This document shows positions 1-64,000 of a stretch of DNA of 64,000 nucleotides, in pieces. Source of the DNA: Synechococcus sp. UW105 (lineage in GTDB: Bacteria > Cyanobacteriota > Cyanobacteriia > PCC-6307 > Cyanobiaceae); assembly GCF_900473935.1 (NCBI RefSeq), contig NZ_UCNN01000008.1:124001-188000 (forward strand), read 5' to 3'. The notes beneath the pieces are model-generated. The model did no database searches and was not told the origin of the DNA. It saw only the letters and a program-made list of their open reading frames with translations. The stretch's first letter is position 1. Each line of letters opens with the position of its first letter. A program made the translations under genes and the position numbers.

Positions 1-78
1 TGTTGTGCAGTCGCAGACCGGCTAGCACGGCAGCTCCTGGTGATCGGATTGACCGTAGCGGCTGCTCAGCTCGTTTAG
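1..78 (+). CDS. Possible C-terminal end of an upstream gene (partial)
   Basis: Frame 1 is open from the window edge to a TAG at 76-78 and reads as a short, hydrophobic and alanine-rich C-terminus (residues such as DRLARQLLVIGLTVAAAQLV). The other two forward frames are interrupted or run into the next gene. Twenty-five codons are not enough to identify a family, and chance openness is possible. If real, it lies 25 bases upstream of the AarF-like gene on the same strand. Confidence 0.25.
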   Translation, partial: CCAVADRLARQLLVIGLTVAAAQLV

Positions 79-103
79 AAGGGGGTCACTGCCAACGCCG
101 GCT

Positions 104-1972
104 GTGATCGAACAGGAACTGGGTGATTTCATCGAAGCCGCTGGTCTGCTCAGCTACGACCCAGCTGCAATCACACGCATTTATGCCGGTCACCCCCAAC
201 GGCTGCTGCGAAGGCTGTGGCAAACCCTGGTACCCATCGGCCTACTGCTGCTGGGATTAGCGACTGATTGGGTTCTGGGTCTATTGAAGAGTCCTGAACG
301 AGCCCGTAACCGTGCAAAAGAATGCGCCGAACTGTTGGTCGAACTGGGGCCTGCCTTTATTAAGGCTGGACAGGCCTTGTCCACGCGTCCAGACATCATT
401 CCCCCCGTTCTGCTGGAGGAACTAGCCCAACTGCAGGATCAACTGCCTGGATTCGACAGTGATCTGGCGATGGCGTGCATCGAAGAGGACCTTGGCGCTC
501 CAATCGAAGAAATTTTCAAGGATCTCGAGCGTGAGCCAATTTCCGCGGCCTCTCTCGGTCAGGTGCACCGCGGTGTGCTGATGAGCGGCCAGGCCGTCGC
601 TGTGAAGGTGCAACGACCGGGTCTACGCGAGCAAATCACTCTGGATCTCTACATCGTTAGGAATATCGCCGCCTGGCTGAACAGCAATATCGGCCTAATC
701 CGCAGTGATCTGGTGGCTCTGATCGACGAGCTAGGTCGACGGGTGTTCGAAGAGATGGACTACTTGAACGAGGCAGCGAACGCCGAACGATTCCGCGAAC
801 TGCACCACCAAAATCCGCGCATCGCCGTTCCTGCCATCTATCAGGACTCCACCAGTCGCCGGGTGCTGACGATGGAGTGGATTGACGGCGTGAAACTGAC
901 CAATCTCAGTGCCGTGCGCGCCCTCGGCATCGATCCAGATGACATGGTCGAAGTGGGCGTCAGCTGCAGCCTGCAGCAATTACTGGAACATGGTTTTTTC
1001 CATGCCGATCCACACCCAGGCAACCTGCTAGCCCTCGAGGACGGCCGCCTCTGCTACCTCGATTTCGGAATGATGAGTGAGGTGAGCCGAGAATCGCGCA
1101 CCGGCTTAATCCAGGCTGTTGTGCACCTGGTGAACCGCAATTTCGCTCAGCTCTCCAAGGATTTCGTCACCCTCGGCTTCCTCGCTGAAGATGTGAATCT
1201 CGAACCGATCGTTCCGGCCTTCGAATCGGTGTTCAGCCAAGCCCTGGAAATGGGGGTCAACCGCATGGACTTCAAGAGCGTCACCGACGACATGTCGGGG
1301 GTGATGTACAAATTCCCGTTCCGGGTGCCGCCCTATTACGCCCTGATCATCCGCTCATTAGTCACGCTGGAAGGCATTGCCCTGAGTGTGGATCCAGAGT
1401 TCAAAATTCTTGGGGCCGCCTATCCGTATTTCGCCCAGCGCCTCATGGAGGACCCGGATCCCCAGCTGCGTCAAAGCCTGAAGGAAATGCTGTTCGACGG
1501 TGAAGCATTCCGCTGGACTCGGCTGGAAAACCTGGTGGCCAGTGCAGCCAGTCAGGCCCAACTCGATTTGGACACCCTTCTCGATCAAGTGCTCGATTTT
1601 CTTTTCTCTGCCAACGGCGGACTGTTGCGAACGCAGTTGGTCGAAGCCGTGGTGGAGCGACTCGATGCGCTTGGCTGGTTGACCGTTCAACGTCTCGGAC
1701 GCCAACTCCCCCGCGCTCTGCAACCAGCGCTAATCAGCAACACGAGCAGTTGGGGCATCGAACAGGAACAGTTGCTTGACCTCGAACCAATCCGCCAACT
1801 CCTGGTCGTGTTGCAGCAATTACCAGGCTTCAGCCCCGATCTTGTCCTCAAACGTCTGCCCCGATTGATCCGCGAACCGGATGCCCGCCGGATGGGAGCA
1901 CAAGTGGCGAAGGGACTGGCCGAACGCGGAGTTGTCCGCCTAGTGAAGGTGGCCGCTGGAATCCCTGCCTAA
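104..1972 (+). CDS. AarF/UbiB (ABC1) family atypical kinase
   Basis: This is a 622-residue member of the ABC1/ADCK/UbiB family, atypical protein-kinase-like ATPases linked to isoprenoid quinone synthesis or prenyl-lipid homeostasis. The family signature KAGQALSTRPD is at residues 87-97, the alanine-rich SAASLGQVH loop at 147-155, the nucleotide-binding AVKVQRPG at 166-173, the catalytic-loop equivalent HADPHPGN at 300-307 and the metal-binding LDFG at 319-322. A hydrophobic stretch near residues 43-60 may associate with membrane. The start is GTG. Cyanobacteria carry several paralogues, including ones related to plastid ABC1K proteins, so the exact substrate cannot be read from the sequence. 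It is followed at 23 bases by an exported protein on the same strand. Confidence 0.93.
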   Translation: MIEQELGDFIEAAGLLSYDPAAITRIYAGHPQRLLRRLWQTLVPIGLLLLGLATDWVLGLLKSPERARNRAKECAELLVELGPAFIKAGQALSTRPDIIPPVLLEELAQLQDQLPGFDSDLAMACIEEDLGAPIEEIFKDLEREPISAASLGQVHRGVLMSGQAVAVKVQRPGLREQITLDLYIVRNIAAWLNSNIGLIRSDLVALIDELGRRVFEEMDYLNEAANAERFRELHHQNPRIAVPAIYQDSTSRRVLTMEWIDGVKLTNLSAVRALGIDPDDMVEVGVSCSLQQLLEHGFFHADPHPGNLLALEDGRLCYLDFGMMSEVSRESRTGLIQAVVHLVNRNFAQLSKDFVTLGFLAEDVNLEPIVPAFESVFSQALEMGVNRMDFKSVTDDMSGVMYKFPFRVPPYYALIIRSLVTLEGIALSVDPEFKILGAAYPYFAQRLMEDPDPQLRQSLKEMLFDGEAFRWTRLENLVASAASQAQLDLDTLLDQVLDFLFSANGGLLRTQLVEAVVERLDALGWLTVQRLGRQLPRALQPALISNTSSWGIEQEQLLDLEPIRQLLVVLQQLPGFSPDLVLKRLPRLIREPDARRMGAQVAKGLAERGVVRLVKVAAGIPA

Positions 1973-1995
1973 ATTTCACAGACAAAGAAAAGGCC

Positions 1996-2610
1996 ATGCG
2001 CCAGTCAGCTGTGAACCATTCGTCCAAGACGCGTCGCCGCCGACTGCTGGCTCTGTGCACTGGAGTGGGAGTGACCCTGACGGGCCTTGGAGCCATCGCC
2101 AGCCCACCAAGCCAAGCAGCCAAGGATGTCGCTCTGGTGAGCGGAGCCTTTCGTCGTTCGATCTCCGTGGCCGATCTTGCCTACCTCGCTGAGACCGGTA
2201 AGCCCAGGGGACTGATGGTGGATATCCTCCGCCTGAGCAATCAGAACCCTGAAGACGTCGCCAAATTGCTCAACCAGGAACTGAACCTGCCGCTTGTACT
2301 CACCAGTCGGCTGATGTCGACCCGAATCGGTGATGTGATCATCCGCCGGGTGGCTCGAATCATCTATCCGCTGATGGTTCCTGCACCGGAAGTGAGCGTG
2401 CCTGCAATCAGGGCCGGCGTGATCAACGGACTACAAATCGGCGACGGCGGCCTAACAGCCATCAAGTTTCTAGAGGCCTACCCAGCTGAAGTGATGGAGG
2501 TCAACATCCCGGCGTTGATGGCTGTGATTGAAAAGGCTCAATCGATTTCGGGTCTGGTGCAATTTTTCTCAGAATCCCCACTCGATGGCCTCAAGGACGC
2601 CCAACCCTGA
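1996..2610 (+). CDS. Exported DUF1400 (alpha/beta-hydrolase-associated) protein
   Basis: A 204-residue protein with an arginine-rich N-terminus (KTRRRRLL) and a hydrophobic segment ending in PSQA, a credible signal peptide cleaved near residue 35. The mature part contains features I associate with the cyanobacterial DUF1400 domain, usually found N-terminal to alpha/beta hydrolases: a stretch on setting an unusual start to a path (ISVADLAYLAETGK) and a run about bipartite helical repeats (PEDVAKLLNQELNLPLVLTSRLM). There is no GxSxG nucleophile elbow, so this is the DUF1400 domain alone and it is unlikely to be an active hydrolase. The start is ATG with AAAGAAAAGG just upstream. It sits between the AarF-like kinase and thrC on the same strand. 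Confidence 0.75.
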   Translation: MRQSAVNHSSKTRRRRLLALCTGVGVTLTGLGAIASPPSQAAKDVALVSGAFRRSISVADLAYLAETGKPRGLMVDILRLSNQNPEDVAKLLNQELNLPLVLTSRLMSTRIGDVIIRRVARIIYPLMVPAPEVSVPAIRAGVINGLQIGDGGLTAIKFLEAYPAEVMEVNIPALMAVIEKAQSISGLVQFFSESPLDGLKDAQP

Positions 2611-2644
2611 GACATAGATTCCTCTGGTCCCTTGCCATTCGCCG

Positions 2645-3751
2645 GTGTCTCTGCTGCAGAACCTCCGCAGGCGTCTGATCACCGGACCCGTCATGCAGGA
2701 CTGGCCCGGCCTGATTGAAGCCTATCGAGGCTGGTTGCCGGTTTCAGATGCCACGCCTGTGGTGACCCTGCATGAAGGTGCCACTCCCCTCATTCCCGTC
2801 CCTTCGGTGGCCGAAAGGATCGGTCGAGGCGTCAAGGTCTACGTCAAATACGACGGTCTCAACCCCACCGGCTCCTTCAAAGACCGGGGCATGACCATGG
2901 CAATCAGCAAAGCCAAGGAAGTCGGCTGTGAAGCAGTGATCTGCGCCAGCACGGGCAACACGTCCGCAGCCGCAGCCGCCTATGCCCGGCGTGCCGGAAT
3001 GCGGGCGTTTGTCTTGATCCCAGATGGCTATGTCGCCCAAGGGAAACTGGCCCAGGCCCTCGTCTACGGAGCTGAGGTACTGGCCATCCGTGGCAACTTC
3101 GACCGTGCTCTCGACATCGTGAGGGAAGCAGCCGAAAGCTATCCGGTCACCCTGGTGAACTCGGTGAATCCCTACCGCCTGCAGGGTCAAAAAACCGCTG
3201 CTTTTGAGGTGATTGATGCCCTTGGCAATGCCCCCGATTGGCTTTGCATTCCGATGGGGAATGCCGGCAACATCACGGCGTATTGGATGGGCTTCCAAGA
3301 GTATTACCAGGCAGGCCACAGTCGCACACTGCCCCGAATGATGGGTTTCCAGGCCAGCGGATCAGCTCCTCTCGTCCACAACACCACCGTGGAGGATCCC
3401 AACACCATCGCCACCGCGATCCGAATCGGTAACCCGGTGAACCGAGACAAGGCTCTTGCCGCCCGCGAAGGCAGCAACGGCGCCTTCCTCGACGTCACCG
3501 ACGCCGAAATCATCGAGGCCTACAAGCTGCTGGGTGGCCAAGAAGGGATCTTCTGCGAACCAGCCAGCGCTGCCTCCGTCGCAGGTTTGCTGAAGCGGTC
3601 TGCCGAAGTGCCTGAAGGGGCCACGGTGGTGTGTGTACTGACCGGCAATGGACTCAAGGATCCGGACTGCGCCATCAATAACAACGATGCCGCCTTCCAT
3701 ACAGATCTGGATCCAAATCTCGAGACCGTGGCCAAGGTGATGGGTTTCTGA
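2645..3751 (+). CDS. thrC: Threonine synthase
   Basis: The 368-residue PLP enzyme converts O-phospho-L-homoserine to threonine, the last step of threonine synthesis. The PLP-lysine motif GSFKDRGMT is at residues 76-84, with Lys79 the Schiff-base lysine. ASTGNTSAAAAAYA follows as the substrate-binding segment, GNAGN is the phosphate-cup region, and CVLTGNGLKD is near the C-terminus. Length is that of the short bacterial ThrC class. The start used is GTG at 2645; an in-frame ATG at 2693 (MQDWPG) would also keep the whole fold. The gene ends 30 bases before a strong terminator, so it closes the leftmost forward block. Confidence 0.95.
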   Translation: MSLLQNLRRRLITGPVMQDWPGLIEAYRGWLPVSDATPVVTLHEGATPLIPVPSVAERIGRGVKVYVKYDGLNPTGSFKDRGMTMAISKAKEVGCEAVICASTGNTSAAAAAYARRAGMRAFVLIPDGYVAQGKLAQALVYGAEVLAIRGNFDRALDIVREAAESYPVTLVNSVNPYRLQGQKTAAFEVIDALGNAPDWLCIPMGNAGNITAYWMGFQEYYQAGHSRTLPRMMGFQASGSAPLVHNTTVEDPNTIATAIRIGNPVNRDKALAAREGSNGAFLDVTDAEIIEAYKLLGGQEGIFCEPASAASVAGLLKRSAEVPEGATVVCVLTGNGLKDPDCAINNNDAAFHTDLDPNLETVAKVMGF

Positions 3752-3783
3752 GCCGAGCAGCTCTGGATCAATCTCTCGATCTG

Positions 3784-3806
3784 GCCCCTCTACGTAGGGG
3801 CTTTTT
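3784..3806 (+). terminator. Rho-independent terminator after thrC
   Basis: The arms GCCCCT (3785-3789 with the preceding G at 3784) and AGGGGC (3796-3801) form a GC-rich stem, followed directly by five T residues at 3802-3806. It is 32 bases past the thrC stop codon and separates thrC from the candidate replication origin. Confidence 0.8.
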
Positions 3807-3879
3807 GATGGGTCGACGTCACTCTGAGAGGTTGCTCTTCGGCGAACCACCCGACAAAGCGGCTGCGGAAGACGCCAGA

Positions 3880-4217
3880 AAAGCCACAAAAAAATGGTGG
3901 AAAACGGCTGACAACTCCCCCCGGCTCGACAAGTGATTCTTTCCCCAGGTTGTGGAAGCTGTGCAAAACGAGAGGTTCTCCGCATTCGCTGAAGCCACTT
4001 CCCCAGGCCTGTGAAAGCAACCAATCAGGATCCAACTGGATTCTGAACGGTTTTCCACGCTTTCCCCAGGACCGACTACGGCTGTTTTGTTTGGTTTTAA
4101 AAATCATCAAATCCAAAAGACGGATGATGCCGATCCAAATGCTCTGGCCGTTGCACATCTCCTCAGCCTGTGAAACCGTGGGAACTCTTCAGGACACTTG
4201 GTCGGGACGTTGACTCC
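3880..4217. other. oriC: Candidate chromosomal replication origin (oriC) upstream of dnaN
   Basis: This gene-free stretch lies between the thrC terminator and dnaN. It holds near-matches to the cyanobacterial DnaA box TTTTCCACA: TTTTCCACC on the minus strand (3896-3904), TTTTCCACG on the plus strand (4051-4059), and a weaker minus-strand GCTTCCACA (3951-3959). The 9-mer TTCCCCAGG occurs exactly three times (3941, 3999, 4062), twice followed by a related TGTG-G/A-AA block. An AT-rich tract at about 4084-4120 could be the unwinding element. Established knowledge: in Synechococcus elongatus the origin is next to dnaN. That this stretch is the origin here is inference from position and motifs. 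Confidence 0.65.
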
Positions 4218-5393
4218 ATGAAACTGGTCTGTTCCCAGGCGGAGCTCAATACAGCCCTCCAACTGGTAAGTCGTGCTGTGGCATCTCGCCCAACCCACCC
4301 GGTGCTGGCCAATGTTCTGCTCACTGCTGATGCAGGCACGGGTCGCCTCAGCCTCACCGGATTTGATCTCAATCTCGGCATTCAGACTTCGCTATCGGCA
4401 TCGGTTGAAGCGAGCGGCGCCGTGACACTGCCTGCCCGTTTGCTAGGCGAGATCGTTTCACGGCTTTCTGTTGATTCACCAATCACCCTGGCCACAGATG
4501 AAGCTTCCGAGCAGGTCGAGCTCACCAGCTTGAGCGGCAGCTACCAAATGCGCGCCATGCCGGCTGATGAATTTCCTGATCTGCCGCTGGTTGAAAACGG
4601 CACCGCTCTGCGTGTGGATGCAGTCTCGCTGGTTCAGGCTCTGCGAGGAACCTTGTTTGCGAGTAGCGCTGACGAAGCAAAACAGCTCCTCACAGGCGTT
4701 CACCTTCGCTTCGAAGGGCGTCATCTCGAAGCGGCGTCTACCGATGGCCACCGTCTTGCCGTTCTGACGGTGAACGATGCGTTGCAGGACGATCCAACCG
4801 CCGCTGGATCAGCGGAGGGGATCACGTCTGACGATGGTTCTCTTGCTGTCACCCTGCCAGCTCGTTCCTTGCGTGAGGTGGAGCGTCTGATTGCTGGCTG
4901 GAAAAGTGATGATCCTGTCACGCTCTTTTATGACCGCGGCCAGGTGGTTGTGCTCGCAGCTGACCAGATGGTCACGAGCCGCACCTTGGAAGGCACCTAT
5001 CCGAATTATCGGCAGCTCATCCCCGATGGGTTCACCCGCACGATTGATTTGGAACGCCGTCCATTCATGGCGGCCTTGGAACGGGTGGCCGTGCTTGCTG
5101 ATCAGCACAACAACGTGGTGAGGATCAGCACGGATCCCACTGCGGGTCTGGTGCAGATCAGTGCTGATGCACAGGATGTGGGTAGTGGATCGGAATCACT
5201 ACCGGCCACGCTCACTGGAGAGGCTGTGCAGATTGCCTTCAATGTGCGCTATGTCCTCGATGGCCTCAAAGCCATGGAGGGAGATCGGATCTCGCTTCAA
5301 TGCAATGCCCCAACCACACCGGCGATCCTCACACCCGCCGATAATGCAGCAGGGTTCACCTATCTGGTGATGCCCGTTCAGATCCGCAATTGA
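4218..5393 (+). CDS. dnaN: DNA polymerase III beta subunit (sliding clamp)
   Basis: A 391-residue ring-forming clamp that tethers DNA polymerase III and binds many replication and repair partners. The N-terminus MKLVCSQAEL begins the first of three clamp domains; a TDGHRLA motif lies in the middle domain and the C-terminus YLVMPVQIRN corresponds to the conserved clamp ending. I chose ATG 4218 because it matches the family N-terminus; an upstream in-frame GTG at 4170 would add 16 residues that fit no clamp. The gene lies next to the candidate origin, as expected in marine picocyanobacteria. Confidence 0.97.
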   Translation: MKLVCSQAELNTALQLVSRAVASRPTHPVLANVLLTADAGTGRLSLTGFDLNLGIQTSLSASVEASGAVTLPARLLGEIVSRLSVDSPITLATDEASEQVELTSLSGSYQMRAMPADEFPDLPLVENGTALRVDAVSLVQALRGTLFASSADEAKQLLTGVHLRFEGRHLEAASTDGHRLAVLTVNDALQDDPTAAGSAEGITSDDGSLAVTLPARSLREVERLIAGWKSDDPVTLFYDRGQVVVLAADQMVTSRTLEGTYPNYRQLIPDGFTRTIDLERRPFMAALERVAVLADQHNNVVRISTDPTAGLVQISADAQDVGSGSESLPATLTGEAVQIAFNVRYVLDGLKAMEGDRISLQCNAPTTPAILTPADNAAGFTYLVMPVQIRN

Positions 5394-5414
5394 CACCCTC
5401 GAACGACCGTCACC

Positions 5415-6314
5415 GTGGAGCTTCCGGATCAGGTCCTGTTGAGTGATCTGCTGCACCACAGGGTGCGTTGTGATCAGGGCATCGACCATGGAGCTGGTGT
5501 GATGGCTTGGATGCATCCGCCAGTGCATCGGTTGCTTGGTTGGGTCAGCCGTCCTTCCGCCCTTCGCAACAGTCGTGATGTCTGGCGTCTGGATCAATGG
5601 CGTGGCATCTCCGACCAGGAAGTGTTTGTGAAAGGGCTTCCCTCAGTCAGTGATCAGCTCACTTTGGAGCGGCTTCCGACTCTGATTGATGCTGATCTGG
5701 TGGATCGGCATGGTGAGCGTCTGGGCCAGATTGCCGACCTCACGTTCGTGCCTGCCACCGGCAAGATCCTCCACTACCTCGTCTCTCGAAGCGATCCGCG
5801 TCTTCCTGGCAGCAGTCGCTGGCGGCTGACGACTGATCGGATTCTCGATCAGCAGCCGGGTTTGGTCACCACCGGTCTCTCAGCTCTCGATGACCTACCG
5901 CTGGCACGCTCAAGCGTCCGTCAAGACCTACTGCGTCGATCAAAGCATTGGCGTGAGCAGATTCAGCAGATCGGAGATCGGGCTGGTGAGCGCTTGGAAG
6001 GCTGGCTGGAAGAGCCCCCTTGGGATGGCACCGCAGGTTGGGTGGAGCGTGATCAGGACAACGCCGACCATTGGGATGACTCCGGTGATTGGGAGGGTTC
6101 CTATGCCACGACACCTGAGTCCGTGCGAGATCAGACATCTGAATTTGCCTCGCCTCTCGAGCCTCTCAATGAGGATCTTGATGATCCTCTCAATGGTTGG
6201 GATGAGTCTGATTGGAGAGAGGATCCCCCTCGCTCCAGGCGACCTCGCCGCGGTCGTCCCCATTCGTCCGCTCCCGATCCGCAGGAGGAGTCGGATTCTG
6301 ATCCCTGGGTCTGA
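5415..6314 (+). CDS. PRC-barrel domain protein
   Basis: A 299-residue protein of unknown role. Residues about 85-130 look like a PRC-barrel ([19 protein letters not shown], then a phrase on stored values and LHYLVSRSD), a small beta-barrel seen in RimM and photosynthetic reaction-centre H subunits. The C-terminal 100 residues are very acidic and low-complexity, rich in Asp, Trp and Gly ([18 protein letters not shown]), and end in a basic RRPRRGRP patch and an acidic tail, so they are probably disordered. The start is GTG 5415; ATG 5502 is an alternative. It sits 21 bases after dnaN and 41 before purL, the order I recall in related genomes. Confidence 0.8.
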
Positions 6315-6355
6315 GACCACAGTCGGCAACACTGGTAGAAGCTGAAATCCACCCT

Positions 6356-8680
6356 GTGGTCCAGTCCCTTGAATCGGCAATGCCGTTTGATGTGGCCGCC
6401 GCTCTCCGCCAGGAGGGACTTACCGAGGACGATTACCTGGAGATTCAGCGTCGTCTTGGTCGAGATCCCAACCGTGCGGAGCTGGGGATGTTTGGCGTGA
6501 TGTGGTCGGAGCACTGCTGTTATCGCAATTCCCGGCCTCTGCTCAGTGGTTTCCCTACGGAAGGACCGCGCATCCTGGTGGGGCCCGGAGAGAACGCAGG
6601 GGTGGTGGATCTCGGCGATGGCCATCGCCTTGCCTTCAAGATCGAAAGCCATAACCATCCTTCTGCTGTGGAGCCTTTCCAAGGCGCAGCCACTGGTGTG
6701 GGTGGCATTCTCCGAGACATCTTCACCATGGGTGCTCGCCCGATCGCCTTGCTCAATGCCCTCCGCTTCGGGCCCTTGGAGGAAACCAGCACCCGCGGTC
6801 TCGTTGAGGGTGTGGTTGCCGGCATCGCCCATTACGGCAACTGCGTTGGCGTGCCCACCGTGGGAGGAGAGGTGGCGTTCGATGCCTCTTACAGCGGCAA
6901 TCCCCTGGTGAATGCCATGGCTTTGGGCTTGATGGAGACCGACGACATCGTCAAGTCCGGCGCCTCTGGTGTCGGTAATCCCGTCGTCTATGTCGGCAGC
7001 ACCACCGGTCGTGATGGCATGGGTGGAGCCAGTTTTGCCAGTGCTGAACTAAGCGCAGCTTCTTTGGATGACCGCCCTGCTGTTCAGGTGGGTGATCCTT
7101 TTCTCGAGAAAGGTTTGATTGAAGCTTGTCTGGAGGCGTTCCAGAGTGGAGATGTGGTGGCTGCCCAGGACATGGGGGCGGCCGGGTTGACCTGCAGCTG
7201 TTCAGAGATGGCTGCGAAGGGGGATGTGGGCGTGGAGCTCGACCTCGACAAGGTTCCTGCCCGTGAAGAGGGCATGACTGCTTATGAGTACCTCCTGTCC
7301 GAATCTCAGGAGCGCATGTTGTTTGTGGTGCGCGCCGGTCGGGAGGAGCCGCTGATGGAACGTTTCCGGCGCTGGGGCCTTCAGGCTGCTGTGGTCGGTC
7401 GTGTGTTGGAGGAACCGGTTGTGCGGGTGTTGCAGCATGGCGAGGTTGCTGCTGAGGTGCCCTCTCGGGCTCTGGCGGAGGACACCCCGATCAACCATCA
7501 CGAACTGCTGGCTGAACCCCCGGCTGATCTCCAGCAGCACTGGACCTGGTGTGATGCCGATCTACCCCCGGCGCCTGTTGGCCATGACTGGGGTACTGAC
7601 CTGCTCAAGCTGCTGGATGATCCCACGATCGCTAGTAAGCGTTGGGTCTATCGCCAGTACGACCAGCAGGTTTTGGCCAACACCGTGGTTCCATCCGGTG
7701 GGGCTGATGCCGCTGTCGTGCGGCTTCGACCACAGCAAGGTGAGGCCTCCCTGCAGACCACGGTCCGTGGCGTGGCTGCAACGGTCGATTGTCCCAACCG
7801 CTGGGTGGCTCTTGATCCAGAACGCGGCGCCATCGCAGCGGTGGCTGAGTCTGCTCGCAATCTCAGTTGTGTCGGTGCTGAGCCCCTCGCGGTCACCGAC
7901 AACCTCAACTTCCCCTCCCCAGAGACAGATCGTGGTTATTGGCAGCTCGCCCTGGCTTGTCGAGGATTGTCAGAAGCGTGTCGTGCGCTCAACACTCCGG
8001 TGACTGGAGGGAACGTTTCTCTCTACAACGAAACCCGCGGCGACGACGGCACCCTCACACCCATTCATCCCACTCCTGTGGTGGGCATGGTGGGCTTGGT
8101 GGACGACATCAATCGGGTGTGCGGTATGGCTTGGCGTCAGCCCGGTGATCCGATTGTGATGCTTGGGGTCTCGGGTGAGCAGCCTGAGGATGATCGGGTC
8201 GGGTTTGGCGGTAGCGCTTACCAAGGTGTCATTCACGGCTTGCTTACCGGTCGTCCCCCACGGATCGATCTCGGCTTGGAGGTCAGCGTCCAGGCCCTTG
8301 TGCGTGAAGCCATTGCGCAAGGGTTGCTCGCTTCCGCTCATGACTGCAGTGATGGAGGTCTGGCGGTAACCCTGGCGGAAGCGTCGTTAGCTTCTGGGCA
8401 AGGCGTTGAGATCAAGTTGGGAGCTTCTCCGGCGTCGTTGCAGCGACGTTTGTTCGCAGAAGGTGGAGCCCGCATTGTGGTGTCGGTGAAATCGGAGCGA
8501 TGGGAGGACTGGCAAGCTTTGCTGTCCTCTGTCGATGTTCCGCTGCAGCGACTGGGATCCGTGGCTGATCATGATCAGCTCTCCATCACCTGTGAGGGGC
8601 AGTCTGTGTTGACTCTGTCGGTGGATGCGTTGGCATCCACATATGAGCAGGCGTTGCCCCGTCGCCTTGAGGTCTCGTGA
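6356..8680 (+). CDS. purL: Phosphoribosylformylglycinamidine synthase subunit PurL
   Basis: The 774-residue small-type PurL converts FGAR to FGAM with ATP, using ammonia delivered by PurQ and PurS, which are not in this window. Seen here: [11 protein letters not shown] near residue 47, [10 protein letters not shown] near 98, the glycine-rich GGNVSLYNE and DCSDGGLA motifs in the second half, as in other AIRS-fold synthetases. The start is GTG 6356, with ATG 6380 as an alternative eight codons in. The stop overlaps the purF GTG start by four bases, so the two purine genes are translationally coupled. Confidence 0.96.
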
Positions 8681-10203
8681 GCGGCCGCTGGGGCGTGGTG
8701 CAAAATCATGAAGGAAGTCTGAAGTTGAGGCGCCCTGTGCATCAGCCCATCACAGAGCGACCCGATCGGATGGAGGAGGCGTGCGGGGTTTATGCGGTGT
8801 TGGCCGATGGGCAACCTGTTGCCAATCTCACTTACTTCGGTCTGTATTCACTGCAGCATCGCGGCCAGGAATCGGCCGGTATCGCCGTTTTCAACCACGG
8901 CAAGGTGCGCTTGCACAAAGACATGGGCTTGGTCAGCCAGGTGTTCGATCAGGACGTGCTGGCGCGAATGCCCGGCAACCTCGCCATCGGCCATAACCGC
9001 TATTCCACAACGGGCAGCAGCAAGGCTTGCAATGCGCAGCCTGTGGTGTTGATGACCCGTCTGGGGCCTTTTGCCTTTGCTCACAACGGCAATCTTGTGA
9101 ATGCCGCTGAGCTCCGGGACAAGCTCGATGATGGTCAGACCGAATTCACCTCCACCACTGATTCGGAATTAATTGCTTTCGCGATTCAGCAGGCCGTGAA
9201 TCGTGGGCTGGATTGGAAGCCGGCCATCATCGAAGCCGCTGCCATGTGTCGCGGAGCCTTCAGCTTGGTGATCGGTACCGTCGACGCGTTGTATGCCCTT
9301 CGGGACAGTTATGGCGTCCGACCGTTGGTCTTCGGTCGGTTGGGAGATGCCAAGAGTGGTCACTGGGTGGTGAGCAGTGAAAGCTGTGGTCTGGACATCA
9401 TCGGTTCAGCTTTTGAGGCTGACGTCGAACCTGGCGAGTTGATTACCTTTCGGCTTGGAGACACTGAGCCCCAGCGGGAGCAATGGGCGGAGCCTTCAAC
9501 GCGGATGTGTGTGTTCGAGATGATTTATTTCGCTCGTCCAGATAGTCGCTTTTTCGGTGAGTCGCTGTATAGCTATCGCCAACGGATTGGTCAGATTCTG
9601 GCCCGTGAATCGGGCGTTGAGGCTGATTTGGTGATCGGTGTACCTGATTCTGGGATTCCGGCAGCGATTGGTTTCTCTCAGGCCAGTGGCATCACCTTCG
9701 CTGATGGTCTGATCAAAAATCGCTATGTGGGTCGCACCTTCATTCAGCCCACTCAGGCGATGCGAGAGGCTGGAATCCGCGTCAAGCTCAATCCGTTGCC
9801 GGATGTCTTGGCTGGTAAGCGGGTGGTGGTGATTGATGACTCCATCGTGCGCGGTACGACCAGCCGCAAATTGGTGCAGGCTCTGCGTGATGCAGGCGCC
9901 ACTGAGGTGCACATGCGGATCAGTTCACCGCCAGTCACCCATCCCTGCTTCTACGGCATCGATACCGATACGCAGGATCAGTTAATTGCCGCTCGGTTGA
10001 CGGTTAAGCAGATCGAGGACCATCTCAAGGTTGACACCCTCGCTTATCTCAGCAAGGAAGGCATGGTTGAAGCCGCTCACGCCAGCTCTGAACATTTCTG
10101 CACGGCTTGTTTTGATGGCAGCTATCCAATTCCCATGGATGACTCGGTTCGTTCCAGCAAACTGATGCTCGAACCCTCAGGTGTGGCGGCGTCCAAAGGC
10201 TGA
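8677..10203 (+). CDS. purF: Amidophosphoribosyltransferase
   Basis: The 508-residue enzyme makes 5-phosphoribosylamine from PRPP and glutamine, the first committed purine step. [10 protein letters not shown] carries the N-terminal nucleophile cysteine (Cys36 in this reading), exposed after propeptide removal as in the Bacillus-type enzyme. The PRPP-binding loop [14 protein letters not shown] is near residues 386-399. Cysteines in PCFYG and [10 protein letters not shown] near the C-terminus fit the Fe-S cluster class. The start is GTG, overlapping purL by four bases; internal ATG 8770 is just before the active-site cysteine. It converges with the topoisomerase gene 35 bases away. Confidence 0.96.
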
Positions 10204-10238
10204 GCACAGCAAGCTTCCATCCGGATCTGGGCAGGGAT

Positions 10239-12746
10239 TTAGCTCAGCAAGGGCACCAGATCGGCGAGGCTTTCATCGCCCTTCAGAGTCAGTTGGGTGG
10301 GTTGATCGGTGTTGTTGCTCAGCTCGGCGCTGAGCAGTCGGCCATGGCGGTTCTTGCTGCTGACCACCCCCACAAGCTCTTCGACAGCACAGATGGAAAC
10401 GAGGCGGTCTGGATCGTTCCCTTTGCTTTCGAGCTGCATGATCATGTCGCCCATATCGCCCCTTTTGCACCGGCGTAAATCGCTTAGTGACAGGCGTATG
10501 ACTTTCCCCTGACGGCTACCCACAAGAATCTCACCACTGTTTCCTTGTGATTCAGCACTGTGGTCGTTGTGGGCTGGTTGACTGACGGCCCCGACCAGAG
10601 ATTCTCCGGGCAGCATTCGCATTGTCATTGGACCCTGAGCCAATTTCCCCATCAATGGCAGCGCTTGTTCCTCGACAGGTAGGCAGAGCACTCGGCCGAT
10701 GTCGCTGACCAGGGCGACTGTTCCGTCGTCTTCACACACCACAGCCGAGAGCAGTGAGACGCCTTCTTTCAGTTTCACGATGCTGGTGGCACGTCCTGAG
10801 AGATCCTGCACCTCTTGCAGAGGAAGTCGTTTAAAGCGTCCATCGCTGCTCAGGAGTCCTAAGGAGCGGCAACGGTTGGCGTTGGCGTCGTCAGAGGCCG
10901 GAAGGCGCAGCAGGCTGACCACTGGATCGCCTTCCATGGCGGTTGGCAGGAAGCGTTCCAGTCCTCCCGGTTGCTGGCCAGCGAATTCCCAGCGCACCAA
11001 GGCCATGCGTCCGCTGCTGGTCACGGCCAGCAATCGGGGCTCAGGCTTGATTGGCAGGATCAGACGGGCCGGAGAGGGTTCATCACCCAGTTCCACTGGT
11101 TCGTTCAGATGCAGCCGACCGAGCAGTTGAGGGCTCACCACTTTCACCTGACCATCGGTCTGGATCAGGAGACGTACGTCCGAGGGCAGGGCTCCAAGCG
11201 CCTGACGTCGCTGTAGTTCGGCATTGGGGCGCTGACTCGCAGCCTTTTCGGCCAGCAAGTGGTCGCCTCCTTCGATCAGGCGGGTGCGTCGCGGTGTGGC
11301 GAAGCGTTTTTTCAGTTGCTTCAGCTCCTGCACCATCGCATCGAGCAGTTGATCTCGTTCCTTTAACAGCAACTGAAGGCGTTGCCGTTCTCGGCGCAGA
11401 TCCTCTGCTTCATTGCGCAGGCTTTCTTGCTCAAGGCCTGTGAGCCGTCGTAAGGGCATTGCCAGAACGGCATCAGCCTGTCGTTCGGTTAGATCGAGAT
11501 GCACCATCAGGCTTGCCCTGGCGGAGGCGGCATCCTTGGCCTCTTGAATCATGGCGATCACCCGTTGGAGTGAATCCAGGGCCGTGATCAAACCCTCCAC
11601 GACCTCAAGCCGGTCTTCCGTCTTGCGTAGGGCATGACTGGTGCGCCGGATCAGCGTCAGTTCCCGGTATTCCAGGAAGGTCTGCATCAGCTGTCGCAAC
11701 GACAGCTGATGTGGTTGACCATTCACCAGGGCCAGGAGAATGGCGCCGAAATTGCTTTGCAGCGATGTTCGGCGTTGCAATTCGGCGAGCACTTTGTCGG
11801 GTTCAGCGTCGCGGCGAAGTTCCACTACGACGCGCATGCCTTCGCGATCGCTTTCATCCCTGATGTCGGCAATCCCTCCGATCTTGCCGTCGTTGACTTG
11901 GTCGGCGAGTTTTTCGATCCAGCCGGCCTTGCTGAGTTGGTAAGGCAGTTCGGTGATGATCACTGCGCCTCGTTTGTGGCGCCCTTTCCCGGGTTGGATT
12001 TCCTCGATGTGGGCGACGCCCCGCATCGGAATGCTTCCCCGGCCGCGCAGATACGTTTCACGGACGCCGGTTCCCAGCAGCACCTCACCGCCTGTGGGGA
12101 AATCGGGCCCAGGGATCATCGACAGCAGCTTCTCGTCACTTAGATCGGGCTTGCGCACCATTGCGATCAAGCCATCGACCACTTCGCCCAGGTTGTGTGG
12201 CGGGATGCTGGTGGCCATGCCCACCGCGATGCCGGAGCAACCGTTTAGGAGAAGGAACGGCAGCTGGGCCGGAAGCACCGTTGGTTCTTGTTGGGACCCG
12301 TCGAAGTTGGAGGCAAAATCAACTGTGTCATCGCCGATCTCATCGAGAAGGCCTTGATGGGCGATGGGGGCCAACCGCGTTTCGGTGTAACGCATGGCTG
12401 CCGGTGGGTCATCGTCCACCGATCCGAAGTTTCCATGGCCATCGAGGAGTGGATGGCGGCTCGAGAAGGTCTGAACCAATCGCACCAGTGCGTCGTAGAC
12501 CGCCTGGTCACCATGGGGGTGATACTTACCCAGCACGTCACCCACCACGCGGGCGCATTTGCGATAGGGGCGGTCTGGGGTGAGCCCCAGTTCATGCATC
12601 GCAAACAGGATGCGGCGCTGCACCGGTTTGAGACCGTCACGGGCATCAGGAAGCGCCCGACCCACGATCACGCTCATCGCGTATTCGAGGTAGGAGCGCT
12701 GCATCTCTTGATGCAGGGCGATCGGTTGAACGCGCTCCTCTGCCAT
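10239..12746 (-). CDS. Type IIA topoisomerase A subunit (GyrA/ParC-like)
   Basis: An 835-residue breakage-reunion subunit. The N-terminal [27 protein letters not shown] region, the winged-helix [17 protein letters not shown], and the catalytic tyrosine Tyr120 in [10 protein letters not shown] are all present, followed by a long coiled coil (about 360-480) and a C-terminal beta-pinwheel of about 300 residues. The GyrA box (QRRGGKG type), needed for DNA wrapping and negative supercoiling, is absent where it should be in the first blade (about 527-560). That makes it more like ParC, or the second GyrA paralogue that cyanobacteria often encode, so I leave the symbol open. The start is ATG 12746. 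Confidence 0.9.
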
Positions 12747-12801
12747 CCGTGTCTGGAACTACCGAGGGCGAACGGGGCTCAGCCTACAGATGTCTTTCTG
12801 T

Positions 12802-12819
12802 TTGAACAGCCCTGTTCAA
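12802..12819. repeat. Perfect 8-bp palindrome TTGAACAG-CC-CTGTTCAA
   Basis: An inverted repeat with arms at 12802-12809 and 12812-12819 and a two-base centre. It lies 56-73 bases upstream of the topoisomerase start and touches the stop codon of the preceding TPR gene, both on the minus strand. A two-base loop is poor for a hairpin, so a protein-binding operator is more natural than a terminator, and no T-tract follows. Confidence 0.45.
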
Positions 12820-13694
12820 GGACTGCTGGAGGGATCCGCATTGGCTTGGGCACGTTCAACCGCAGTTTTAAGCCCGGGGTTGGTCAGCAGATCTCGGGTG
12901 GCGAGGCGCAGGCTGAGACCCCAGAGTTGCTGCTTCTGATGATCAGGCAGAACGTAGTTGGGATCTTGTTTTAGGGCCTGTTGAGCAAGCGTGATCGCTT
13001 CTTCATCTCCGTCTTTTTGACGATTCAGGGCTGCGGCCAGGGCCAGCATCGGTTCGGCGTTGCGTTCGATGGTTAGGACATGGCGCCAACGCTGGATCGC
13101 TTCTCGCGTGTTCCCCATTTCGAACAACACGATCCCCTGGTTGTTCAGTGCTTCCCAGAATGTTGGTTTGAGGGATGACGCCTTTTCAAAGGCGCTGAGG
13201 GCGGCACGGAATTCCGTTTGCATCACCCGTGCATTGCCAAGGTCGAAGTAGGCACTGGGGTTCTTCGGATCCAGCTTTAGCCCTTGGTCCAGGAGCGGGA
13301 TGGCATCGTTCGGTCGATTGTCCCGAAGAGCTAAAGAGGCTTCGGCAAACCAGAGTCCTGCATTCTTTGGGTCGAGTTTTTTGGCGCGGGCCAGGGAGTC
13401 GGCGGCCGGTTTGAGCTGTTTGCTGCGTAGTTGGGCTTCTGCCAGCACGGCCCATAAGCGTTCATCATTCGGACGCAGCCGTACGGCCAGGGCTGCGAGT
13501 CGAGCTGCTTCCTCGGGTTGTCCCAGGCTGAGAAGTTGGGCGGCGGTTCGGCCGATGCCGATGGCTGAACCCTCTAATTCCTGGGCACTGGGTAGGTAAA
13601 CCGTAGGTACAAGCGCCTGAGCGGGCAGTGTGCTGACGATGCTGGCCATCGACAGCACCAGGGCTGAGCACCACGAACGTTGACGTCTCCCCAT
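12816..13694 (-). CDS. Exported TPR-repeat protein
   Basis: A 292-residue protein with a signal peptide (MGRRQRSWCSALVL to TLPAQA, about 27 residues) followed by at least four tetratricopeptide repeats (for example LWFAEASLALRDNRPNDAIP and AYFDLGNARVMQTEFRAALS), so it is probably a periplasmic or thylakoid-lumen scaffold. I chose ATG 13694 because the signal peptide starts there and because that ATG overlaps the queG stop in a TGATG junction; an upstream start at 13763 would bury the signal peptide. The role is unknown. The next gene on the strand is the topoisomerase. Confidence 0.85.
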   Translation of the reverse strand: MGRRQRSWCSALVLSMASIVSTLPAQALVPTVYLPSAQELEGSAIGIGRTAAQLLSLGQPEEAARLAALAVRLRPNDERLWAVLAEAQLRSKQLKPAADSLARAKKLDPKNAGLWFAEASLALRDNRPNDAIPLLDQGLKLDPKNPSAYFDLGNARVMQTEFRAALSAFEKASSLKPTFWEALNNQGIVLFEMGNTREAIQRWRHVLTIERNAEPMLALAAALNRQKDGDEEAITLAQQALKQDPNYVLPDHQKQQLWGLSLRLATRDLLTNPGLKTAVERAQANADPSSSP

Positions 13695-14671
13695 CACCTT
13701 GATCCAGATTTGTCCAGCGTAGGCACGTCCTTCGGCTCTGCCGCGGCGGCATTTCGGCGCCACATCCAGGGTTTAATCCGGCGAAGTGCTGAACCGCGCA
13801 GTTGCTCTTGCCAGGTGGTGTCATCCCATGTCATCGCCTGTTCACGGCTGAGATCAAGCATCCATTGCCGTGGTTGCAGATCTGGATCGTCGTTGCTCGG
13901 TATGTCGCCCCGATTCCAGGGGCAGACGTCCTGGCAGATGTCGCAACCAGCCACCCAGGGGCCCATCGCTGCCTTGATTGCTTCGGGTAGCTCGGCGTCT
14001 CGATTTTCAATCGTGTGATACGCAAGGCAGAGCCCTGAATCCACCACGAACGGTTCTCGGATCGCCTGGGTCGGGCAGGCCTCCATGCAGAGCGTGCAGC
14101 GACCGCAAAGGGGTGCTGCAGGGGGGTCGGGGCTGAGCTCGATGTCGCAGAGGAGATGGCCGATCACCATCCAGGAGCCGCGTTCGTGGTGGATCAGATT
14201 GCTGTGCTTTCCGATCCAGCCCAGGCCAGCTTCTTCGGCCCAGGCTTTGTCCAGCAAGGGATCGGCATCCACACAAGCCCGCCAGTGGGTGCCAGGTTTC
14301 TGGCTTTCCAGCCACCGTCCCAGTCGTTTCAGTCGTTGGCTCACGACCCGGTGGTAGTCCCGCCCCCAGCCATAGCGCGCGATTGCCAGACGGCCTGGCA
14401 TTCGTTCGTGTTTCACGTGGTAGTTGAGGCCCACGGCCAGCAGGCTCGTAGCGCCCTCCAGCAATTGAGTCGCATCCTTTCGTCGCGGTGCTGCCATCCA
14501 GCCCATGTCGGCTTGGTACCCCGCGTCCAGCCACCGTTCCAGAGCTGCGCTGCGTAAGCGCATCCGTGCGCTTCCTGGCAGTCGGGCGATTCCGACCGGT
14601 TCGAATCCCTGTGCTCGGGCCTGATGCTTAAGAGCGCTGCTGAGTTCCTTCTGAGTCGACAGAGCCTCCAC
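13694..14671 (-). CDS. queG: Epoxyqueuosine reductase
   Basis: The 325-residue cobalamin-dependent iron-sulfur enzyme carries out the last step of queuosine synthesis, reducing epoxyqueuosine in the tRNA wobble position. The two 4Fe-4S signatures are visible: CGRCTLCMEACP and CDICQDVCPWN. The N-terminal DUF1730-type part includes GYQADMGWMA and a segment YHVKHERMPGR. Length fits the shorter QueG class. The window also carries cbiD, so the cobalamin cofactor, in cyanobacteria usually pseudocobalamin, is probably made by this organism. The stop overlaps the TPR start by one base. Confidence 0.95.
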   Translation of the reverse strand: MEALSTQKELSSALKHQARAQGFEPVGIARLPGSARMRLRSAALERWLDAGYQADMGWMAAPRRKDATQLLEGATSLLAVGLNYHVKHERMPGRLAIARYGWGRDYHRVVSQRLKRLGRWLESQKPGTHWRACVDADPLLDKAWAEEAGLGWIGKHSNLIHHERGSWMVIGHLLCDIELSPDPPAAPLCGRCTLCMEACPTQAIREPFVVDSGLCLAYHTIENRDAELPEAIKAAMGPWVAGCDICQDVCPWNRGDIPSNDDPDLQPRQWMLDLSREQAMTWDDTTWQEQLRGSALRRIKPWMWRRNAAAAEPKDVPTLDKSGSR

Positions 14672-14712
14672 GGAAACTGACTCTAAAGTTGGGCACCTTC
14701 TGGCAGTTTGCC

Positions 14713-15378
14713 GTGTCTGCTTCAGCTTCGGGTCTTTCCTCCAACCTGCGCCTGGCGGCCGTGCTTCGCTGGCTCGGCATCACCCTTGTGGTGCTGCTGA
14801 TTCTCCAGCTCGTGGTGATCTTCAGTGCTGCGGAATGGAGTGATCCAGCGTTTCAGCAGGTGCTGATTGAGCGCCTGGTGAATCAGGCACCGATGGGTTT
14901 GGTGGGTCTTTTGTTGATGTTGATTGGTTCGCGGCTTGATCATCCAGGTGCTGCGCGTACGCCGATTCGCTGGGTGGTGTGCGTCCTCTCCTCTTTGCTC
15001 ACCATCGCCCTGATCGGTGTCGTCCCTATGGCGATCACCGGTAACCAGACCCTTGCTGGTCAGGCTGATCAGACTCTCGAGCAAAAGCGTGGTCAGTTGG
15101 AGATGGCCCGCCAGCAGTCCAAGGATCCTGAAGGCGTGAAAATGTTGGGTGAACAGCTGGCCCAGGCCGGCCAGCTGCCTGCAGGTGCCAGCGATGACGA
15201 CAAAACCAAGGCTGCCCAGAGGTTTATTGATGGTCAGCTTGCTCAGATGGACGACCAGATCCAGCAGGCTGAACGCCAGCGCAATCTGGCTGTGAATCAG
15301 CGGCGCTTTGGGGGCACTTTCAGTGCGGTCGTTTTGGCTGTGGCCTTTGTGCTGCTTGCTCTCGCCTCGGTTCTCTAA
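14713..15378 (+). CDS. HpsJ-like multi-spanning membrane protein
   Basis: A protein of about 221 residues with four predicted membrane segments: two near the N-terminus (LGITLVVLLILQLVVIFS and MGLVGLLLMLIG), one near residues 90-110 (VVCVLSSLLTIALIGVVPMA), and one at the extreme C-terminus (FSAVVLAVAFVLLALASVL). Between them lies a roughly 90-residue hydrophilic, Gln-rich helical region, likely a coiled coil. The arrangement resembles the HpsJ family of cyanobacterial membrane proteins; that name is a tentative match. The start is GTG 14713; TTG 14689 would add eight residues. It is divergent from queG. Confidence 0.7.
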   Translation: MSASASGLSSNLRLAAVLRWLGITLVVLLILQLVVIFSAAEWSDPAFQQVLIERLVNQAPMGLVGLLLMLIGSRLDHPGAARTPIRWVVCVLSSLLTIALIGVVPMAITGNQTLAGQADQTLEQKRGQLEMARQQSKDPEGVKMLGEQLAQAGQLPAGASDDDKTKAAQRFIDGQLAQMDDQIQQAERQRNLAVNQRRFGGTFSAVVLAVAFVLLALASVL

Positions 15379-15448
15379 AGGCGGGTTTTCGCTGGCAGCT
15401 GGTTAGGTTGGGCAGATCACGTCGGCTCCAAGCCCTGGTCGTTCCTTG

Positions 15449-16195
15449 GTGCAGTCCAACCCCAGACCTGATCTGCCGCTCGGCGACAGACTTCAGAAGG
15501 ATCTGAAAAATGATCTGATCGCCGGTCTGCTGGTGGTCATTCCGCTTGCCACCACGATTTGGTTGGCGACAACGGTGAGCCGCTTTGTACTCGCGTTTTT
15601 GACGTCGATTCCGAAGCAGTTCAATCCTTTCATTACCCTCAATCCGCTTCTACAGGATCTGATCAACCTGGCGCTGGGTTTAACGGTGCCTCTGCTCGGG
15701 ATCTTGTTGATCGGCCTGATGGCTCGCAACATCGTTGGCCGCTGGTTGCTTGAGTTCGGTGAGGGGACCTTGCAACGCATCCCCCTGGCAGGCTCCGTTT
15801 ACAAGACGCTCAAGCAGTTACTTGAGACCTTTCTGCGAGACAACTCCAGTCGTTTCCGCCGGGTTGTTCTCGTGGAATATCCCCGTGAAGGACTCTTCAG
15901 CGTGGGATTCGTGACCGGAGTGGTTGGTCCTTCACTCCAGGCCGATTTGAAAGAACCGTTGCTCAGCGTCTTCATTCCCACAGCGCCCAATCCCACCACT
16001 GGCTGGTACACCCTGGTTCCTGAATCCTCGGTTCGGGATCTCGAGATTTCGGTGGAGGATGCCTTCCGAACGATTATTTCGGCTGGCATTGTGAATCCCG
16101 ATGAGCGGGAGGCTCCGGTCAATCGCAGTTTTTCAAGTCTGATCTCCCAGCTGCGAGCATCGGTATCCCCCTCGTCGTCCACGTCAGGGGTCTGA
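15449..16195 (+). CDS. DUF502 membrane protein
   Basis: A protein of about 248 residues with two membrane spans in the N-terminal half (LIAGLLVVIPLATTIWLATT and LINLALGLTVPLLGILLIGLM) and a soluble C-terminal domain containing TLQRIPLAGSVYKTLKQL, VLVEYPREGLFSVGFVTG and a conserved FIPTAPNPTTGW block. These are hallmarks of DUF502 (COG2928), related to plant LCV3/COV1 membrane proteins whose molecular role is unknown. The start is ambiguous between TTG 15446 and the adjacent GTG 15449. It precedes nusB by 28 bases on the same strand. Confidence 0.85.
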   Translation: MQSNPRPDLPLGDRLQKDLKNDLIAGLLVVIPLATTIWLATTVSRFVLAFLTSIPKQFNPFITLNPLLQDLINLALGLTVPLLGILLIGLMARNIVGRWLLEFGEGTLQRIPLAGSVYKTLKQLLETFLRDNSSRFRRVVLVEYPREGLFSVGFVTGVVGPSLQADLKEPLLSVFIPTAPNPTTGWYTLVPESSVRDLEISVEDAFRTIISAGIVNPDEREAPVNRSFSSLISQLRASVSPSSSTSGV

Positions 16196-16223
16196 CCCAT
16201 CCCTTCGTTTTTTACTTGCTTTC

Positions 16224-16865
16224 ATGCAGTCCCGTTCTCTAGCCCGTGAGCTGGCACTGCTGGTGCTTGGTCAGCTCTCTGATCGTGATCATCAGGATGC
16301 TGCGGATCTGCAGCTGGATTCCGTTCTCCAGAAAGCTCTTGAGACTTTGCAGCAGCATTGGCGAGAGTCGCTGGATGCCTCGGCTCAGGATCTTGAAAAG
16401 GCTCAGCAGTCTCTGCTCGATAGTGAGCTTCAAGATGGTGGCGATCACAGTTCATCCGTGGTGCGGGATCACCTCAAGGCTTCACTGACCACAGCTGAGC
16501 AGGTGTTGAACAGTCTCTCCGGAAGCCTGGAGCTGCCCCGTCTGCTTGCCTTGGCTGATCAGGAGACCGTGCGCCACGGAGCGATGCGTCGGGTGAGTCT
16601 GGTGTTGGAACAGCGGAGTGGCATCGATGCTCGTCTAGATGGGGTGATGGAGGGCTGGCGTTTGAGTCGTTTGCCCCGCATCGACCGTGACATCCTGCGC
16701 CTGGCCGTGGTTGATCTCACCAGTTTGAAGACACCTTCCGCTGTCGCCTGCAATGAGGCGGTCGAACTGGCTAACCGCTACAGCGATGATCAAGGTCGTC
16801 GCATGATTAATGGCGTTCTGCGGCGTCTGCAGAATGCGGCTCCGGCTTCATCTGCAGGCTCCTGA
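16224..16865 (+). CDS. nusB: Transcription antitermination factor NusB
   Basis: A 213-residue protein whose C-terminal half matches NusB: helical bundle with IDRDILRLAVVDL, PSAVACNEAVELANRYS and GRRMINGVLRRL. NusB binds BoxA RNA with ribosomal protein S10 in rRNA antitermination. It is longer than the 140-residue enterobacterial form because about 70 residues rich in Gln, Asp and Leu are inserted after the first helix (SRSLARELALLVLGQL), as in cyanobacterial NusB proteins I know. The start is ATG 16224. It lies in the DUF502-nusB-ftsY run with short spacers. Confidence 0.93.
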   Translation: MQSRSLARELALLVLGQLSDRDHQDAADLQLDSVLQKALETLQQHWRESLDASAQDLEKAQQSLLDSELQDGGDHSSSVVRDHLKASLTTAEQVLNSLSGSLELPRLLALADQETVRHGAMRRVSLVLEQRSGIDARLDGVMEGWRLSRLPRIDRDILRLAVVDLTSLKTPSAVACNEAVELANRYSDDQGRRMINGVLRRLQNAAPASSAGS

Positions 16866-16889
16866 TTTCGTTTCGCTTCGGCAGTTTCG

Positions 16890-18560
<1,671 letters not shown>

Positions 18561-18598
18561 TCGCCGTAGCTAGCGTTCGCGCACTGCCATGGACGGCC

Positions 18599-20008
18599 GT
18601 GAGCAGCAAGTCAACCCGTCGCCATTCCACGCCGCATCAACGCACCGTGGCTCAGCCCTTAACGGCGACTGCTTCGCTGCGAGAACTGTTCGACAGCTTT
18701 TCCAGGGAGCAGCGATCCAGCCAGGAGCTTCTGGCCTCCCTTGGATTTGCCCTGCGTAGCTTCACCAACCTGCATCGCTTCCTGGAGTTGGTGCCTGTGG
18801 TGGCCTCCCGTCTGGTGGGTGTTGACGGTTCCCTGCTGGTCCCTTTCACCGCTGATGGCAGGATCTGGCGCGAGCAATTGCAGATGTTGCCGGATCAGCG
18901 GTCGCCAGAGCTGTTGCGACAAATCGCCGCCTTTGATCCGGGCACAGCGGTGGGCTTCGGTTCGGATGAACGCCAGGTGCTTGCTCTCGACCATCTAGTC
19001 CAGCGCCATCTCGGCCGGGCCGGTCTGTTTGCCACATCTCTGGTGGCTCGCGGCCGTCAGCGGGGTCGTCTGTATGTGTTCAGCAGTACCGGTCCTCTGG
19101 TTTGGAGTGACGTGCACCGGCGCCATGTGCAACTGGTGGCTGATCTCACTGGTGTTGCTGTCGAACACGACTTGATGCTCCAGGAAGCGCGCCGTCATGA
19201 GCGTGTGGATCGCCAGCTCAGCATTGGTGCCGAAATTCAGGCGCAATTGCTTCCCGACCATTGTCCGGTGATTGAAGGGGTGGAGCTTGCCGCTCGTTGT
19301 CGTCCCGCCTTTCAGGTGGGTGGTGACTACTACGACTTCATTCCCACGCGTCCGGAGCTGATGGGTCGGCGCCGTGAGCGTGGACGCTGGGCTCTGTTGA
19401 TGGGTGATGTGATGGGGAAGGGGGTCCCCGCTGGTCTACTGATGACCATGCTGCGCGGGATGTTGCGGGCTGAAGTTCTCAGCGGCCTGCCTCCTGATCG
19501 GATCCTCCACGATCTCAACCAGCTGGCCCAGGAGGATCTGGTTCAGTCGCACCGTTTTGTCACGCTGTTCTATTCCGATTTCGATCCCCGTACCCGACGC
19601 TTGCGCTTTGCCAATGCTGCCCACAATCCGCCCCTGATTTGGAGGGCGCAGCAGCGCAGTATCAGTCGGTTGGATGCCCCGGGTCTGCTGATTGGTTTGC
19701 AGGCGGAGGCGGAATACGGTTGTGGTGAGGTGGTGCTTGAACCTGGTGATGTGCTGCTCTATTACACCGATGGGGTGACCGAGGCACCTGGGATCACTGG
19801 TGATCGCTTTGATGAGGAGCGCCTGATGCGCAGCCTTGAGGCGGCTTGTCGATCTGGCACCGGGTCTCAAGGCATCCTCGATCAGCTCTTCACCCGTTTG
19901 GATCGCTTCGTTGGAGTGGATCGCCAACTGGAAGATGATGCCTCGATGGTGGTGTTGAAGGTCCCAGAGGAGGTGATGTTGCCTTCTGTTCCCCGGGCTG
20001 CGCTCTGA
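18599..20008 (+). CDS. RsbU-like PP2C (SpoIIE) serine phosphatase with GAF-type sensor
   Basis: A 469-residue protein with two parts. Residues about 25-190 look like a GAF-type sensor (LHRFLELVPVVASRLVGVDGSLL, then a phrase on shared properties of cell extracts, RGRLYVFSST). Residues about 200-455 are the SpoIIE/PP2C phosphatase with GGDYYDF, the metal-site GDVMGKGVPAG, NAAHNPPLIW and YYTDGVTEA. Family members dephosphorylate anti-anti-sigma factors or similar partners. No anti-sigma or STAS gene is in the window, so the partner is elsewhere. The start is GTG. It stands alone between ftsY and argH. Confidence 0.9.
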   Translation: MSSKSTRRHSTPHQRTVAQPLTATASLRELFDSFSREQRSSQELLASLGFALRSFTNLHRFLELVPVVASRLVGVDGSLLVPFTADGRIWREQLQMLPDQRSPELLRQIAAFDPGTAVGFGSDERQVLALDHLVQRHLGRAGLFATSLVARGRQRGRLYVFSSTGPLVWSDVHRRHVQLVADLTGVAVEHDLMLQEARRHERVDRQLSIGAEIQAQLLPDHCPVIEGVELAARCRPAFQVGGDYYDFIPTRPELMGRRRERGRWALLMGDVMGKGVPAGLLMTMLRGMLRAEVLSGLPPDRILHDLNQLAQEDLVQSHRFVTLFYSDFDPRTRRLRFANAAHNPPLIWRAQQRSISRLDAPGLLIGLQAEAEYGCGEVVLEPGDVLLYYTDGVTEAPGITGDRFDEERLMRSLEAACRSGTGSQGILDQLFTRLDRFVGVDRQLEDDASMVVLKVPEEVMLPSVPRAAL

Positions 20009-20073
20009 TTGTTCGGCACCGTTGTGATCCCTCGGCCTGACAAGCTGACTGCACGCTGAGCTCGGATGACGGT

Positions 20074-21474
20074 ATGGCTGGGGGAGTGACGGGTGGAGGC
20101 TCCGGCACCTGGAGTGACCGCTTTGATCAGGGCCTCCACCCTGCGATCGAAAGGTTCAATGCTTCGATCGGGTTCGACATCACTCTTCTTCAAGAGGATC
20201 TCGACGGTTCCATCGCCCATGCCCGCATGTTGGCGGAATGTGGTGTGATCAGTGCCGAGGAAGCCAGCCAGCTCTGCGCAGGGCTGGAGACGATACGCGA
20301 TGAGGCCGCGGCCGGATCTTTCCGTCCCGGCCTGGCCGATGAGGATGTTCACTTTGCCGTTGAGCGGCGTTTGATCACCCTGCTCGGACCGGTCGGAAAG
20401 AAGCTTCACACCGGTCGCAGTCGTAACGACCAAGTGGGTACCGACCTGCGCCTTTGGCTGCGCCGTCGTCTTGATGAACTGAACGATCGCGTGCTTCGTT
20501 TTCAGCGGGCGCTGCTGCAACAGGCCTTAGACCAGCGCACCACCCTGATCCCGGGCTATACGCACCTGCAGCGGGCACAGCCCGTTTGTCTGGCGCATCA
20601 TCTTCTTGCCTATGTGGAGATGCTGGAGCGTGATCGCCAGCGCCTGGCTGATGTGCGCGGCAGGGTCAATGTCTCACCACTTGGGGCTGCTGCCTTGGCA
20701 GGAACCCCGGTGCCGATCAACCGCCGCAGCACAGCCGAGGCCCTTGGTTTCGAGGCGATCTATGCCAACAGTCTTGATGCTGTCAGTGACCGAGATTTCG
20801 CTGTTGAATTCGCATCGGCTGCGGCGCTGGTGATGGTGCACCTCAGTCGTCTTGCGGAAGAGGTGATTTTCTGGGCGAGCGAGGAGTGTGGCTTTGTGCG
20901 ACTCAGCGATCGCTGTGCCACCGGCAGCAGCCTGATGCCCCAGAAGAAGAATCCTGATGTACCTGAATTGGTGCGGGGTAAGTGCGGGCGCGTTTTCGGC
21001 CACTTGCAAGGTTTGCTGACGATGATTAAGGGTCTTCCCCTCGCGTACAACAAGGATTTTCAGGAAGACAAGGAAGCCCTGTTCGATCTGGTTCGCACTA
21101 CATCCGATTGTCTTGAGGCGATGGCGATCCTGATGGAGGAAGGAGTCGAGTTTCGTCCTGAGCGGCTTGAACGGGCGGTGGCGTCTGATTTTTCTAATGC
21201 CACGGATGTCGCTGATTATCTGGTGGCCCGCGGTGTGCCTTTCCGGGAGGCCTACCAGTTAGTCGGGGCCGTGGTGAAACGCTGTCTGCAGGACGGTGTG
21301 TTGTTGCTCGATCTCAGCCTCGAGCAGTGGAAAAGTTTTCACCCTGTGTTTGAGGCGGATCTGTTCGAGGCTCTAGCTCCGCGTCAAGTGGTGGCGGCCC
21401 GCGTCAGTGAAGGGGGCACTGGTTTTGTGCGTGTTGAGGAACAGTTGAAACGCTGGGAATCGCGATTGGCATGA
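20074..21474 (+). CDS. argH: Argininosuccinate lyase
   Basis: The 466-residue fumarase-superfamily enzyme splits argininosuccinate into arginine and fumarate. The superfamily signature [20 protein letters not shown] carries the catalytic serine on its flexible loop. Also seen are [29 protein letters not shown] with the general-acid/base histidine pair region, and a C-terminal segment of the usual length. The start is ATG 20074, 65 bases after the phosphatase gene. No other arginine genes are nearby. Confidence 0.97.
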
Positions 21475-21550
21475 AGGTGGATGAAACGAAGTGACTGACT
21501 GGGTCTACGCTGAGTAGGCCAAAGGCCATTGATTCCTTTCCGGAGCATGA

Positions 21551-21577
21551 ACCGATGGCAGGTCAGGTCCCATCGGT
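21551..21577 (+). promoter_or_regulatory. Stem-loop in the leader of the RNA-binding-protein gene
   Basis: The arms ACCGATGG (21551-21558) and CCATCGGT (21570-21577) pair perfectly over eight bases around an 11-base loop, ending 27 bases before the GTG start. No T-tract follows, so it is not an intrinsic terminator. Its position in the leader of an RRM/cold-shock-type gene suggests control of mRNA stability or translation. That function is inference. Confidence 0.5.
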
Positions 21578-21604
21578 CCCCTTCATCAACGGTCCACTAG
21601 GAAA

Positions 21605-22108
21605 GTGAGCATCTTCGTCGGCAATCTGCCCTTCCGCGCTGAGCAGGAAGACATCATTGAATTGTTTGCGACCCATGGCGAGGTCTCAAACTGCGCCCTT
21701 CCTTTGGAACGGGACACCGGTCGAAAGCGTGGCTTCGCCTTCATCGAAATGGTCGATGAAGCTGCCGAAGACGCTGCGATCGAGGCGCTCCAGGGTGTTG
21801 AGCTCATGGGTCGTCCCCTGAGGATCAATAAAGCCGAGCCTCGTGGCAGCGCTCCACGTCGTGGTGGCGGTGGTGGCTATGGCGGCGGCGGCGGTGGTTA
21901 CCGCGGCGGTGGTTCGGAAGGAGGTGGTTACCGCAGCGGTGGCGGTGGCGGTTATGGCGGCGGCTCTGGTGCCCGTGGCTGGGAAGATCGCAGTTACGGC
22001 GGTGGCGCTGGCGGTCAGTCCAGTGACTATGACGACGGTCGCAGTCGTCGCCGTCGCAGCGGTGCTGGTGGTGGTGGTGGTGACAGTTACGGCGGTGCTG
22101 AGGGCTGA
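21605..22108 (+). CDS. Glycine-rich RRM RNA-binding protein (Rbp)
   Basis: A 167-residue protein with one RNA-recognition motif and a glycine-rich tail. RNP2 (IFVGNLPF) is at residues 3-10 and RNP1 (RKRGFAFIEM) near 41-50. The tail from about residue 80 has repeated GGGGYGG, YRGGG and YRSGG units and ends in RSRRRRSGAGGGGGDSYGG. Cyanobacterial Rbp proteins resemble plant glycine-rich RNA-binding proteins; several are cold-induced, and some localise photosystem mRNAs to thylakoids. The start is GTG 21605. It converges with dusA, nine bases away. Confidence 0.93.
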   Translation: MSIFVGNLPFRAEQEDIIELFATHGEVSNCALPLERDTGRKRGFAFIEMVDEAAEDAAIEALQGVELMGRPLRINKAEPRGSAPRRGGGGGYGGGGGGYRGGGSEGGGYRSGGGGGYGGGSGARGWEDRSYGGGAGGQSSDYDDGRSRRRRSGAGGGGGDSYGGAEG

Positions 22109-22117
22109 TCTCTGCTT

Positions 22118-23122
22118 TTACAGCCCGGCATCAAGCAGTTGCCGGGCTGCTTCCTCCAGCACCGGGATGTCAGCTCCACGGCGTTGAGCTTTGAGCCCGA
22201 GGTTGCTTCTCCAGTGCCGGGCTCCAGGGACTCCTTCCACCAGTTGCACCAGATGGCGGCAGAGGTCCCAGAGCCTCCCGCCCCGTTCGAGATGAGCTTG
22301 GGCATGGGGGATCAGGCCAAGCACCACACCTGAGGCGGTGATGTTGCGTTCGCTCTCGCCGTAGATCAGTTGGTCGACACATCCCCAACGCAGAGGATGG
22401 GCATAGGCCGATCGCCCCACCATGGCGCCATCACAGCTGCGCAGCGCATCCAGACACTGTTCCGGGGTGTCGAGGCCACCGTTGAGTTCGATCGTCAGCT
22501 CGGGTCTGCGTTGTTTCAGGGCGATGACCCGGTTATGTTGCAGCGGTGGAATTGTGCGGTTCTGCTTGGGGTCGAGTCCCTCCAGCCAGGCTTTGCGGGC
22601 ATGAATCGCGAAGCGTGAGGCACCGCCGGCAGCAACCAGGTCGACAAAGGTCTGGAGCAGGGCATCACTATCGAGGTCGTCGATGCCCACGCGGTGTTTC
22701 ACGGTCACCGGCAGCGGGGAGGCCTGGCACATCGCTTCTACGCAGCGAGCGACCTGTTCTGGTTCCGCCATCAGGCAGGCACCGAAATTGCCTGCTTGCA
22801 CCCTGGGGCTAGGGCAGCCCACGTTGAGGTTGATCTCGTCGTAGCCCCAGTCGGCAGCCATTTTTGTGGCTTCAGCCAGCAGAGCGGGGTCATCGCCCCC
22901 GACCTGTAGGGCAATGGGATGTTCCACCGGATCGAACGCCAACAGGCGTTCCCGACGTTTGCTGTGGTGCAGCGCTTGAGCCACCACCATCTCTGAATAG
23001 AGCAGAGCTCGGCGGCTGATCTGCCGCATCAGCACTCGGAAGTGTCGATCGGTGCAGTCGAGCATCGGCGCGACGCTGAACCTCCAGGCGGGTTCCCGAT
23101 CAATAGGGGGTGGGGAATCCAT
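22118..23122 (-). CDS. dusA: tRNA dihydrouridine synthase (DusA type)
   Basis: A 334-residue FMN enzyme that reduces uridines in the tRNA D-loop. The N-terminus has SVAPMLDCTDRHFRVLMR. NVGCPSPRVQAGNFGACLM contains the catalytic cysteine (in GACLM), VTVKHRVGIDD follows, and LNGGL and MVGRSAYAHP form the phosphate-binding part. The C-terminal helical domain contains LEEAARQLLDAG. Motifs match the DusA branch best. The start is ATG 23122. Its 3' end carries a strong hairpin shared with the convergent Rbp gene. Confidence 0.93.
   Translation of the reverse strand: MDSPPPIDREPAWRFSVAPMLDCTDRHFRVLMRQISRRALLYSEMVVAQALHHSKRRERLLAFDPVEHPIALQVGGDDPALLAEATKMAADWGYDEINLNVGCPSPRVQAGNFGACLMAEPEQVARCVEAMCQASPLPVTVKHRVGIDDLDSDALLQTFVDLVAAGGASRFAIHARKAWLEGLDPKQNRTIPPLQHNRVIALKQRRPELTIELNGGLDTPEQCLDALRSCDGAMVGRSAYAHPLRWGCVDQLIYGESERNITASGVVLGLIPHAQAHLERGGRLWDLCRHLVQLVEGVPGARHWRSNLGLKAQRRGADIPVLEEAARQLLDAGL
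22121..22149. terminator. 10-bp hairpin between convergent rbp and dusA
   Basis: The arms CAGCCCGGCA (22121-22130) and TGCCGGGCTG (22140-22149) are perfectly complementary around a nine-base loop. It covers the dusA stop region and begins 12 bases after the rbp stop codon. Neither side carries a good T-tract, so it may act as a bidirectional 3'-end stabiliser rather than a textbook terminator. Confidence 0.5.
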
Positions 23123-23181
23123 CGCTCCATTCTTCCCTTCCCTTGGACCGAAGCACTTAGATAAGGGGTGTTGATCGATTC

Positions 23182-23706
23182 ATGCTTGAAGCCATGGCCT
23201 CTTCACTGCAGTACTGGTGGCTGAGTCGCCGTTCCCTGCTGTTGGCGATCTTGGCCGGATCGGTCGGTCTGTTCAGGTCGCCGAAGCCTGTGCTGGCTGC
23301 CTCCAAGGCTGATGAAACGGCCTGGGACCTCAGTGATGCGGAGTGGAAGCGCCGCTTGTCTCCGGAGGCTTATCGCGTTTTGCGACAGGAAGGAACGGAA
23401 CCACCGTTTAGCAGTGCTCTCAATGATGAAAAGGGACCAGGCACCTTTCACTGCAGCGGTTGTGATCTGCCTCTGTTCTCCTCTGAGGCCAAGTTCAATA
23501 GCGGCACCGGCTGGCCCAGCTTTTGGCAGGCACTGCCTGGAGCGATCGCCACAAAGATAGATTTCAAGCTGATCATTCCCCGCACCGAATACCACTGCCG
23601 TCGCTGTGGTGGTCATCAGGGCCATGTGTTTAATGACGGGCCCAAACCCACCGGCAAGCGTTTCTGCAACAACGGAGTTGCACTGCGATTCCAGCCCTCT
23701 CCATGA
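23182..23706 (+). CDS. msrB: Exported peptide-methionine (R)-S-oxide reductase MsrB
   Basis: A 174-residue MsrB with a secretion signal. Residues about 15-40 contain SRRSLLLAI followed by a hydrophobic stretch and PVLAAS, which looks like a twin-arginine or Sec signal. The mature enzyme has the two zinc CxxC pairs (CSGC, CRRC), GTGWPSF, a GGHQGHVFNDGP block and the catalytic cysteine in GKRFCNNG. It reduces methionine-R-sulfoxide in oxidised proteins, here in the periplasm or lumen. The start is ATG 23182; ATG 23194 (MASSLQ) also works. It overlaps or nearly abuts the following flavoprotein. Confidence 0.93.
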   Translation: MLEAMASSLQYWWLSRRSLLLAILAGSVGLFRSPKPVLAASKADETAWDLSDAEWKRRLSPEAYRVLRQEGTEPPFSSALNDEKGPGTFHCSGCDLPLFSSEAKFNSGTGWPSFWQALPGAIATKIDFKLIIPRTEYHCRRCGGHQGHVFNDGPKPTGKRFCNNGVALRFQPSP

Positions 23707-24928
23707 TTTGATTGTGATCGGTGGGGGTCCCGCCGGTTTCATGGCAGCGATCACGGCGGCGGAGCAGGGCTGCCAGAGAGTGCTGGTGCTGGAGGCCACA
23801 CCGGACCCGTTGACCAAGGTTCGGATCAGCGGAGGGGGCCGTTGCAATGTCACCCATGCTTGCTGGGACCCTCGGGAACTGGTCGGTCATTACCCCCGCG
23901 GTAGCCGCCCCCTGCGCGGGCCGTTCAGCCGTTTTGCTTGTGGTGATGCCGTGGGCTGGTTCTCAGACCATGGCCTTGAGTTGGTGGAGGAACCTGATGG
24001 CCGCATGTTCCCCCAAGCCAACCGTTCCGAGGCGGTGATCGATTGCCTGCTCAAGGCTTCCCGTGCAGTTGGTGTGGCGTTGGAATGCCGTGCTCCGGTG
24101 CGCCGGGTGGAGACCACCCAAGCCGGTTTCGTGGTGCATGGTTCTGGTGGTCGGGTCTGGCGTGGCTGCAGGCTGTTGCTGGCCACCGGTGGCCACCCCA
24201 GTGGCCGACGCTTTGCTCAGCTTTTGGGGCATGGGGTGACGCCTCCGTTGCCTTCCTTGTTCACCTTGGCTCTGGAAGCACCAGCGATTACGGCTTGCAG
24301 TGGCATCGCTCTTGATGATGTCAGCCTCGAAGTGAAGTGCGATCAGCAGCGTTTTCGGCAGACCGGTCGTGTGCTGATCACTCACTGGGGTCTCAGCGGA
24401 CCCGCCACCTTGCGCCTGAGTGCTTTTGCAGCGCGCGCTTTGCATGGCCAGCGTTATCGGGGTGTTCTGCTAGTGCGCTGGGTTGGGGGCCACACACTGG
24501 ATCAGGTCGCGTCTGAGTTGGCGCAGTTGCGCCGGGAGCAGCCACGACGCAGTTTGGCGGTGGCCAGGCCTTGGCCTGAACGCTTGCCGCGTCGCCTTTG
24601 GTTGGCTTTGCTCTCGCAGGTAGGGGCCGACTCGCAGCGCCGCTGGGCTGATTGTCCCGGGAGTTGGGAGCGGGCTTTGGCCCAGGCTCTCACCGGAAGT
24701 CGTTACCCGATTCGCGGTCGCGGTCCGTTCGGGGAGGAGTTCGTCACAGCTGGCGGGGTGGATCTAGGGGAGATCAATCTGGCCACGATGGAGAGTCGGC
24801 GGCTGCCAGGGCTTTATCTCGCTGGTGAGCTGATGGATGTCGATGGGGTCACCGGAGGTTTCAATTTTCAGCACTGCTGGAGCAGCGGCTGGCTGGCTGG
24901 TCAGGCCATAGCCGCGTCTCTGTCTTGA
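23678..24928 (+). CDS. HI0933-family (BaiN/RdsA-like) FAD/NAD(P)-binding oxidoreductase
   Basis: A flavoprotein of about 416 residues. The N-terminal dinucleotide-binding motif VIGGGPAGFMAAI and the family motif ISGGGRCNVTHA are present, then QLLGHGVTPPLPSLFTL and the C-terminal GGVDLGEINLATMESRRLPGLYLAGEL and DGVTGGFNFQHCWSSGW. Substrate is unknown for most members. The start is unclear: no ATG lies near the motif; TTG 23678 overlaps msrB by 29 bases and TTG 23708 begins right at the motif. Longer ATG-type readings from 23606 lie entirely within msrB and are unlikely. Confidence 0.88.
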   Translation: MHCDSSPLHDLIVIGGGPAGFMAAITAAEQGCQRVLVLEATPDPLTKVRISGGGRCNVTHACWDPRELVGHYPRGSRPLRGPFSRFACGDAVGWFSDHGLELVEEPDGRMFPQANRSEAVIDCLLKASRAVGVALECRAPVRRVETTQAGFVVHGSGGRVWRGCRLLLATGGHPSGRRFAQLLGHGVTPPLPSLFTLALEAPAITACSGIALDDVSLEVKCDQQRFRQTGRVLITHWGLSGPATLRLSAFAARALHGQRYRGVLLVRWVGGHTLDQVASELAQLRREQPRRSLAVARPWPERLPRRLWLALLSQVGADSQRRWADCPGSWERALAQALTGSRYPIRGRGPFGEEFVTAGGVDLGEINLATMESRRLPGLYLAGELMDVDGVTGGFNFQHCWSSGWLAGQAIAASLS

Positions 24929-24936
24929 TCGGAATG

Positions 24937-24965
24937 GCCTGCATCGTCTTCAAAGCGATGCAGGC
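24937..24965. terminator. 10-bp hairpin between the convergent flavoprotein gene and pilC
   Basis: The arms GCCTGCATCG (24937-24946) and CGATGCAGGC (24956-24965) pair perfectly around a nine-base loop and fill most of the 37-base gap between two convergent stop codons. No T-tract is visible on either side. A bidirectional termination or 3'-end protection role is inferred. Confidence 0.5.
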
Positions 24966-26264
24966 TCAGTTGATCTGATCGAACACGGTGAACATCGGCA
25001 GATACATCGCCAGCAGAATGGAGCCGACGATGCCGCCAACGACCACGATCATTGCTGGTTCGAGCATCGAGGTGAGGGCCTTGACCGCTGCCGAGACCTC
25101 GTCTTCGTAGAAGTCGGCCACCTTGCTCAGCATCTGATCCATCTCTCCGGTTTCTTCGCCGATGGCCAGCATGCTCAGGGCCATATCGGGTAGAACTTTT
25201 TGGCGGATCAGGGCGGCGCTCAGTAGCACCCCTTCCTGCACCCGGTTGCGGGATTCCAGAATCGCGTCGGAAATGATCGCGTTGCCGGCGGTTTCGCTCG
25301 AGATCTCTAAGGACATCAGGATTGGAACACCTGCCCGGGTCAGGGAGCTGAAAATCCGACAGAACTGGGCGGTGGCCGTTTTCATGATCAGATCCCCAAA
25401 GAGAGGCAGTTTCAGGATCAGGCGATCGATCACACGCCGCCCGTTGTGCGTGGCGTAGTAGCGGCTGATCAGCCAGATCCCTATCAGCCCGGCGCCGGCA
25501 ATCAGTAGGGCAAAAGACGATCGCAATAAGGCGCTCAAATCCACCATCAGCTGAGTGAACAGCGGTAGCTCTGCTCCTAGGTCTTCAAAGATCCCCGCGA
25601 AGGTTGGAATCAAAAAGATGGTCATTCCCAGAAACACCAGGATGGCGATTGCCAGAACGGCGACTGGATAGCCCAGGGCGCCTTTGATCTGGTTTTGCAG
25701 CCTGGCGTTGTCTTCAAGCAGCTTGGCTAAACGTTTCAGTGATTCGTCGAGGACGCCTCCCGCTTCTCCGGCTTCGACCATGGCAATGCTGAGCTTGTCG
25801 AACACCTTCGGCCATTGGCGCATGGCAGCCGCCATGGCCGTGCCTTGATTCACATCCAGGCCGATCTGCAGCAATGCTCGCTTGAACATCGGCAGTCGCT
25901 GCTGGCTGGCCATCAGATCCAGGCTGCGCACAATTGGCACCCCTGCATCCACAAGTGCCGCCAGCTTGCTGGCGAAAACTGCCTTTTCTCGCACCCCGGG
26001 TGCCTTTTCAAAGGCGCCACTGAGATCGAAGGAGAGCATGGCTTGCAGGCCGCCTTTTGCCTGTCCTTCCCTCGTGTTGTTGGGGTTGCTTCCACGCTTC
26101 CGTGGCCTTCCACCTTGGTCGGTTGGCTCCTCCATCTGAACCGTTGTCGCCTTGATGCCCCGCCGCCGCAGCAGCTTGCGCGCCGTTGCTTGATCCGGAG
26201 CTTGGATCCGCAGGGTTCGGTCTCCTCCACTGGTGGCCTGATAGGTGGCAATGAAGCTGGCCAT
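24966..26264 (-). CDS. pilC: Type IV pilus inner-membrane platform protein PilC
   Basis: A 432-residue GspF/PilC protein, the membrane platform on which the pilus assembly and retraction motors act. It has the two GspF-type repeats (FASKLAALVDAGVPIVRSLDLMA and FCRIFSSLTRAGVPILMSLEISS), three membrane segments (one near residue 215, one near 265, one at the C-terminus IVVVGGIVGSILLAMYLPMF), and conserved SMLAIGEETGEMD. The start is ATG 26264. It is last in a pilB-pilT-pilC operon. In cyanobacteria these genes serve motility and natural DNA uptake; in open-ocean strains competence or adhesion is the likely use. Confidence 0.95.
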   Translation of the reverse strand: MASFIATYQATSGGDRTLRIQAPDQATARKLLRRRGIKATTVQMEEPTDQGGRPRKRGSNPNNTREGQAKGGLQAMLSFDLSGAFEKAPGVREKAVFASKLAALVDAGVPIVRSLDLMASQQRLPMFKRALLQIGLDVNQGTAMAAAMRQWPKVFDKLSIAMVEAGEAGGVLDESLKRLAKLLEDNARLQNQIKGALGYPVAVLAIAILVFLGMTIFLIPTFAGIFEDLGAELPLFTQLMVDLSALLRSSFALLIAGAGLIGIWLISRYYATHNGRRVIDRLILKLPLFGDLIMKTATAQFCRIFSSLTRAGVPILMSLEISSETAGNAIISDAILESRNRVQEGVLLSAALIRQKVLPDMALSMLAIGEETGEMDQMLSKVADFYEDEVSAAVKALTSMLEPAMIVVVGGIVGSILLAMYLPMFTVFDQIN

Positions 26265-26274
26265 GGCGTTCGGC

Positions 26275-27360
26275 TCAGCTGTTCCCTAGGAGACGATTCA
26301 GTTCGCCTGGTTTCCCGGCCTTGGTCATGGCTTCTGCCTGGCTGATTGCTCCGGTTTCCACGAGATTGGCAAGGGCCCGCTCCAGGGTCTGCATGCCCAG
26401 TTCACCCCCGGTCTGAAGTTGGGAATAGAGCTGAGCCGTTTTGCCTTCACGGATCAGGTTTGCGATCGCCGGGGTGTTGATCAAGATCTCTTGAGCCATC
26501 ACCCGTCCGAATTCGCCGGGCTGCGGCTTGTCGCGACGGCAGAGGGTCTGGGAGAACACGGCCATCAGACTTCCCGATAGCTGTACCCGGATTTGGGTCT
26601 GCTGGCCAGGTGGGAACACATCCACCATGCGATCGACGGTCTGGGCGGCTGAGCTTGTGTGCAGGGTGCCGAAGACCAGGTGACCGGTTTCGGCTGCACT
26701 GATGGCGAGTTGAATCGTTTCCAGATCGCGCATCTCACCCACGAGAATCACGTCGGGGTCTTCGCGCAGCGCAGCCCGTAGGGCATTGGCAAAGCTGCGA
26801 GTGTCTTCATGCAATTGGCGCTGGTGCACCATGCTGCGGTCACTGCGGTACACGAATTCGATCGGATCTTCGATCGTGAGGATGTGCTCGCTGCGGGTGT
26901 GGTTGATGTGGTCGAGCAGTGCCGCCAATGTGGTTGTTTTGCCGGATCCGGTCGGTCCCGTCACCAGCACAAGGCCGCGGGGGCGGGCAGAGGTTTCCAC
27001 CACCACTGGGGGCAGGTTGAGCGCCTCGATGCTGGGAATTGAACTGCCGAGCGCCCTGAGGCAGGCGGCATAGCTGCCCTTCTGGCGATAGACGTTCACG
27101 CGGAAGCGTGCCACGCCTTTGAGGCCGTAGGCACAATCGAGCTCCCAGGTCTGTTCCAGCGTCTTGCGCTGGCTGTTATTAAGCATTGAGAAGATCAGGC
27201 GGTTGCAGCTCTCCTCACTCAGCGGTGTGTCGGAGAGGGGGCGCAGTTCGCCGCTGAAACGGCCGTACGGTGGTTGGCCGCAAGCGAGATGCAGATCACT
27301 GCCTTCGGCCTTGACCAGTTGCTCCATCAGGTCTTCGATCATCAGATCCATGGCAGGCAC
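26275..27360 (-). CDS. pilT: Type IV pilus retraction ATPase PilT
   Basis: A 361-residue hexameric ATPase that depolymerises pilin. Walker A GPTGSGKTTT, the Asp-box ILTIEDPIE, Walker B VILVGEMRDLETIQLAISAAETGH and the His box THLVFGTLHTSSA-type region (GTLHTSSAAQ) are all present, as is the PilT-type GSLMAVFSQTLCRRD stretch and the AIRE-like loop region (ANLIREGKTAQLYSQLQTG). The start is ATG 27360, two bases after the pilB stop, and its stop is ten bases before pilC, so the three form one operon. Confidence 0.95.
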   Translation of the reverse strand: MPAMDLMIEDLMEQLVKAEGSDLHLACGQPPYGRFSGELRPLSDTPLSEESCNRLIFSMLNNSQRKTLEQTWELDCAYGLKGVARFRVNVYRQKGSYAACLRALGSSIPSIEALNLPPVVVETSARPRGLVLVTGPTGSGKTTTLAALLDHINHTRSEHILTIEDPIEFVYRSDRSMVHQRQLHEDTRSFANALRAALREDPDVILVGEMRDLETIQLAISAAETGHLVFGTLHTSSAAQTVDRMVDVFPPGQQTQIRVQLSGSLMAVFSQTLCRRDKPQPGEFGRVMAQEILINTPAIANLIREGKTAQLYSQLQTGGELGMQTLERALANLVETGAISQAEAMTKAGKPGELNRLLGNS

Positions 27361-27361
27361 C

Positions 27362-29098
27362 TCACTGACGAGGGGTCAGACAGTACGGACATTCCAGCCA
27401 GCCTTCCTGTAGTCCGCCACCACATCGTTCACAGGTGACGGTGCTGAGAGCCCTGGCCCGTCGCTCTGACTCCAGGCCTGAGTCGGTGAGGATCATCCGG
27501 CCCACTTCTTCCAAGGTGGTCTGACCCTGACGCACCAACTCGAGGCTGTAGCCCAGCAGGGTTTTCATGCCCGATTCCAGAGCCAGACGACGGAGCACAT
27601 CGGTGGTGGCACCGTTGGCTACCGCGGTGGCCAACTGCTCGTTCATGCGCAGCACTTCGTACACACCGATCCGGCCTCGATAACCGCTGCCCTGACAGTG
27701 GGGACAGGGGTCGCCACTCTGGTCACGATTGCCATCGTGGTGGTGGGCTCGGTAGAAGCGCACACCTGTCTCATGGTGCGTCATGAGCCCGAATCGGCCC
27801 AGTTCAGTGGCATCGGGTTGATAGCTTTCGCGGCAATGGCTACAGACACGCCGTAGCAGCCGTTGCGACACGATCCCGATCAGGGAAGCGCTGACCATGA
27901 AGGGTTCCACCCCCATCTCGCCAAGGCGGGCGATAGCGCTTGGGGCGTCGTTGCAGTGCAGGGTGGTGAGCACCAGGTGGCCGGTCAGGGCAGCTTCGAT
28001 CGCTGTTTTGGCTGTTTCTAGATCACGGGTCTCTCCCACGAGAAGCACGTCTGGGTCTTGTCGCATGAACGCCCGTAGGGCCGTGCTGAAGTCGAAGCCC
28101 TTTTCCCGGTTCACCTGGCATTGGGTGATGCCTGGGAGGGTGTATTCGATTGGATCCTCCACCGTTGAGATATTGATCCCGGGATCGTTGCGTTCCGCCA
28201 GCAGCGAGTAGAGAGTCGTCGATTTTCCTGATCCTGTTGGACCAGTCACCAGGATCATGCCGAATGGCTTTGAGCCGAGGCTGCGCACCAGTTCGAGTGC
28301 CTCCGGGTTGCTGATCAGCTTGTCGAGGCCCAGTTGCGTGGATGAGCTGTCGAGGAGTCGCAGCACGATCTTTTCCCCGAAGCGGCTCGGCAGACTGCTG
28401 ACGCGGAAATCAACGCTGCGTTTGCGAAAGCGGCGGCGGATTCGACCGTCTTGGGCTTGCCGTCGTTCGGCGATATCCAGGTCGGCCATGATCTTGAAGC
28501 GTGAGGTCACGGCTGGCACCAGGCGACTGGGCAGCGGTTCGCTGTAGCTCTGCAACACACCGTCCTGGCGGAAGCGCACCTGGAGGCCGATTTGTTGGGG
28601 TTCCACGTGAATGTCGCTTGCCCCAAGTTGCAGGGCCTGAAGCAGGATGCGGTTCACCAGATTCACCACTGGTGAGGCGTTCGTGTCTCGGAAGGTCTGT
28701 TCGAGGTCTTCGTGTCTTGAGCCCAGTCGGGCTGCTTCATCGGGCTCTTCTTCCAGCACCCCGTCGCTGTTGAAGCCAGATAGCAGTGAATCGAGGTTGA
28801 TGGGTGCCTCGCTCTCTTCCTGGCTTTCTGGGGGGTCATCCAGTGTTTCCTCTCCAGGATCCTGCGGCAGGTTGATGTCTGCTTCTGCTTGATTTGACTC
28901 CGCCACAGCGGCAGTGGTCTGGTTGTCTTCCTGGCTCTGGAGGGCCATCAGGGCTGCGGCCAGGCGTGGATGCTTGTTGGGGACAAGTCCTTTTGCTTCA
29001 AGTCTTGTCAGCAGTTGCTGATGGCTGTCTTGATCCAGTCGTTCCGGGACCGGTTCCTGCAACAGCAGCTCCAGGACAAAACGCTGCTGGTCTCTCAC
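27362..29098 (-). CDS. pilB: Type IV pilus extension ATPase PilB
   Basis: A 578-residue GspE/PilB ATPase that powers pilus assembly. Residues 1-110 are acidic and low-complexity in place of a full N-terminal GSPII_E domain. The motor domain has Walker [11 protein letters not shown], the Asp box STVEDPIEY, Walker [24 protein letters not shown] and the His box TTLHCNDA. Zinc-type cysteine pairs follow (CSHCRES and [12 protein letters not shown]), and the extreme C-terminus has two more CxxC pairs (CERCG, CPYC). The start is GTG 29098; the frame upstream is open to 29165 but has no usual start codon. Confidence 0.93.
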
Positions 29099-29207
29099 GG
29101 TGGGGCTGCGGCGAGGGATCTGGTGCTGGAGGTGCGGGCTTCCGCCGCTTGTGGGAGGTGAGCCTTACCTATCAACATGTCTAGGTGTGAATCTGCAACT
29201 GGTCAGC

Positions 29208-29945
29208 ATGAGTGGCGATCCCTCTTCATCAGCTCACGATCCCGCCGCTGATGCTGCAGCACCCGGTCCAGGTCCCGAGGCTGCGGCCGAGACTGTGGAT
29301 GCTCCGAGTGATGCAGCCAGCGCTCCCTCTCCGGATCCAACAGCAGCCGGTGGCAAAGACAATGAAGCGCGCTTGGAGCAGTTGGAGCGCGAACACAGCA
29401 GCTTGCGCGAAGAACACGAGACCCTGCGCAGCCAATACATGCGCATCGCTGCTGATTTCGACAACTTCCGCAAGCGTCAGAGCCGAGATCAGGATGATCT
29501 CAAGGTGCAACTCACCTGCAGCACATTGAGCGAGATCCTGCCGGTGGTGGACAACTTCGAGCGTGCCCGGCATCAGCTCAATCCCGAAGGTGAAGAGGCC
29601 CAGGCTTTACATCGCAGCTATCAGGGTCTCTACAAGCAGCTGGTGGATGTGTTGAAGCAACTTGGTGTTGCTCCGATGCGGGTTGTGGGTCAGGAGTTCG
29701 ATCCCAGCTTGCATGAGGCTGTTTTGCGGGAACCGAGCGATCAGCACCATGAAGACGTGGTGATCGAAGAGCTGCAGCGGGGGTATCACCTCAATGGCCG
29801 TGTGCTCCGCCACGCCATGGTGAAGGTGTCGATGGGGCCCGGACCCCAAGGTGATGTCGCCTCCGCAACGGCGCCTGATTCTCCCGCTGATGCTCAGGAT
29901 TCTGGCCCTGCGATGGAGGGAGAACCCAACCAACAGGAGAGTTGA
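29208..29945 (+). CDS. grpE: Nucleotide exchange factor GrpE
   Basis: A 245-residue GrpE that releases ADP from DnaK. The first 80 residues are Ala/Pro/Asp-rich and probably disordered; a long coiled coil follows ([21 protein letters not shown]), then the conserved [11 protein letters not shown] and the C-terminal beta domain with [12 protein letters not shown] and [21 protein letters not shown] 29208 (MSGDPSS) was chosen over longer readings from 29100 that fit no GrpE. It starts an operon with dnaJ, a TusA-like gene and rsgA, divergent from pilB. No heat-shock CIRCE element is visible in the short leader. Confidence 0.95.
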
Positions 29946-29990
29946 GCTCCCTGGGCTGGCCCTTAGGGTGATGAACGGGATGACGAGCTG

Positions 29991-31124
29991 ATGGCCGATT
30001 ACTACGACCTGCTCGGCGTCAGTCGTGACGCCGATGCCGACACGCTCAAGCGTGCCTATCGGCGGCTTGCTCGTCAGTATCACCCTGATATCAATAAGGA
30101 TCCTGGAGCTGAGGATCGCTTCAAGGAGATCGGCAGGGCCTACGAGGTCCTCAGCGATCCACAGACCAAGGCCCGTTACGACCAGTTCGGTGAAGCTGGT
30201 CTGGGTGGAGCTGCAGGGATGCCCGATATGGGCGATATGGGCGGCTTTGCTGATCTCTTTGAAACCTTTTTCAGTGGTTTCGGGGGTGCTGCTGGAGGTG
30301 CTGGAGCTCGTCCGCGGCGGCGGGGCCCCCAGCAAGGCGATGACCTTCGCTACGACCTGACGATCGACTTCAATCAGGCCGTGTTCGGCCAAGAGAGGGA
30401 GATCCGCATTCCTCACCTGGAAACCTGCACCACGTGCAACGGCTCTGGGGCTAAGTCGGGAAGTGGTCCCACCACCTGCTCCACCTGCGGTGGTGTCGGT
30501 CAGGTGCGGCGCGCTACCCGCACTCCTTTCGGAAATTTCACCCAGGTGGCGGAATGTCCCACCTGTGGCGGCAGCGGTCAGGTCATCGCTGATCCTTGTT
30601 CAGCCTGTGGTGGCCAAGGAGTGATTCAGGTGCGCAAGAAACTGCGCATCAATATTCCCGCTGGTGTTGATACGGGCACGCGCTTGCGTGTTGCGGGCGA
30701 AGGCAATGCCGGCCTCCGTGGTGGTCCTTCAGGTGACCTCTACGTCTTTCTTACGGTCAAAAGCCATCCCAGTTTGCGCAGGGATGGCCTCACCGTTCTC
30801 TCCGATGTGAAGGTGAGCTATCTCCAGGCCATTCTCGGAGACACGATTGAGGTGGAGACCGTTGACGGTCCCACCAGTTTGGAGATTCCGGTCGGCACTC
30901 AGCCCAATGCGGTGCTCACCCTCGAGAACAAGGGCATCCCTAAGTTGGGTAACCCAGTGGCCAGAGGTAATCAAAGGGTCACAGTGTCTGTTCAGTTGCC
31001 CACTCGTCTCAATGAGGAGGAGCGCACGCTGCTGGAACAGTTGGCCGGTCACCATTCAGCGCGAGGTGTGCAGCATCACCACCACAACAGCGGTCTCTTC
31101 GCACGACTGTTTGGTCAAGGTTGA
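29991..31124 (+). CDS. dnaJ: Chaperone DnaJ
   Basis: A 377-residue type I J-protein that delivers clients to DnaK. It has the J domain ([12 protein letters not shown] to about residue 66) with the essential HPD tripeptide in YHPDIN, a Gly/Phe linker with repeated MGDMGGF, and four zinc-finger repeats [24 protein letters not shown] and CSACGGQG. The two C-terminal client-binding beta domains and a His-rich tail (QHHHHN) follow. The start is ATG 29991, 45 bases after grpE. The stop overlaps the next gene by four bases. Confidence 0.97.
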
Positions 31125-31369
31125 CGTTGACTGGCTCCGATGTTGATCAGCAGCTCGATCTCCGCGGCACTCCGTGTCCGGTGAACTTCATTCGCTGTCG
31201 GCTCACGCTGGAGACCATGGTTCCTGGACAGGTTCTGGCGGTCAGCCTGGATCGGGGCGAGCCGGAGGCGATGGTGGTGCCCGGTTTGGAACAGGACGGC
31301 CATCAGGTTCAGCTGGATGGCGGCACTGACGACTGGGTGAGGTTGAAGGTGACCTGTGGGGGTGGTTGA
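31121..31369 (+). CDS. TusA/SirA-like sulfur-carrier protein
   Basis: An 82-residue TusA-fold protein. The [20 protein letters not shown] segment carries the family cysteine (Cys19) in a CPxN rather than the usual CPxP motif, followed by the conserved helix and [18 protein letters not shown]. TusA proteins relay persulfide sulfur, for example to tRNA thiolation. The start appears to be TTG, whose last two bases are part of the dnaJ TGA; the stop overlaps rsgA by 14 bases. The tight coupling to dnaJ and rsgA suggests co-translation, but its sulfur partner is not in the window. Confidence 0.85.
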
Positions 31370-32261
31370 GCAACGCCTTAGGGGTGTGGTGGTGGCGTTG
31401 CAGGCCAACTACCTCGAGGTGGAACTGGATCCGCCCGACGCCGCCACGCGACTGCTCTGCACCCGCCGCACCCGCCTCAATCATCGTGGGGCTGCCGTTC
31501 ATGTGGGTGATCGCGTATGGGTCGAGGCGATTGATCAGCAGCAGCGTCGTGCTGTGGTGGCGGATGTGGAACCTCGCTTCAGTTGGTTGAGCCGCCCTCC
31601 CGTGGCCAATGTCACCGCGGTGGTGGTTGCTTTCTCGGTGGAGCAACCAGCGTTTGATCCCGATCAGGCCAGTCGGTTCCTGCTCACAGCTGAGCAAACG
31701 GGCTTGGTCGTTCAGGTGTTGCTGACCAAATGCGACCTGCTGCAGGAGAAGGCCTCTCGGCAATTGGTGGATCGGCTTCAGGGCTGGGGGTATGCACCTT
31801 TGCTGCTGTCCTCTGAGACGGGTGAAGGCATGGATTCTTTGCGCACGCTCCTCAAGGGTCAGGCCCTGTCGGTGTTATGCGGTCCTTCCGGTGTGGGCAA
31901 AAGCTCTTTGCTCAACAGCCTGCTACCGCAGTTGTCGCTCAGAGTTGGGGCCGTCTCAGGGCGCCTGCAAAGAGGGCGGCACACGACGCGCCATGTTGAA
32001 TTGCATGCGCTCGGTCCTGGAGCGAGAGTGGCCGATACACCGGGGTTTAATCGTCCCGACTTACCGGATGACGTTCATAACCTTGAGGTGCTGTTCCCCG
32101 AATTACGCAGTCAACTCGAGACCCATCCCTGTCGTTTCCGAGACTGTCTGCATCGGGATGAACCAGGCTGCGGGGTCAGTCGTGATTGGGAGCGTTACGG
32201 CATTTATCGGCGGGCCGTTGAGGAGCTGATGGGGTTCAGCCGCCCATCCCGGGGAGGTTGA
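31356..32261 (+). CDS. rsgA: Ribosome small-subunit-dependent GTPase A
   Basis: A 301-residue circularly permuted GTPase that checks late 30S subunit assembly. An N-terminal OB fold is followed by motifs in the permuted order: G4 LLTKCD, then G1 [14 protein letters not shown]2 region [11 protein letters not shown] and G3 ADTPGF. The C-terminal zinc site is [16 protein letters not shown]. The start is GTG 31356, overlapping the TusA-like gene by 14 bases. The 3' end overlaps the convergent ybaB gene by 26 bases. Confidence 0.96.
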
Positions 32262-32577
32262 GGTTGAGGCCTCCGGTGAGTTCTTCCATCCGCTCTTTCA
32301 TGGTGGCGGTGGAGTGCTCATAGGCCGATTGGAGTGCCGCGAGAGTGGCCGCTTCACAGGCACTCTGCCCCTCTGCCAGCAAGGACGGGTCCAGGCGCAC
32401 TCTCAGGGGTTGCTGGTTGCCTGACAGCCAGATGCTTGCCCGGCCATCATCGCTGCTTCCTTCGATTTCCATACCATCGAGTTCCTCCTGCAGTTTCTGG
32501 GCGTCTTGTTGGATCTGCTGAGCCTTGCGGAAAGCCTCGGTGAGTTGTCCGAAGTTGGGGAGTCCGAACCCTGCCAT
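32236..32577 (-). CDS. YbaB/EbfC family nucleoid-associated protein
   Basis: A 113-residue small DNA-binding protein of the YbaB/EbfC family, whose dimers bind and bend DNA with low specificity. It shows the typical helix ([21 protein letters not shown]), a central sheet ([21 protein letters not shown]) and a C-terminal helix with the family's ending in [18 protein letters not shown] and a Gly-rich tail. The start is ATG 32577. It lies 32 bases after murB on the same strand, forming murC-murB-ybaB. Confidence 0.93.
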
Positions 32578-32609
32578 GGCGCCTAAGGGAGAACGGGCAG
32601 GTTAAGCGG

Positions 32610-33533
32610 TCAGTGCGTGATCGTTTGACTGAATCCGAGTCGTTTCACTTCTGGGTGAAGGGTGATGCCGTGGTTGTTTTCCACTTCTTTTTGCACCAGG
32701 GCAATCAGGCTGAGGATGTCATTCGCACTCGCAGAACCGTTGTTAACGATGAAATTGGCGTGCACGGGTGACACCTCAGCGCCGCCAATGCGGTGGCCTT
32801 TCAGCCCTAAGGCTTCGATCAGCTGGCCGGCTTTAAGAGGTTCGGGATTGCGGAAGACGCTGCCACAGCTAGGCCACTGATACGGCTGCGTTGTGGTGCG
32901 GTGGTTGAGGTTGCTGCTGGTGGCGCGGCTGAGTGCCTTGGGATCGTGGCCTGGCTCCAGCTGAAAGCGCGCCGAGATCACCATCAGGTCGCAGTCCTGG
33001 AGGCGACTATGGCGGTAGGAAAAGTCGAGCTCAGCATTGTTCAAGATGCGGATGGCAGCGTTCTCGCTGCCATTGGGCAAAGCATCGATCACCTCAACGG
33101 AAAGCAGTCTCTCGGCGGTGCAGCCTCCCTGAGCTCCGGCATTCATGACGGCAGCACCCCCCACGGTGCCAGGGATACCCACAGCCCATTCCAGGCCATG
33201 AAGACCTGCACGTGCCGCGCGCCGGGCCAGGGTTGGGATCGGTTCACCGGCTAAAGCTTCCACCACGCCGGTCTCTCCGTTGAGGTTCATGCCTTGAAGC
33301 TTGCGTAGGCAGATGGTGAGACCTGCCAGGCCGGCATCACTGATCAACAGATTGGAGCCTGCACCGATCACTCTCCAGGACAGTTGGTGCTGATGCGCCC
33401 AGCTGATCAGTTCGATCAGCTGATCCTTGTGCGTTGGTTCCGCTAGCCATTCGGCTGGTCCACCCACCCGCCAGGTGGTGTAGTCAGCCAGGGAGACCTG
33501 GGAACGCAACAGTTCCGGGTCGTGATCAACCAT
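32610..33533 (-). CDS. murB: UDP-N-acetylenolpyruvoylglucosamine reductase
   Basis: The 307-residue FAD enzyme completes UDP-N-acetylmuramic acid synthesis. The N-terminal [15 protein letters not shown] and [10 protein letters not shown] bind [25 protein letters not shown] is the phosphate region; [12 protein letters not shown] carries the catalytic-serine loop; and [20 protein letters not shown] precedes the conserved glutamate near the C-terminus. Length fits the type II (shorter) class. The ATG overlaps the murC TGA by one base, giving translational coupling. Confidence 0.96.
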
Positions 33534-34984
33534 CAGGCTGCTAGCGATGTCGGCTGGGTGGCGTCAGCAGACGATTCGTCGGGGCAAAGACGGTTCCAGA
33601 GGCTGTTCACATCACCAGCCCCCATCGCCAGCACGAGATCTTCGGGTCGGCTGTGTTCTTGAACCAGGGCAGTGAGTTGGTCCATGGTGTCGGCCACCAA
33701 AACAGAGCGCTCTGGAATTAACTGCTGCAGCTTTTCACCCAGGGTGTGGCTGTTGATGCCTTCGATGGCTGCTTCTCCGGCGGAATAGATCGGGGCCAGC
33801 ACCACCGTGTCTGCACTGCTGAGGGCCTGAGCAAAGGCGTCGAGAAACTCTTGGGTGCGGCTGTAGCGATGGGGCTGAAACACCACCAGCAGCCGTTGCG
33901 GTGCACGGGGCAGGGGGCTGCGACCGCTGCTCACCATCAACTGTGCCATTTCGAGAGTGGCTCGCACTTCACTGGGGTGATGGGCGTAGTCGTCAACCAC
34001 CAGCCGTCCCTGCCAGCTCCCACGGAAATCGAAGCGGCGTCCGGGCGGGCGCAGTTGGCTGAGACCCAGTTGCAGTTGTTCAAAGGGCAGGCCTTCCATC
34101 CGGCAGGCCGCAAGGGCAGCGGTGGCATTGCTGAGGTTGTGCAGGCCGGGCATGGGCAGCGTGATGCGACCGATGCGAGCACCACCTTCGTAGAAGTCCG
34201 CCTCGGTGCGGTCCCCTTCCAGTGCGACGGGAAGGGCGGCGTAATCCACACCTTCGTGGTTGCTCACAGACCACCAGTGGGTGGCCTGGAAATGCTCCCT
34301 GAGAATCGGGTCGTCATGGTTGGCCAGCAGCCGATCGCAGCCGGCTCCGAACCGTTGCATGGTGGCGATCAGATCGTTGAGATCGGCGTAGTGATCCGTA
34401 TGGTCCAGCTCGAGGTTGGTGATCACGCCCAAGTGTGCAGCGAACTTGACAAGCGAACCGTCGGATTCGTCGGCTTCTGCCACCAATAACCGCCCTTCAC
34501 CGGCGTGGCCATTGCTCCCGTAGCAGGGCACGATGCCGCCGATGACTGCCGTTGGGTCCTCTCCGGCGGCGGCCAGAAGCGTGGTGATCACCGTGCTCGT
34601 GGTTGTTTTGCCGTGGCTGCCGGCGACGGCAATCGACGTCTGTTCGGCAATCAGAGCCGCCAAAACATCGGAGCGATGAAGAATGGTGAGCCCGAGGGCT
34701 CGCGCTGCCATCAGCTCTGGGTTGTGATCAGGGATGGCGGTGCTGATGACCACATGGGGCTGAGGCCCATCAGCAGAAGTGACGGCCTTGATCGTTTCTG
34801 CGATCTGCTGCGGGAACACCCGGACTCCGAGCTCAGCCAGCTCGTGCACGGTTGATGATTGCTTGGGCTCTGAACCGGAAACGCGTTGTCCGCGTTTGGC
34901 CAGAATCAGCGCAAGGGCTGACATGCCGATGCCGCCGATTCCGATGAAATGGATGGGTTGCTGGCGGCTGAGCAAACTGGACAA
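33533..34984 (-). CDS. murC: UDP-N-acetylmuramate--L-alanine ligase
   Basis: The 483-residue Mur ligase adds the first amino acid of the peptidoglycan stem. [19 protein letters not shown] is the UDP-binding Rossmann segment, [14 protein letters not shown] the ATP loop, LELDHTDHY a metal-site segment and [10 protein letters not shown] the C-terminal Mur-ligase signature. The C-terminal tail after about residue 460 is Ser/Ala/Thr-rich. The start is ATG 34984. The leader is shared divergently with gap2. Confidence 0.96.
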
Positions 34985-35157
34985 GGGGTTGAACCGTGGG
35001 TCCGAAAGATAGGTCAGGATCTGGCCGAAAGCTTGTCATCGACACGCTTGTCAGCAGTTGGTCCTGGAGGTCGATCTAGGGGAGACCTGGCCCAGCTGTT
35101 GACGATGGTCTGTCGGGTGGAGTGGCACGCGGACCCGAGAGAAAACACCAATTTCTG

Positions 35158-35163
35158 TATGAT
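35158..35163 (+). promoter_or_regulatory. -10 element of the gap2 promoter
   Basis: TATGAT, one mismatch from the sigma-70-type consensus, lies 41-46 bases before the gap2 ATG. No good -35 hexamer is present at 16-18 bases upstream, which is common in cyanobacterial promoters. The 219-base murC/gap2 intergenic region otherwise shows no gene. Confidence 0.45.
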
Positions 35164-35203
35164 CGGCGGCCAAACCACCTAGCTGCGGATTTCCGCTTAA
35201 GTA

Positions 35204-36229
35204 ATGACCCTGCGCGTTGCGATCAATGGATTCGGCCGAATCGGTCGCAATGTGATGCGGGGTTGGATCAGCCGTGGCGCTGACACCGGTATTGAAATCG
35301 TTGGCGTCAACGCCACGTCTGACCCCAAGACCAGCGCTCACCTGCTGACCTACGACTCCATTCTGGGCAAACTCGACCCCAGCGTAAAGATCGAAACCAC
35401 TGATGATTCCATGATCATCAATGGCAAAGAAGTCAAGTTTTTCTCCGACCGCAATCCACTCAACTGCCCCTGGAAAGAATGGGGTGTGGATCTGGTGATT
35501 GAGTCCACCGGTGTCTTCAACACCGATGAAAAAGCCAGCATGCACATCCAGGCTGGTGCCAAGAAGGTGATCCTCACCGCTCCTGGCAAAGGTCCGAAGG
35601 TGGGCACCTTCGTCGTCGGTGTGAATGAGGACCAGTACCGCCATGAGGATTGGGACATCCTCAGCAATGCCAGCTGCACCACCAACTGCCTGGCGCCTTT
35701 GGTGAAGGTGATTGATCAGTCGATCGGTATCAACCGTGGTCTGATGACCACCATTCACAGCTACACCGGTGACCAGAGGATCCTGGACAACAACCACCGC
35801 GACCTGCGTCGTGCCCGAGCCGCAGCCGTGAATATGGTTCCCACCTCAACCGGTGCAGCTCAAGCTGTTGCTCTGGTGTATCCCGCCGTGAAGGGCAAGT
35901 TCACCGGTATTGCCATGCGCGTTCCCACCCCGAACGTGTCCGCGGTTGACCTGGTGTTCCAGTCCTCCCGCGCCTCGTCTGTCGATGAGATCAAGTCGAT
36001 CATCAAGGCTGCGGCCGAAGGCCCGATGAGCAACGTGATCAAGTACGGCGATCTGCCTCTGGTCTCAACCGACTACGCCGGTACTGATCAGTCGACGATC
36101 TTCGATGCCGACCTGACCCTGTCCATGGGTGACGACTTCTTCAAGATCGTTTCCTGGTACGACAATGAGTGGGGCTACAGCCAGCGTGTTGTTGATCTGG
36201 CTGAAGTGGTTGCTCGTAATTGGAAGTGA
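35204..36229 (+). CDS. gap2: Glyceraldehyde-3-phosphate dehydrogenase, Calvin-cycle type (Gap2)
   Basis: The 341-residue GapDH is of the photosynthetic Gap2 class, which accepts NADPH and works in the reductive Calvin cycle. VAINGFGRIGRNVMRGW begins the Rossmann fold, SNASCTTNCLAPLVKV carries the catalytic cysteine, and the partner histidine lies in TTIHSYTGDQRILD. RDLRRARAAAVNMVPTSTGAA is the phosphate-binding S-loop typical of GapA/Gap2. It lacks the C-terminal CP12-like extension of plant GapB. Codon use favours C-ending codons more strongly than neighbours, as in highly expressed genes. It has its own -10 element and terminator. Confidence 0.97.
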   Translation: MTLRVAINGFGRIGRNVMRGWISRGADTGIEIVGVNATSDPKTSAHLLTYDSILGKLDPSVKIETTDDSMIINGKEVKFFSDRNPLNCPWKEWGVDLVIESTGVFNTDEKASMHIQAGAKKVILTAPGKGPKVGTFVVGVNEDQYRHEDWDILSNASCTTNCLAPLVKVIDQSIGINRGLMTTIHSYTGDQRILDNNHRDLRRARAAAVNMVPTSTGAAQAVALVYPAVKGKFTGIAMRVPTPNVSAVDLVFQSSRASSVDEIKSIIKAAAEGPMSNVIKYGDLPLVSTDYAGTDQSTIFDADLTLSMGDDFFKIVSWYDNEWGYSQRVVDLAEVVARNWK

Positions 36230-36260
36230 TCAGCTGATCGTCCGATTCTGTTTTGCTTGA

Positions 36261-36287
36261 TCCCTCCCTTCGGGGAGGGATTTTTTT
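36261..36287 (+). terminator. Rho-independent terminator of gap2
   Basis: The arms TCCCTCCC (36261-36268) and GGGAGGGA (36273-36280) pair perfectly around the stable tetraloop TTCG, followed by seven T residues. It is 32 bases after the gap2 stop and is the strongest terminator in the window. Confidence 0.95.
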
Positions 36288-36304
36288 GTGATCGCCTCCT
36301 GATC

Positions 36305-37291
36305 TCAGAGGCCTTGAAAGTGATCAAAACCACTGCGCCTCATTGGACGGCCACCCTCTTTCCACTGGATCACGTCAGGTTGGTCAGTGATCCAGCCCAC
36401 CTGACTGCTTTCTGGACGTGCAGTCAGCCAGGCCTCCGCCCAAGCTTGGGGCAGGCTCAGCACCAGTTCGAAGTCCTCTCCGCCGCTAAGACACCATTCC
36501 CGCCAAGCTTCGCCCTTGGGCCAACCTGAAGCATGTGGCAAGCGCTTTTGTTCGAGCACAGCACCGCAGCCACTGCTCTGGCAAAGGTTTTGTACTGCTG
36601 CCAGTAGCCCGTCGCTGCTGTCTGTTCCCCCGGCTCTCCAGGCAAGGTCCTTCGGTTTGCACTCGATCAGTTGGACCAGAGCATCCAGGCGTGGTTCAGG
36701 GCGTTGATGCCGTGTGATGGCCATCGTCCTCAAGGCTTCGGGTAAGTCGGTCTGCATGGCCATTGCTTCCCTTTGAAGCAGGCCTAGCCCCAGGCGGCTC
36801 AGCCCATGGGCACCACTCACCACGATCCAATCTCCGGCCCGGGCTTGATTGCGATGCAGACGCAGCGGTCCCAGGGTCCCTAGAGCAGTAATGGACAGGA
36901 TTCGTTCGCTGCCCCTGGTGCAGTCTCCTCCCAGCAGCTGTCCACCGCTGGACTGCAGCATCGCTTCGATGCCGCTGTAGACCCCCTCCACCCAGCTCCA
37001 TGGGGTTTGTGGTGGTGCGACCAGCCCAACGGTGACCCCAAGCACGGTGTCCACGCCACTGGAGGCCAGATCGGAGAGATTGGCGGCCGCGGCCCGCCAT
37101 CCCACGTCGGCCGCGGTTGTGGTGGCATCGCTGAAGTGGACGTTCTCGACCAACACGTCTGTGTTGATCAGGAGGTCGGCGGCGGGATTCTTGAGTTGGG
37201 CCGTGTCGTCATCGAGCTGACCGGGCGGCGCAAACCTTGCCAGCCGCCGCAGCAGCTCCGCTTCTCCTAGTGATTGCAGCGTCTCAGCCAA
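36305..37291 (-). CDS. thiL: Thiamine-monophosphate kinase
   Basis: The 328-residue AIRS-fold kinase makes thiamine diphosphate from thiamine phosphate. LLINTDVLVENVHF and GWRAAAANLSDLASSG are the N-terminal metal and nucleotide segments, GGDCTRGSE a glycine-rich loop, and DSSDGLLAAVQNLCQSSGC together with SGGEDFELVLSLP the C-terminal signatures. The start is ATG 37291; an alternative just upstream is not needed. It lies ten bases after the cyclophilin gene on the same strand, and thiG is in the same window but 19 kb away. Confidence 0.95.
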   Translation of the reverse strand: MAETLQSLGEAELLRRLARFAPPGQLDDDTAQLKNPAADLLINTDVLVENVHFSDATTTAADVGWRAAAANLSDLASSGVDTVLGVTVGLVAPPQTPWSWVEGVYSGIEAMLQSSGGQLLGGDCTRGSERILSITALGTLGPLRLHRNQARAGDWIVVSGAHGLSRLGLGLLQREAMAMQTDLPEALRTMAITRHQRPEPRLDALVQLIECKPKDLAWRAGGTDSSDGLLAAVQNLCQSSGCGAVLEQKRLPHASGWPKGEAWREWCLSGGEDFELVLSLPQAWAEAWLTARPESSQVGWITDQPDVIQWKEGGRPMRRSGFDHFQGL

Positions 37292-37301
37292 GGTTGAGAC
37301 C

Positions 37302-38375
37302 TCAGGCGTGCGGCTGGAGTCGATCTGCCCCGTCGATCACCTTGATGCTCACGACGCGGTCATCGACTCCCAGTTCTTCCAGCACATCAAAACCGTCCAC
37401 CACATAGCCGAAGGCGGCATTGCGGCCATCCACCAGATTCAGGCCTGCTGGGGTGAGTTCCGCTTCATAGAGAAACATGAAGAACTGGGAGGAACCGTCG
37501 CCAAGAGATTGATCGGAATGGGCCCATCCCAGAGTGCCGAGGGTGGCAAAGGGCAGGGTTGGTGTGGCTTTGTAGAGCCCCACATCTTCGAAGGTTTCGT
37601 TGTAGATGGTCTCGGCTTCACCAGGTACACGGATCTCGAGGGGGACGTGGCGCTCCTGCTTGGTTTTGGGGTCGATGTAACCGATCTCGGGACCCTTCGG
37701 ATCACCGGTTTGAAGGATGTAGAAATCTTCTGCACGGATGAATGGAAGGCCGTCGTAGAAGCCTTTGAGACTGAGGTCGATGAAGGCGCCTGCGGTGAGT
37801 GGAGCGTTGTAACCGTCCACCACAGCGGTGAGTTCGCCTTGGCTCGTGCTGATGCTCACGGTGGCACGACCCTTCAGACGAGGCAGCGCATCGAACTCGG
37901 TCGGAATGGCTGGAATCGTCTCATCGGTGAGCAGAGCTTCCAGATCGCCGACTGTGGTGAGGGTCTCCCTTCGCACTTGGATCAACCCGGTTTTGTTCTG
38001 TTGGTCGACTTCGGTCCGCATCGCGGTGATGCCTGCGTCGACTGCGTCGAGTAGTCCCTCAGCGATGGTTTGATCGTCGCTTGCCATCGAGGCGAGGATG
38101 CTGTCCCGGCGGGTGGACAGGAAGGCTTGGCTCTTGGTCAGTGAACGGCTGAGCGCGCTCCAACGTTTGGCCCGGAGGTCATCGCTAGTGCCTTCAAGTC
38201 GATGCTGGAGATCGCGCAAATCGGGCTGCTCGAAGGGGAGAGCATCGCGCAGGATCGCGGCAGGGTCCTTGACCGCATTGCCCTGCGGTAGGCCGGCATT
38301 GGCCGGCTCAGCAACGAGAAGACCAAGGGATGTGATGAGGGCGACCAGCAGTGCGGCAAGACGCTGATGGGCCAT
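37302..38375 (-). CDS. Lumenal cyclophilin-type prolyl isomerase (CYP38/TLP40-like)
   Basis: A protein of 357 residues. The signal peptide runs from [14 protein letters not shown] to AEPANA, about 27 residues. The next 130 residues are helical and resemble the N-terminal bundle of plant CYP38/TLP40. A cyclophilin-like domain follows ([39 protein letters not shown] and a C-terminal [14 protein letters not shown]). Plant CYP38 assists PSII assembly in the lumen, and the active-site residues of the isomerase are poorly kept, as in that subfamily. ATG 38375 was chosen for the signal peptide; a reading from 38477 would add 34 unrelated residues. Confidence 0.9.
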
Positions 38376-38412
38376 GGGGAAGCCAGGTGCTGCCTGGACT
38401 TTGGCACAGCCG

Positions 38413-38418
38413 TATGAT
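38413..38418 (+). promoter_or_regulatory. -10 element of the efp promoter
   Basis: TATGAT occurs 22-27 bases before the efp ATG inside the 64-base spacer shared with the divergent cyclophilin gene. No clear -35 hexamer is present. The same hexamer precedes gap2. Confidence 0.4.
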
Positions 38419-38439
38419 CCCCTGAACCGTCCAGCCGGA

Positions 38440-39003
38440 ATGATCTCCAGCAACGACTTTCGCACCGGTACCACCATCGAGCTTGATGGTGCCGTTTGGC
38501 GGGTTGTCGAGTTCCTTCATGTCAAGCCTGGCAAGGGTTCTGCCTTCGTGCGCACCAAGCTCAAGGCTGTCCAGAGCGGCAACGTGGTTGAGAAGACGTT
38601 TCGCGCCGGGGAGATGCTGCCTCAGGCGATTCTTGAAAAGGCCACCCTTCAGCACACCTACATGGAAGGTGAGGACTATGTCTTTATGGACATGTCCTCT
38701 TATGAGGAGACTCGGCTCACCGCCAAACAGATCGGTGACAGCCGCAAATATCTCAAGGAAGGAATGGAGGTCAGCGTTGTCTCGTGGAATGAGAAGCCCC
38801 TGGAGGTTGAACTTCCCAACTCCGTGGTGCTGGAGATCACCGAAACTGATCCGGGTGTGAAGGGCGACACAGCCACGGGTGGCACGAAACCTGCGATTCT
38901 TGAGACCGGCGCCCAGGTGATGGTGCCTCTCTTTCTCTCCATTGGCGAGAAAATCAAGGTTGATACTCGCAATGATTCCTATCTGGGCCGGGAGAACGGA
39001 TGA
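38440..39003 (+). CDS. efp: Elongation factor P
   Basis: The 187-residue, three-domain tRNA-shaped factor rescues ribosomes stalled at polyproline. [17 protein letters not shown] begins domain I. The tip loop [12 protein letters not shown] carries lysine, not arginine, so an EarP/rhamnose system is not expected. Domain III includes [15 protein letters not shown] and YLGRE. ATG 38440 matches the family start; a longer reading from 38374 would run antisense to the cyclophilin start. The stop overlaps the accB ATG by four bases. Several proteins in this window (FtsY, DnaX) have proline-rich runs that would need this factor. Confidence 0.97.
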
Positions 39004-39488
39004 CCATGCAGCTTGATCACGACCAGCTTCATCGCTTGCTGGAGGTCCTCTCAGACAGCGATATCCAGGAATTCCGTCTTGAAGGAGACGACTTCCGTCT
39101 TGAGGTAAGGCGCAATCTTCCCGCTGTGGCAGTGGCTGCAGCTCCTGTGGCCGCAGTAGCTGCGGCTCCAGCAGCTCCAATGGAGGTTGCCCATGAGTCG
39201 TCTGCACCAAGTACACCGCCACCACCGGTGCCTGCCTCCCGCTCTGACTTGGTGGATGTCACCGCTCCGATGGTTGGAACTTTTTATCGAGCCCCTGCTC
39301 CGGGTGAACCCTCCTTTGTCGAAGTGGGCAGTCGCATCGGTGTCGGTCAGACGGTGTGCATTCTTGAGGCGATGAAGCTCATGAATGAGTTGGAAGCGGA
39401 GACTTCCGGTGAAGTGGTGGAGATTCTTGTGGACAATGGAACTCCGGTGGAATTCGGCCAGGTGCTGATGAGGGTCAAGCCTGGCTGA
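39000..39488 (+). CDS. accB: Biotin carboxyl carrier protein of acetyl-CoA carboxylase
   Basis: A 162-residue BCCP. An N-terminal helix-forming segment ([19 protein letters not shown]) is followed by an Ala/Pro-rich linker, then the biotinyl domain [20 protein letters not shown] and the biotinylation site EAMKLMNE, in which the lysine carries biotin. The enzyme makes malonyl-CoA for fatty acid synthesis. The ATG overlaps the efp stop, an arrangement (efp-accB) frequent in cyanobacteria. The stop overlaps the convergent pdxA gene by 14 bases. Confidence 0.97.
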
Positions 39489-40497
39489 GTTCCCAGGCGG
39501 CTTGAATTGCTGCCAGCATGCTTGCCGGGCGGGCTACACCCATCCCGGCGATATCAAATCCTGTGCCGTGGTCTGGTGACGTGCGAAGGAAAGGCAGCCC
39601 AAGGCTGGTATTCACGGCTTGATCGAAGGCCAGCAGCTTCACTGGGATCAGCCCCTGATCGTGATAGAGCGCTAGGTACCCATCAGGACTGGTGTCGTCT
39701 GCGCCCTTGCTCCAGGCTTGAGCTGCGCTCAGCCAACAGGTGTCTGGCGGGAGCGGGCCTGTGAGGATCACATCGGGGTTGTCGGAGGCCCACCGCTGCA
39801 TCACTTGTTTGAGCCAGCTGGCTTCTTCCTGGCCCAGTTGACCGTTCTCTCCGGCATGAGGATTGAGTCCGGCCACGTGCAGTTTTGGTTGTTGGTGGAA
39901 ACGCCGACAGAAGTCCGCCAGGGTGTTGAGTTTGCTGTGGATTCGTTCTGGAGTCAGCGCTCTGGGTACTTCTGCTAGTGGGATGTGCGTTGTGGCCAGC
40001 AGGGTGTTGAGTCGCCAGCTGGTATGGGGAGAGACTGCGGTGAAGAGCATCGAGGCCTCAGACCATCCCCCCAGTTCGGCCAGTCGTTCGGTTTGGCCGG
40101 GATAGGAATGACCTGCAGCGTGCCAGATGTGTTTGGCGATCGGCGCGGTGACCAGAGCGCGGGCTCTGCCCTCGAGAGCATGGCTGGCAGCACGCGTTAG
40201 CCACTGGAAGCTGGCGGCACCTCCTGCAGGGCTGGGCTCTCCTGGTTTGACAGGCTCTGCAAGGGGCATGTCGTCGATCTCGAGTCGATCGGGATTGGCA
40301 AGGGAGATTGCTCCCCGCCGGCTCAGCTCCTCATAGGTGATCTCGAGACTGCGCCGGCAGCCCACCAGGAGGGGAGACATCTCGCTGGGACAGCCGCGGT
40401 TGGCTAAGGCTTTGAGGGTGACTTCCATGCCGATTCCGGCTGGATCGCCGAGAGCAATCACCAAGCGCTGATTAGCGTCAGTGGGTTCAAGGGACAT
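39475..40497 (-). CDS. pdxA: 4-hydroxythreonine-4-phosphate dehydrogenase
   Basis: The 340-residue enzyme acts in the DXP-dependent pyridoxal phosphate route. VIALGDPAGIGMEVTLKAL begins the protein. The metal-binding histidines lie in TAPIAKHIWHAAGHSYPGQTE, HVAGLNPHAGENG and YLALYHDQGLIPVK; TSPDHGTGFDIAG ends the catalytic region. The start is ATG 40497. Its 5' end overlaps the divergent small membrane protein gene by a few bases, so the two promoters must lie inside each other's coding regions. Confidence 0.95.
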   Translation of the reverse strand: MSLEPTDANQRLVIALGDPAGIGMEVTLKALANRGCPSEMSPLLVGCRRSLEITYEELSRRGAISLANPDRLEIDDMPLAEPVKPGEPSPAGGAASFQWLTRAASHALEGRARALVTAPIAKHIWHAAGHSYPGQTERLAELGGWSEASMLFTAVSPHTSWRLNTLLATTHIPLAEVPRALTPERIHSKLNTLADFCRRFHQQPKLHVAGLNPHAGENGQLGQEEASWLKQVMQRWASDNPDVILTGPLPPDTCWLSAAQAWSKGADDTSPDGYLALYHDQGLIPVKLLAFDQAVNTSLGLPFLRTSPDHGTGFDIAGMGVARPASMLAAIQAAWELSQA

Positions 40498-40693
40498 GAC
40501 GATGCTGCGCTGGTTGCTTCTGGGGCTGCTGATCTACGGACTGGGTACTGCGTTCAAGAACGGCTGGTTGGAGGTGCAATGGCAGCAGTTGTTCGAAGAT
40601 GCGGGTCTTGGCTTTGATGACTCTGAGCAGCCGCTACGTCTGCATGAGCATCCGATCCTCAAGCCGCCCCCGGCTCCGACCCGCGAGCCCTGA
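40496..40693 (+). CDS. Small single-span membrane protein, unknown function
   Basis: A protein of about 65 residues: MTMLRWLLLGLLIYGLGTAF forms one membrane segment, followed by a short amphipathic stretch (WLEVQWQQLFEDAGLGFDD) and a Pro-rich tail ending PPPAPTREP. The start is taken as ATG 40496; ATG 40481 is also in frame. It overlaps pdxA at its head and the SDR gene by 35 bases at its tail, which is tight even for this genome. I do not recognise the family. The reading frame is plausible, but conservation should be checked. Confidence 0.6.
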   Translation: MTMLRWLLLGLLIYGLGTAFKNGWLEVQWQQLFEDAGLGFDDSEQPLRLHEHPILKPPPAPTREP

Positions 40694-41591
40694 ATCCTTC
40701 TTGCTCCCAGCAGTTACGCATACCACTGCGGAAATCGGGGTGAACGAGTCGGTAGCCAAGCTCCTGGCAGAGCAGCTGGTTGCTCACCCGTCGATTTTCT
40801 GCCCAGAAGGAACGCGCCATGGGGCTCATGGATCCTTCCACAGCGTTGTAGGAGCGGCAGGCAGGCAGAGCGATCCCTAGCAGCTCGGCGGCATAGCTCT
40901 GCACCTCCGCACTCGGGGCCGGTCGGTCATCGCACACATTCACGATCGCCGGCCTCTGTCCGTTTGAGGCTCGATCGATCAGATGCAGACATGCTCCCGC
41001 AATGTCATCCACATGGATGCGGGAGAACACCTGCCCTGGTTTCTCCACTGGCTTGATCTCTCCGCGGAGAATGGCCTGCAGCGGAGAGCGTCCGGGGCCA
41101 TAGATCCCTGGCAAACGCATGATTTGAAGGGGAAGATCGGTCTGCATCCAGGCCTCTTCACAGTCGAGTCTGCGCTTGCTGCGTTCCTGGGTGGGGTTGG
41201 GGGCATCAGTTTCGCTCACCCAATGTCCCTGGCGGTCGCCATAGACCCCTGTCGTTGAGAGGTAGCCCACCCATTGCAGCGGCATCGAGCCAAGCCGATC
41301 GCCAAGGCAGCGCAGCACGGGGTCTTGACCATCGCGTTCTGGAGCGATGGTGCTGATCAGATGGGTCACTCCGTTGAGCTGTTCTGGGGTCGGAATGCGA
41401 CCTAGCTGGCTGTCAAAGCACAGTGCTTCGTCTGAGCCGTTGTCATCGACTAGACGACGCGTGGTGAGAACACGGGCGCCGTTCTGGCGTGCGAGAGAGG
41501 CGATTCGCTTCCCACTGAAGCCTGCACCAAGAACCAGCAGGGTGGCGTTGGTCGGCCAAGGACGGGAACGGTTGACAGTTTCGCTCGCCAT
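40659..41591 (-). CDS. NAD(P)-dependent epimerase/dehydratase-like protein (atypical SDR)
   Basis: A protein of about 310 residues with an N-terminal Rossmann motif LVLGAGFSGKRIASLARQNG, a segment LISTIAPERDGQDPVLRC and VGYLSTTGVYGDRQGHWVSE containing the active-site threonine/tyrosine region. The central FSRIHVDDIAGACLHLI and NVCDDRPAPSAEV are typical of YeeZ/YbjT-like atypical SDRs. Substrate is unknown. ATG 41591 was chosen; an in-frame ATG at 41624 and longer readings add unlike sequence. It is divergent from the next microprotein gene. Confidence 0.85.
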   Translation of the reverse strand: MASETVNRSRPWPTNATLLVLGAGFSGKRIASLARQNGARVLTTRRLVDDNGSDEALCFDSQLGRIPTPEQLNGVTHLISTIAPERDGQDPVLRCLGDRLGSMPLQWVGYLSTTGVYGDRQGHWVSETDAPNPTQERSKRRLDCEEAWMQTDLPLQIMRLPGIYGPGRSPLQAILRGEIKPVEKPGQVFSRIHVDDIAGACLHLIDRASNGQRPAIVNVCDDRPAPSAEVQSYAAELLGIALPACRSYNAVEGSMSPMARSFWAENRRVSNQLLCQELGYRLVHPDFRSGMRNCWEQEGFRARGSEPGAA

Positions 41592-41664
41592 CAGTACAAG
41601 TGTATTAGTTTGCGAATCGGCCATGACTGGCGCATCTCTTTCTTTGGTCTCACCAACTGTCTCT

Positions 41665-41832
41665 ATGGTGCCCCGGCGCCCGTCTGCGCGCTTGGCCTTG
41701 CCCCATTGCGCCGGTGCTTTGATGGCCGCGGCTCTTGTCACTGGCGCTTTTGTGTTGGCTCCCGAGCAGCCCCAACAGCAGGCCTCCATTTGTGAAAGGC
41801 ATCATTCAGTGTCGGCCTGTCGCGTTTGGTGA
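41665..41832 (+). CDS. Membrane microprotein with conserved C-x(8)-CRVW tail
   Basis: A 55-residue protein: a basic N-terminus (MVPRRPSARLALPHC), a single hydrophobic segment (AGALMAAALVTGAFVLA), a Gln-rich linker and the tail SICERHHSVSACRVW with two cysteines nine residues apart. I recall tails of the type Cys-x8-CRVW in small unannotated proteins of marine picocyanobacteria, so I take it as real. The function is unknown. ATG 41623 would add 14 residues. Its 3' end is 10 bases from the convergent HNH gene. Confidence 0.65.
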   Translation: MVPRRPSARLALPHCAGALMAAALVTGAFVLAPEQPQQQASICERHHSVSACRVW

Positions 41833-41842
41833 GCTGTTGAGT

Positions 41843-42277
41843 TCAGGCCGCCTGCAGATTCCAGTCGCCCGTTAGAGGGTCATCGTCTTGTTGCTGGGGC
41901 TGGTGGTGATGGGGCGACGCGGTGTTGTTGAGTTCCGGTTGGGCCCATTGCAGCAAGCGCATCGCTAGGCGTAGATCTCCATCCATCCAGGCGCGAATCG
42001 CCATCGCCCGACGTGGGTCATAAAAGCGCTGACGCCGATACCAGTCGAAAACATCAGCATCGGACTTATGCCCATTGCATGAGAGGCAAGCCGGAACACA
42101 ATTTTCGGTAATGCTCAGGCCACCACGACATTGGGGGACAATGTGATCAATTGATTCAGAGGGTTTGCCACAATAAATACAACTTTTACCCGTATATGTG
42201 TGAAGGGATTGACGCCATCGTCGAACGCGCAATTTGGGGCAGAGTTCGTCGAGGAAAACCGCGTCCCTGTTGTGCAT
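41843..42277 (-). CDS. Stand-alone HNH endonuclease
   Basis: A 144-residue HNH (beta-beta-alpha-metal) nuclease. The zinc pairs CIYCG and CLSCN frame the catalytic segment SIDHIVPQCRGG, in which the histidine after Asp is the general base, and the ENCVPACLSCNGHKSD block completes the fold. A basic N-terminus (KLRVRRWRQS) and a C-terminal helical segment (DPRRAMAIRAWMDGDLRLAMRLLQWAQ) surround it. The local base composition is more AT-rich than neighbours, especially from 42,100 upward. It is divergent from an SNF2 helicase across 156 bases. Possible roles are DNA repair, an orphan restriction-like nuclease, or a homing-derived gene. Confidence 0.9.
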   Translation of the reverse strand: MHNRDAVFLDELCPKLRVRRWRQSLHTYTGKSCIYCGKPSESIDHIVPQCRGGLSITENCVPACLSCNGHKSDADVFDWYRRQRFYDPRRAMAIRAWMDGDLRLAMRLLQWAQPELNNTASPHHHQPQQQDDDPLTGDWNLQAA

Positions 42278-42389
42278 CCGAGTATCTCGGTTAGAGCTAG
42301 TTTGCCCCGTTTTGCTCGGCCGTCAATGTGTCGAAGAATGCATTTTTGCAAGTTCCAGCTGTTTGTTGATCAAGAAAGTTTTTGATGCC

Positions 42390-42417
42390 TTGTCTGCTCT
42401 GCACAGGCCTCTAAGAT
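42390..42417 (+). promoter_or_regulatory. Putative sigma-70-type promoter of the SNF2 helicase gene
   Basis: TTGTCT (42390-42395) and TAAGAT (42412-42417) are spaced by 16 bases. The start would be near 42,424, leaving a leader of only about ten bases before the GTG start. The rest of the 42278-42433 spacer is AT-rich with no gene. Confidence 0.35.
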
Positions 42418-42433
42418 CTTCTTCGCTGGTTCT

Positions 42434-44041
42434 GTGGCTACGGCGTCCTCCAGCTCCCGCTGTTATCTCGGCCTCTCCCCTTCAGGGCTGGTGCAGGTGA
42501 TCCATCCTTTTGATGCGGTGACCCATGCCCAGATTGGTCGGGTTCGCCCTCGTGGCATCTGGAGGGGTGTCAAGAAAGGTTGGGAGTTTCCCCTGGCTGC
42601 AGCGCAGTCGCTTCAAGAGCAGTTGGGATCGCGTTTCCCCACCCGCGACGATCTCGCACGTTGGATCCATTGGCATCGTCATCCCTTGCCTCCGCTGCCG
42701 GATCATCGGCAGCTTGTGGAGTTGGCCGACTTGATGACGGTGCTCCCTGACGGCCGCCAGCCGTTGCCTCACCAGCGTTCGGGAGCGCGATGGCTGCTGG
42801 CTCGTCGTGGTGCCGTTCTGGCCGATGAGATGGGTCTTGGCAAAACACTCACGGCTTTGCTGGCGGCGAGGGCCTTGATGCGGGCAATGTCGTTGCGGTT
42901 GATGGTGGTGGCACCGGTCGGACTCCACGGCCATTGGCGTCGGGAAGCGGAGGCTCTGGATTTGAGGATCACCCTGCTCAGCTGGGCTCGGCTGCCTCAA
43001 GACCTGCCTGCTGCCGGCACCTTGCTCGTGGTGGATGAAGCCCACTACGGCCAGTCGATGCTGGCTCAGCGCACCCAGGCGCTCCTCCGTCTTGCCCGCC
43101 ATCCGCGCCTGAGGGCGATCTGGTTGCTGACTGGCACACCGATGAAGAACGGACGGCCTGATCAGTTCTATCCCCTGCTCGCTGCGATCGATCATCCGAT
43201 TGCTCGTGATCAACGCGCTTTTGAGGAGACGTTTTGTCAGGGGCATTGGCGCGATGAGGGCAACAATCGGCGCTGGCAAGCCAAAGGCGCCAGTCAATTG
43301 GAGGAACTCCGTCGCCTCACTAAGCCATTGGTTTTGCACCGTCGCAAACAGCAGGTGTTAGGCCTGCCCCCAAAGCAGCGTTGTTTTCATCCCATCGCCA
43401 TCGCTGATGCGGAATCCCTGGGTTTGGATCATCGAATGTCTCAGGTGATCGATGACTACCGCCGTCGCGTGCGAGAGGGACAGGTGCGCTCTGATGCTGA
43501 GGCCTTTGCGGTGCTCACAGCCCTGCGGCGGATCGGAGCGGAGTTCAAGTTGCCCTTTGCAGAGCGTCTTGTTCAGGAGCTGCGCCGACAACAGCAGCCT
43601 GTGGTGCTGTTCAGTGGTTTCGTTGATCCGTTGCAGTTATTGCAGCAGCGGATCGGCGGGGAGTTGCTCACTGGGCGACTGAAGCCTGTGGAGCGTCAGG
43701 CGGTGGTGGATCGGTTTCAGTCTGGAGAGAGTGATCTTTTGCTGGCGACCTATGGGGCCGGAGGGCTTGGCTTCACCCTCCACCGGGCCCGCCACGTGGT
43801 GTTGTTGGAGCGACCTTGGACTCCCGGAGATGTGGATCAGGCGGAGGATCGCTGTCACCGCTTGGGAATGGATGGTGGGCTGACCAGTCACTGGCTGCAG
43901 CTTGGGGTTGCTGATCAGTTGGTGGATGGGCTTGTGGCCAGCAAGGCCAAGCAGATCGAGGTGCTGCTTGGCACGCGTCGTTTGAGGCTGGATCGTCAGC
44001 CCTTGCCTGCCATGCTCTTGCGCTGTTTGCAGGACGCCTGA
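42434..44041 (+). CDS. SNF2-family helicase, SMARCAL1/ZRANB3-like
   Basis: A 535-residue SF2/SNF2 ATPase. Residues about 20-65 resemble a HARP-like domain (IWRGVKKGWEFPLAAAQSL). The motor has Q-type PLPHQRSGARWLL, motif I DEMGLGKT (131-138), motif II DEAH (201-204), motif III LLTGTPMKNG, and motifs V and VI ATYGAGGLGFTLHRARHVVLLERPW and QAEDRCHRLGM. It is compact, with no large insertions. Eukaryotic SMARCAL1 and ZRANB3 reanneal DNA at stalled forks, and ZRANB3 carries its own HNH nuclease. Here an HNH protein is encoded divergently next door. The start is GTG; the 3' end overlaps the convergent lipoprotein gene by 46 bases. Confidence 0.9.
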   Translation: MATASSSSRCYLGLSPSGLVQVIHPFDAVTHAQIGRVRPRGIWRGVKKGWEFPLAAAQSLQEQLGSRFPTRDDLARWIHWHRHPLPPLPDHRQLVELADLMTVLPDGRQPLPHQRSGARWLLARRGAVLADEMGLGKTLTALLAARALMRAMSLRLMVVAPVGLHGHWRREAEALDLRITLLSWARLPQDLPAAGTLLVVDEAHYGQSMLAQRTQALLRLARHPRLRAIWLLTGTPMKNGRPDQFYPLLAAIDHPIARDQRAFEETFCQGHWRDEGNNRRWQAKGASQLEELRRLTKPLVLHRRKQQVLGLPPKQRCFHPIAIADAESLGLDHRMSQVIDDYRRRVREGQVRSDAEAFAVLTALRRIGAEFKLPFAERLVQELRRQQQPVVLFSGFVDPLQLLQQRIGGELLTGRLKPVERQAVVDRFQSGESDLLLATYGAGGLGFTLHRARHVVLLERPWTPGDVDQAEDRCHRLGMDGGLTSHWLQLGVADQLVDGLVASKAKQIEVLLGTRRLRLDRQPLPAMLLRCLQDA

Positions 44042-44409
44042 CGCACCTTCAGTTCATGACTGATCATCGGGTCGGCTGTTGTCCCCTGGTCCTTCACCAG
44101 TGTGAGGGCTCGATTCACATCCAGGCATGCCTCATCGATTTGGCCCAGAAGGGTATGCAGCAATGAGCGATCCGTGAGCGGGGCTGGATCGCTGCGGTGG
44201 GCTTTCACCACTTGATTGCAGCGATTGAGTGCCTGATTGAGTTGACTGAGGTCCAGTTCCTCAAGACAGGCTTGAGGTGTCAGTTCCGCCTCGCTCAGGT
44301 CGGATGTCGGTGCTGAGCGGCTGCGGCAACCCACTCCGGTGAGAAGCAGGCTGGTGAGTAGCGCTGCGCCCAGTGCTCGCTTGGATTTAGTAGCTGTAAC
44401 GCTGGTCAC
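43996..44409 (-). CDS. Small lipoprotein with TPR-like helices
   Basis: A 137-residue protein with a signal sequence (RALGAALLTSLLLTGVGC) whose cysteine looks like a lipobox attachment site, so a periplasmic lipoprotein is likely. The rest is helical: CLEELDLSQLNQALNRCNQVV and DRSLLHTLLGQIDEACLDVNRAL resemble a degenerate TPR pair. The function is unknown. It overlaps the SNF2 helicase gene by 46 bases (convergent) and the next minus-strand gene by 23 bases. Confidence 0.75.
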   Translation of the reverse strand: MTSVTATKSKRALGAALLTSLLLTGVGCRSRSAPTSDLSEAELTPQACLEELDLSQLNQALNRCNQVVKAHRSDPAPLTDRSLLHTLLGQIDEACLDVNRALTLVKDQGTTADPMISHELKVRQASCKQRKSMAGKG

Positions 44410-44806
44410 CGTAAGAAGAGGCAGAAGAGGAGGACTGGCTACTGTCGCCGCCTAGAGGGCGGTTTTCGGGAAGAGAGGCGTTGCTTTTCCGGGGTCCGAA
44501 CAAATCGCCGAGGTAGCGACCGCAGTCGGGGTAGGTGCCGGGGTCGTTGACCACCGCTTCGGTGATCATGACCGCCGCATGTTCAGGCGAAGTCTTGAAC
44601 ATCCCACTTTTCTGCCGCTTGATCAGGGCGTAAGAGGCATCCCAGCTCACGTTGTGATCGTTGCCGTTGCTGCGCATGAAGCAATACACCTGAGCCCCTT
44701 TGTTTGGGGAGGTGTTGGCAGCCTGGGCGTTTCCAGGCAGCAGGCTGCTGAGGCAAAGACCCGCCAAGGACAGGGTGAGAACGGAGCTTGCACGGTTCCT
44801 GGCCAT
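44387..44806 (-). CDS. Exported DUF6554-like protein
   Basis: A 139-residue protein with a signal peptide (ASSVLTLSLAGLCLSSLLPGNAQA) and a mature domain containing KGAQVYCFMRSNGNDHNVSWDA, SGMFKTSPEHAAVMITEAVV and NDPGTYPDCGRYLGDLFG. The two cysteines could form a disulfide in the periplasm. I recognise this as a cyanobacteria-specific exported family (DUF6554, by recollection). The C-terminal 25 residues are Ser-rich and low-complexity. It overlaps the lipoprotein gene by 23 bases, suggesting one transcript. Confidence 0.8.
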   Translation of the reverse strand: MARNRASSVLTLSLAGLCLSSLLPGNAQAANTSPNKGAQVYCFMRSNGNDHNVSWDASYALIKRQKSGMFKTSPEHAAVMITEAVVNDPGTYPDCGRYLGDLFGPRKSNASLPENRPLGGDSSQSSSSASSYGDQRYSY

Positions 44807-44865
44807 GGCTGGACGAAGTGGTCGATCTGCGCCAACGTATCGACTCGACCGATGATGTCCAGGCC

Positions 44866-45399
44866 TCAGGATTCACCTAGGCCAAGAGGCACTAACAGTT
44901 TCACCAGCAGCGGCAGAACCAGAAGCACGGTGATGAGCCGTACCGCATGCAAGGCAGCGACTGCAGCGCCGACGCCGAATTCCGCCCCAACAAGGCTCAT
45001 ACCACTGATGCCGCCAGGTGCGGCTCCGAGCAGGGCCACCATTGGATCGATCCCGAGTAAGCGGCTGGTCCACAGTCCGATGGCGATCCCTGTCATCACA
45101 AGAGTGAGGGTGATCAGGATGGCCGGTCGCCAGAGTTCCTGCAGTTGTTCCAGTGAGGCGCGGGTCAGGCTGGTACCGATCACCACGCCAATGGCGATCT
45201 CGATCGTTGTTCGCGTTCCTGTAGGCCATTCGGCAACATCCAGCCGTCCGCTCATGCTCACGATCCCTGCCCCCAGCAGTGCGCCTGCAAGGGGAGCGGC
45301 GGGGATGCCGGTGCGTAAAGCGAGCAGGCCCATGCTGGTGCCGGCGAGGGCATAGATCAGAAGAGTTGCCAGAGGGGGCATTGGAGGTTCCGATCGCAT
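44866..45399 (-). CDS. AbrB-family membrane protein, single repeat
   Basis: A 177-residue protein (or 171 residues from ATG 45381) with about five hydrophobic segments, such as LATLLIYALAGTSMGLLALRTG, EIAIGVVIGTSL, AILITLTLVMTGIAIGLW and LITVLLVLPLLVKLLV. The PGGISGMSLVGAEFGVGAAVAALHAVRLI block is the hallmark of the AbrB duplication family (Pfam AbrB), membrane proteins misnamed after a regulator. Full members have about 350 residues and two repeats; this is a half-length form that probably dimerises or pairs with a second copy. Confidence 0.85.
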   Translation of the reverse strand: MRSEPPMPPLATLLIYALAGTSMGLLALRTGIPAAPLAGALLGAGIVSMSGRLDVAEWPTGTRTTIEIAIGVVIGTSLTRASLEQLQELWRPAILITLTLVMTGIAIGLWTSRLLGIDPMVALLGAAPGGISGMSLVGAEFGVGAAVAALHAVRLITVLLVLPLLVKLLVPLGLGES

Positions 45400-45462
45400 A
45401 AGGGTTTCAGTCTGATCCCAGATGTGTTGTCATCGGCGCATTCCCATTGGCATGCATCGGCC

Positions 45463-45846
45463 ATGACCCAGTCCGTGTCTTTTCGGATCACCCGCACGGC
45501 AGAGGATGTCGCTCAGGCGATCAATGCCCTGTCGCAGCGATTGGTGAAGCTCGAGCAGCGTCTCGAGAGCCTTGAACTGCAGGTCAGGCAGCACCATGAC
45601 ACCCCTGAGATGCCAGCGGATGAACTTGCCCGCCTTGATGACGTGGATCGTCTGCTGATGGACTGTCAGTCGCTGCTGCAATCCACCGCCGCCAGCACAG
45701 AGGCCATGGCTGAGATGCCCGCTGCGGAGACGGCCACAGAGGATTTCGCCGATCACGCTGTTCATGATGGCGATGAAAGCGATGCTGTCTCCGATCTGTT
45801 TTCTGGGTCAGAGGATGGCAATCAGGTCGATCACGAGGCGGCATGA
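45463..45846 (+). CDS. Small coiled-coil, acidic protein
   Basis: A 127-residue protein. Residues about 15-45 form a coiled coil (AINALSQRLVKLEQRLESLELQVRQ); the C-terminal half is acidic and low-complexity (DHAVHDGDESDAVSDLFSGSEDG). ATG 45463 (MTQSVSF) gives a clean N-terminus; an ATG at 45424 adds unlike sequence. The family is not recognised. It is the first of three small forward genes. Confidence 0.7.
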   Translation: MTQSVSFRITRTAEDVAQAINALSQRLVKLEQRLESLELQVRQHHDTPEMPADELARLDDVDRLLMDCQSLLQSTAASTEAMAEMPAAETATEDFADHAVHDGDESDAVSDLFSGSEDGNQVDHEAA

Positions 45847-45883
45847 ACAGGCCGGAGGTGTCAAAATGAAAAGAAAGTGACCC

Positions 45884-46111
45884 ATGGCCATTCCTCAGCC
45901 CGGTGCATGTGCAAGCGGCGGTAGCAGTAGTGCTTTTCGTTCGTTCCCCGCTGGTCGTTCCGGGCGTGGATACGTCGAAGGGGGCCATCAGCTTGAGAAA
46001 CTTGAGTTTGCTCTTGCTGTGGCGATCACCCGCGGTGATCAGTCACGCATCACTCTTCTGCGCGAGCAAATCGATGCGATGGGTGGCAATGTTGAGGAGC
46101 CAGGTACTTGA
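45884..46111 (+). CDS. Small conserved-type protein, unknown function
   Basis: A 75-residue protein. The first half is Gly/Ser/Arg-rich (ASGGSSSAFRSFPAGRSGRGY); the second half is a helical segment LEKLEFALAVAITRGDQSRITLLREQIDAMGGN ending EEPGT. A repeat-like pattern of acidic and basic side chains suggests a helical hairpin. I recall similar small proteins in marine picocyanobacteria, but I cannot name the family. The start is ATG, 37 bases after the previous gene. Confidence 0.7.
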   Translation: MAIPQPGACASGGSSSAFRSFPAGRSGRGYVEGGHQLEKLEFALAVAITRGDQSRITLLREQIDAMGGNVEEPGT

Positions 46112-46179
46112 TTGATCTCTCACTTTGTATTGCAATGGTGACGATTACGTTAAACTCAAAACAGATCATCGTTTAGACA

Positions 46180-46404
46180 TTGACGTCAATACTTGCACGA
46201 GCTTCTGGGGGCTCTGCGGCAGTGATCGATAAGCGTCAGGGTTATCTTGACTCGGCACAACGGTTGTTTGCCCAAGCCCGCGTAGCAGCTGAAAAGGGTG
46301 ATGTTCCTGAATCCGGATCTCTGATTCTCCGTGCTCTCGATCAGGAACGTCGTGCCGGTGGGGTTGGCCCGCAGGTCATGCAACTGATCAAGCCACGCCA
46401 GTGA
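46180..46404 (+). CDS. Small helical protein, unknown function
   Basis: A 74-residue protein (60 residues from the alternative GTG 46222): KRQGYLDSAQRLFAQARVAAEKGDVPESGSLILRALDQERRAGGVGPQVMQLIKPRQ. It is helical, with a TPR-like pair in the middle, and highly charged. The start is uncertain: TTG 46180 and GTG 46222 are both in frame. The AT-rich stretch 46112-46179 may hold its promoter. It precedes tRNA-Gly, which is on the other strand. Confidence 0.65.
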   Translation: MTSILARASGGSAAVIDKRQGYLDSAQRLFAQARVAAEKGDVPESGSLILRALDQERRAGGVGPQVMQLIKPRQ

Positions 46405-46440
46405 GACGAAACTTGGATCTTTCCTTGTTCAATCGTTCAA

Positions 46441-46511
46441 GCGGGTGACCGGACTCGAACCGGCGACGTTCAGCTTGGGAAGCTGACATTCTACCACTGA
46501 ATTACACCCGC
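46441..46511 (-). tRNA. tRNA-Gly(CCC)
   Basis: The reverse complement folds as a cloverleaf: acceptor GCGGGTG/CACCCGC, a short D-arm, anticodon stem TCAGC/GCTGA with loop TTCCCAA (anticodon CCC), and T-arm GCCGG-TTCGAGT-CCGGT. The 71-base length is right for a glycine tRNA; the CCA end is not encoded. The discriminator is U, usual for tRNA-Gly. Confidence 0.95.
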
Positions 46512-46515
46512 ATAA

Positions 46516-46536
46516 CGGCAGTTTATGGCACTGCCG
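46516..46536 (-). terminator. Hairpin between the aminotransferase gene and tRNA-Gly
   Basis: The arms CGGCAGT (46516-46522) and ACTGCCG (46530-46536) pair around a seven-base loop, four bases upstream of the tRNA and 34 bases past the aminotransferase stop. No strong T-tract follows. It could end the aminotransferase transcript or shape tRNA 5' processing. Confidence 0.4.
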
Positions 46537-46570
46537 CCGATCATCCTTCTGATCGTTTCGCCTTGTCGCC

Positions 46571-47722
46571 TCAGCTGTTTAAGGCTGCTGCTGCTGCTGC
46601 CAAACCATCACCCATTTTGGTTTTGCCCAGGTTGAGGGAATGCAGCGTGGATTCAATCGCAGCAACGGCTGTTAGCACATCCCGATCGCATACAAATCCA
46701 AGATGGCCGATGCGGAAGACTTGGCCCTTGAGGTGATCCTGACCTCCGGCCAGCAAGATGTCAAAACGGTCCTTGACGGCTTTGCGCAGTTGTTCTGCAT
46801 CGATGCCGTCTGGAGCCACGGCGGTGATCGCAGGGCTCCCATAACCGTCTGCGGCATAGAGGGGGAGGCCCATGGCTTTCATGCCTGCCTGAGCAGCGGC
46901 ACGGTGGCGGGCATGACGGTTGAAAATTGATTCCATGCCTTCGGTCTGCATCATCTCCAGTGCTGCTTCTAGGGCGAAGTAGAGGTTCACAGCAGGGGTG
47001 AACGGGTTGCTGTTCTTCGCAGCAGTTTTCCTGTAAGGCCCTAGATCGAGATAAAACTTGGGCAGATCGGAACGCTCATAGGCTTTCCAGGCCCTTTCGC
47101 TCATGGCCACGAAGCTCAGGCCAGGGGGCATCATGTATCCCTTTTGGGAGCCGGAGGCCACCACGTCCAGGCCCCAGCTGTCCATGGGCACATTTGTGGC
47201 TCCGAGACTGGTGACACAGTCAGCAATCGTTAGTGCTGTTCCGTGGGCGCGCACGTGAGCGCTGATGGTTTCGAGATCGTTGATGACTCCAGTCGAGGTT
47301 TCGGAATGGGTGAGAATCACGGCACGGATTGCTTTCTCCGTGTCGGCTTCCAGAGCGTTGCGGAAGGCATTTGGATCCAGGGGTTGGCCCCACTCGGCCT
47401 TGATCACTTCCACGTCAAGGCCATAGGCCTTGGCCACCTTCACCCAGCGTTCTCCGAATTTGCCGTTATCTCCGCAGACCACCTTGTCGCCGCGGCTGAG
47501 GGTGTTGATGATGCCGGCTTCCATTGCAGCGGTTCCACTGCCTGTGATCACCAGCACATCGTTGCTGGTTTGATGCAGCCAACGCAGTTGCTCTGTGGTG
47601 CGTTGCACCACAGCCTGAAACTCACCACTGCGATGTCCGATGGGGTGACGGCCCATGGCCTTGAGCACCGTCTCGGGCACCGGGGTGGGCCCGGGGATCA
47701 TCAGGGTGAGCTTGTCCTGCAC
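46571..47722 (-). CDS. Alanine--glyoxylate/serine--pyruvate-type aminotransferase
   Basis: A 383-residue class V PLP aminotransferase. LMIPGPTPVPETVLKAMGRHPIGHRS opens the protein, VITGSGTAAMEAGI is the phosphate region, and GSQKGYMMPPGLSF carries the PLP lysine. EIRIGHLGFVCDRDVL-type sequence near the end is the family C-terminal motif (here VFRIGHLGFVCDRDV). In cyanobacteria this enzyme is often described as photorespiratory alanine-glyoxylate transaminase, producing glycine from glyoxylate; serine-glyoxylate activity is also possible. The C-terminus is Ala-rich. It shares its 5' region with the divergent cbiD. Confidence 0.92.
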   Translation of the reverse strand: MQDKLTLMIPGPTPVPETVLKAMGRHPIGHRSGEFQAVVQRTTEQLRWLHQTSNDVLVITGSGTAAMEAGIINTLSRGDKVVCGDNGKFGERWVKVAKAYGLDVEVIKAEWGQPLDPNAFRNALEADTEKAIRAVILTHSETSTGVINDLETISAHVRAHGTALTIADCVTSLGATNVPMDSWGLDVVASGSQKGYMMPPGLSFVAMSERAWKAYERSDLPKFYLDLGPYRKTAAKNSNPFTPAVNLYFALEAALEMMQTEGMESIFNRHARHRAAAQAGMKAMGLPLYAADGYGSPAITAVAPDGIDAEQLRKAVKDRFDILLAGGQDHLKGQVFRIGHLGFVCDRDVLTAVAAIESTLHSLNLGKTKMGDGLAAAAAALNS

Positions 47723-47789
47723 GGCCGCGGAAATGCCAATCCATCATCTTAAAAAATGGTCCTGAACGTCTTGTTGCTGGTCAGTCCAT

Positions 47790-48923
47790 ATGCCTGAGGC
47801 GTCCCCTTCTCCGAGCTTGGGTTTGACCTTGCCCATGTGGGTGGCTGCTGCTGCCAGGGCTGCCATGCAGTGCCTGGTCGGTGAGCCGGTTGTGCTGAAT
47901 CAGCAGCTGTTCCAGCCAGGTGGCGATCCTGTGCAGACCGTGCCTGTGCGATCCGTCTCTCTCCTGGAGAGCGGAGTGCAGGCTTTGGCGATCAGTGTGT
48001 GTGATCCCGGGCCAGGGTTGGATCTCACCCGGGGATTGGAGGTCTGGGTGCGTGTGGCCTGGGCCCCAACTGACGATCCTTGGCTGAATGTGATTCCAGG
48101 TGCTGGTGTTGGTCGGTTCGCCGAGGGTGGAGGCATCTGTCTCTCCACCTTTGCCCGTGAGCTGCTGGAGCAGAATCTGCGGCCTTTTGTTCCTAAGGGT
48201 CGTGGTCTGGTGGTGGAGGTGGTGCTTCCCCGCGGGCGTGAGCTGGCTCAACGCACCAGCAATGCTGCCTTTGGTGTGGTGGAGGGGCTGGCGCTGATCG
48301 GCACTCAGGCCGAGGTGCAGATCAGTGCCTCGCCGGATCAGTTACAGAGCAGTCTGGATCGGTTGCGGGCACTGGTTGTTGAGCCGGACTTCGCTGGGCG
48401 GCTGACGTTGGTGATTGGCGAGAACGGCTTTCACTTGGCGCAGCAGCTGGGCTTCGGGTCTTCAGGGCCGGTGCTCAAGACCGGTAACTGGATCGGACCG
48501 ATGCTGGTGGCGGCGGCGGAAGCGGGCGTGGAGGAGTTGGTGCTTTTGGGTTATCAGGGAAAGTTGGTCAAGCTTGCTGGCGGCATTTTTCATACCCATC
48601 ACCACCTGGCTGACGGGCGGTTGGAGGTGTTGGTAGCGCTGGCGGTGGACCTTGCTTTTCCTCTGGATCTGCTGCAAAGCCTGGGTCAAGCGGCGTCCGT
48701 TGAAGCGGCTCTTGAGGATCTCCAGGCTCGGGAGCCGAGGCAGGCTGAGGCGTTGCGGCAGGCCATGGCGGCAGCAGTGGAGGCTCGGGTTAGGGCCTAT
48801 CTCCAGCGTTATGGAGATTGGGCCCTGCAGGTGGGTGCTGTGCTGTTCGATCGCTCCAGGCAGCGACGCTGGCCAGGTCCAGTTGGACAGGTCTTGCTGG
48901 CGGATTGGGGACGAAGCCTTTGA
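47790..48923 (+). CDS. cbiD: Cobalt-precorrin-5B (C1)-methyltransferase CbiD
   Basis: A 377-residue CbiD enzyme of the anaerobic (early cobalt) cobalamin route, which methylates C-1 of cobalt-precorrin-5B. The signature region TLPMWVAAAARAAMQCL is at the N-terminus. LVIGENGFHLAQQLG and NWIGPMLVAAAEAGVEELVLLGYQGKLVKLAGGIFHTHHHLADGR is the conserved core with the histidine-rich loop. The start is ATG 47790. The gene is 57 bases before guaA, an order I associate with marine Synechococcus. QueG, which uses a corrinoid cofactor, is also in the window. Confidence 0.93.
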   Translation: MPEASPSPSLGLTLPMWVAAAARAAMQCLVGEPVVLNQQLFQPGGDPVQTVPVRSVSLLESGVQALAISVCDPGPGLDLTRGLEVWVRVAWAPTDDPWLNVIPGAGVGRFAEGGGICLSTFARELLEQNLRPFVPKGRGLVVEVVLPRGRELAQRTSNAAFGVVEGLALIGTQAEVQISASPDQLQSSLDRLRALVVEPDFAGRLTLVIGENGFHLAQQLGFGSSGPVLKTGNWIGPMLVAAAEAGVEELVLLGYQGKLVKLAGGIFHTHHHLADGRLEVLVALAVDLAFPLDLLQSLGQAASVEAALEDLQAREPRQAEALRQAMAAAVEARVRAYLQRYGDWALQVGAVLFDRSRQRRWPGPVGQVLLADWGRSL

Positions 48924-48980
48924 GCCCCTTCTCTACGCTGATTGATTGACGGTCGTTTGCCCACGACCCCATTCGTAGAG

Positions 48981-50567
48981 ATGACTCAGATTCAGCCTGA
49001 CGGCCAGCGAAAGCCAGCGATCGTCATTCTCGATTTCGGTTCGCAGTATTCCGAACTGATTGCCCGGCGGGTGAGGGAAACGGAGGTGTTCTCTCTGGTG
49101 ATTGGCTACAGCACCTCTGCTGAGGAGCTGCGCAAAATGGCTCCAGCGGGAATCATCCTGAGTGGTGGACCCAGCTCCGTTTACGCCGACGGTGCCCCCT
49201 TATGTGATCCGGAGATCTGGACTCTGGGAATCCCTGTGTTGGGGGTCTGCTACGGCATGCAGCTGATGGTGCAGCAGCTTGGGGGTGAGGTTGAGGCGGC
49301 CACAGGCAAGGCCGAATACGGCAAAGCGCCACTACAGGTGGATGACCCTACCGATTTGCTCACCAACGTCGACGACGGCTCCACGATGTGGATGAGCCAT
49401 GGCGATTCGGTGAAGGCGTTGCCGAAAGGCTTCGTGCGCTTGGCCCACACCACCAACACACCTGAAGCTGCGGTGGCTGATCACAACCGCAGGCTCTATG
49501 GCGTGCAGTTCCATCCCGAGGTGGTGCACTCCACCTGCGGCATGGCTCTGATCCGCAATTTCGTTTATCACGTTTGTGGTTGTGAGCCGGATTGGACCAC
49601 CGATGCCTTCATTGAGGAGGCGGTTGCACAGGTGCGGCAGCAGGTGGGCGATAAGCGGGTGCTGCTGGCGTTGTCTGGTGGTGTGGATTCATCCACCCTC
49701 GCCTTTTTGCTGAAGAAAGCGATTGGCGATCAGCTCACCTGCATGTTCATTGATCAGGGCTTCATGCGTAAAGGCGAGCCTGAATTCCTGATGGATTTCT
49801 TTGATCGAAAGTTCAACATCAACGTTGAATACATTCATGCTCGTCAGCGGTTTCTAGAGAAGCTCAATGGAGTGACGGATCCTGAGCAGAAGCGCAAGAT
49901 CATCGGCACCGAGTTCATTCGTGTGTTTGAAGAGGAGAGCAAGCGCCTTGGCCCCTTTGATTACCTTGCCCAGGGCACTCTCTATCCGGATGTGATTGAG
50001 AGCGCCGGCACCAACGTTGACCCGAAAACCGGAGAGCGGGTGGCGGTGAAGATCAAGAGCCATCACAACGTTGGTGGCCTGCCTAAGGATTTGCAGTTCA
50101 AGTTGGTGGAGCCTCTGCGCAAATTGTTCAAGGACGAGGTGCGCAAGGTGGGCCGCAACCTTGGATTGCCCGAGGAGATCGTGCGTCGCCATCCCTTCCC
50201 CGGTCCGGGTCTGGCGATTCGCATTCTTGGGGAGGTGACGGACGAGAAGCTCGATTGCCTTCGCGATGCCGATCTGATCGTGCGTGAGGAGATCAAGGAG
50301 GCCGGCCTCTATCACGACATTTGGCAAGCCTTCGCTGTGTTGCTGCCTGTGCGTTCGGTTGGTGTGATGGGCGACAAGCGCACCTATGCCTGGCCGATCG
50401 TGCTGCGCTGTGTCTCCAGCGAAGACGGTATGACCGCTGATTGGTCCAGGCTTCCACCCGAGCTGATGGAGCGGATCTCCAACCGCATCGTCAATGAGGT
50501 GAAGGGCGTGAACCGGGTGGTGCTGGATATCACCAGCAAGCCCCCCGGCACGATTGAGTGGGAATAG
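48981..50567 (+). CDS. guaA: GMP synthase (glutamine-hydrolysing)
   Basis: The 528-residue enzyme makes GMP from XMP. The class I amidotransferase domain has [11 protein letters not shown] with the nucleophile cysteine and [11 protein letters not shown] with the catalytic histidine and glutamate. The ATP-PPase domain has [14 protein letters not shown], and the dimerisation domain ends with [16 protein letters not shown] and [12 protein letters not shown] 48981 matches the family start; a reading from 48942 adds 13 unlike residues. PurL and PurF are in the same window but in a separate block. Confidence 0.97.
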
Positions 50568-50631
50568 TGCTTCTAGGGGCTGGTGGAGGGTCGACGGCGC
50601 CGATACTCTGAGCCCCCGGCCGGAATTCGTT

Positions 50632-51243
50632 GTGACCGCTGCTCAAGAGCAGACCCTGCAGCTTCAGCGACGTCTGCAGCAAGACAGTATCCAGCTGGTC
50701 GGCAAGACGATCTACATCAACCCCTTCCTCTACTGGCGTCGCTTTGACAGCAACACCGATCGCTGGTTGAGGGAGCCCGGTCAGCTCACCGAAGAGCAGA
50801 TTCTTCAAAATCGAGGCCGTTTCTATCCCGAGCTGGCTTGGGATCTCCTTGATGAGGATGGGCGCCAGATCAAAGATGGTGCTGTTGAGATGTTTCTCAA
50901 GAGCCTTGAGTTGATCAGCACCTTCCATCCCGAGCTCACCGCCGGTCAGATGCTGGAGGTGGAGCGCAAGATGGCGATCACTAAGAAGCGCTCATTTGAG
51001 CGTTGGGTGGAGAAATCATTTCGGCGTCGCTTCAAGCTGGAGTCGCGGGAACGGCGTCGCTTTGCCAGGGATCGTTTTCTGCGCAGCTGGCGGGAGTGGA
51101 TCGGGCAGGAGACGACCCATCAAGCGATTGTGCCCGTGCTGGCCCTGATTGTGCTCAGTGGTGTGATGGGTTGGACCTTCGGGACGCGGCAGGCGGCTTG
51201 TCCCACATTGGTGCTGCCTTCGGAGCAGACTGGGATTCGCTGA
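50632..51243 (+). CDS. Membrane-anchored protein of unknown function
   Basis: A 203-residue protein. The first 160 residues are soluble and charged: QLQRRLQQDSIQLVGKTIYINPFLYWRRFD and LAWDLLDEDGRQIKDGAVEMFLKSLELI. A basic region (KKRSFERWVEKSFRRRFKLESRERRRF) precedes the single membrane segment (IVPVLALIVLSGVMGWTFG) near the C-terminus, after which about 20 residues follow. GTG 50632 was chosen; longer readings start inside guaA. I do not recognise the family. It sits between guaA and the PBP2 gene with another unknown gene, 11 bases apart. Confidence 0.75.
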   Translation: MTAAQEQTLQLQRRLQQDSIQLVGKTIYINPFLYWRRFDSNTDRWLREPGQLTEEQILQNRGRFYPELAWDLLDEDGRQIKDGAVEMFLKSLELISTFHPELTAGQMLEVERKMAITKKRSFERWVEKSFRRRFKLESRERRRFARDRFLRSWREWIGQETTHQAIVPVLALIVLSGVMGWTFGTRQAACPTLVLPSEQTGIR

Positions 51244-51254
51244 CTACCGGTCCG

Positions 51255-51674
51255 ATGGCCGATCAAAGACCACTCGAAGCGTTCAGGCTCACCCTGATGC
51301 AGGAGGTTCTGCCGGTGGGTCTGGCCATGGTTGAACGGGTGCGCAAGGGTGGTGCCTCCAAAATGGTTGAGGGTTTCACGGGTTCATCTGACCCCCTGGC
51401 AGATCTGCGTGATGAAGGGGAAACCGCGGCAAAGCAGGTGCGGGAACGGCTTGATCAAGTCAGTCCTGGACTAGGCAATCCTGTGATTCAGGTGGATGTG
51501 GATGTTGAGCCAGGTTCTGCCTCAACGCTGTCTGAGTCTCCTGAATCGGCGGCTGAGATTGGCGCAACGATGGATGGGACAACAACGACCTCTGACGATC
51601 GCGAGTCGCTCCAGGTGGTTCTCGCCAGGATTGAGACGCGGCTGGATCAGCTCCAGCAGCATCTCGCGTCCTGA
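51255..51674 (+). CDS. Soluble protein of unknown function with C-terminal coiled coil
   Basis: A 139-residue protein: an N-terminal helical part (LEAFRLTLMQEVLPVGLAMVERVRKGG and KMVEGFTGSSDPLADLRDEGE), an acidic Ser-rich middle (about 75-115) and a C-terminal coiled coil (SLQVVLARIETRLDQLQQHLA). ATG 51255 was chosen. The 18-base gap to the PBP2 gene and the 11-base gap to the previous gene imply one operon, so an envelope-related role is possible but unproven. Confidence 0.7.
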   Translation: MADQRPLEAFRLTLMQEVLPVGLAMVERVRKGGASKMVEGFTGSSDPLADLRDEGETAAKQVRERLDQVSPGLGNPVIQVDVDVEPGSASTLSESPESAAEIGATMDGTTTTSDDRESLQVVLARIETRLDQLQQHLAS

Positions 51675-51691
51675 GCCTCGCTTCCGCTCCC

Positions 51692-53503
51692 ATGGCCCGA
51701 TCCAGCTTTACCGGACGTGAGGGCGGTTATCGCCACAGCGGTCTGAAGCAACAGCCGCTGGTTTTGATCGGCTTGGTGCTGGTGTTCAGCGGGGCGATGT
51801 TGACCCGGCTCACTTGGTTGCAGGTGTTGGAGGGTGCCCATTACCGCGAGCTGGCGGATGAGAACCGCATCCGTTTGGTGCCCCGTTCTCCAATTCGTGG
51901 TCGTCTGCTCGACCGAGAAGGCCGCGTGCTGGCATCCAGCAAGCTCACCTATTCGCTCTATATCGAGCCCCGATTGGTGGATGACGCGGGCTGGCCTCCG
52001 TTACGAGATCGTCTGTCTCGGTTGCTCAATTTGAGTCCGGCCGAGCTCGATCGGCGTCGCGAGCGTGGGGTGGACCGCGATGGTTATCGCACCACCCTGG
52101 CCACCGAGCTCAAGCCCGAACAGGTGCTGCGTTTCCAGGAGCAGGCTTTGGGTTTGAAGGGAGCCATGGTGGATGTGGACATCCTCCGCTTCTATCCCCA
52201 CGGCACGATGGCGGCTCACGCCCTTGGCTATTCCTCCCCGATCACGGAAAGCGAGTACAAGCTGCTCGGCGACAAGGGCTACAAAATTCGCGACCGCATC
52301 GGCCGCACCGGCGTTGAAGCGGCCTATGAACCGCATCTGCGCGGTAAGTGGGGCGGCCAGATGTTGGAAGTGAATGCCATGGGTGAGGTGCAGCGGAACC
52401 TCGGTGATCGCCCCTCGGTGGCCGGAAAGGACCTCACTCTCACCCTTGACCTCGATCTTCAGCTGGTGGCGGAGCAGGTTTTGGCCGATAAGAAGGGCGG
52501 CGCGATTGTGGCGATGGATCCCCGCACTGGTGCGATCTTGGCCTTGGCCAGTAAGCCCAATTACGACCCCAATTTTTTCTCCAAACTGGTCACTACCCAG
52601 AAGGAGTACGACCAGCTGTTCGACAACCCACGGCTGCCCCTGTTCAGTCGTGCACTGAATGCTTACAACCCAGGCAGCACCTGGAAAGTTGTCACTGCAA
52701 TGGCTGGGATGGAGTCAGGAAAGTATCCCCCTGAAACCAAGTTGAAAACTACTGCCTGTATTACCTATGGAGGGCACTGCTTCCCAGACCATAACGGTGC
52801 AGGTTTCGGCACCATCGGTTACGCCGATGCCCTGCGCTTCTCGAGCAACACTTTTTTCTATCAGATTGGTGTCGGTGTTGGATCACGCCACCTCAAGAAG
52901 GCGGCCACGGATCTTGGGTTTGGTGCCAAGAGCGGGATCGAGATTGGTTGGGAGGAAAGCGTGGGTTTAGTGGCCGATGAAGATTGGGCGGCCGCCGGTC
53001 GTGGCTGGGGTCAACCCGGTACCACTCCTTGGATTCCCGAAGATATGGCGAGCGCCTCGATCGGTCAGTCGGTGGTGCAAATCACACCGTTGCAGCTGGC
53101 ACGGGCCTACAGCGTGTTTGCCAATGGCGGCTGGCTGGTCACCCCTCACTTGGCGGATCAGGGTCTGGATTGGACGGCACCGTCGCGGCGGAGCAGGGTG
53201 GCCATCAAACCCGCCACTTTGGCCAAGATCCGGGAAGGATTACGCAAAGTGGTCTCCGATGGAACCGGTTATGGACTGAACGGTCCTGGGATCCCATCGG
53301 CTGGCGGTAAGACCGGCACGGCAGAAGACAACAGCTCTCATGGAGCGGATCATGCCTGGTTTGCCACTTATGCCCCCTATCCGGAGGGTGAGATCGTGAT
53401 CGTGGCATTTGCGCAGAACACCCCAGGTGGCGGCTCAGTGCATGCGCTGCCGATGGCAAAAAAGGTGATGGAGGTGTGGAACCGCAAACGCCAGAAGAGC
53501 TGA
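51692..53503 (+). CDS. mrdA: Penicillin-binding protein 2 (class B transpeptidase)
   Basis: A 603-residue class B PBP of the elongasome. One N-terminal membrane anchor (PLVLIGLVLVFSGAMLTRLTWLQ) is followed by the pedestal domain starting RLVPRSPIRGRLLDREG. The transpeptidase has the SxxK motif in NPGSTWKVVTA (Ser near residue 328), the SxN motif in FSSNTFFYQIG and KTG in GGKTGTAE. The sequence around the active site is PBP2-like (with SIGQSVVQITPLQLARAY and GWEESVG). It forms an operon with the two preceding unknown genes and converges with sqdX ten bases away. Confidence 0.95.
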   Translation: MARSSFTGREGGYRHSGLKQQPLVLIGLVLVFSGAMLTRLTWLQVLEGAHYRELADENRIRLVPRSPIRGRLLDREGRVLASSKLTYSLYIEPRLVDDAGWPPLRDRLSRLLNLSPAELDRRRERGVDRDGYRTTLATELKPEQVLRFQEQALGLKGAMVDVDILRFYPHGTMAAHALGYSSPITESEYKLLGDKGYKIRDRIGRTGVEAAYEPHLRGKWGGQMLEVNAMGEVQRNLGDRPSVAGKDLTLTLDLDLQLVAEQVLADKKGGAIVAMDPRTGAILALASKPNYDPNFFSKLVTTQKEYDQLFDNPRLPLFSRALNAYNPGSTWKVVTAMAGMESGKYPPETKLKTTACITYGGHCFPDHNGAGFGTIGYADALRFSSNTFFYQIGVGVGSRHLKKAATDLGFGAKSGIEIGWEESVGLVADEDWAAAGRGWGQPGTTPWIPEDMASASIGQSVVQITPLQLARAYSVFANGGWLVTPHLADQGLDWTAPSRRSRVAIKPATLAKIREGLRKVVSDGTGYGLNGPGIPSAGGKTGTAEDNSSHGADHAWFATYAPYPEGEIVIVAFAQNTPGGGSVHALPMAKKVMEVWNRKRQKS

Positions 53504-53512
53504 GCTTGAGGC

Positions 53513-54658
53513 TCAGGCAACAGCGCTCAACTCTTGCTGCAGCACATGGCGGTAGTAGCCCCGGAGTTGTTCTGTGGCACCAGCCCATCCCCAGCGTTCG
53601 GCTTCCTGGCGGGCTGCAGAGCGAAGACTCTGGCGCTCAATGTCGTTGCCAAGCAGCTTGCTTGTGGCTTCGATCAGGCTTTTGGCACCACCATCGGCTC
53701 CATCCGGTTCATACAAGCAGCCGTTGATGCCATCGCTGATGATGTCGGGAATGCCGCCGCGATTGGCCCCGACAACGGGGCAGCCGGCGGCCATCGCTTC
53801 TAGAAGCACGAGGCCGAGGGTTTCGGTGCTGGAAGGGAACAGAAAGGCATCACCGCTTGCATAGGCACTGGCCAGTTCGTCACCCGCCAAGTACCCCACG
53901 AAGGTGGTTGCGGTGCCCTCGAAGTGTTTCTCTAGCTGCTGCCGATGGGGTCCGTCGCCCACCAGCGCTAACCGCGCATCGGGCATGGCTTCGAGCACGG
54001 GTCGGATCCTTTCAATCTGCTTTTCGGCTGAGAGACGGCCCACATAAAGGAGCAGTGAACCGCGGTCGTCATGGCAACCGTGCAGTCGCTCTCGCATCGC
54101 GTCGCTGCGCAGTTCCGGGCGGAACATGTCTGTATCCACCCCTCGCTGCCAGAGATCGGTGTGCTGAATTCCCTTCTCGCTCAGCTCCTGCACCATTGCG
54201 GTAGAGGTGCACAGGTTGAGTACGGCCTGGTTATGGGCTGCCTTGAGCAGTTCCCATAGCAGCGGCTCCAGCATGCCCATGCCGTAGTGCTCGAGATATT
54301 TGGGCAGATGGGTGTGGTAGCTCGCAACCAGGGGAATTCCCTTGGTTTTGGCCAGCCAGATGCCTCCAAGCCCAAGGACGGCGGGATTGACGACATGGAT
54401 TAGGTCTGGCTGGAAGCTGTCGATCGCTTCTGATACTGCCGGTCTGGGCAGGGCAAGCTTCAGTTCTGGATACAGCGGCAGCGGCATGGCGGGCACGCCA
54501 ATCAGCTGGGCGCCCATGTAGTCGCTTGGACACCCCTCCGGACAGAACACAACCACCTCATCACCTGCTTCCACCAGGTGCCTCACCGTTTTGGTAAGCC
54601 TGGTGACGATGCCGTCAACTTTCGGAAGGAAGGTTTCGGTGAAAAAAGCGACTTTCAC
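53513..54658 (-). CDS. sqdX: Sulfolipid sulfoquinovosyltransferase SqdX
   Basis: The 381-residue GT4 glycosyltransferase transfers sulfoquinovose from UDP-sulfoquinovose to diacylglycerol, giving SQDG. It opens with FFTETFLPKVDGIVTRLTKTV and carries the donor-site LLYVGRLSAEKQIERI, STETLGLVLLEAMAAGCPVVGANRGGIPDIISDG and a C-terminal helix. Length and motifs match cyanobacterial SqdX. The start is ATG 54658. It lies 25 bases after sqdB, so the two sulfolipid genes form an operon. SQDG replaces phospholipids when phosphate is scarce, a known trait of open-ocean picocyanobacteria. Confidence 0.95.
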   Translation of the reverse strand: MKVAFFTETFLPKVDGIVTRLTKTVRHLVEAGDEVVVFCPEGCPSDYMGAQLIGVPAMPLPLYPELKLALPRPAVSEAIDSFQPDLIHVVNPAVLGLGGIWLAKTKGIPLVASYHTHLPKYLEHYGMGMLEPLLWELLKAAHNQAVLNLCTSTAMVQELSEKGIQHTDLWQRGVDTDMFRPELRSDAMRERLHGCHDDRGSLLLYVGRLSAEKQIERIRPVLEAMPDARLALVGDGPHRQQLEKHFEGTATTFVGYLAGDELASAYASGDAFLFPSSTETLGLVLLEAMAAGCPVVGANRGGIPDIISDGINGCLYEPDGADGGAKSLIEATSKLLGNDIERQSLRSAARQEAERWGWAGATEQLRGYYRHVLQQELSAVA

Positions 54659-54683
54659 TGGGTCGGCGGTGGGGAGATGCGGA

Positions 54684-55880
54684 TCAAGGTGCAGTGCCGA
54701 TTGCTTCAGCCTGGGTCTTGGTCCAGGCGGAGGTGCAGAGAATGCGGTTGCGATCGCAACGGTCGGCGTAGCGCGTGGCGATTTCCACCACTTCCTTCAG
54801 CAGACCATCATCAAGGGTCGTGGGATTGAGGCCGAGCTCGAGGAAGCAACGGTTGTCCACGATCAGATCGTTTTCCACAGCCTCGTTACGAGGGTTGGGC
54901 AAGTTGTTCACCTGGGCTCCGGTGAGTGCGGCCACCTTTTTGGCCAGCTCGCCCACTTGATGGCTTTCGGTCATCTGGTTGAAGATCTTCACCCGCTCGC
55001 TTTTGCTGGGGGGGTTCTCCAGAGCGAGCTGCACGCACTTCACCGAGTCGCGGATGTGAATGAAGGCCCGGGTCTGGCCGCCGGTGCCATGCACGGTGAG
55101 CGGATAGCCGATGGCCGCTTGCATCAGGAAGCGGTTGAGAACAGTGCCGTAGTCGCCGTCGTAATCAAAGCGGTTGGTGAGACGCGGATCCCTATCGGTG
55201 GCATCGGTATTGGTGCCCCAGACGATGCCCTGGTGCAGGTCGGTGATGCGGACGTTGTCGTTCTTGTTGTAGTAGAGGAAGAGCAGCTGATCGAGCGTCT
55301 TGGTCATGTGATAGACGCTGCCAGGGCTGGCGGGGTGGAGGATCTCTTCCTCAAAGCGGCTGCCGTCAGGCTGCGGAACCTCCACTTTGAGGTAGCCCTC
55401 AGGAATGGTGGCTCCGCGGTGCGAGCCGTAGCCATAAACGCCCATGGTGCCGAGATGCACCACATGGATGTCTTGTCCGCTTTCGACGATGGCGGCCAGC
55501 AGGTTGTGGGTGCCGTTGACGTTGTTGTCGACCGTATAGCGCTTCGTGGCGCTGCTCTTCATTGAATAGGGAGCAGCCCGTTGCTCGGCGAAATGCACCA
55601 CTGCATTGGGTTTTTCTTCGATCAGTAGATCGAGCAGCCGTTGGTATTCGTGGGCGATATCCATGTGCAGGAAGCGCATGGGTTTGCCGCCGATTTCCTC
55701 CCACGCCTTCAGACGCTCGCCGATGCTGGTGATCGGGGTGAGCGATTCAACCTCGAGATCGATATCGATCTTGCGGCGACTGAGGTTATCGACGATCAGC
55801 ACGTCGTGACCCTGGTCCGCAAGATTCACTGCACAGGGCCAGCCGCAGAAGCCGTCGCCGCCGAGAACGAGAACCTTCAC
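54684..55880 (-). CDS. sqdB: UDP-sulfoquinovose synthase SqdB
   Basis: A 398-residue SDR enzyme that makes UDP-sulfoquinovose from UDP-glucose and sulfite. VLVLGGDGFCGWPCAVNLADQG is the Rossmann NAD loop, VVHFAEQRAAPYSMKSS the SqdB signature, and GSVYHMTKTLDQLLFLYY the catalytic YxxxK. The rest (NNVNGTHNLLAAIVE, FIHIRDSVKCVQLALENP) matches plant and cyanobacterial SQD1. The start is ATG 55880. It forms an operon with sqdX; a small Psb34-like gene sits just upstream on the same strand. Confidence 0.97.
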   Translation of the reverse strand: MKVLVLGGDGFCGWPCAVNLADQGHDVLIVDNLSRRKIDIDLEVESLTPITSIGERLKAWEEIGGKPMRFLHMDIAHEYQRLLDLLIEEKPNAVVHFAEQRAAPYSMKSSATKRYTVDNNVNGTHNLLAAIVESGQDIHVVHLGTMGVYGYGSHRGATIPEGYLKVEVPQPDGSRFEEEILHPASPGSVYHMTKTLDQLLFLYYNKNDNVRITDLHQGIVWGTNTDATDRDPRLTNRFDYDGDYGTVLNRFLMQAAIGYPLTVHGTGGQTRAFIHIRDSVKCVQLALENPPSKSERVKIFNQMTESHQVGELAKKVAALTGAQVNNLPNPRNEAVENDLIVDNRCFLELGLNPTTLDDGLLKEVVEIATRYADRCDRNRILCTSAWTKTQAEAIGTAP

Positions 55881-55938
55881 CTCAAACTCCTGCCGAAGCG
55901 TGCTGAGCGCTAATCCCGGGCAAGCTACTACAGGGTTT

Positions 55939-56106
55939 TCAGCTGATCACCACAGTCACGGCCACTAGGGCGACCACAAGCACCCCGCCAACCACGATCA
56001 ACAGCTGAGAGCTGCTGCTGCGGCTGGATTTCACGTCAATCACTTCCATGCGTGGTTCTTTGGCGAAGGCATTCAGCCTTCCTCCATCCTCTTCTGTGAC
56101 TTGCAT
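55939..56106 (-). CDS. Psb34-like photosystem II assembly microprotein
   Basis: A 55-codon gene on the minus strand: MQVTEEDGGRLNAFAKEPRM, then a short Ser-rich linker and one membrane segment (QLLIVVGGVLVVALVAVTVV). The N-terminal EEDGGRLNxFAxEP pattern is the hallmark of the Ssl1498/Psb34 family, a small PSII assembly factor that binds CP47 and resembles high-light-inducible protein tails. The membrane segment lacks the chlorophyll-binding motif of true HLIPs. It starts at ATG 56106 and stops 58 bases before sqdB, so it may share transcripts with the sulfolipid operon. Family assignment is by motif recall. Confidence 0.75.
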   Translation of the reverse strand: MQVTEEDGGRLNAFAKEPRMEVIDVKSSRSSSSQLLIVVGGVLVVALVAVTVVIS

Positions 56107-56182
56107 GGATTCGATGTTTCCGAAGGGGAGACCTTATGGGCTTCTGGCTGCTTTGGGCCGATTGCGCCATGGTCTGTCATGA

Positions 56183-57019
56183 CTAGCTTTTCACCGTTCC
56201 GGTGGTGGGGGAGCTAGGGGAGGCGTCCTGACGCAGTGGCAGCCGGCCTGCTAGGTGGGCTTGTCTGCCTGCCTGAACGGCTAAGCCCATGGCTTCGGCC
56301 ATGGCTGGAGGGTCTCCCGCCATGGCAATGGCACTGTTGACCAGGACCGCTGCTGCCCCCATCTCCAGTGCTTGGGCGGCTTCACTCGGAACGCCGATCC
56401 CCGCATCCACCACAACTGGAACGCTGGCGTTCTCAATGATCAGAGCGATGTTGGCGAGGTTGCGGAGACCCTGACCGGAGCCGATCGGCGAGCCTAGGGG
56501 CATCACCGTGGCGCAGCCCACATCCTCCAGGTGTTTGGCCAATAGAGGATCGGCATTGATGTAGGGGAGAACGGTGAACCCCTCCTTCACGAGTTGTTTG
56601 GCGGCTTCGAGCGTGCCAATCGGATCGGGGAGGAGATGGCGGCTATCGGGGATCACCTCCAGCTTGACGAAGGTGTTGTCCTCCTGGCCTGCCAGCTTGG
56701 CGAGTTCGCGACCCAGCCGTGCCACGCGCACTGCTTCATCAGCGGTGGCACAACCTGCCGTATTGGGGAGCATCCAGATTCTTGACCAGTCGATCGCTTC
56801 CATCAGGCCTTCATGCCCTGCAGCCACCGTCTGGACCCGGCGTACGGCCACGGTGACGATCTCGCAACCCGATCGTTCCAGGCTTTGCTGCATTGTGGCC
56901 AGATTCGGGTATTTGCCCGTGCCAGTGAACAAGCGACTGTTGAACTGTCGCCCTGCGATCTGCAGCGGATCCGAAGCGTTGGTGCAGCTGGAGAGGGGAG
57001 AGGTCGAAACCGTGGACAT
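56183..57019 (-). CDS. thiG: Thiazole synthase
   Basis: A 278-residue TIM-barrel enzyme that builds the thiazole phosphate of thiamine. [18 protein letters not shown] opens the barrel, [11 protein letters not shown] and [17 protein letters not shown] contains the Schiff-base lysine, and [15 protein letters not shown] and [30 protein letters not shown] are the C-terminal phosphate-binding segments. ATG 57019 was chosen; a reading from 57190 adds 57 residues that belong to the opposite strand's leader. ThiS and ThiH/ThiO are not in the window. Confidence 0.95.
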
Positions 57020-57111
57020 GCCGAAGAGCAGAAAAGGGTGTGAGAACCGGGTGGGGACTGAACAGGCCAGTTGGAATGGCCCTAACTTGAGCCCATCATC
57101 CTGTTTCAGCC

Positions 57112-57630
57112 ATGCCTGTTCCACCCGTCGTGGATCTGCCTGTTGAAAGTGCCGTGCCTTTTGAAAGCCAGCTGCCTTTTGATAGTTCAAGGCTGGCGAT
57201 GCCTCTGATGCTCGAGGGCAATGTTGAAAGCTTTGATCCGGTAGCTCGTGCTTCCGACTTAGCCGTCACGATGCCGCGCCAATGGTGCGGGCGTTACAAG
57301 AGCTTCCCCAACGGCATGGATCAGGAGGTGCTGCTCAATCTTTCCAGCGTGCAGGCCTATGGACAAATGGTGGCGCTCCGCGGAGACATGACGATTGGCA
57401 CGATCAAGACCCCAGTTCAAGGCAATCTCAATGCCAAGTCAGATCAGCTTGATCTGATTCCCCTTGCTGACAGTCTCCCCGACGGGTTGGAGAGTGGCGG
57501 CGAGTTTCTGGGTCTTCAGGGGTTTGACCTTGCTGGCTGGGAAGCGCCTCGGCTCACCAATCCCGGCGGACGCTTGAGTCTGTCGCCTGGTTGCGTCTCA
57601 GAAGCCCTTCCGATTCGCGGCCTCTGGTGA
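57112..57630 (+). CDS. Conserved-type hypothetical protein, probable beta-rich fold
   Basis: A 172-residue protein. Residues 1-60 are Pro/Val-rich; the middle ([43 protein letters not shown] and [23 protein letters not shown]) looks like beta strands of a single barrel; the end ([21 protein letters not shown]) has a conserved-looking Cys near [11 protein letters not shown] do not recognise the family and see no signal peptide. It shares an upstream region divergently with thiG and its 3' end overlaps the convergent ycf37 by 33 bases. Confidence 0.7.
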
Positions 57631-58167
57631 GCTGGCGTCTTGGCCTGAACGAAGTTGGCGTTCAATGCGTTTGAGCCGTTTGGTTGCTGTGGTGTTGGAG
57701 GGTTCAAATTCCAACACTTTGCGATAGAGATCTGCAGACTTCTCCGGCTCGAGCAGGCGCTCATGGGCAAAGGCAAGGTTGTTGAGGGCCACGGGGTAGT
57801 CCGCCTTGGCATTCAGAGCAGACCTGTAATGCTTCACCGCACCGTCGAAGTCTTTCTGAGCAGCCAAAGCGAAGCCCAGGGCGTTCTCGATCAGCGCCTT
57901 GGCTTCATCAGGCTCCCCTGAAAGGCGCTTTAGTGCTTGGCGCAGGTTGGCCGTGGCCTGTGGGTAGAGGCGTTTGCGTAGTTGCACAGAGGCGAGTTCA
58001 TAGAGCCGGCCAGCATCTTTCGACGTTGCAGCACCCTCTTGCTCAAACTGGATCAGGCTGAGCTCATCCCTGCGGGTTCGAAGCAGCTGTCGACCGACCA
58101 CAATGGCAACGATCGCGAGCAACACGATCAGACCCAGCAGATAGGTCTGTGGGAGGAGTCCATCCAT
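57598..58167 (-). CDS. ycf37: Ycf37-like TPR protein (photosystem I assembly)
   Basis: A 189-residue protein (192 from the alternative start 58176). One membrane segment at the N-terminus (TYLLGLIVLLAIVAIVVGRQLL) is followed by three TPR units (RLYELASVQLRKRLYPQATANLRQAL; IENALGFALAAQKDFDGAVKHYRSAL; ALNNLAFAHERLLEPEKSADLYRKVL). Membrane anchor plus three TPRs is the architecture of Ycf37, known in cyanobacteria and some plastids as a PSI assembly/stability factor. It is 43 bases from rplT on the same strand and may be read from the rpmI promoter. Confidence 0.88.
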   Translation of the reverse strand: MDGLLPQTYLLGLIVLLAIVAIVVGRQLLRTRRDELSLIQFEQEGAATSKDAGRLYELASVQLRKRLYPQATANLRQALKRLSGEPDEAKALIENALGFALAAQKDFDGAVKHYRSALNAKADYPVALNNLAFAHERLLEPEKSADLYRKVLEFEPSNTTATKRLKRIERQLRSGQDASSPEAANRKGF

Positions 58168-58210
58168 CACGAGCAACTCCTCCTCTCAGTTCAATGGTTC
58201 GGCGTTTGAT

Positions 58211-58558
58211 TCAGCTTTTTGCTGCTGTCACCACATTGGTGAAGCTGCCGGGATCAGCTACGGCCAGTTGGGCCAGCATCTTGCGGTTCAGCCGCACATC
58301 GGCCTTCTTGAGGCCGCCGATTAGACGGCTATAGCTCATGCCGTTGAGACGTGCAGCAGCGTTGATCCGTGCAATCCAGAGGCGACGGAAGTCACGCTTG
58401 CGACGACGACGGTCGCGATAGGCGTTACACAGCGCCTTCATCACGCGCTGGTTGGCGGTGCGGAAGAGGGTGCCGTTGCTGCCACGGAAACCACGGGCAA
58501 GGCGCAGGATCTTGTTACGGCGCTTGCGGGCAACGTTGCCTCTTTTAACGCGGGCCAT
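58211..58558 (-). CDS. rplT: 50S ribosomal protein L20
   Basis: A 115-residue basic protein that binds 23S rRNA early in 50S assembly. [23 protein letters not shown] and the C-terminal [26 protein letters not shown]-type segment are standard L20. The start is ATG 58558. It follows rpmI with a 60-base spacer; the usual infC partner is not in the window. Confidence 0.98.
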
Positions 58559-58618
58559 GGATCAGGGGAGTCAGTAAGGGAAACAGTTCGGGTTCGCGAC
58601 GAGCGAGCGCAAGCTCGA

Positions 58619-58816
58619 TCAGGCGTAAGGCATCATCAGGGCCACACGTTCCTCATCGGTGCGGTCCACAACGGCTTTGGTGCCCAGGTGGCGCTTCAGC
58701 TTCGGGCTCTTGTGATCCAGAAGGTGATTGTGGAAGGCACGACGACGCATGAATTTGCCAGTACCTGTTGCTTTGAACCGCTTGGCGGCTGCTTTGCGGG
58801 TCTTCAGCTTGGGCAT
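58619..58816 (-). CDS. rpmI: 50S ribosomal protein L35
   Basis: A 65-residue basic protein: [20 protein letters not shown] at the start and [18 protein letters not shown] in the middle. ATG 58816 was chosen over 58849, which would add 11 residues. It heads the rpmI-rplT operon and is divergent from the SpoIID gene by 57 bases. No L20 autoregulatory structure can be judged from sequence alone. Confidence 0.97.
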
Positions 58817-58873
58817 GTCTCTGGCAGCACGTGGCACAAACGACAACAATACGCCCTCATCCTCCCCCAGCCA

Positions 58874-60445
58874 ATGAACCGCTTAGGACGCGTCCTGTCG
58901 CTGGGGGTCATCACCCCTTGTGTGCTGGTGGTGAGTGTGATCTGCGGTGGTTGTCGGGCCCAGGAGGCGGCGGTCTCCCCTGGGCCCGACAAGCCTGTCA
59001 TCCCCACGCATCGTCCTGTGCCAGCGCCGCCCCAGGCGTCTGGGAATCGTCTTTGGGTTGCCCTTGACGATCACCTTGGACGGGGCACAAAGCGTGATCA
59101 GTCCGCTCCGACATTGACGCTTCGCAGTGCTGGGGCTTCCCCACTGGTGCTCCGAGATGGCAACGCTTCGGGGGTCTCCCAGCCACTAGCGACTGCTCCA
59201 AACCTCTCGATCAGTTGGCGGTTGGAGCCGCTTGCTGAGCCCGTCAAGGTGTCCCGTTTAGTGGCGGGGCCTTACGCCAGTTTCGAGACCGCCGATCGGG
59301 TGGCACAGCGGTGGCGTCAGCAGGGCGTTCAGGCGTTGGTCGCCCATCCGGGTGAGTGGGAGGTCTGGGCTCCAGAGACTGCTTCTGTGCTGGAGGGAGT
59401 TGCGACCCGTCCTTGGCGCAACACGATCACTTCAGTGGTTCGTCCGGTACTGGAGGGCATCGATGGCGACCTCAAGACCCTTGCTGGGCCCTTGTTGCTC
59501 GAGGCCCCCGATGGTTTGAGCTGGAAGGGTGGTGTGATGCAGGGGCCATTCCGGCTGCAGCCAGATGCCTACGGCAGCTGGACGCTGCTTGAGCAGGTAC
59601 CACTGGAGCGTTACCTCGAGGGTGTGGTGCCCCATGAGATTGGGGCTGGTTCGCCGGAGGCGGCTTTGCAGGCTCAGGCCGTCCTGGCCCGCACATGGGC
59701 GCTGGCCAATAGCCATCGTTTTGGCATCGACGGCTATCACCTGTGCAGTGACACCCAGTGCCAGGTCTATAGCGATCCCCGCGATGCCGGTTCAGCGGTG
59801 CGACAGGCCATTAAGGCCACGACTGGTCAGGTGTTGCAGTGGAACGGCAAACCGATCAGTGCTGTTTATCACGCCTCCAATGGTGGTGTGATGGCCTCGG
59901 CGCCTGAGGCGTGGGCGATGGCTCCCGCTGCTTACCTGCAGGCTCAAGCCGATGGTGACCAGGGCTGGCTTGATGCCGTTGTGCTGCCGTTGAACGATGC
60001 CGATGCCGTGAGCCGTCTTGTTCAGGCTGGTCGTGGTGCTTATGGGGCTGGTCATCCGTTATTCCGCTGGACGCGGACCTATACGGCATCTCAGCTTGAA
60101 AGGGCCTTGGCCTCTCAGTCCCCTGGTGTTGTGCAGGACGTAGCGGTGGTGAAGCGTGGCCCTAGTGGGAGGGTTCTGACCCTGCGCATTGAGGGCGATG
60201 GGCCAGGTTCCCCTGTGGATCTGCGTCTTGATGCCATTCGCCGCACCTTGCGGCGGCTGCCCAGCACTCTGTTCACACTCGAAACCAGTGGAGAGGGAGT
60301 TTGGCGCTTCAACGGCGGTGGCTTCGGCCATGGGGCCGGACTGTCCCAGGCCGGGGCCATTGATCTGGCCTCTCGGGGATGGTCGGTGCAGCGCATTCTT
60401 CAGCACTACTACCCGGGAGCGACCCTGGCACCGCTAGCCCCATAG
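58874..60445 (+). CDS. SpoIID/LytB-domain lipoprotein
   Basis: A 523-residue protein. The N-terminal segment ([16 protein letters not shown]) looks like a lipoprotein signal with cysteine near residue 27. A Pro-rich spacer follows, then a SPOR-like segment ([28 protein letters not shown]), and the SpoIID domain (about residues 240-510) with [45 protein letters not shown] and [20 protein letters not shown]. SpoIID proteins cut glycan strands lacking stem peptides. In cyanobacteria the role is not established. ATG 58874 was chosen for the signal sequence. It is 38 bases from a glycosyltransferase gene. Confidence 0.9.
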
Positions 60446-60483
60446 GGAGCGCCGCTTAGAGTCCCGCTATTCCGCGAAGTGCG

Positions 60484-61803
60484 ATGGCCGTGGCGGCAGT
60501 GACTGGTGATCACCGACGCGGCAAGTCAGCCCTGTTCCTTGTGGCCTGCGGCTGGGCGGGGGCAGCACCCCACTGGTTGGATCCTCTGCGCAGCCTGGCG
60601 CCAGCGGTCACCTTGGCACTGCTGCTGGGGGGTTACGGCCTTCGCACCGTGCTGCGCAGTCGTGATCAGCCCTGTGCTCCGGGCGCTGATCCAGATCGAG
60701 AGGATGATTCTCTGGATTTGCCCGCAGTGGATGTGGTGGTGGCCGCCCGGGATGAGGAAGCAGTAGTCACCAGGTTGGTGGAGCGTCTTACTGCCTTGCG
60801 CTATCCCAAGGAGCGCCTTTCGCTCTGGGTTGTGGATGACGGCAGTGAGGATCGCACCGGCCTCTTGCTCGATGACCTCAAGCAGCAGCATCCTCAGTTG
60901 CAGGTGATTCATCGCAAGCGCGGTGCAGGTGGAGGAAAGTCGGGCGCGCTCAACACCGTGCTTCAGCAGCTCAAGGGCGATTGGATGTTGGTGCTGGATG
61001 CTGATGCGCAGCTCCAGAACGATGTGTTGGAGCGCTTGCTGCCTTTTGCGCTTCGTGGCCGCTGGGCTGCCGTGCAGTTGCGTAAAGCGGTCACGAACGC
61101 CCAGCAGAGTTGGCTCACGAGGGTGCAGGCGATGGAGATGGCTCTCGACGCTCTTTTGCAGCAGGGTCGGCTCCGGGGCGCCGGCGTGATGGAGCTTCGC
61201 GGTAACGGGCAGTTGCTTCAGCGCAGCCGACTTCAGGCCTGTGGCGGCTTCAACGAAGACACAGTCACTGACGATCTCGATCTCAGCTTTCGGCTTCTGA
61301 CCGATGGCGCCCCTGTGGGTTTGCTCTGGGACCCCCCAGTCCAGGAGGAGGCGGTGGAATCGCTCCCGGCCCTGTGGAAGCAGCGTCAACGTTGGGCTGA
61401 AGGTGGGTTGCAGCGTTTCTTTGATTACTGGCCGAAACTCACCTCTGGATCGCTGAGTGCTGGTCAGAAGCTCGATCTGGCCTGTTTCTTTTTGCTCCAG
61501 TACGTGTTGCCCTTGCTGTCGTTTGCGGATCTGGTCACGAGCCTGATCCTGCGCACGATGCCGGTGTACTGGCCTCTCTCAATCGTTGCGTTCAGCGTGT
61601 CGGGTTTGGCGTATTGGCGTGGTTGTCGCAGGTTGAGCGAGGGCCCTGAGCTTCCTCGGCCCGGGTTGCTCAACTTGCTGCTTGGGATCGCTTATCTGGG
61701 TCATTGGTTTGTCGTGATTCCCTGGGTCACGCTGAAGATGGCCCTGTTCCCGAAGCGATTGGTGTGGGCCAAGACCAGTCATCGCGGCGAGGCACCGGCT
61801 TAA
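60484..61803 (+). CDS. Family 2 glycosyltransferase, membrane-bound
   Basis: A 439-residue processive-type GT2. One membrane segment near the N-terminus, then the catalytic domain with VDVVVAARDEEAVVTRLVERL, the UDP-binding VVDDGSEDRT, LVLDADAQL (DxD), VTDDLDLSFRLL and the acceptor motif QRQRW in WKQRQRWAEGGLQRF. Two or three membrane spans follow (FLLQYVLPLLSFADLV, WPLSIVAFSVSGLAYW and LLLGIAYLGHWFVVIPWVTLKM). Motifs match glucosyl- or N-acetylglucosaminyl-transferases that make polysaccharide or glycolipid. It follows the SpoIID gene on the same strand and ends near a weak terminator. Confidence 0.92.
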   Translation: MAVAAVTGDHRRGKSALFLVACGWAGAAPHWLDPLRSLAPAVTLALLLGGYGLRTVLRSRDQPCAPGADPDREDDSLDLPAVDVVVAARDEEAVVTRLVERLTALRYPKERLSLWVVDDGSEDRTGLLLDDLKQQHPQLQVIHRKRGAGGGKSGALNTVLQQLKGDWMLVLDADAQLQNDVLERLLPFALRGRWAAVQLRKAVTNAQQSWLTRVQAMEMALDALLQQGRLRGAGVMELRGNGQLLQRSRLQACGGFNEDTVTDDLDLSFRLLTDGAPVGLLWDPPVQEEAVESLPALWKQRQRWAEGGLQRFFDYWPKLTSGSLSAGQKLDLACFFLLQYVLPLLSFADLVTSLILRTMPVYWPLSIVAFSVSGLAYWRGCRRLSEGPELPRPGLLNLLLGIAYLGHWFVVIPWVTLKMALFPKRLVWAKTSHRGEAPA

Positions 61804-61821
61804 TCTAAACAATCAAGTTTG

Positions 61822-61838
61822 AGCCACTTATGGCTTTT
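61822..61838 (+). terminator. Weak terminator candidate after the glycosyltransferase gene
   Basis: The five-base arms AGCCA (61822-61826) and TGGCT (61831-61835) surround a CTTA loop and are followed by a short T run. It is 19 bases past the stop codon. The remaining 61839-61960 is AT-rich with no gene and no obvious promoter for the minus-strand dnaX, which ends there. Confidence 0.4.
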
Positions 61839-61960
61839 GCTTGTTGATTGCTTCGTTGAAATAGATGTCGCTTAAAGCTTTATTTGGGGCAACGCATATT
61901 TCTTTTGCCGGAAGGAGTTATTGAGTCTGATTTGCTTCTCTTTTCTAGTTGCGGTTTGAA

Positions 61961-64000
61961 TTAGCTGTCCAGGTCAGCATCGACGACTTGGCCATTGAAG
62001 AAGTCAGCGAAGCGCTTCACTTTGTCGTCCATTGGTGAGCGCATTGGAGGTTGGCCTGGTGGATTAGCGGTTGGCTGCCCCTGCTCCTGCGTCGGTGCAG
62101 CTGTCTGGGGTAGCTGAGGCGATGGTGGTGTGCCTGCTGTCGTTGTTGCTGGTGGTGAACCCGTCGGTGTAGTCACGGGCGTTGGCATGGATCCGGTTTG
62201 GGGCTGGGACTGAGCAGGAGGCGGAGCGGGGATGGCAGCAGTGGACTGCAAAGCAGGCGGTTGGGTGGGCGCTGAGAGGGTTGGTGCTGCACTCCTGGCT
62301 TGTGCCCGTGCCGGCGTTGGCGCGGAAGCAGGTGGGGCGGCACCGGGGGCTGCTGTTGCTGGGGTGATGACACCAGCGTGGTTCTCCAGCACCAGTTGGC
62401 GGTTGCCGCCGCAGGCCCTGGCGATGGCCTGCTCCAGCAAGGTGGCACGGCTTTGCACCATGCCCATCCAGTTTCCGGCTACCTGCACCACGGCCCGATG
62501 CGAATCCATCCGCACCAATTGAGCCTGCTGGGAGAGCAGCATCCGCGTGGAGGGCAATTCCAGGCTGGCCAGGATCTGCTGCCAGAGCTCGGGCAGGTTG
62601 GTGCTTGTGGCACCGGAAGCAGCACTGGCAGTCTCGTCTGGGCTCGTCTGCTCTGCTTCCAGATCGGTCGCTGGTGCTGCAGTGGTGGCAGCTGGGCCGG
62701 TGGGAGGTAAGGACACCGAAGCGGTTGTTGGGGCCGCAGCTGTTTCAGTTGGGGGTGCTGGCGCAGCTGAGGGAGGTGGAGCCGCCACTGCAGTCGCTTC
62801 GCTGGGCACGGGAACTGAAGCTGCAGCAGGGTGTGCAACGGCAGCAGCTTGTGCAGTTGTTTTCAGTGCTGCGGCAGCTGGGGCTGGAGTCTGTGCTGCA
62901 GCTTGAGGCATGGTGGCCATGCCTTTGGCGGCAACGGGTTCGGCTTCGGCCAGCAGGCCCATCAGCAAGACTTCCAGCCACAGCCGGGGTTGCACGCTCA
63001 GACGCAGTTGCTGTTCGCTGCCTCGTAAGCGCGCTTGCCAGTGCAGTAACCGTTGCCTCCCGATTCGTTGCGCCAGATCGGGCAGCTGCGCACGGAACTG
63101 GGGCGACACACTGGTGAGCTCCGGACGATCCGGCGCAGCTGCCATCAGCACCAGGTCCCGAAGGATGCCGGCCAGGCCTTGCAGTACGGCGCCAGGATCG
63201 CGCCCCCGGTCCAGCAGGCTGCGGCTCGATTCCACCAGCTGCAGTGGATCACCGCTCGCCAGGGCTTCCGCCAACGCGATGAGGTCCTGTTCGGGAACGG
63301 CGCCGAGCAGGTCCCATACGGCATCGGCTTCAATCGGAGCCGGCAGCAGGCTGAGCTGATCCAGCAGGCTTTCCGCATCGCGCAGGCCCCCCTGGGCTCG
63401 CTGGGCTACCACATGCACTGCTTCTGGCTGGATGGGGATCGATTCCTGTTCAGCGATCCAGGTGAGGTGTTTCTCCAGTGCATCGATCGGGATGCGACGG
63501 AAATCGAAGCGCTGGCAGCGGCTCAGAATCGTGGGCAGCACTCGCTGCGGGTCGGTGGTGGCCAGCACGAACACCACCCGCGGTGGCGGCTCTTCCAGCG
63601 TCTTGAGCAGGGCGTTGAAGGCGGCGGTGGAGAGCATGTGGCACTCGTCCACCACGTACACCTTCCAGCGCGCCTGCACTGGTGCGAATCGGGAGCGTTC
63701 GATCAGATCGCGGATGTTGTCAACGCCGGTATTGGAGGCGGCGTCGATCTCGATCACATCAAGGGCGGTGCCGGCTGCGATCGTGGTGCAGAGCTCGCAA
63801 GTGCCGCAGGGTTCAGGCGTCGGCCCTTCGCTGCTGAGGCAGTTGAGCGAACGGGCCAGGATTCTGGCGCTGGAGGTCTTGCCGGTACCGCGCGGGCCGC
63901 TGAAGAGGTAGGCAGGCGCGATCCGGTCAGTGCGCAGGGCGTGCCCCAGGGTCGCGGCAATCGCGTCCTGCCCCACCAGCTGGTCAAACCGCTGGGGTCG
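61961..64000 (-). CDS. dnaX: DNA polymerase III subunit gamma/tau (5' end outside the window)
   Basis: At least 679 codons; the reading frame stays open through the window edge and the edge codons (RPQRFDQLVGQD) are the usual DnaX N-terminus, so the start lies just beyond. It is the clamp-loader ATPase. Walker A GPRGTGKTSSARIL, the zinc motif with CGTCELC, Walker B VYVVDECHMLS and the SRC-type sensor LSRCQRFDF are visible. A linker of about 100 residues is Ala/Pro/Thr-rich; a compact domain (LPELWQQILASLELPSTRMLLSQQ) follows, then a second Pro/Ala/Gln-rich tail. No intein is inserted at the ATPase, unlike in some other cyanobacterial dnaX genes. Confidence 0.95.
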   Translation of the reverse strand, partial: RPQRFDQLVGQDAIAATLGHALRTDRIAPAYLFSGPRGTGKTSSARILARSLNCLSSEGPTPEPCGTCELCTTIAAGTALDVIEIDAASNTGVDNIRDLIERSRFAPVQARWKVYVVDECHMLSTAAFNALLKTLEEPPPRVVFVLATTDPQRVLPTILSRCQRFDFRRIPIDALEKHLTWIAEQESIPIQPEAVHVVAQRAQGGLRDAESLLDQLSLLPAPIEADAVWDLLGAVPEQDLIALAEALASGDPLQLVESSRSLLDRGRDPGAVLQGLAGILRDLVLMAAAPDRPELTSVSPQFRAQLPDLAQRIGRQRLLHWQARLRGSEQQLRLSVQPRLWLEVLLMGLLAEAEPVAAKGMATMPQAAAQTPAPAAAALKTTAQAAAVAHPAAASVPVPSEATAVAAPPPSAAPAPPTETAAAPTTASVSLPPTGPAATTAAPATDLEAEQTSPDETASAASGATSTNLPELWQQILASLELPSTRMLLSQQAQLVRMDSHRAVVQVAGNWMGMVQSRATLLEQAIARACGGNRQLVLENHAGVITPATAAPGAAPPASAPTPARAQARSAAPTLSAPTQPPALQSTAAIPAPPPAQSQPQTGSMPTPVTTPTGSPPATTTAGTPPSPQLPQTAAPTQEQGQPTANPPGQPPMRSPMDDKVKRFADFFNGQVVDADLDS

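Follow-up and report, generated by a model that had tools for sequence, protein, structure and literature searches.

The window analysed here is a stretch of 64,000 nucleotides (G000:C8:124001-188000) from the 2.66-Mb draft genome of Synechococcus sp. UW105, which is assembled in 31 contigs and whose closest match among named genomes is Synechococcus sp. UW140 (dnaN 99% identical). The region of interest sits in the spacer between thrC, encoding threonine synthase, and dnaN, encoding the DNA polymerase III beta clamp (Table 1). The dnaA gene lies elsewhere in the genome, in a single copy with an intact frame. The encoded DnaA has an intact domain IV signature, GGKDHTTV, and an alignment (numbering counted by hand) indicated that it keeps the equivalents of the B. 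subtilis trio-contact residues Asn187, Ile190, Ile193, Arg202 and Glu228. A search of the origin region for RNA families returned nothing above chance, and no plasmid copies of the region were found. Many deposited complete marine genomes, for example WH7803 (L284), begin 173 bp before dnaN, within the origin region; both ends of such chromosome records must therefore be joined for origin alignments.

Table 1. Features of the thrC-dnaN region, in window coordinates; origin elements are predicted. Mismatches are to TTTTCCACA and ranks are those of the alignment columns described in the text.
Feature	Position	Strand	Basis or remark
thrC (threonine synthase), upstream neighbour	2645..3751	+	NCBIfam TIGR00260, 333 bits (cut-off 167)
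Terminator-like hairpin 3' of thrC	3783..3802	+	Terminator scan, consensus match only
Weak DnaA-box column TCTTCCGCA	3864..3872	-	On average 2.95 mismatches across the 65 non-genus relatives
DnaA box R1, TTTTCCACC	3896..3904	-	Most relatives have a box in this column
DnaA box F1, CTTTCCCCA, holding the first 9-mer; C at position 7	3939..3947	+	Best column
DnaA box R2, TTTTGCACA	3960..3968	-	Exact TTWTNCACA; rank 5
DnaA box F2, ACTTCCCCA, second 9-mer; most degraded copy	3997..4005	+	Rank 3; commonest form in relatives TTTTCCACA
DnaA box F3, TTTTCCACG, upstream in the tandem pair; equivalent of B. subtilis box 6	4051..4059	+	Rank 4
DnaA box F4, CTTTCCCCA, third 9-mer; trio-proximal, equivalent of box 7	4060..4068	+	Rank 2
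Spacer GGACCGA, 7 nt	4069..4075	+	Equal length in 94/94 family genomes and most outgroup cyanobacteria
DnaA-trio element CTA CGG CTG (bottom 3'-GAT GCC GAC-5'); trio 2 centre C on the bound strand	4076..4084	+	Family alignment
AT-rich duplex-unwinding tract	4083..4119	.	AT 0.70 in 4080-4119, 0.40-0.55 in the upstream box array
Conserved weak DnaA-box-like site GGTTTCACA before dnaN	4169..4177	-	Mean 2.95 mismatches; GCTTCCACA in 21/65 relatives
dnaN (DNA polymerase III beta clamp)	4218..5393	+	TIGR00663, 324 bits (cut-off 138)

The initial annotation had proposed the spacer as a candidate oriC, and analysis of GC skew bore this out. Within a 164-kb portion of the contig, the cumulative skew reached its minimum at 4561, and all 8-kb bins were negative before 4001 and positive after it. 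Because the source genome is a draft, whole-chromosome skew was sampled in the complete genus-mate G101 using 20-kb samples. All 10 samples taken between -17 and -1186 kb of dnaN were negative and all 9 taken between +18 and +1209 kb were positive, with one sample near the terminus showing a skew of about 0. The skew thus switches at dnaN in both genomes. A DnaA-independent mode of replication had also been raised; the regular V shape of the skew speaks against it, since in cyanobacteria this shape accompanies DnaA-dependent replication (PMC7198777). With a skew switch, a DnaA-box cluster, an intact dnaA and an AT-rich element all present, it is very probable that the origin of the chromosome lies at this locus. 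The same data bear on the idea that the region is the promoter of dnaN, with DnaA boxes that regulate this gene and replication starting elsewhere or free of DnaA. Its position directly 5' of dnaN and the DnaA-free replication of some cyanobacteria (PMC7198777) fit such an arrangement, but the skew switches at this very locus in the contig and in G101, the trio element and AT-rich tract are conserved, and a promoter scan of 3700-4300 found no sigma-70-like promoter. We therefore regard a promoter-only role as very unlikely.

The feature that first drew attention to the spacer was a 9-mer, TTCCCCAGG. Its three copies were confirmed at 3941-3949, 3999-4007 and 4062-4070, all on the plus strand and spaced by 58 and 63, with no further copy in the window. 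The first two are followed by TTGTGGAAGC (3950-3959) and CCTGTGAAAGC (4008-4018), as had been stated, and both one-mismatch DnaA boxes reported at that stage, R1 and F3, are real. The exact TTWTNCACA match R2 had been overlooked. The AT-rich tract exists but does not adjoin dnaN as described, a gap of about 105 bp lying between them. Three copies of TTCCCCAGG per 64 kb are unremarkable alone, being reached in 9 of 100 shuffles, and the 38 copies counted in the 2.66-Mb genome are close to the dinucleotide expectation. They form a single cluster, at the origin; elsewhere two copies never occur within 3 kb, and simple arithmetic from the genome count gives about 1e-4 expected chance triples within 130 bp. 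When the known cyanobacterial DnaA box TTTTCCACA (PMC4674748) was used as the query, 8 matches of at least 7/9 fell in this one 340-bp stretch, compared with a mean of 0.67 and a maximum of 4 elsewhere in the window.

We aligned the regions upstream of dnaN from 95 family genomes, 28 of them from other genus members, and excluded one poorly fitting row, leaving 94. Mismatches to TTTTCCACA were then scored for each alignment position and strand (688 columns) in the 65 relatives that belong to other genera. Against a background of 6.67 mismatches on average (s.d. 0.90), the five best columns were 3939+ (1.37), 4060+ (1.94), 3997+ (2.08), 4051+ (2.17) and 3960- (2.26), figures that represent non-independent draws because family genomes share ancestry. 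Copies 1, 2 and 3 of the 9-mer along the window correspond to column ranks 1, 3 and 2. In each case the box begins 2 bp upstream of TTCCCCAGG, and the GG of the 9-mer is 3' flank. The initial annotation had made its proposal depend on conservation of the 9-mer in an alignment of the spacer. The exact 9-mer was poorly kept, in 15, 7 and 2 of the 29 genus members, so the repeat fell short of that test, whereas the underlying boxes were kept in place and in spacing. As judged from the aligned columns, TTCCCCAGG is the form that a conserved DnaA box takes in one strain.

These results left little room for a site read by an initiator or regulator other than DnaA, which had been put forward as one reading of the repeat. 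An exact threefold 9-mer in an origin without an exact TTTTCCACA would suit such a protein, but relatives have TTTTCCACA or one-off forms in those columns at the same spacing, the exact 9-mer is often lost even between genus members, its genome-wide frequency is that expected from dinucleotides with no second cluster, and a standard DnaA is encoded. The alignment columns and the genome-wide counts ruled this candidate out for us, and we give it next to no probability. The repeat is ordinary, consisting by prediction of degraded DnaA boxes within a conserved cyanobacterial origin. The sole exact TTTTCCACA of the window lies at 54871-54879, far outside the origin. Exact pairs occur elsewhere in the genome, at G000:C18:72833-72957 (116 bp apart) and G000:C26:18239-18291 (44 bp apart), where they may serve to titrate DnaA or mark genes under its control. 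Ahead of dnaN, at 4150-4185, most family genomes also have the conserved block GTTGC[AG]C...CTGTGRAA, which holds the weak minus-strand box-like site.

The boxes containing the 9-mer carry 2-3 mismatches to TTTTCCACA, F2 being the worst with 3, and F1, F2 and F4 all have C at box position 7. In the origins of E. coli, C. crescentus and H. pylori, this base is the hallmark of weak boxes of the ATP-DnaA type (PMC8235120), and the three repeats share it with them. Binding of DnaA at reduced affinity, suggested earlier for the repeat, fits these two properties. An "ATP-type box" may mean something else here, since S. elongatus DnaA unwinds in vitro with ADP as well as ATP (PMC8287927). F2 may be dead in this strain. 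A broader version of that view, in which the locus is oriC but all three degraded copies are neutral, unbound remnants of boxes, draws on the mismatches of this strain, above all those of F2, and on a weak drop of mean box quality with GC (rho -0.30). Against it, the TTCC..CA core and the spacing are retained in nearly all 94 genomes, and the C7 form recurs as TTTTCCCCA across many genera. We consider it unlikely that the copies are mere remnants.

The 3' end of the box array and the sequence beyond it have the layout of an unwinding module, the Basal Unwinding System (BUS). In 94/94 family genomes, the offset between F3 and F4 is 9 bp and the distance from the start of F4 to the first trio is 16 bp. 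The box-spacer-trio pattern has a single occurrence in the source genome, and the 30-mer richest in AT is 4083-4112. Outgroup cyanobacteria have the same layout in the form TTTTCCACA-TTTTCCACA-7 nt-CTACTACTA, which is likely to represent the ancestral form. For the BUS, tandem DnaA boxes must lie no more than 16 bp from the first trio (PMC8287927); here the first trio (4076) is 16 bp from F3, which ends at 4059, and 7 bp from F4. The BUS also calls for at least three consecutive 3'-NAN-5' trios. In the CTA register, the trio centres on the bound strand are A, C and A; a strict run of three is found only further on (GTT TTG TTT, 4084-4092).

This organisation resembles the B. subtilis BUS (boxes 6/7 plus trios) in its tandem, co-oriented boxes with the better box upstream, its short spacer, its trinucleotides opening with 3'-GAT-5' and the AT-rich tract beyond them. 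The two differ at the centre of trio 2 on the bound strand, which is C here and A in B. subtilis. The oriC of S. elongatus lies at dnaN and is bound by DnaA, and dnaA is essential in this organism (PMC7198777). On a scaffold with the boxes and trios of S. elongatus itself, its DnaA brings about unwinding (PMC8287927). The locus studied here is like the S. elongatus PCC 7942 oriC in its dnaN adjacency, skew switch and TTTTCCACA-type boxes (PMC7198777, PMC4674748), and matches in sequence the layout of that DnaA-dependent origin, for which box-plus-trio unwinding was obtained in vitro (PMC7198777, PMC8287927). Unlike those of PCC 7942, the boxes here are mostly 1-3 mismatches off TTTTCCACA, and trio 2 is CGG rather than CTA.

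Collectively, the skew switch, the conserved array and spacing, the trio element and the intact standard dnaA led us to infer DnaA binding, a ranking of affinities, unwinding and initiation at the locus. We estimate at roughly 0.9 the probability that 3864-4120 is the single oriC of the chromosome, with degraded boxes and trio-based unwinding by DnaA. In the mechanism that we propose, DnaA would bind an array in which 9-mer boxes face either way, with the degraded TTTTCCACA forms, including all three TTCCCCAGG copies, probably acting as weaker sites that are filled cooperatively. From the tandem pair F3-F4 (4051-4068), DnaA would extend on the bottom strand across the trios, and opening of the AT-rich tract by DnaA on the trios would allow helicase loading.

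Beyond the AT-rich tract, in 4097-4155 and the equivalent region of many family members, TAGAA/AGTAG motifs were observed, which correspond to trio-like CTTCTA/CTACT on the minus strand. Across 35 genera of the family, CTACTA, a motif picked after inspection, was enriched on the minus strand with a z of 6.9, compared with -0.7 on the plus strand, and a declared hold-out of 27 outgroup genera gave a z of only 2.0. The idea of an inverted ("mirror") trio past the tract held up poorly outside the family and is a lead only; the TAGAA-type element may belong to a promoter or represent a second trio in inverted orientation. An inverted repeat across the tract, GGCTGTTTT...AAAACAGCC, exceeded shuffles in 12/29 genus members and 4/6 members of group g5, but not in the strain of the window. 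Carriers of this type of repeat include L012-L014, L018, L020, L024 and others (groups g1 and g5).

The cytosine at the centre of trio 2 belongs to a wider pattern. In the 94 discovery genomes, the top-strand centre of trios 1-2 was a base other than T 65 times, comprising 60 G, 3 A and 2 C. A share of G above 80% was predicted beforehand for a hold-out of 40 further family genomes, many of them sharing genera with the first set, in which the finder was blind to the central base; the non-T centres were 34 G, 0 A and 0 C. Pooling the 134 family genomes, T was replaced by G in 94/99 replacements at trio centres. As a control, when T was lost from positions 2-4 of the tandem boxes F3 and F4, it was replaced by A 29 times, C 22 times and G 3 times. 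P values for the trio counts take each genome as independent and serve as no more than a guide; since the genomes are kin, counting changes on a tree is safer than counting genomes. On a dnaN tree (125 sequences, FastTree, one most-parsimonious reconstruction), the centres of trios 1-2 underwent 20 T/G exchanges and 3 other changes, and the outer bases of these trios changed mostly by transitions. Outside the family, the centres were T in 56/56 genomes scored, indicating that the exchange characterises this cyanobacterial family.

A top-strand G is a C on the strand bound by DnaA, so the change is from A to C, the one swap that B. subtilis DnaA tolerates. In that organism, Asn187 holds the central adenine of the trio via its amino group, cytosine can substitute for it and guanine and thymine do so poorly; the authors of that work noted that other DnaAs possibly read other sequences (PMC10721633). 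A partial search of the literature returned no report of natural cytosine-centred trios. We think it reasonably likely, from these substitution patterns, that Prochlorococcus, marine Synechococcus and Cyanobium relatives use cytosine-centred trios, and that the code would be 3'-G(A/C)N-5', read via the amino group of A or C.

A 9-mer repeat examined without relatives may be ordinary DnaA boxes seen in a shifted register. With relatives, a candidate oddity has become a mapped origin, predicted part by part at base level, in a group of phototrophs that is dominant in the ocean. What the trios add is a small and testable step beyond an established system. Their centres offer a natural test of the nucleobase-capture model, under which reading via the amino group should tolerate only A-to-C swaps, and these were nearly all that was seen in the 134 family genomes. 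If the cytosine-centred code is real, evolution would bear out a rule known until now from B. subtilis mutants.
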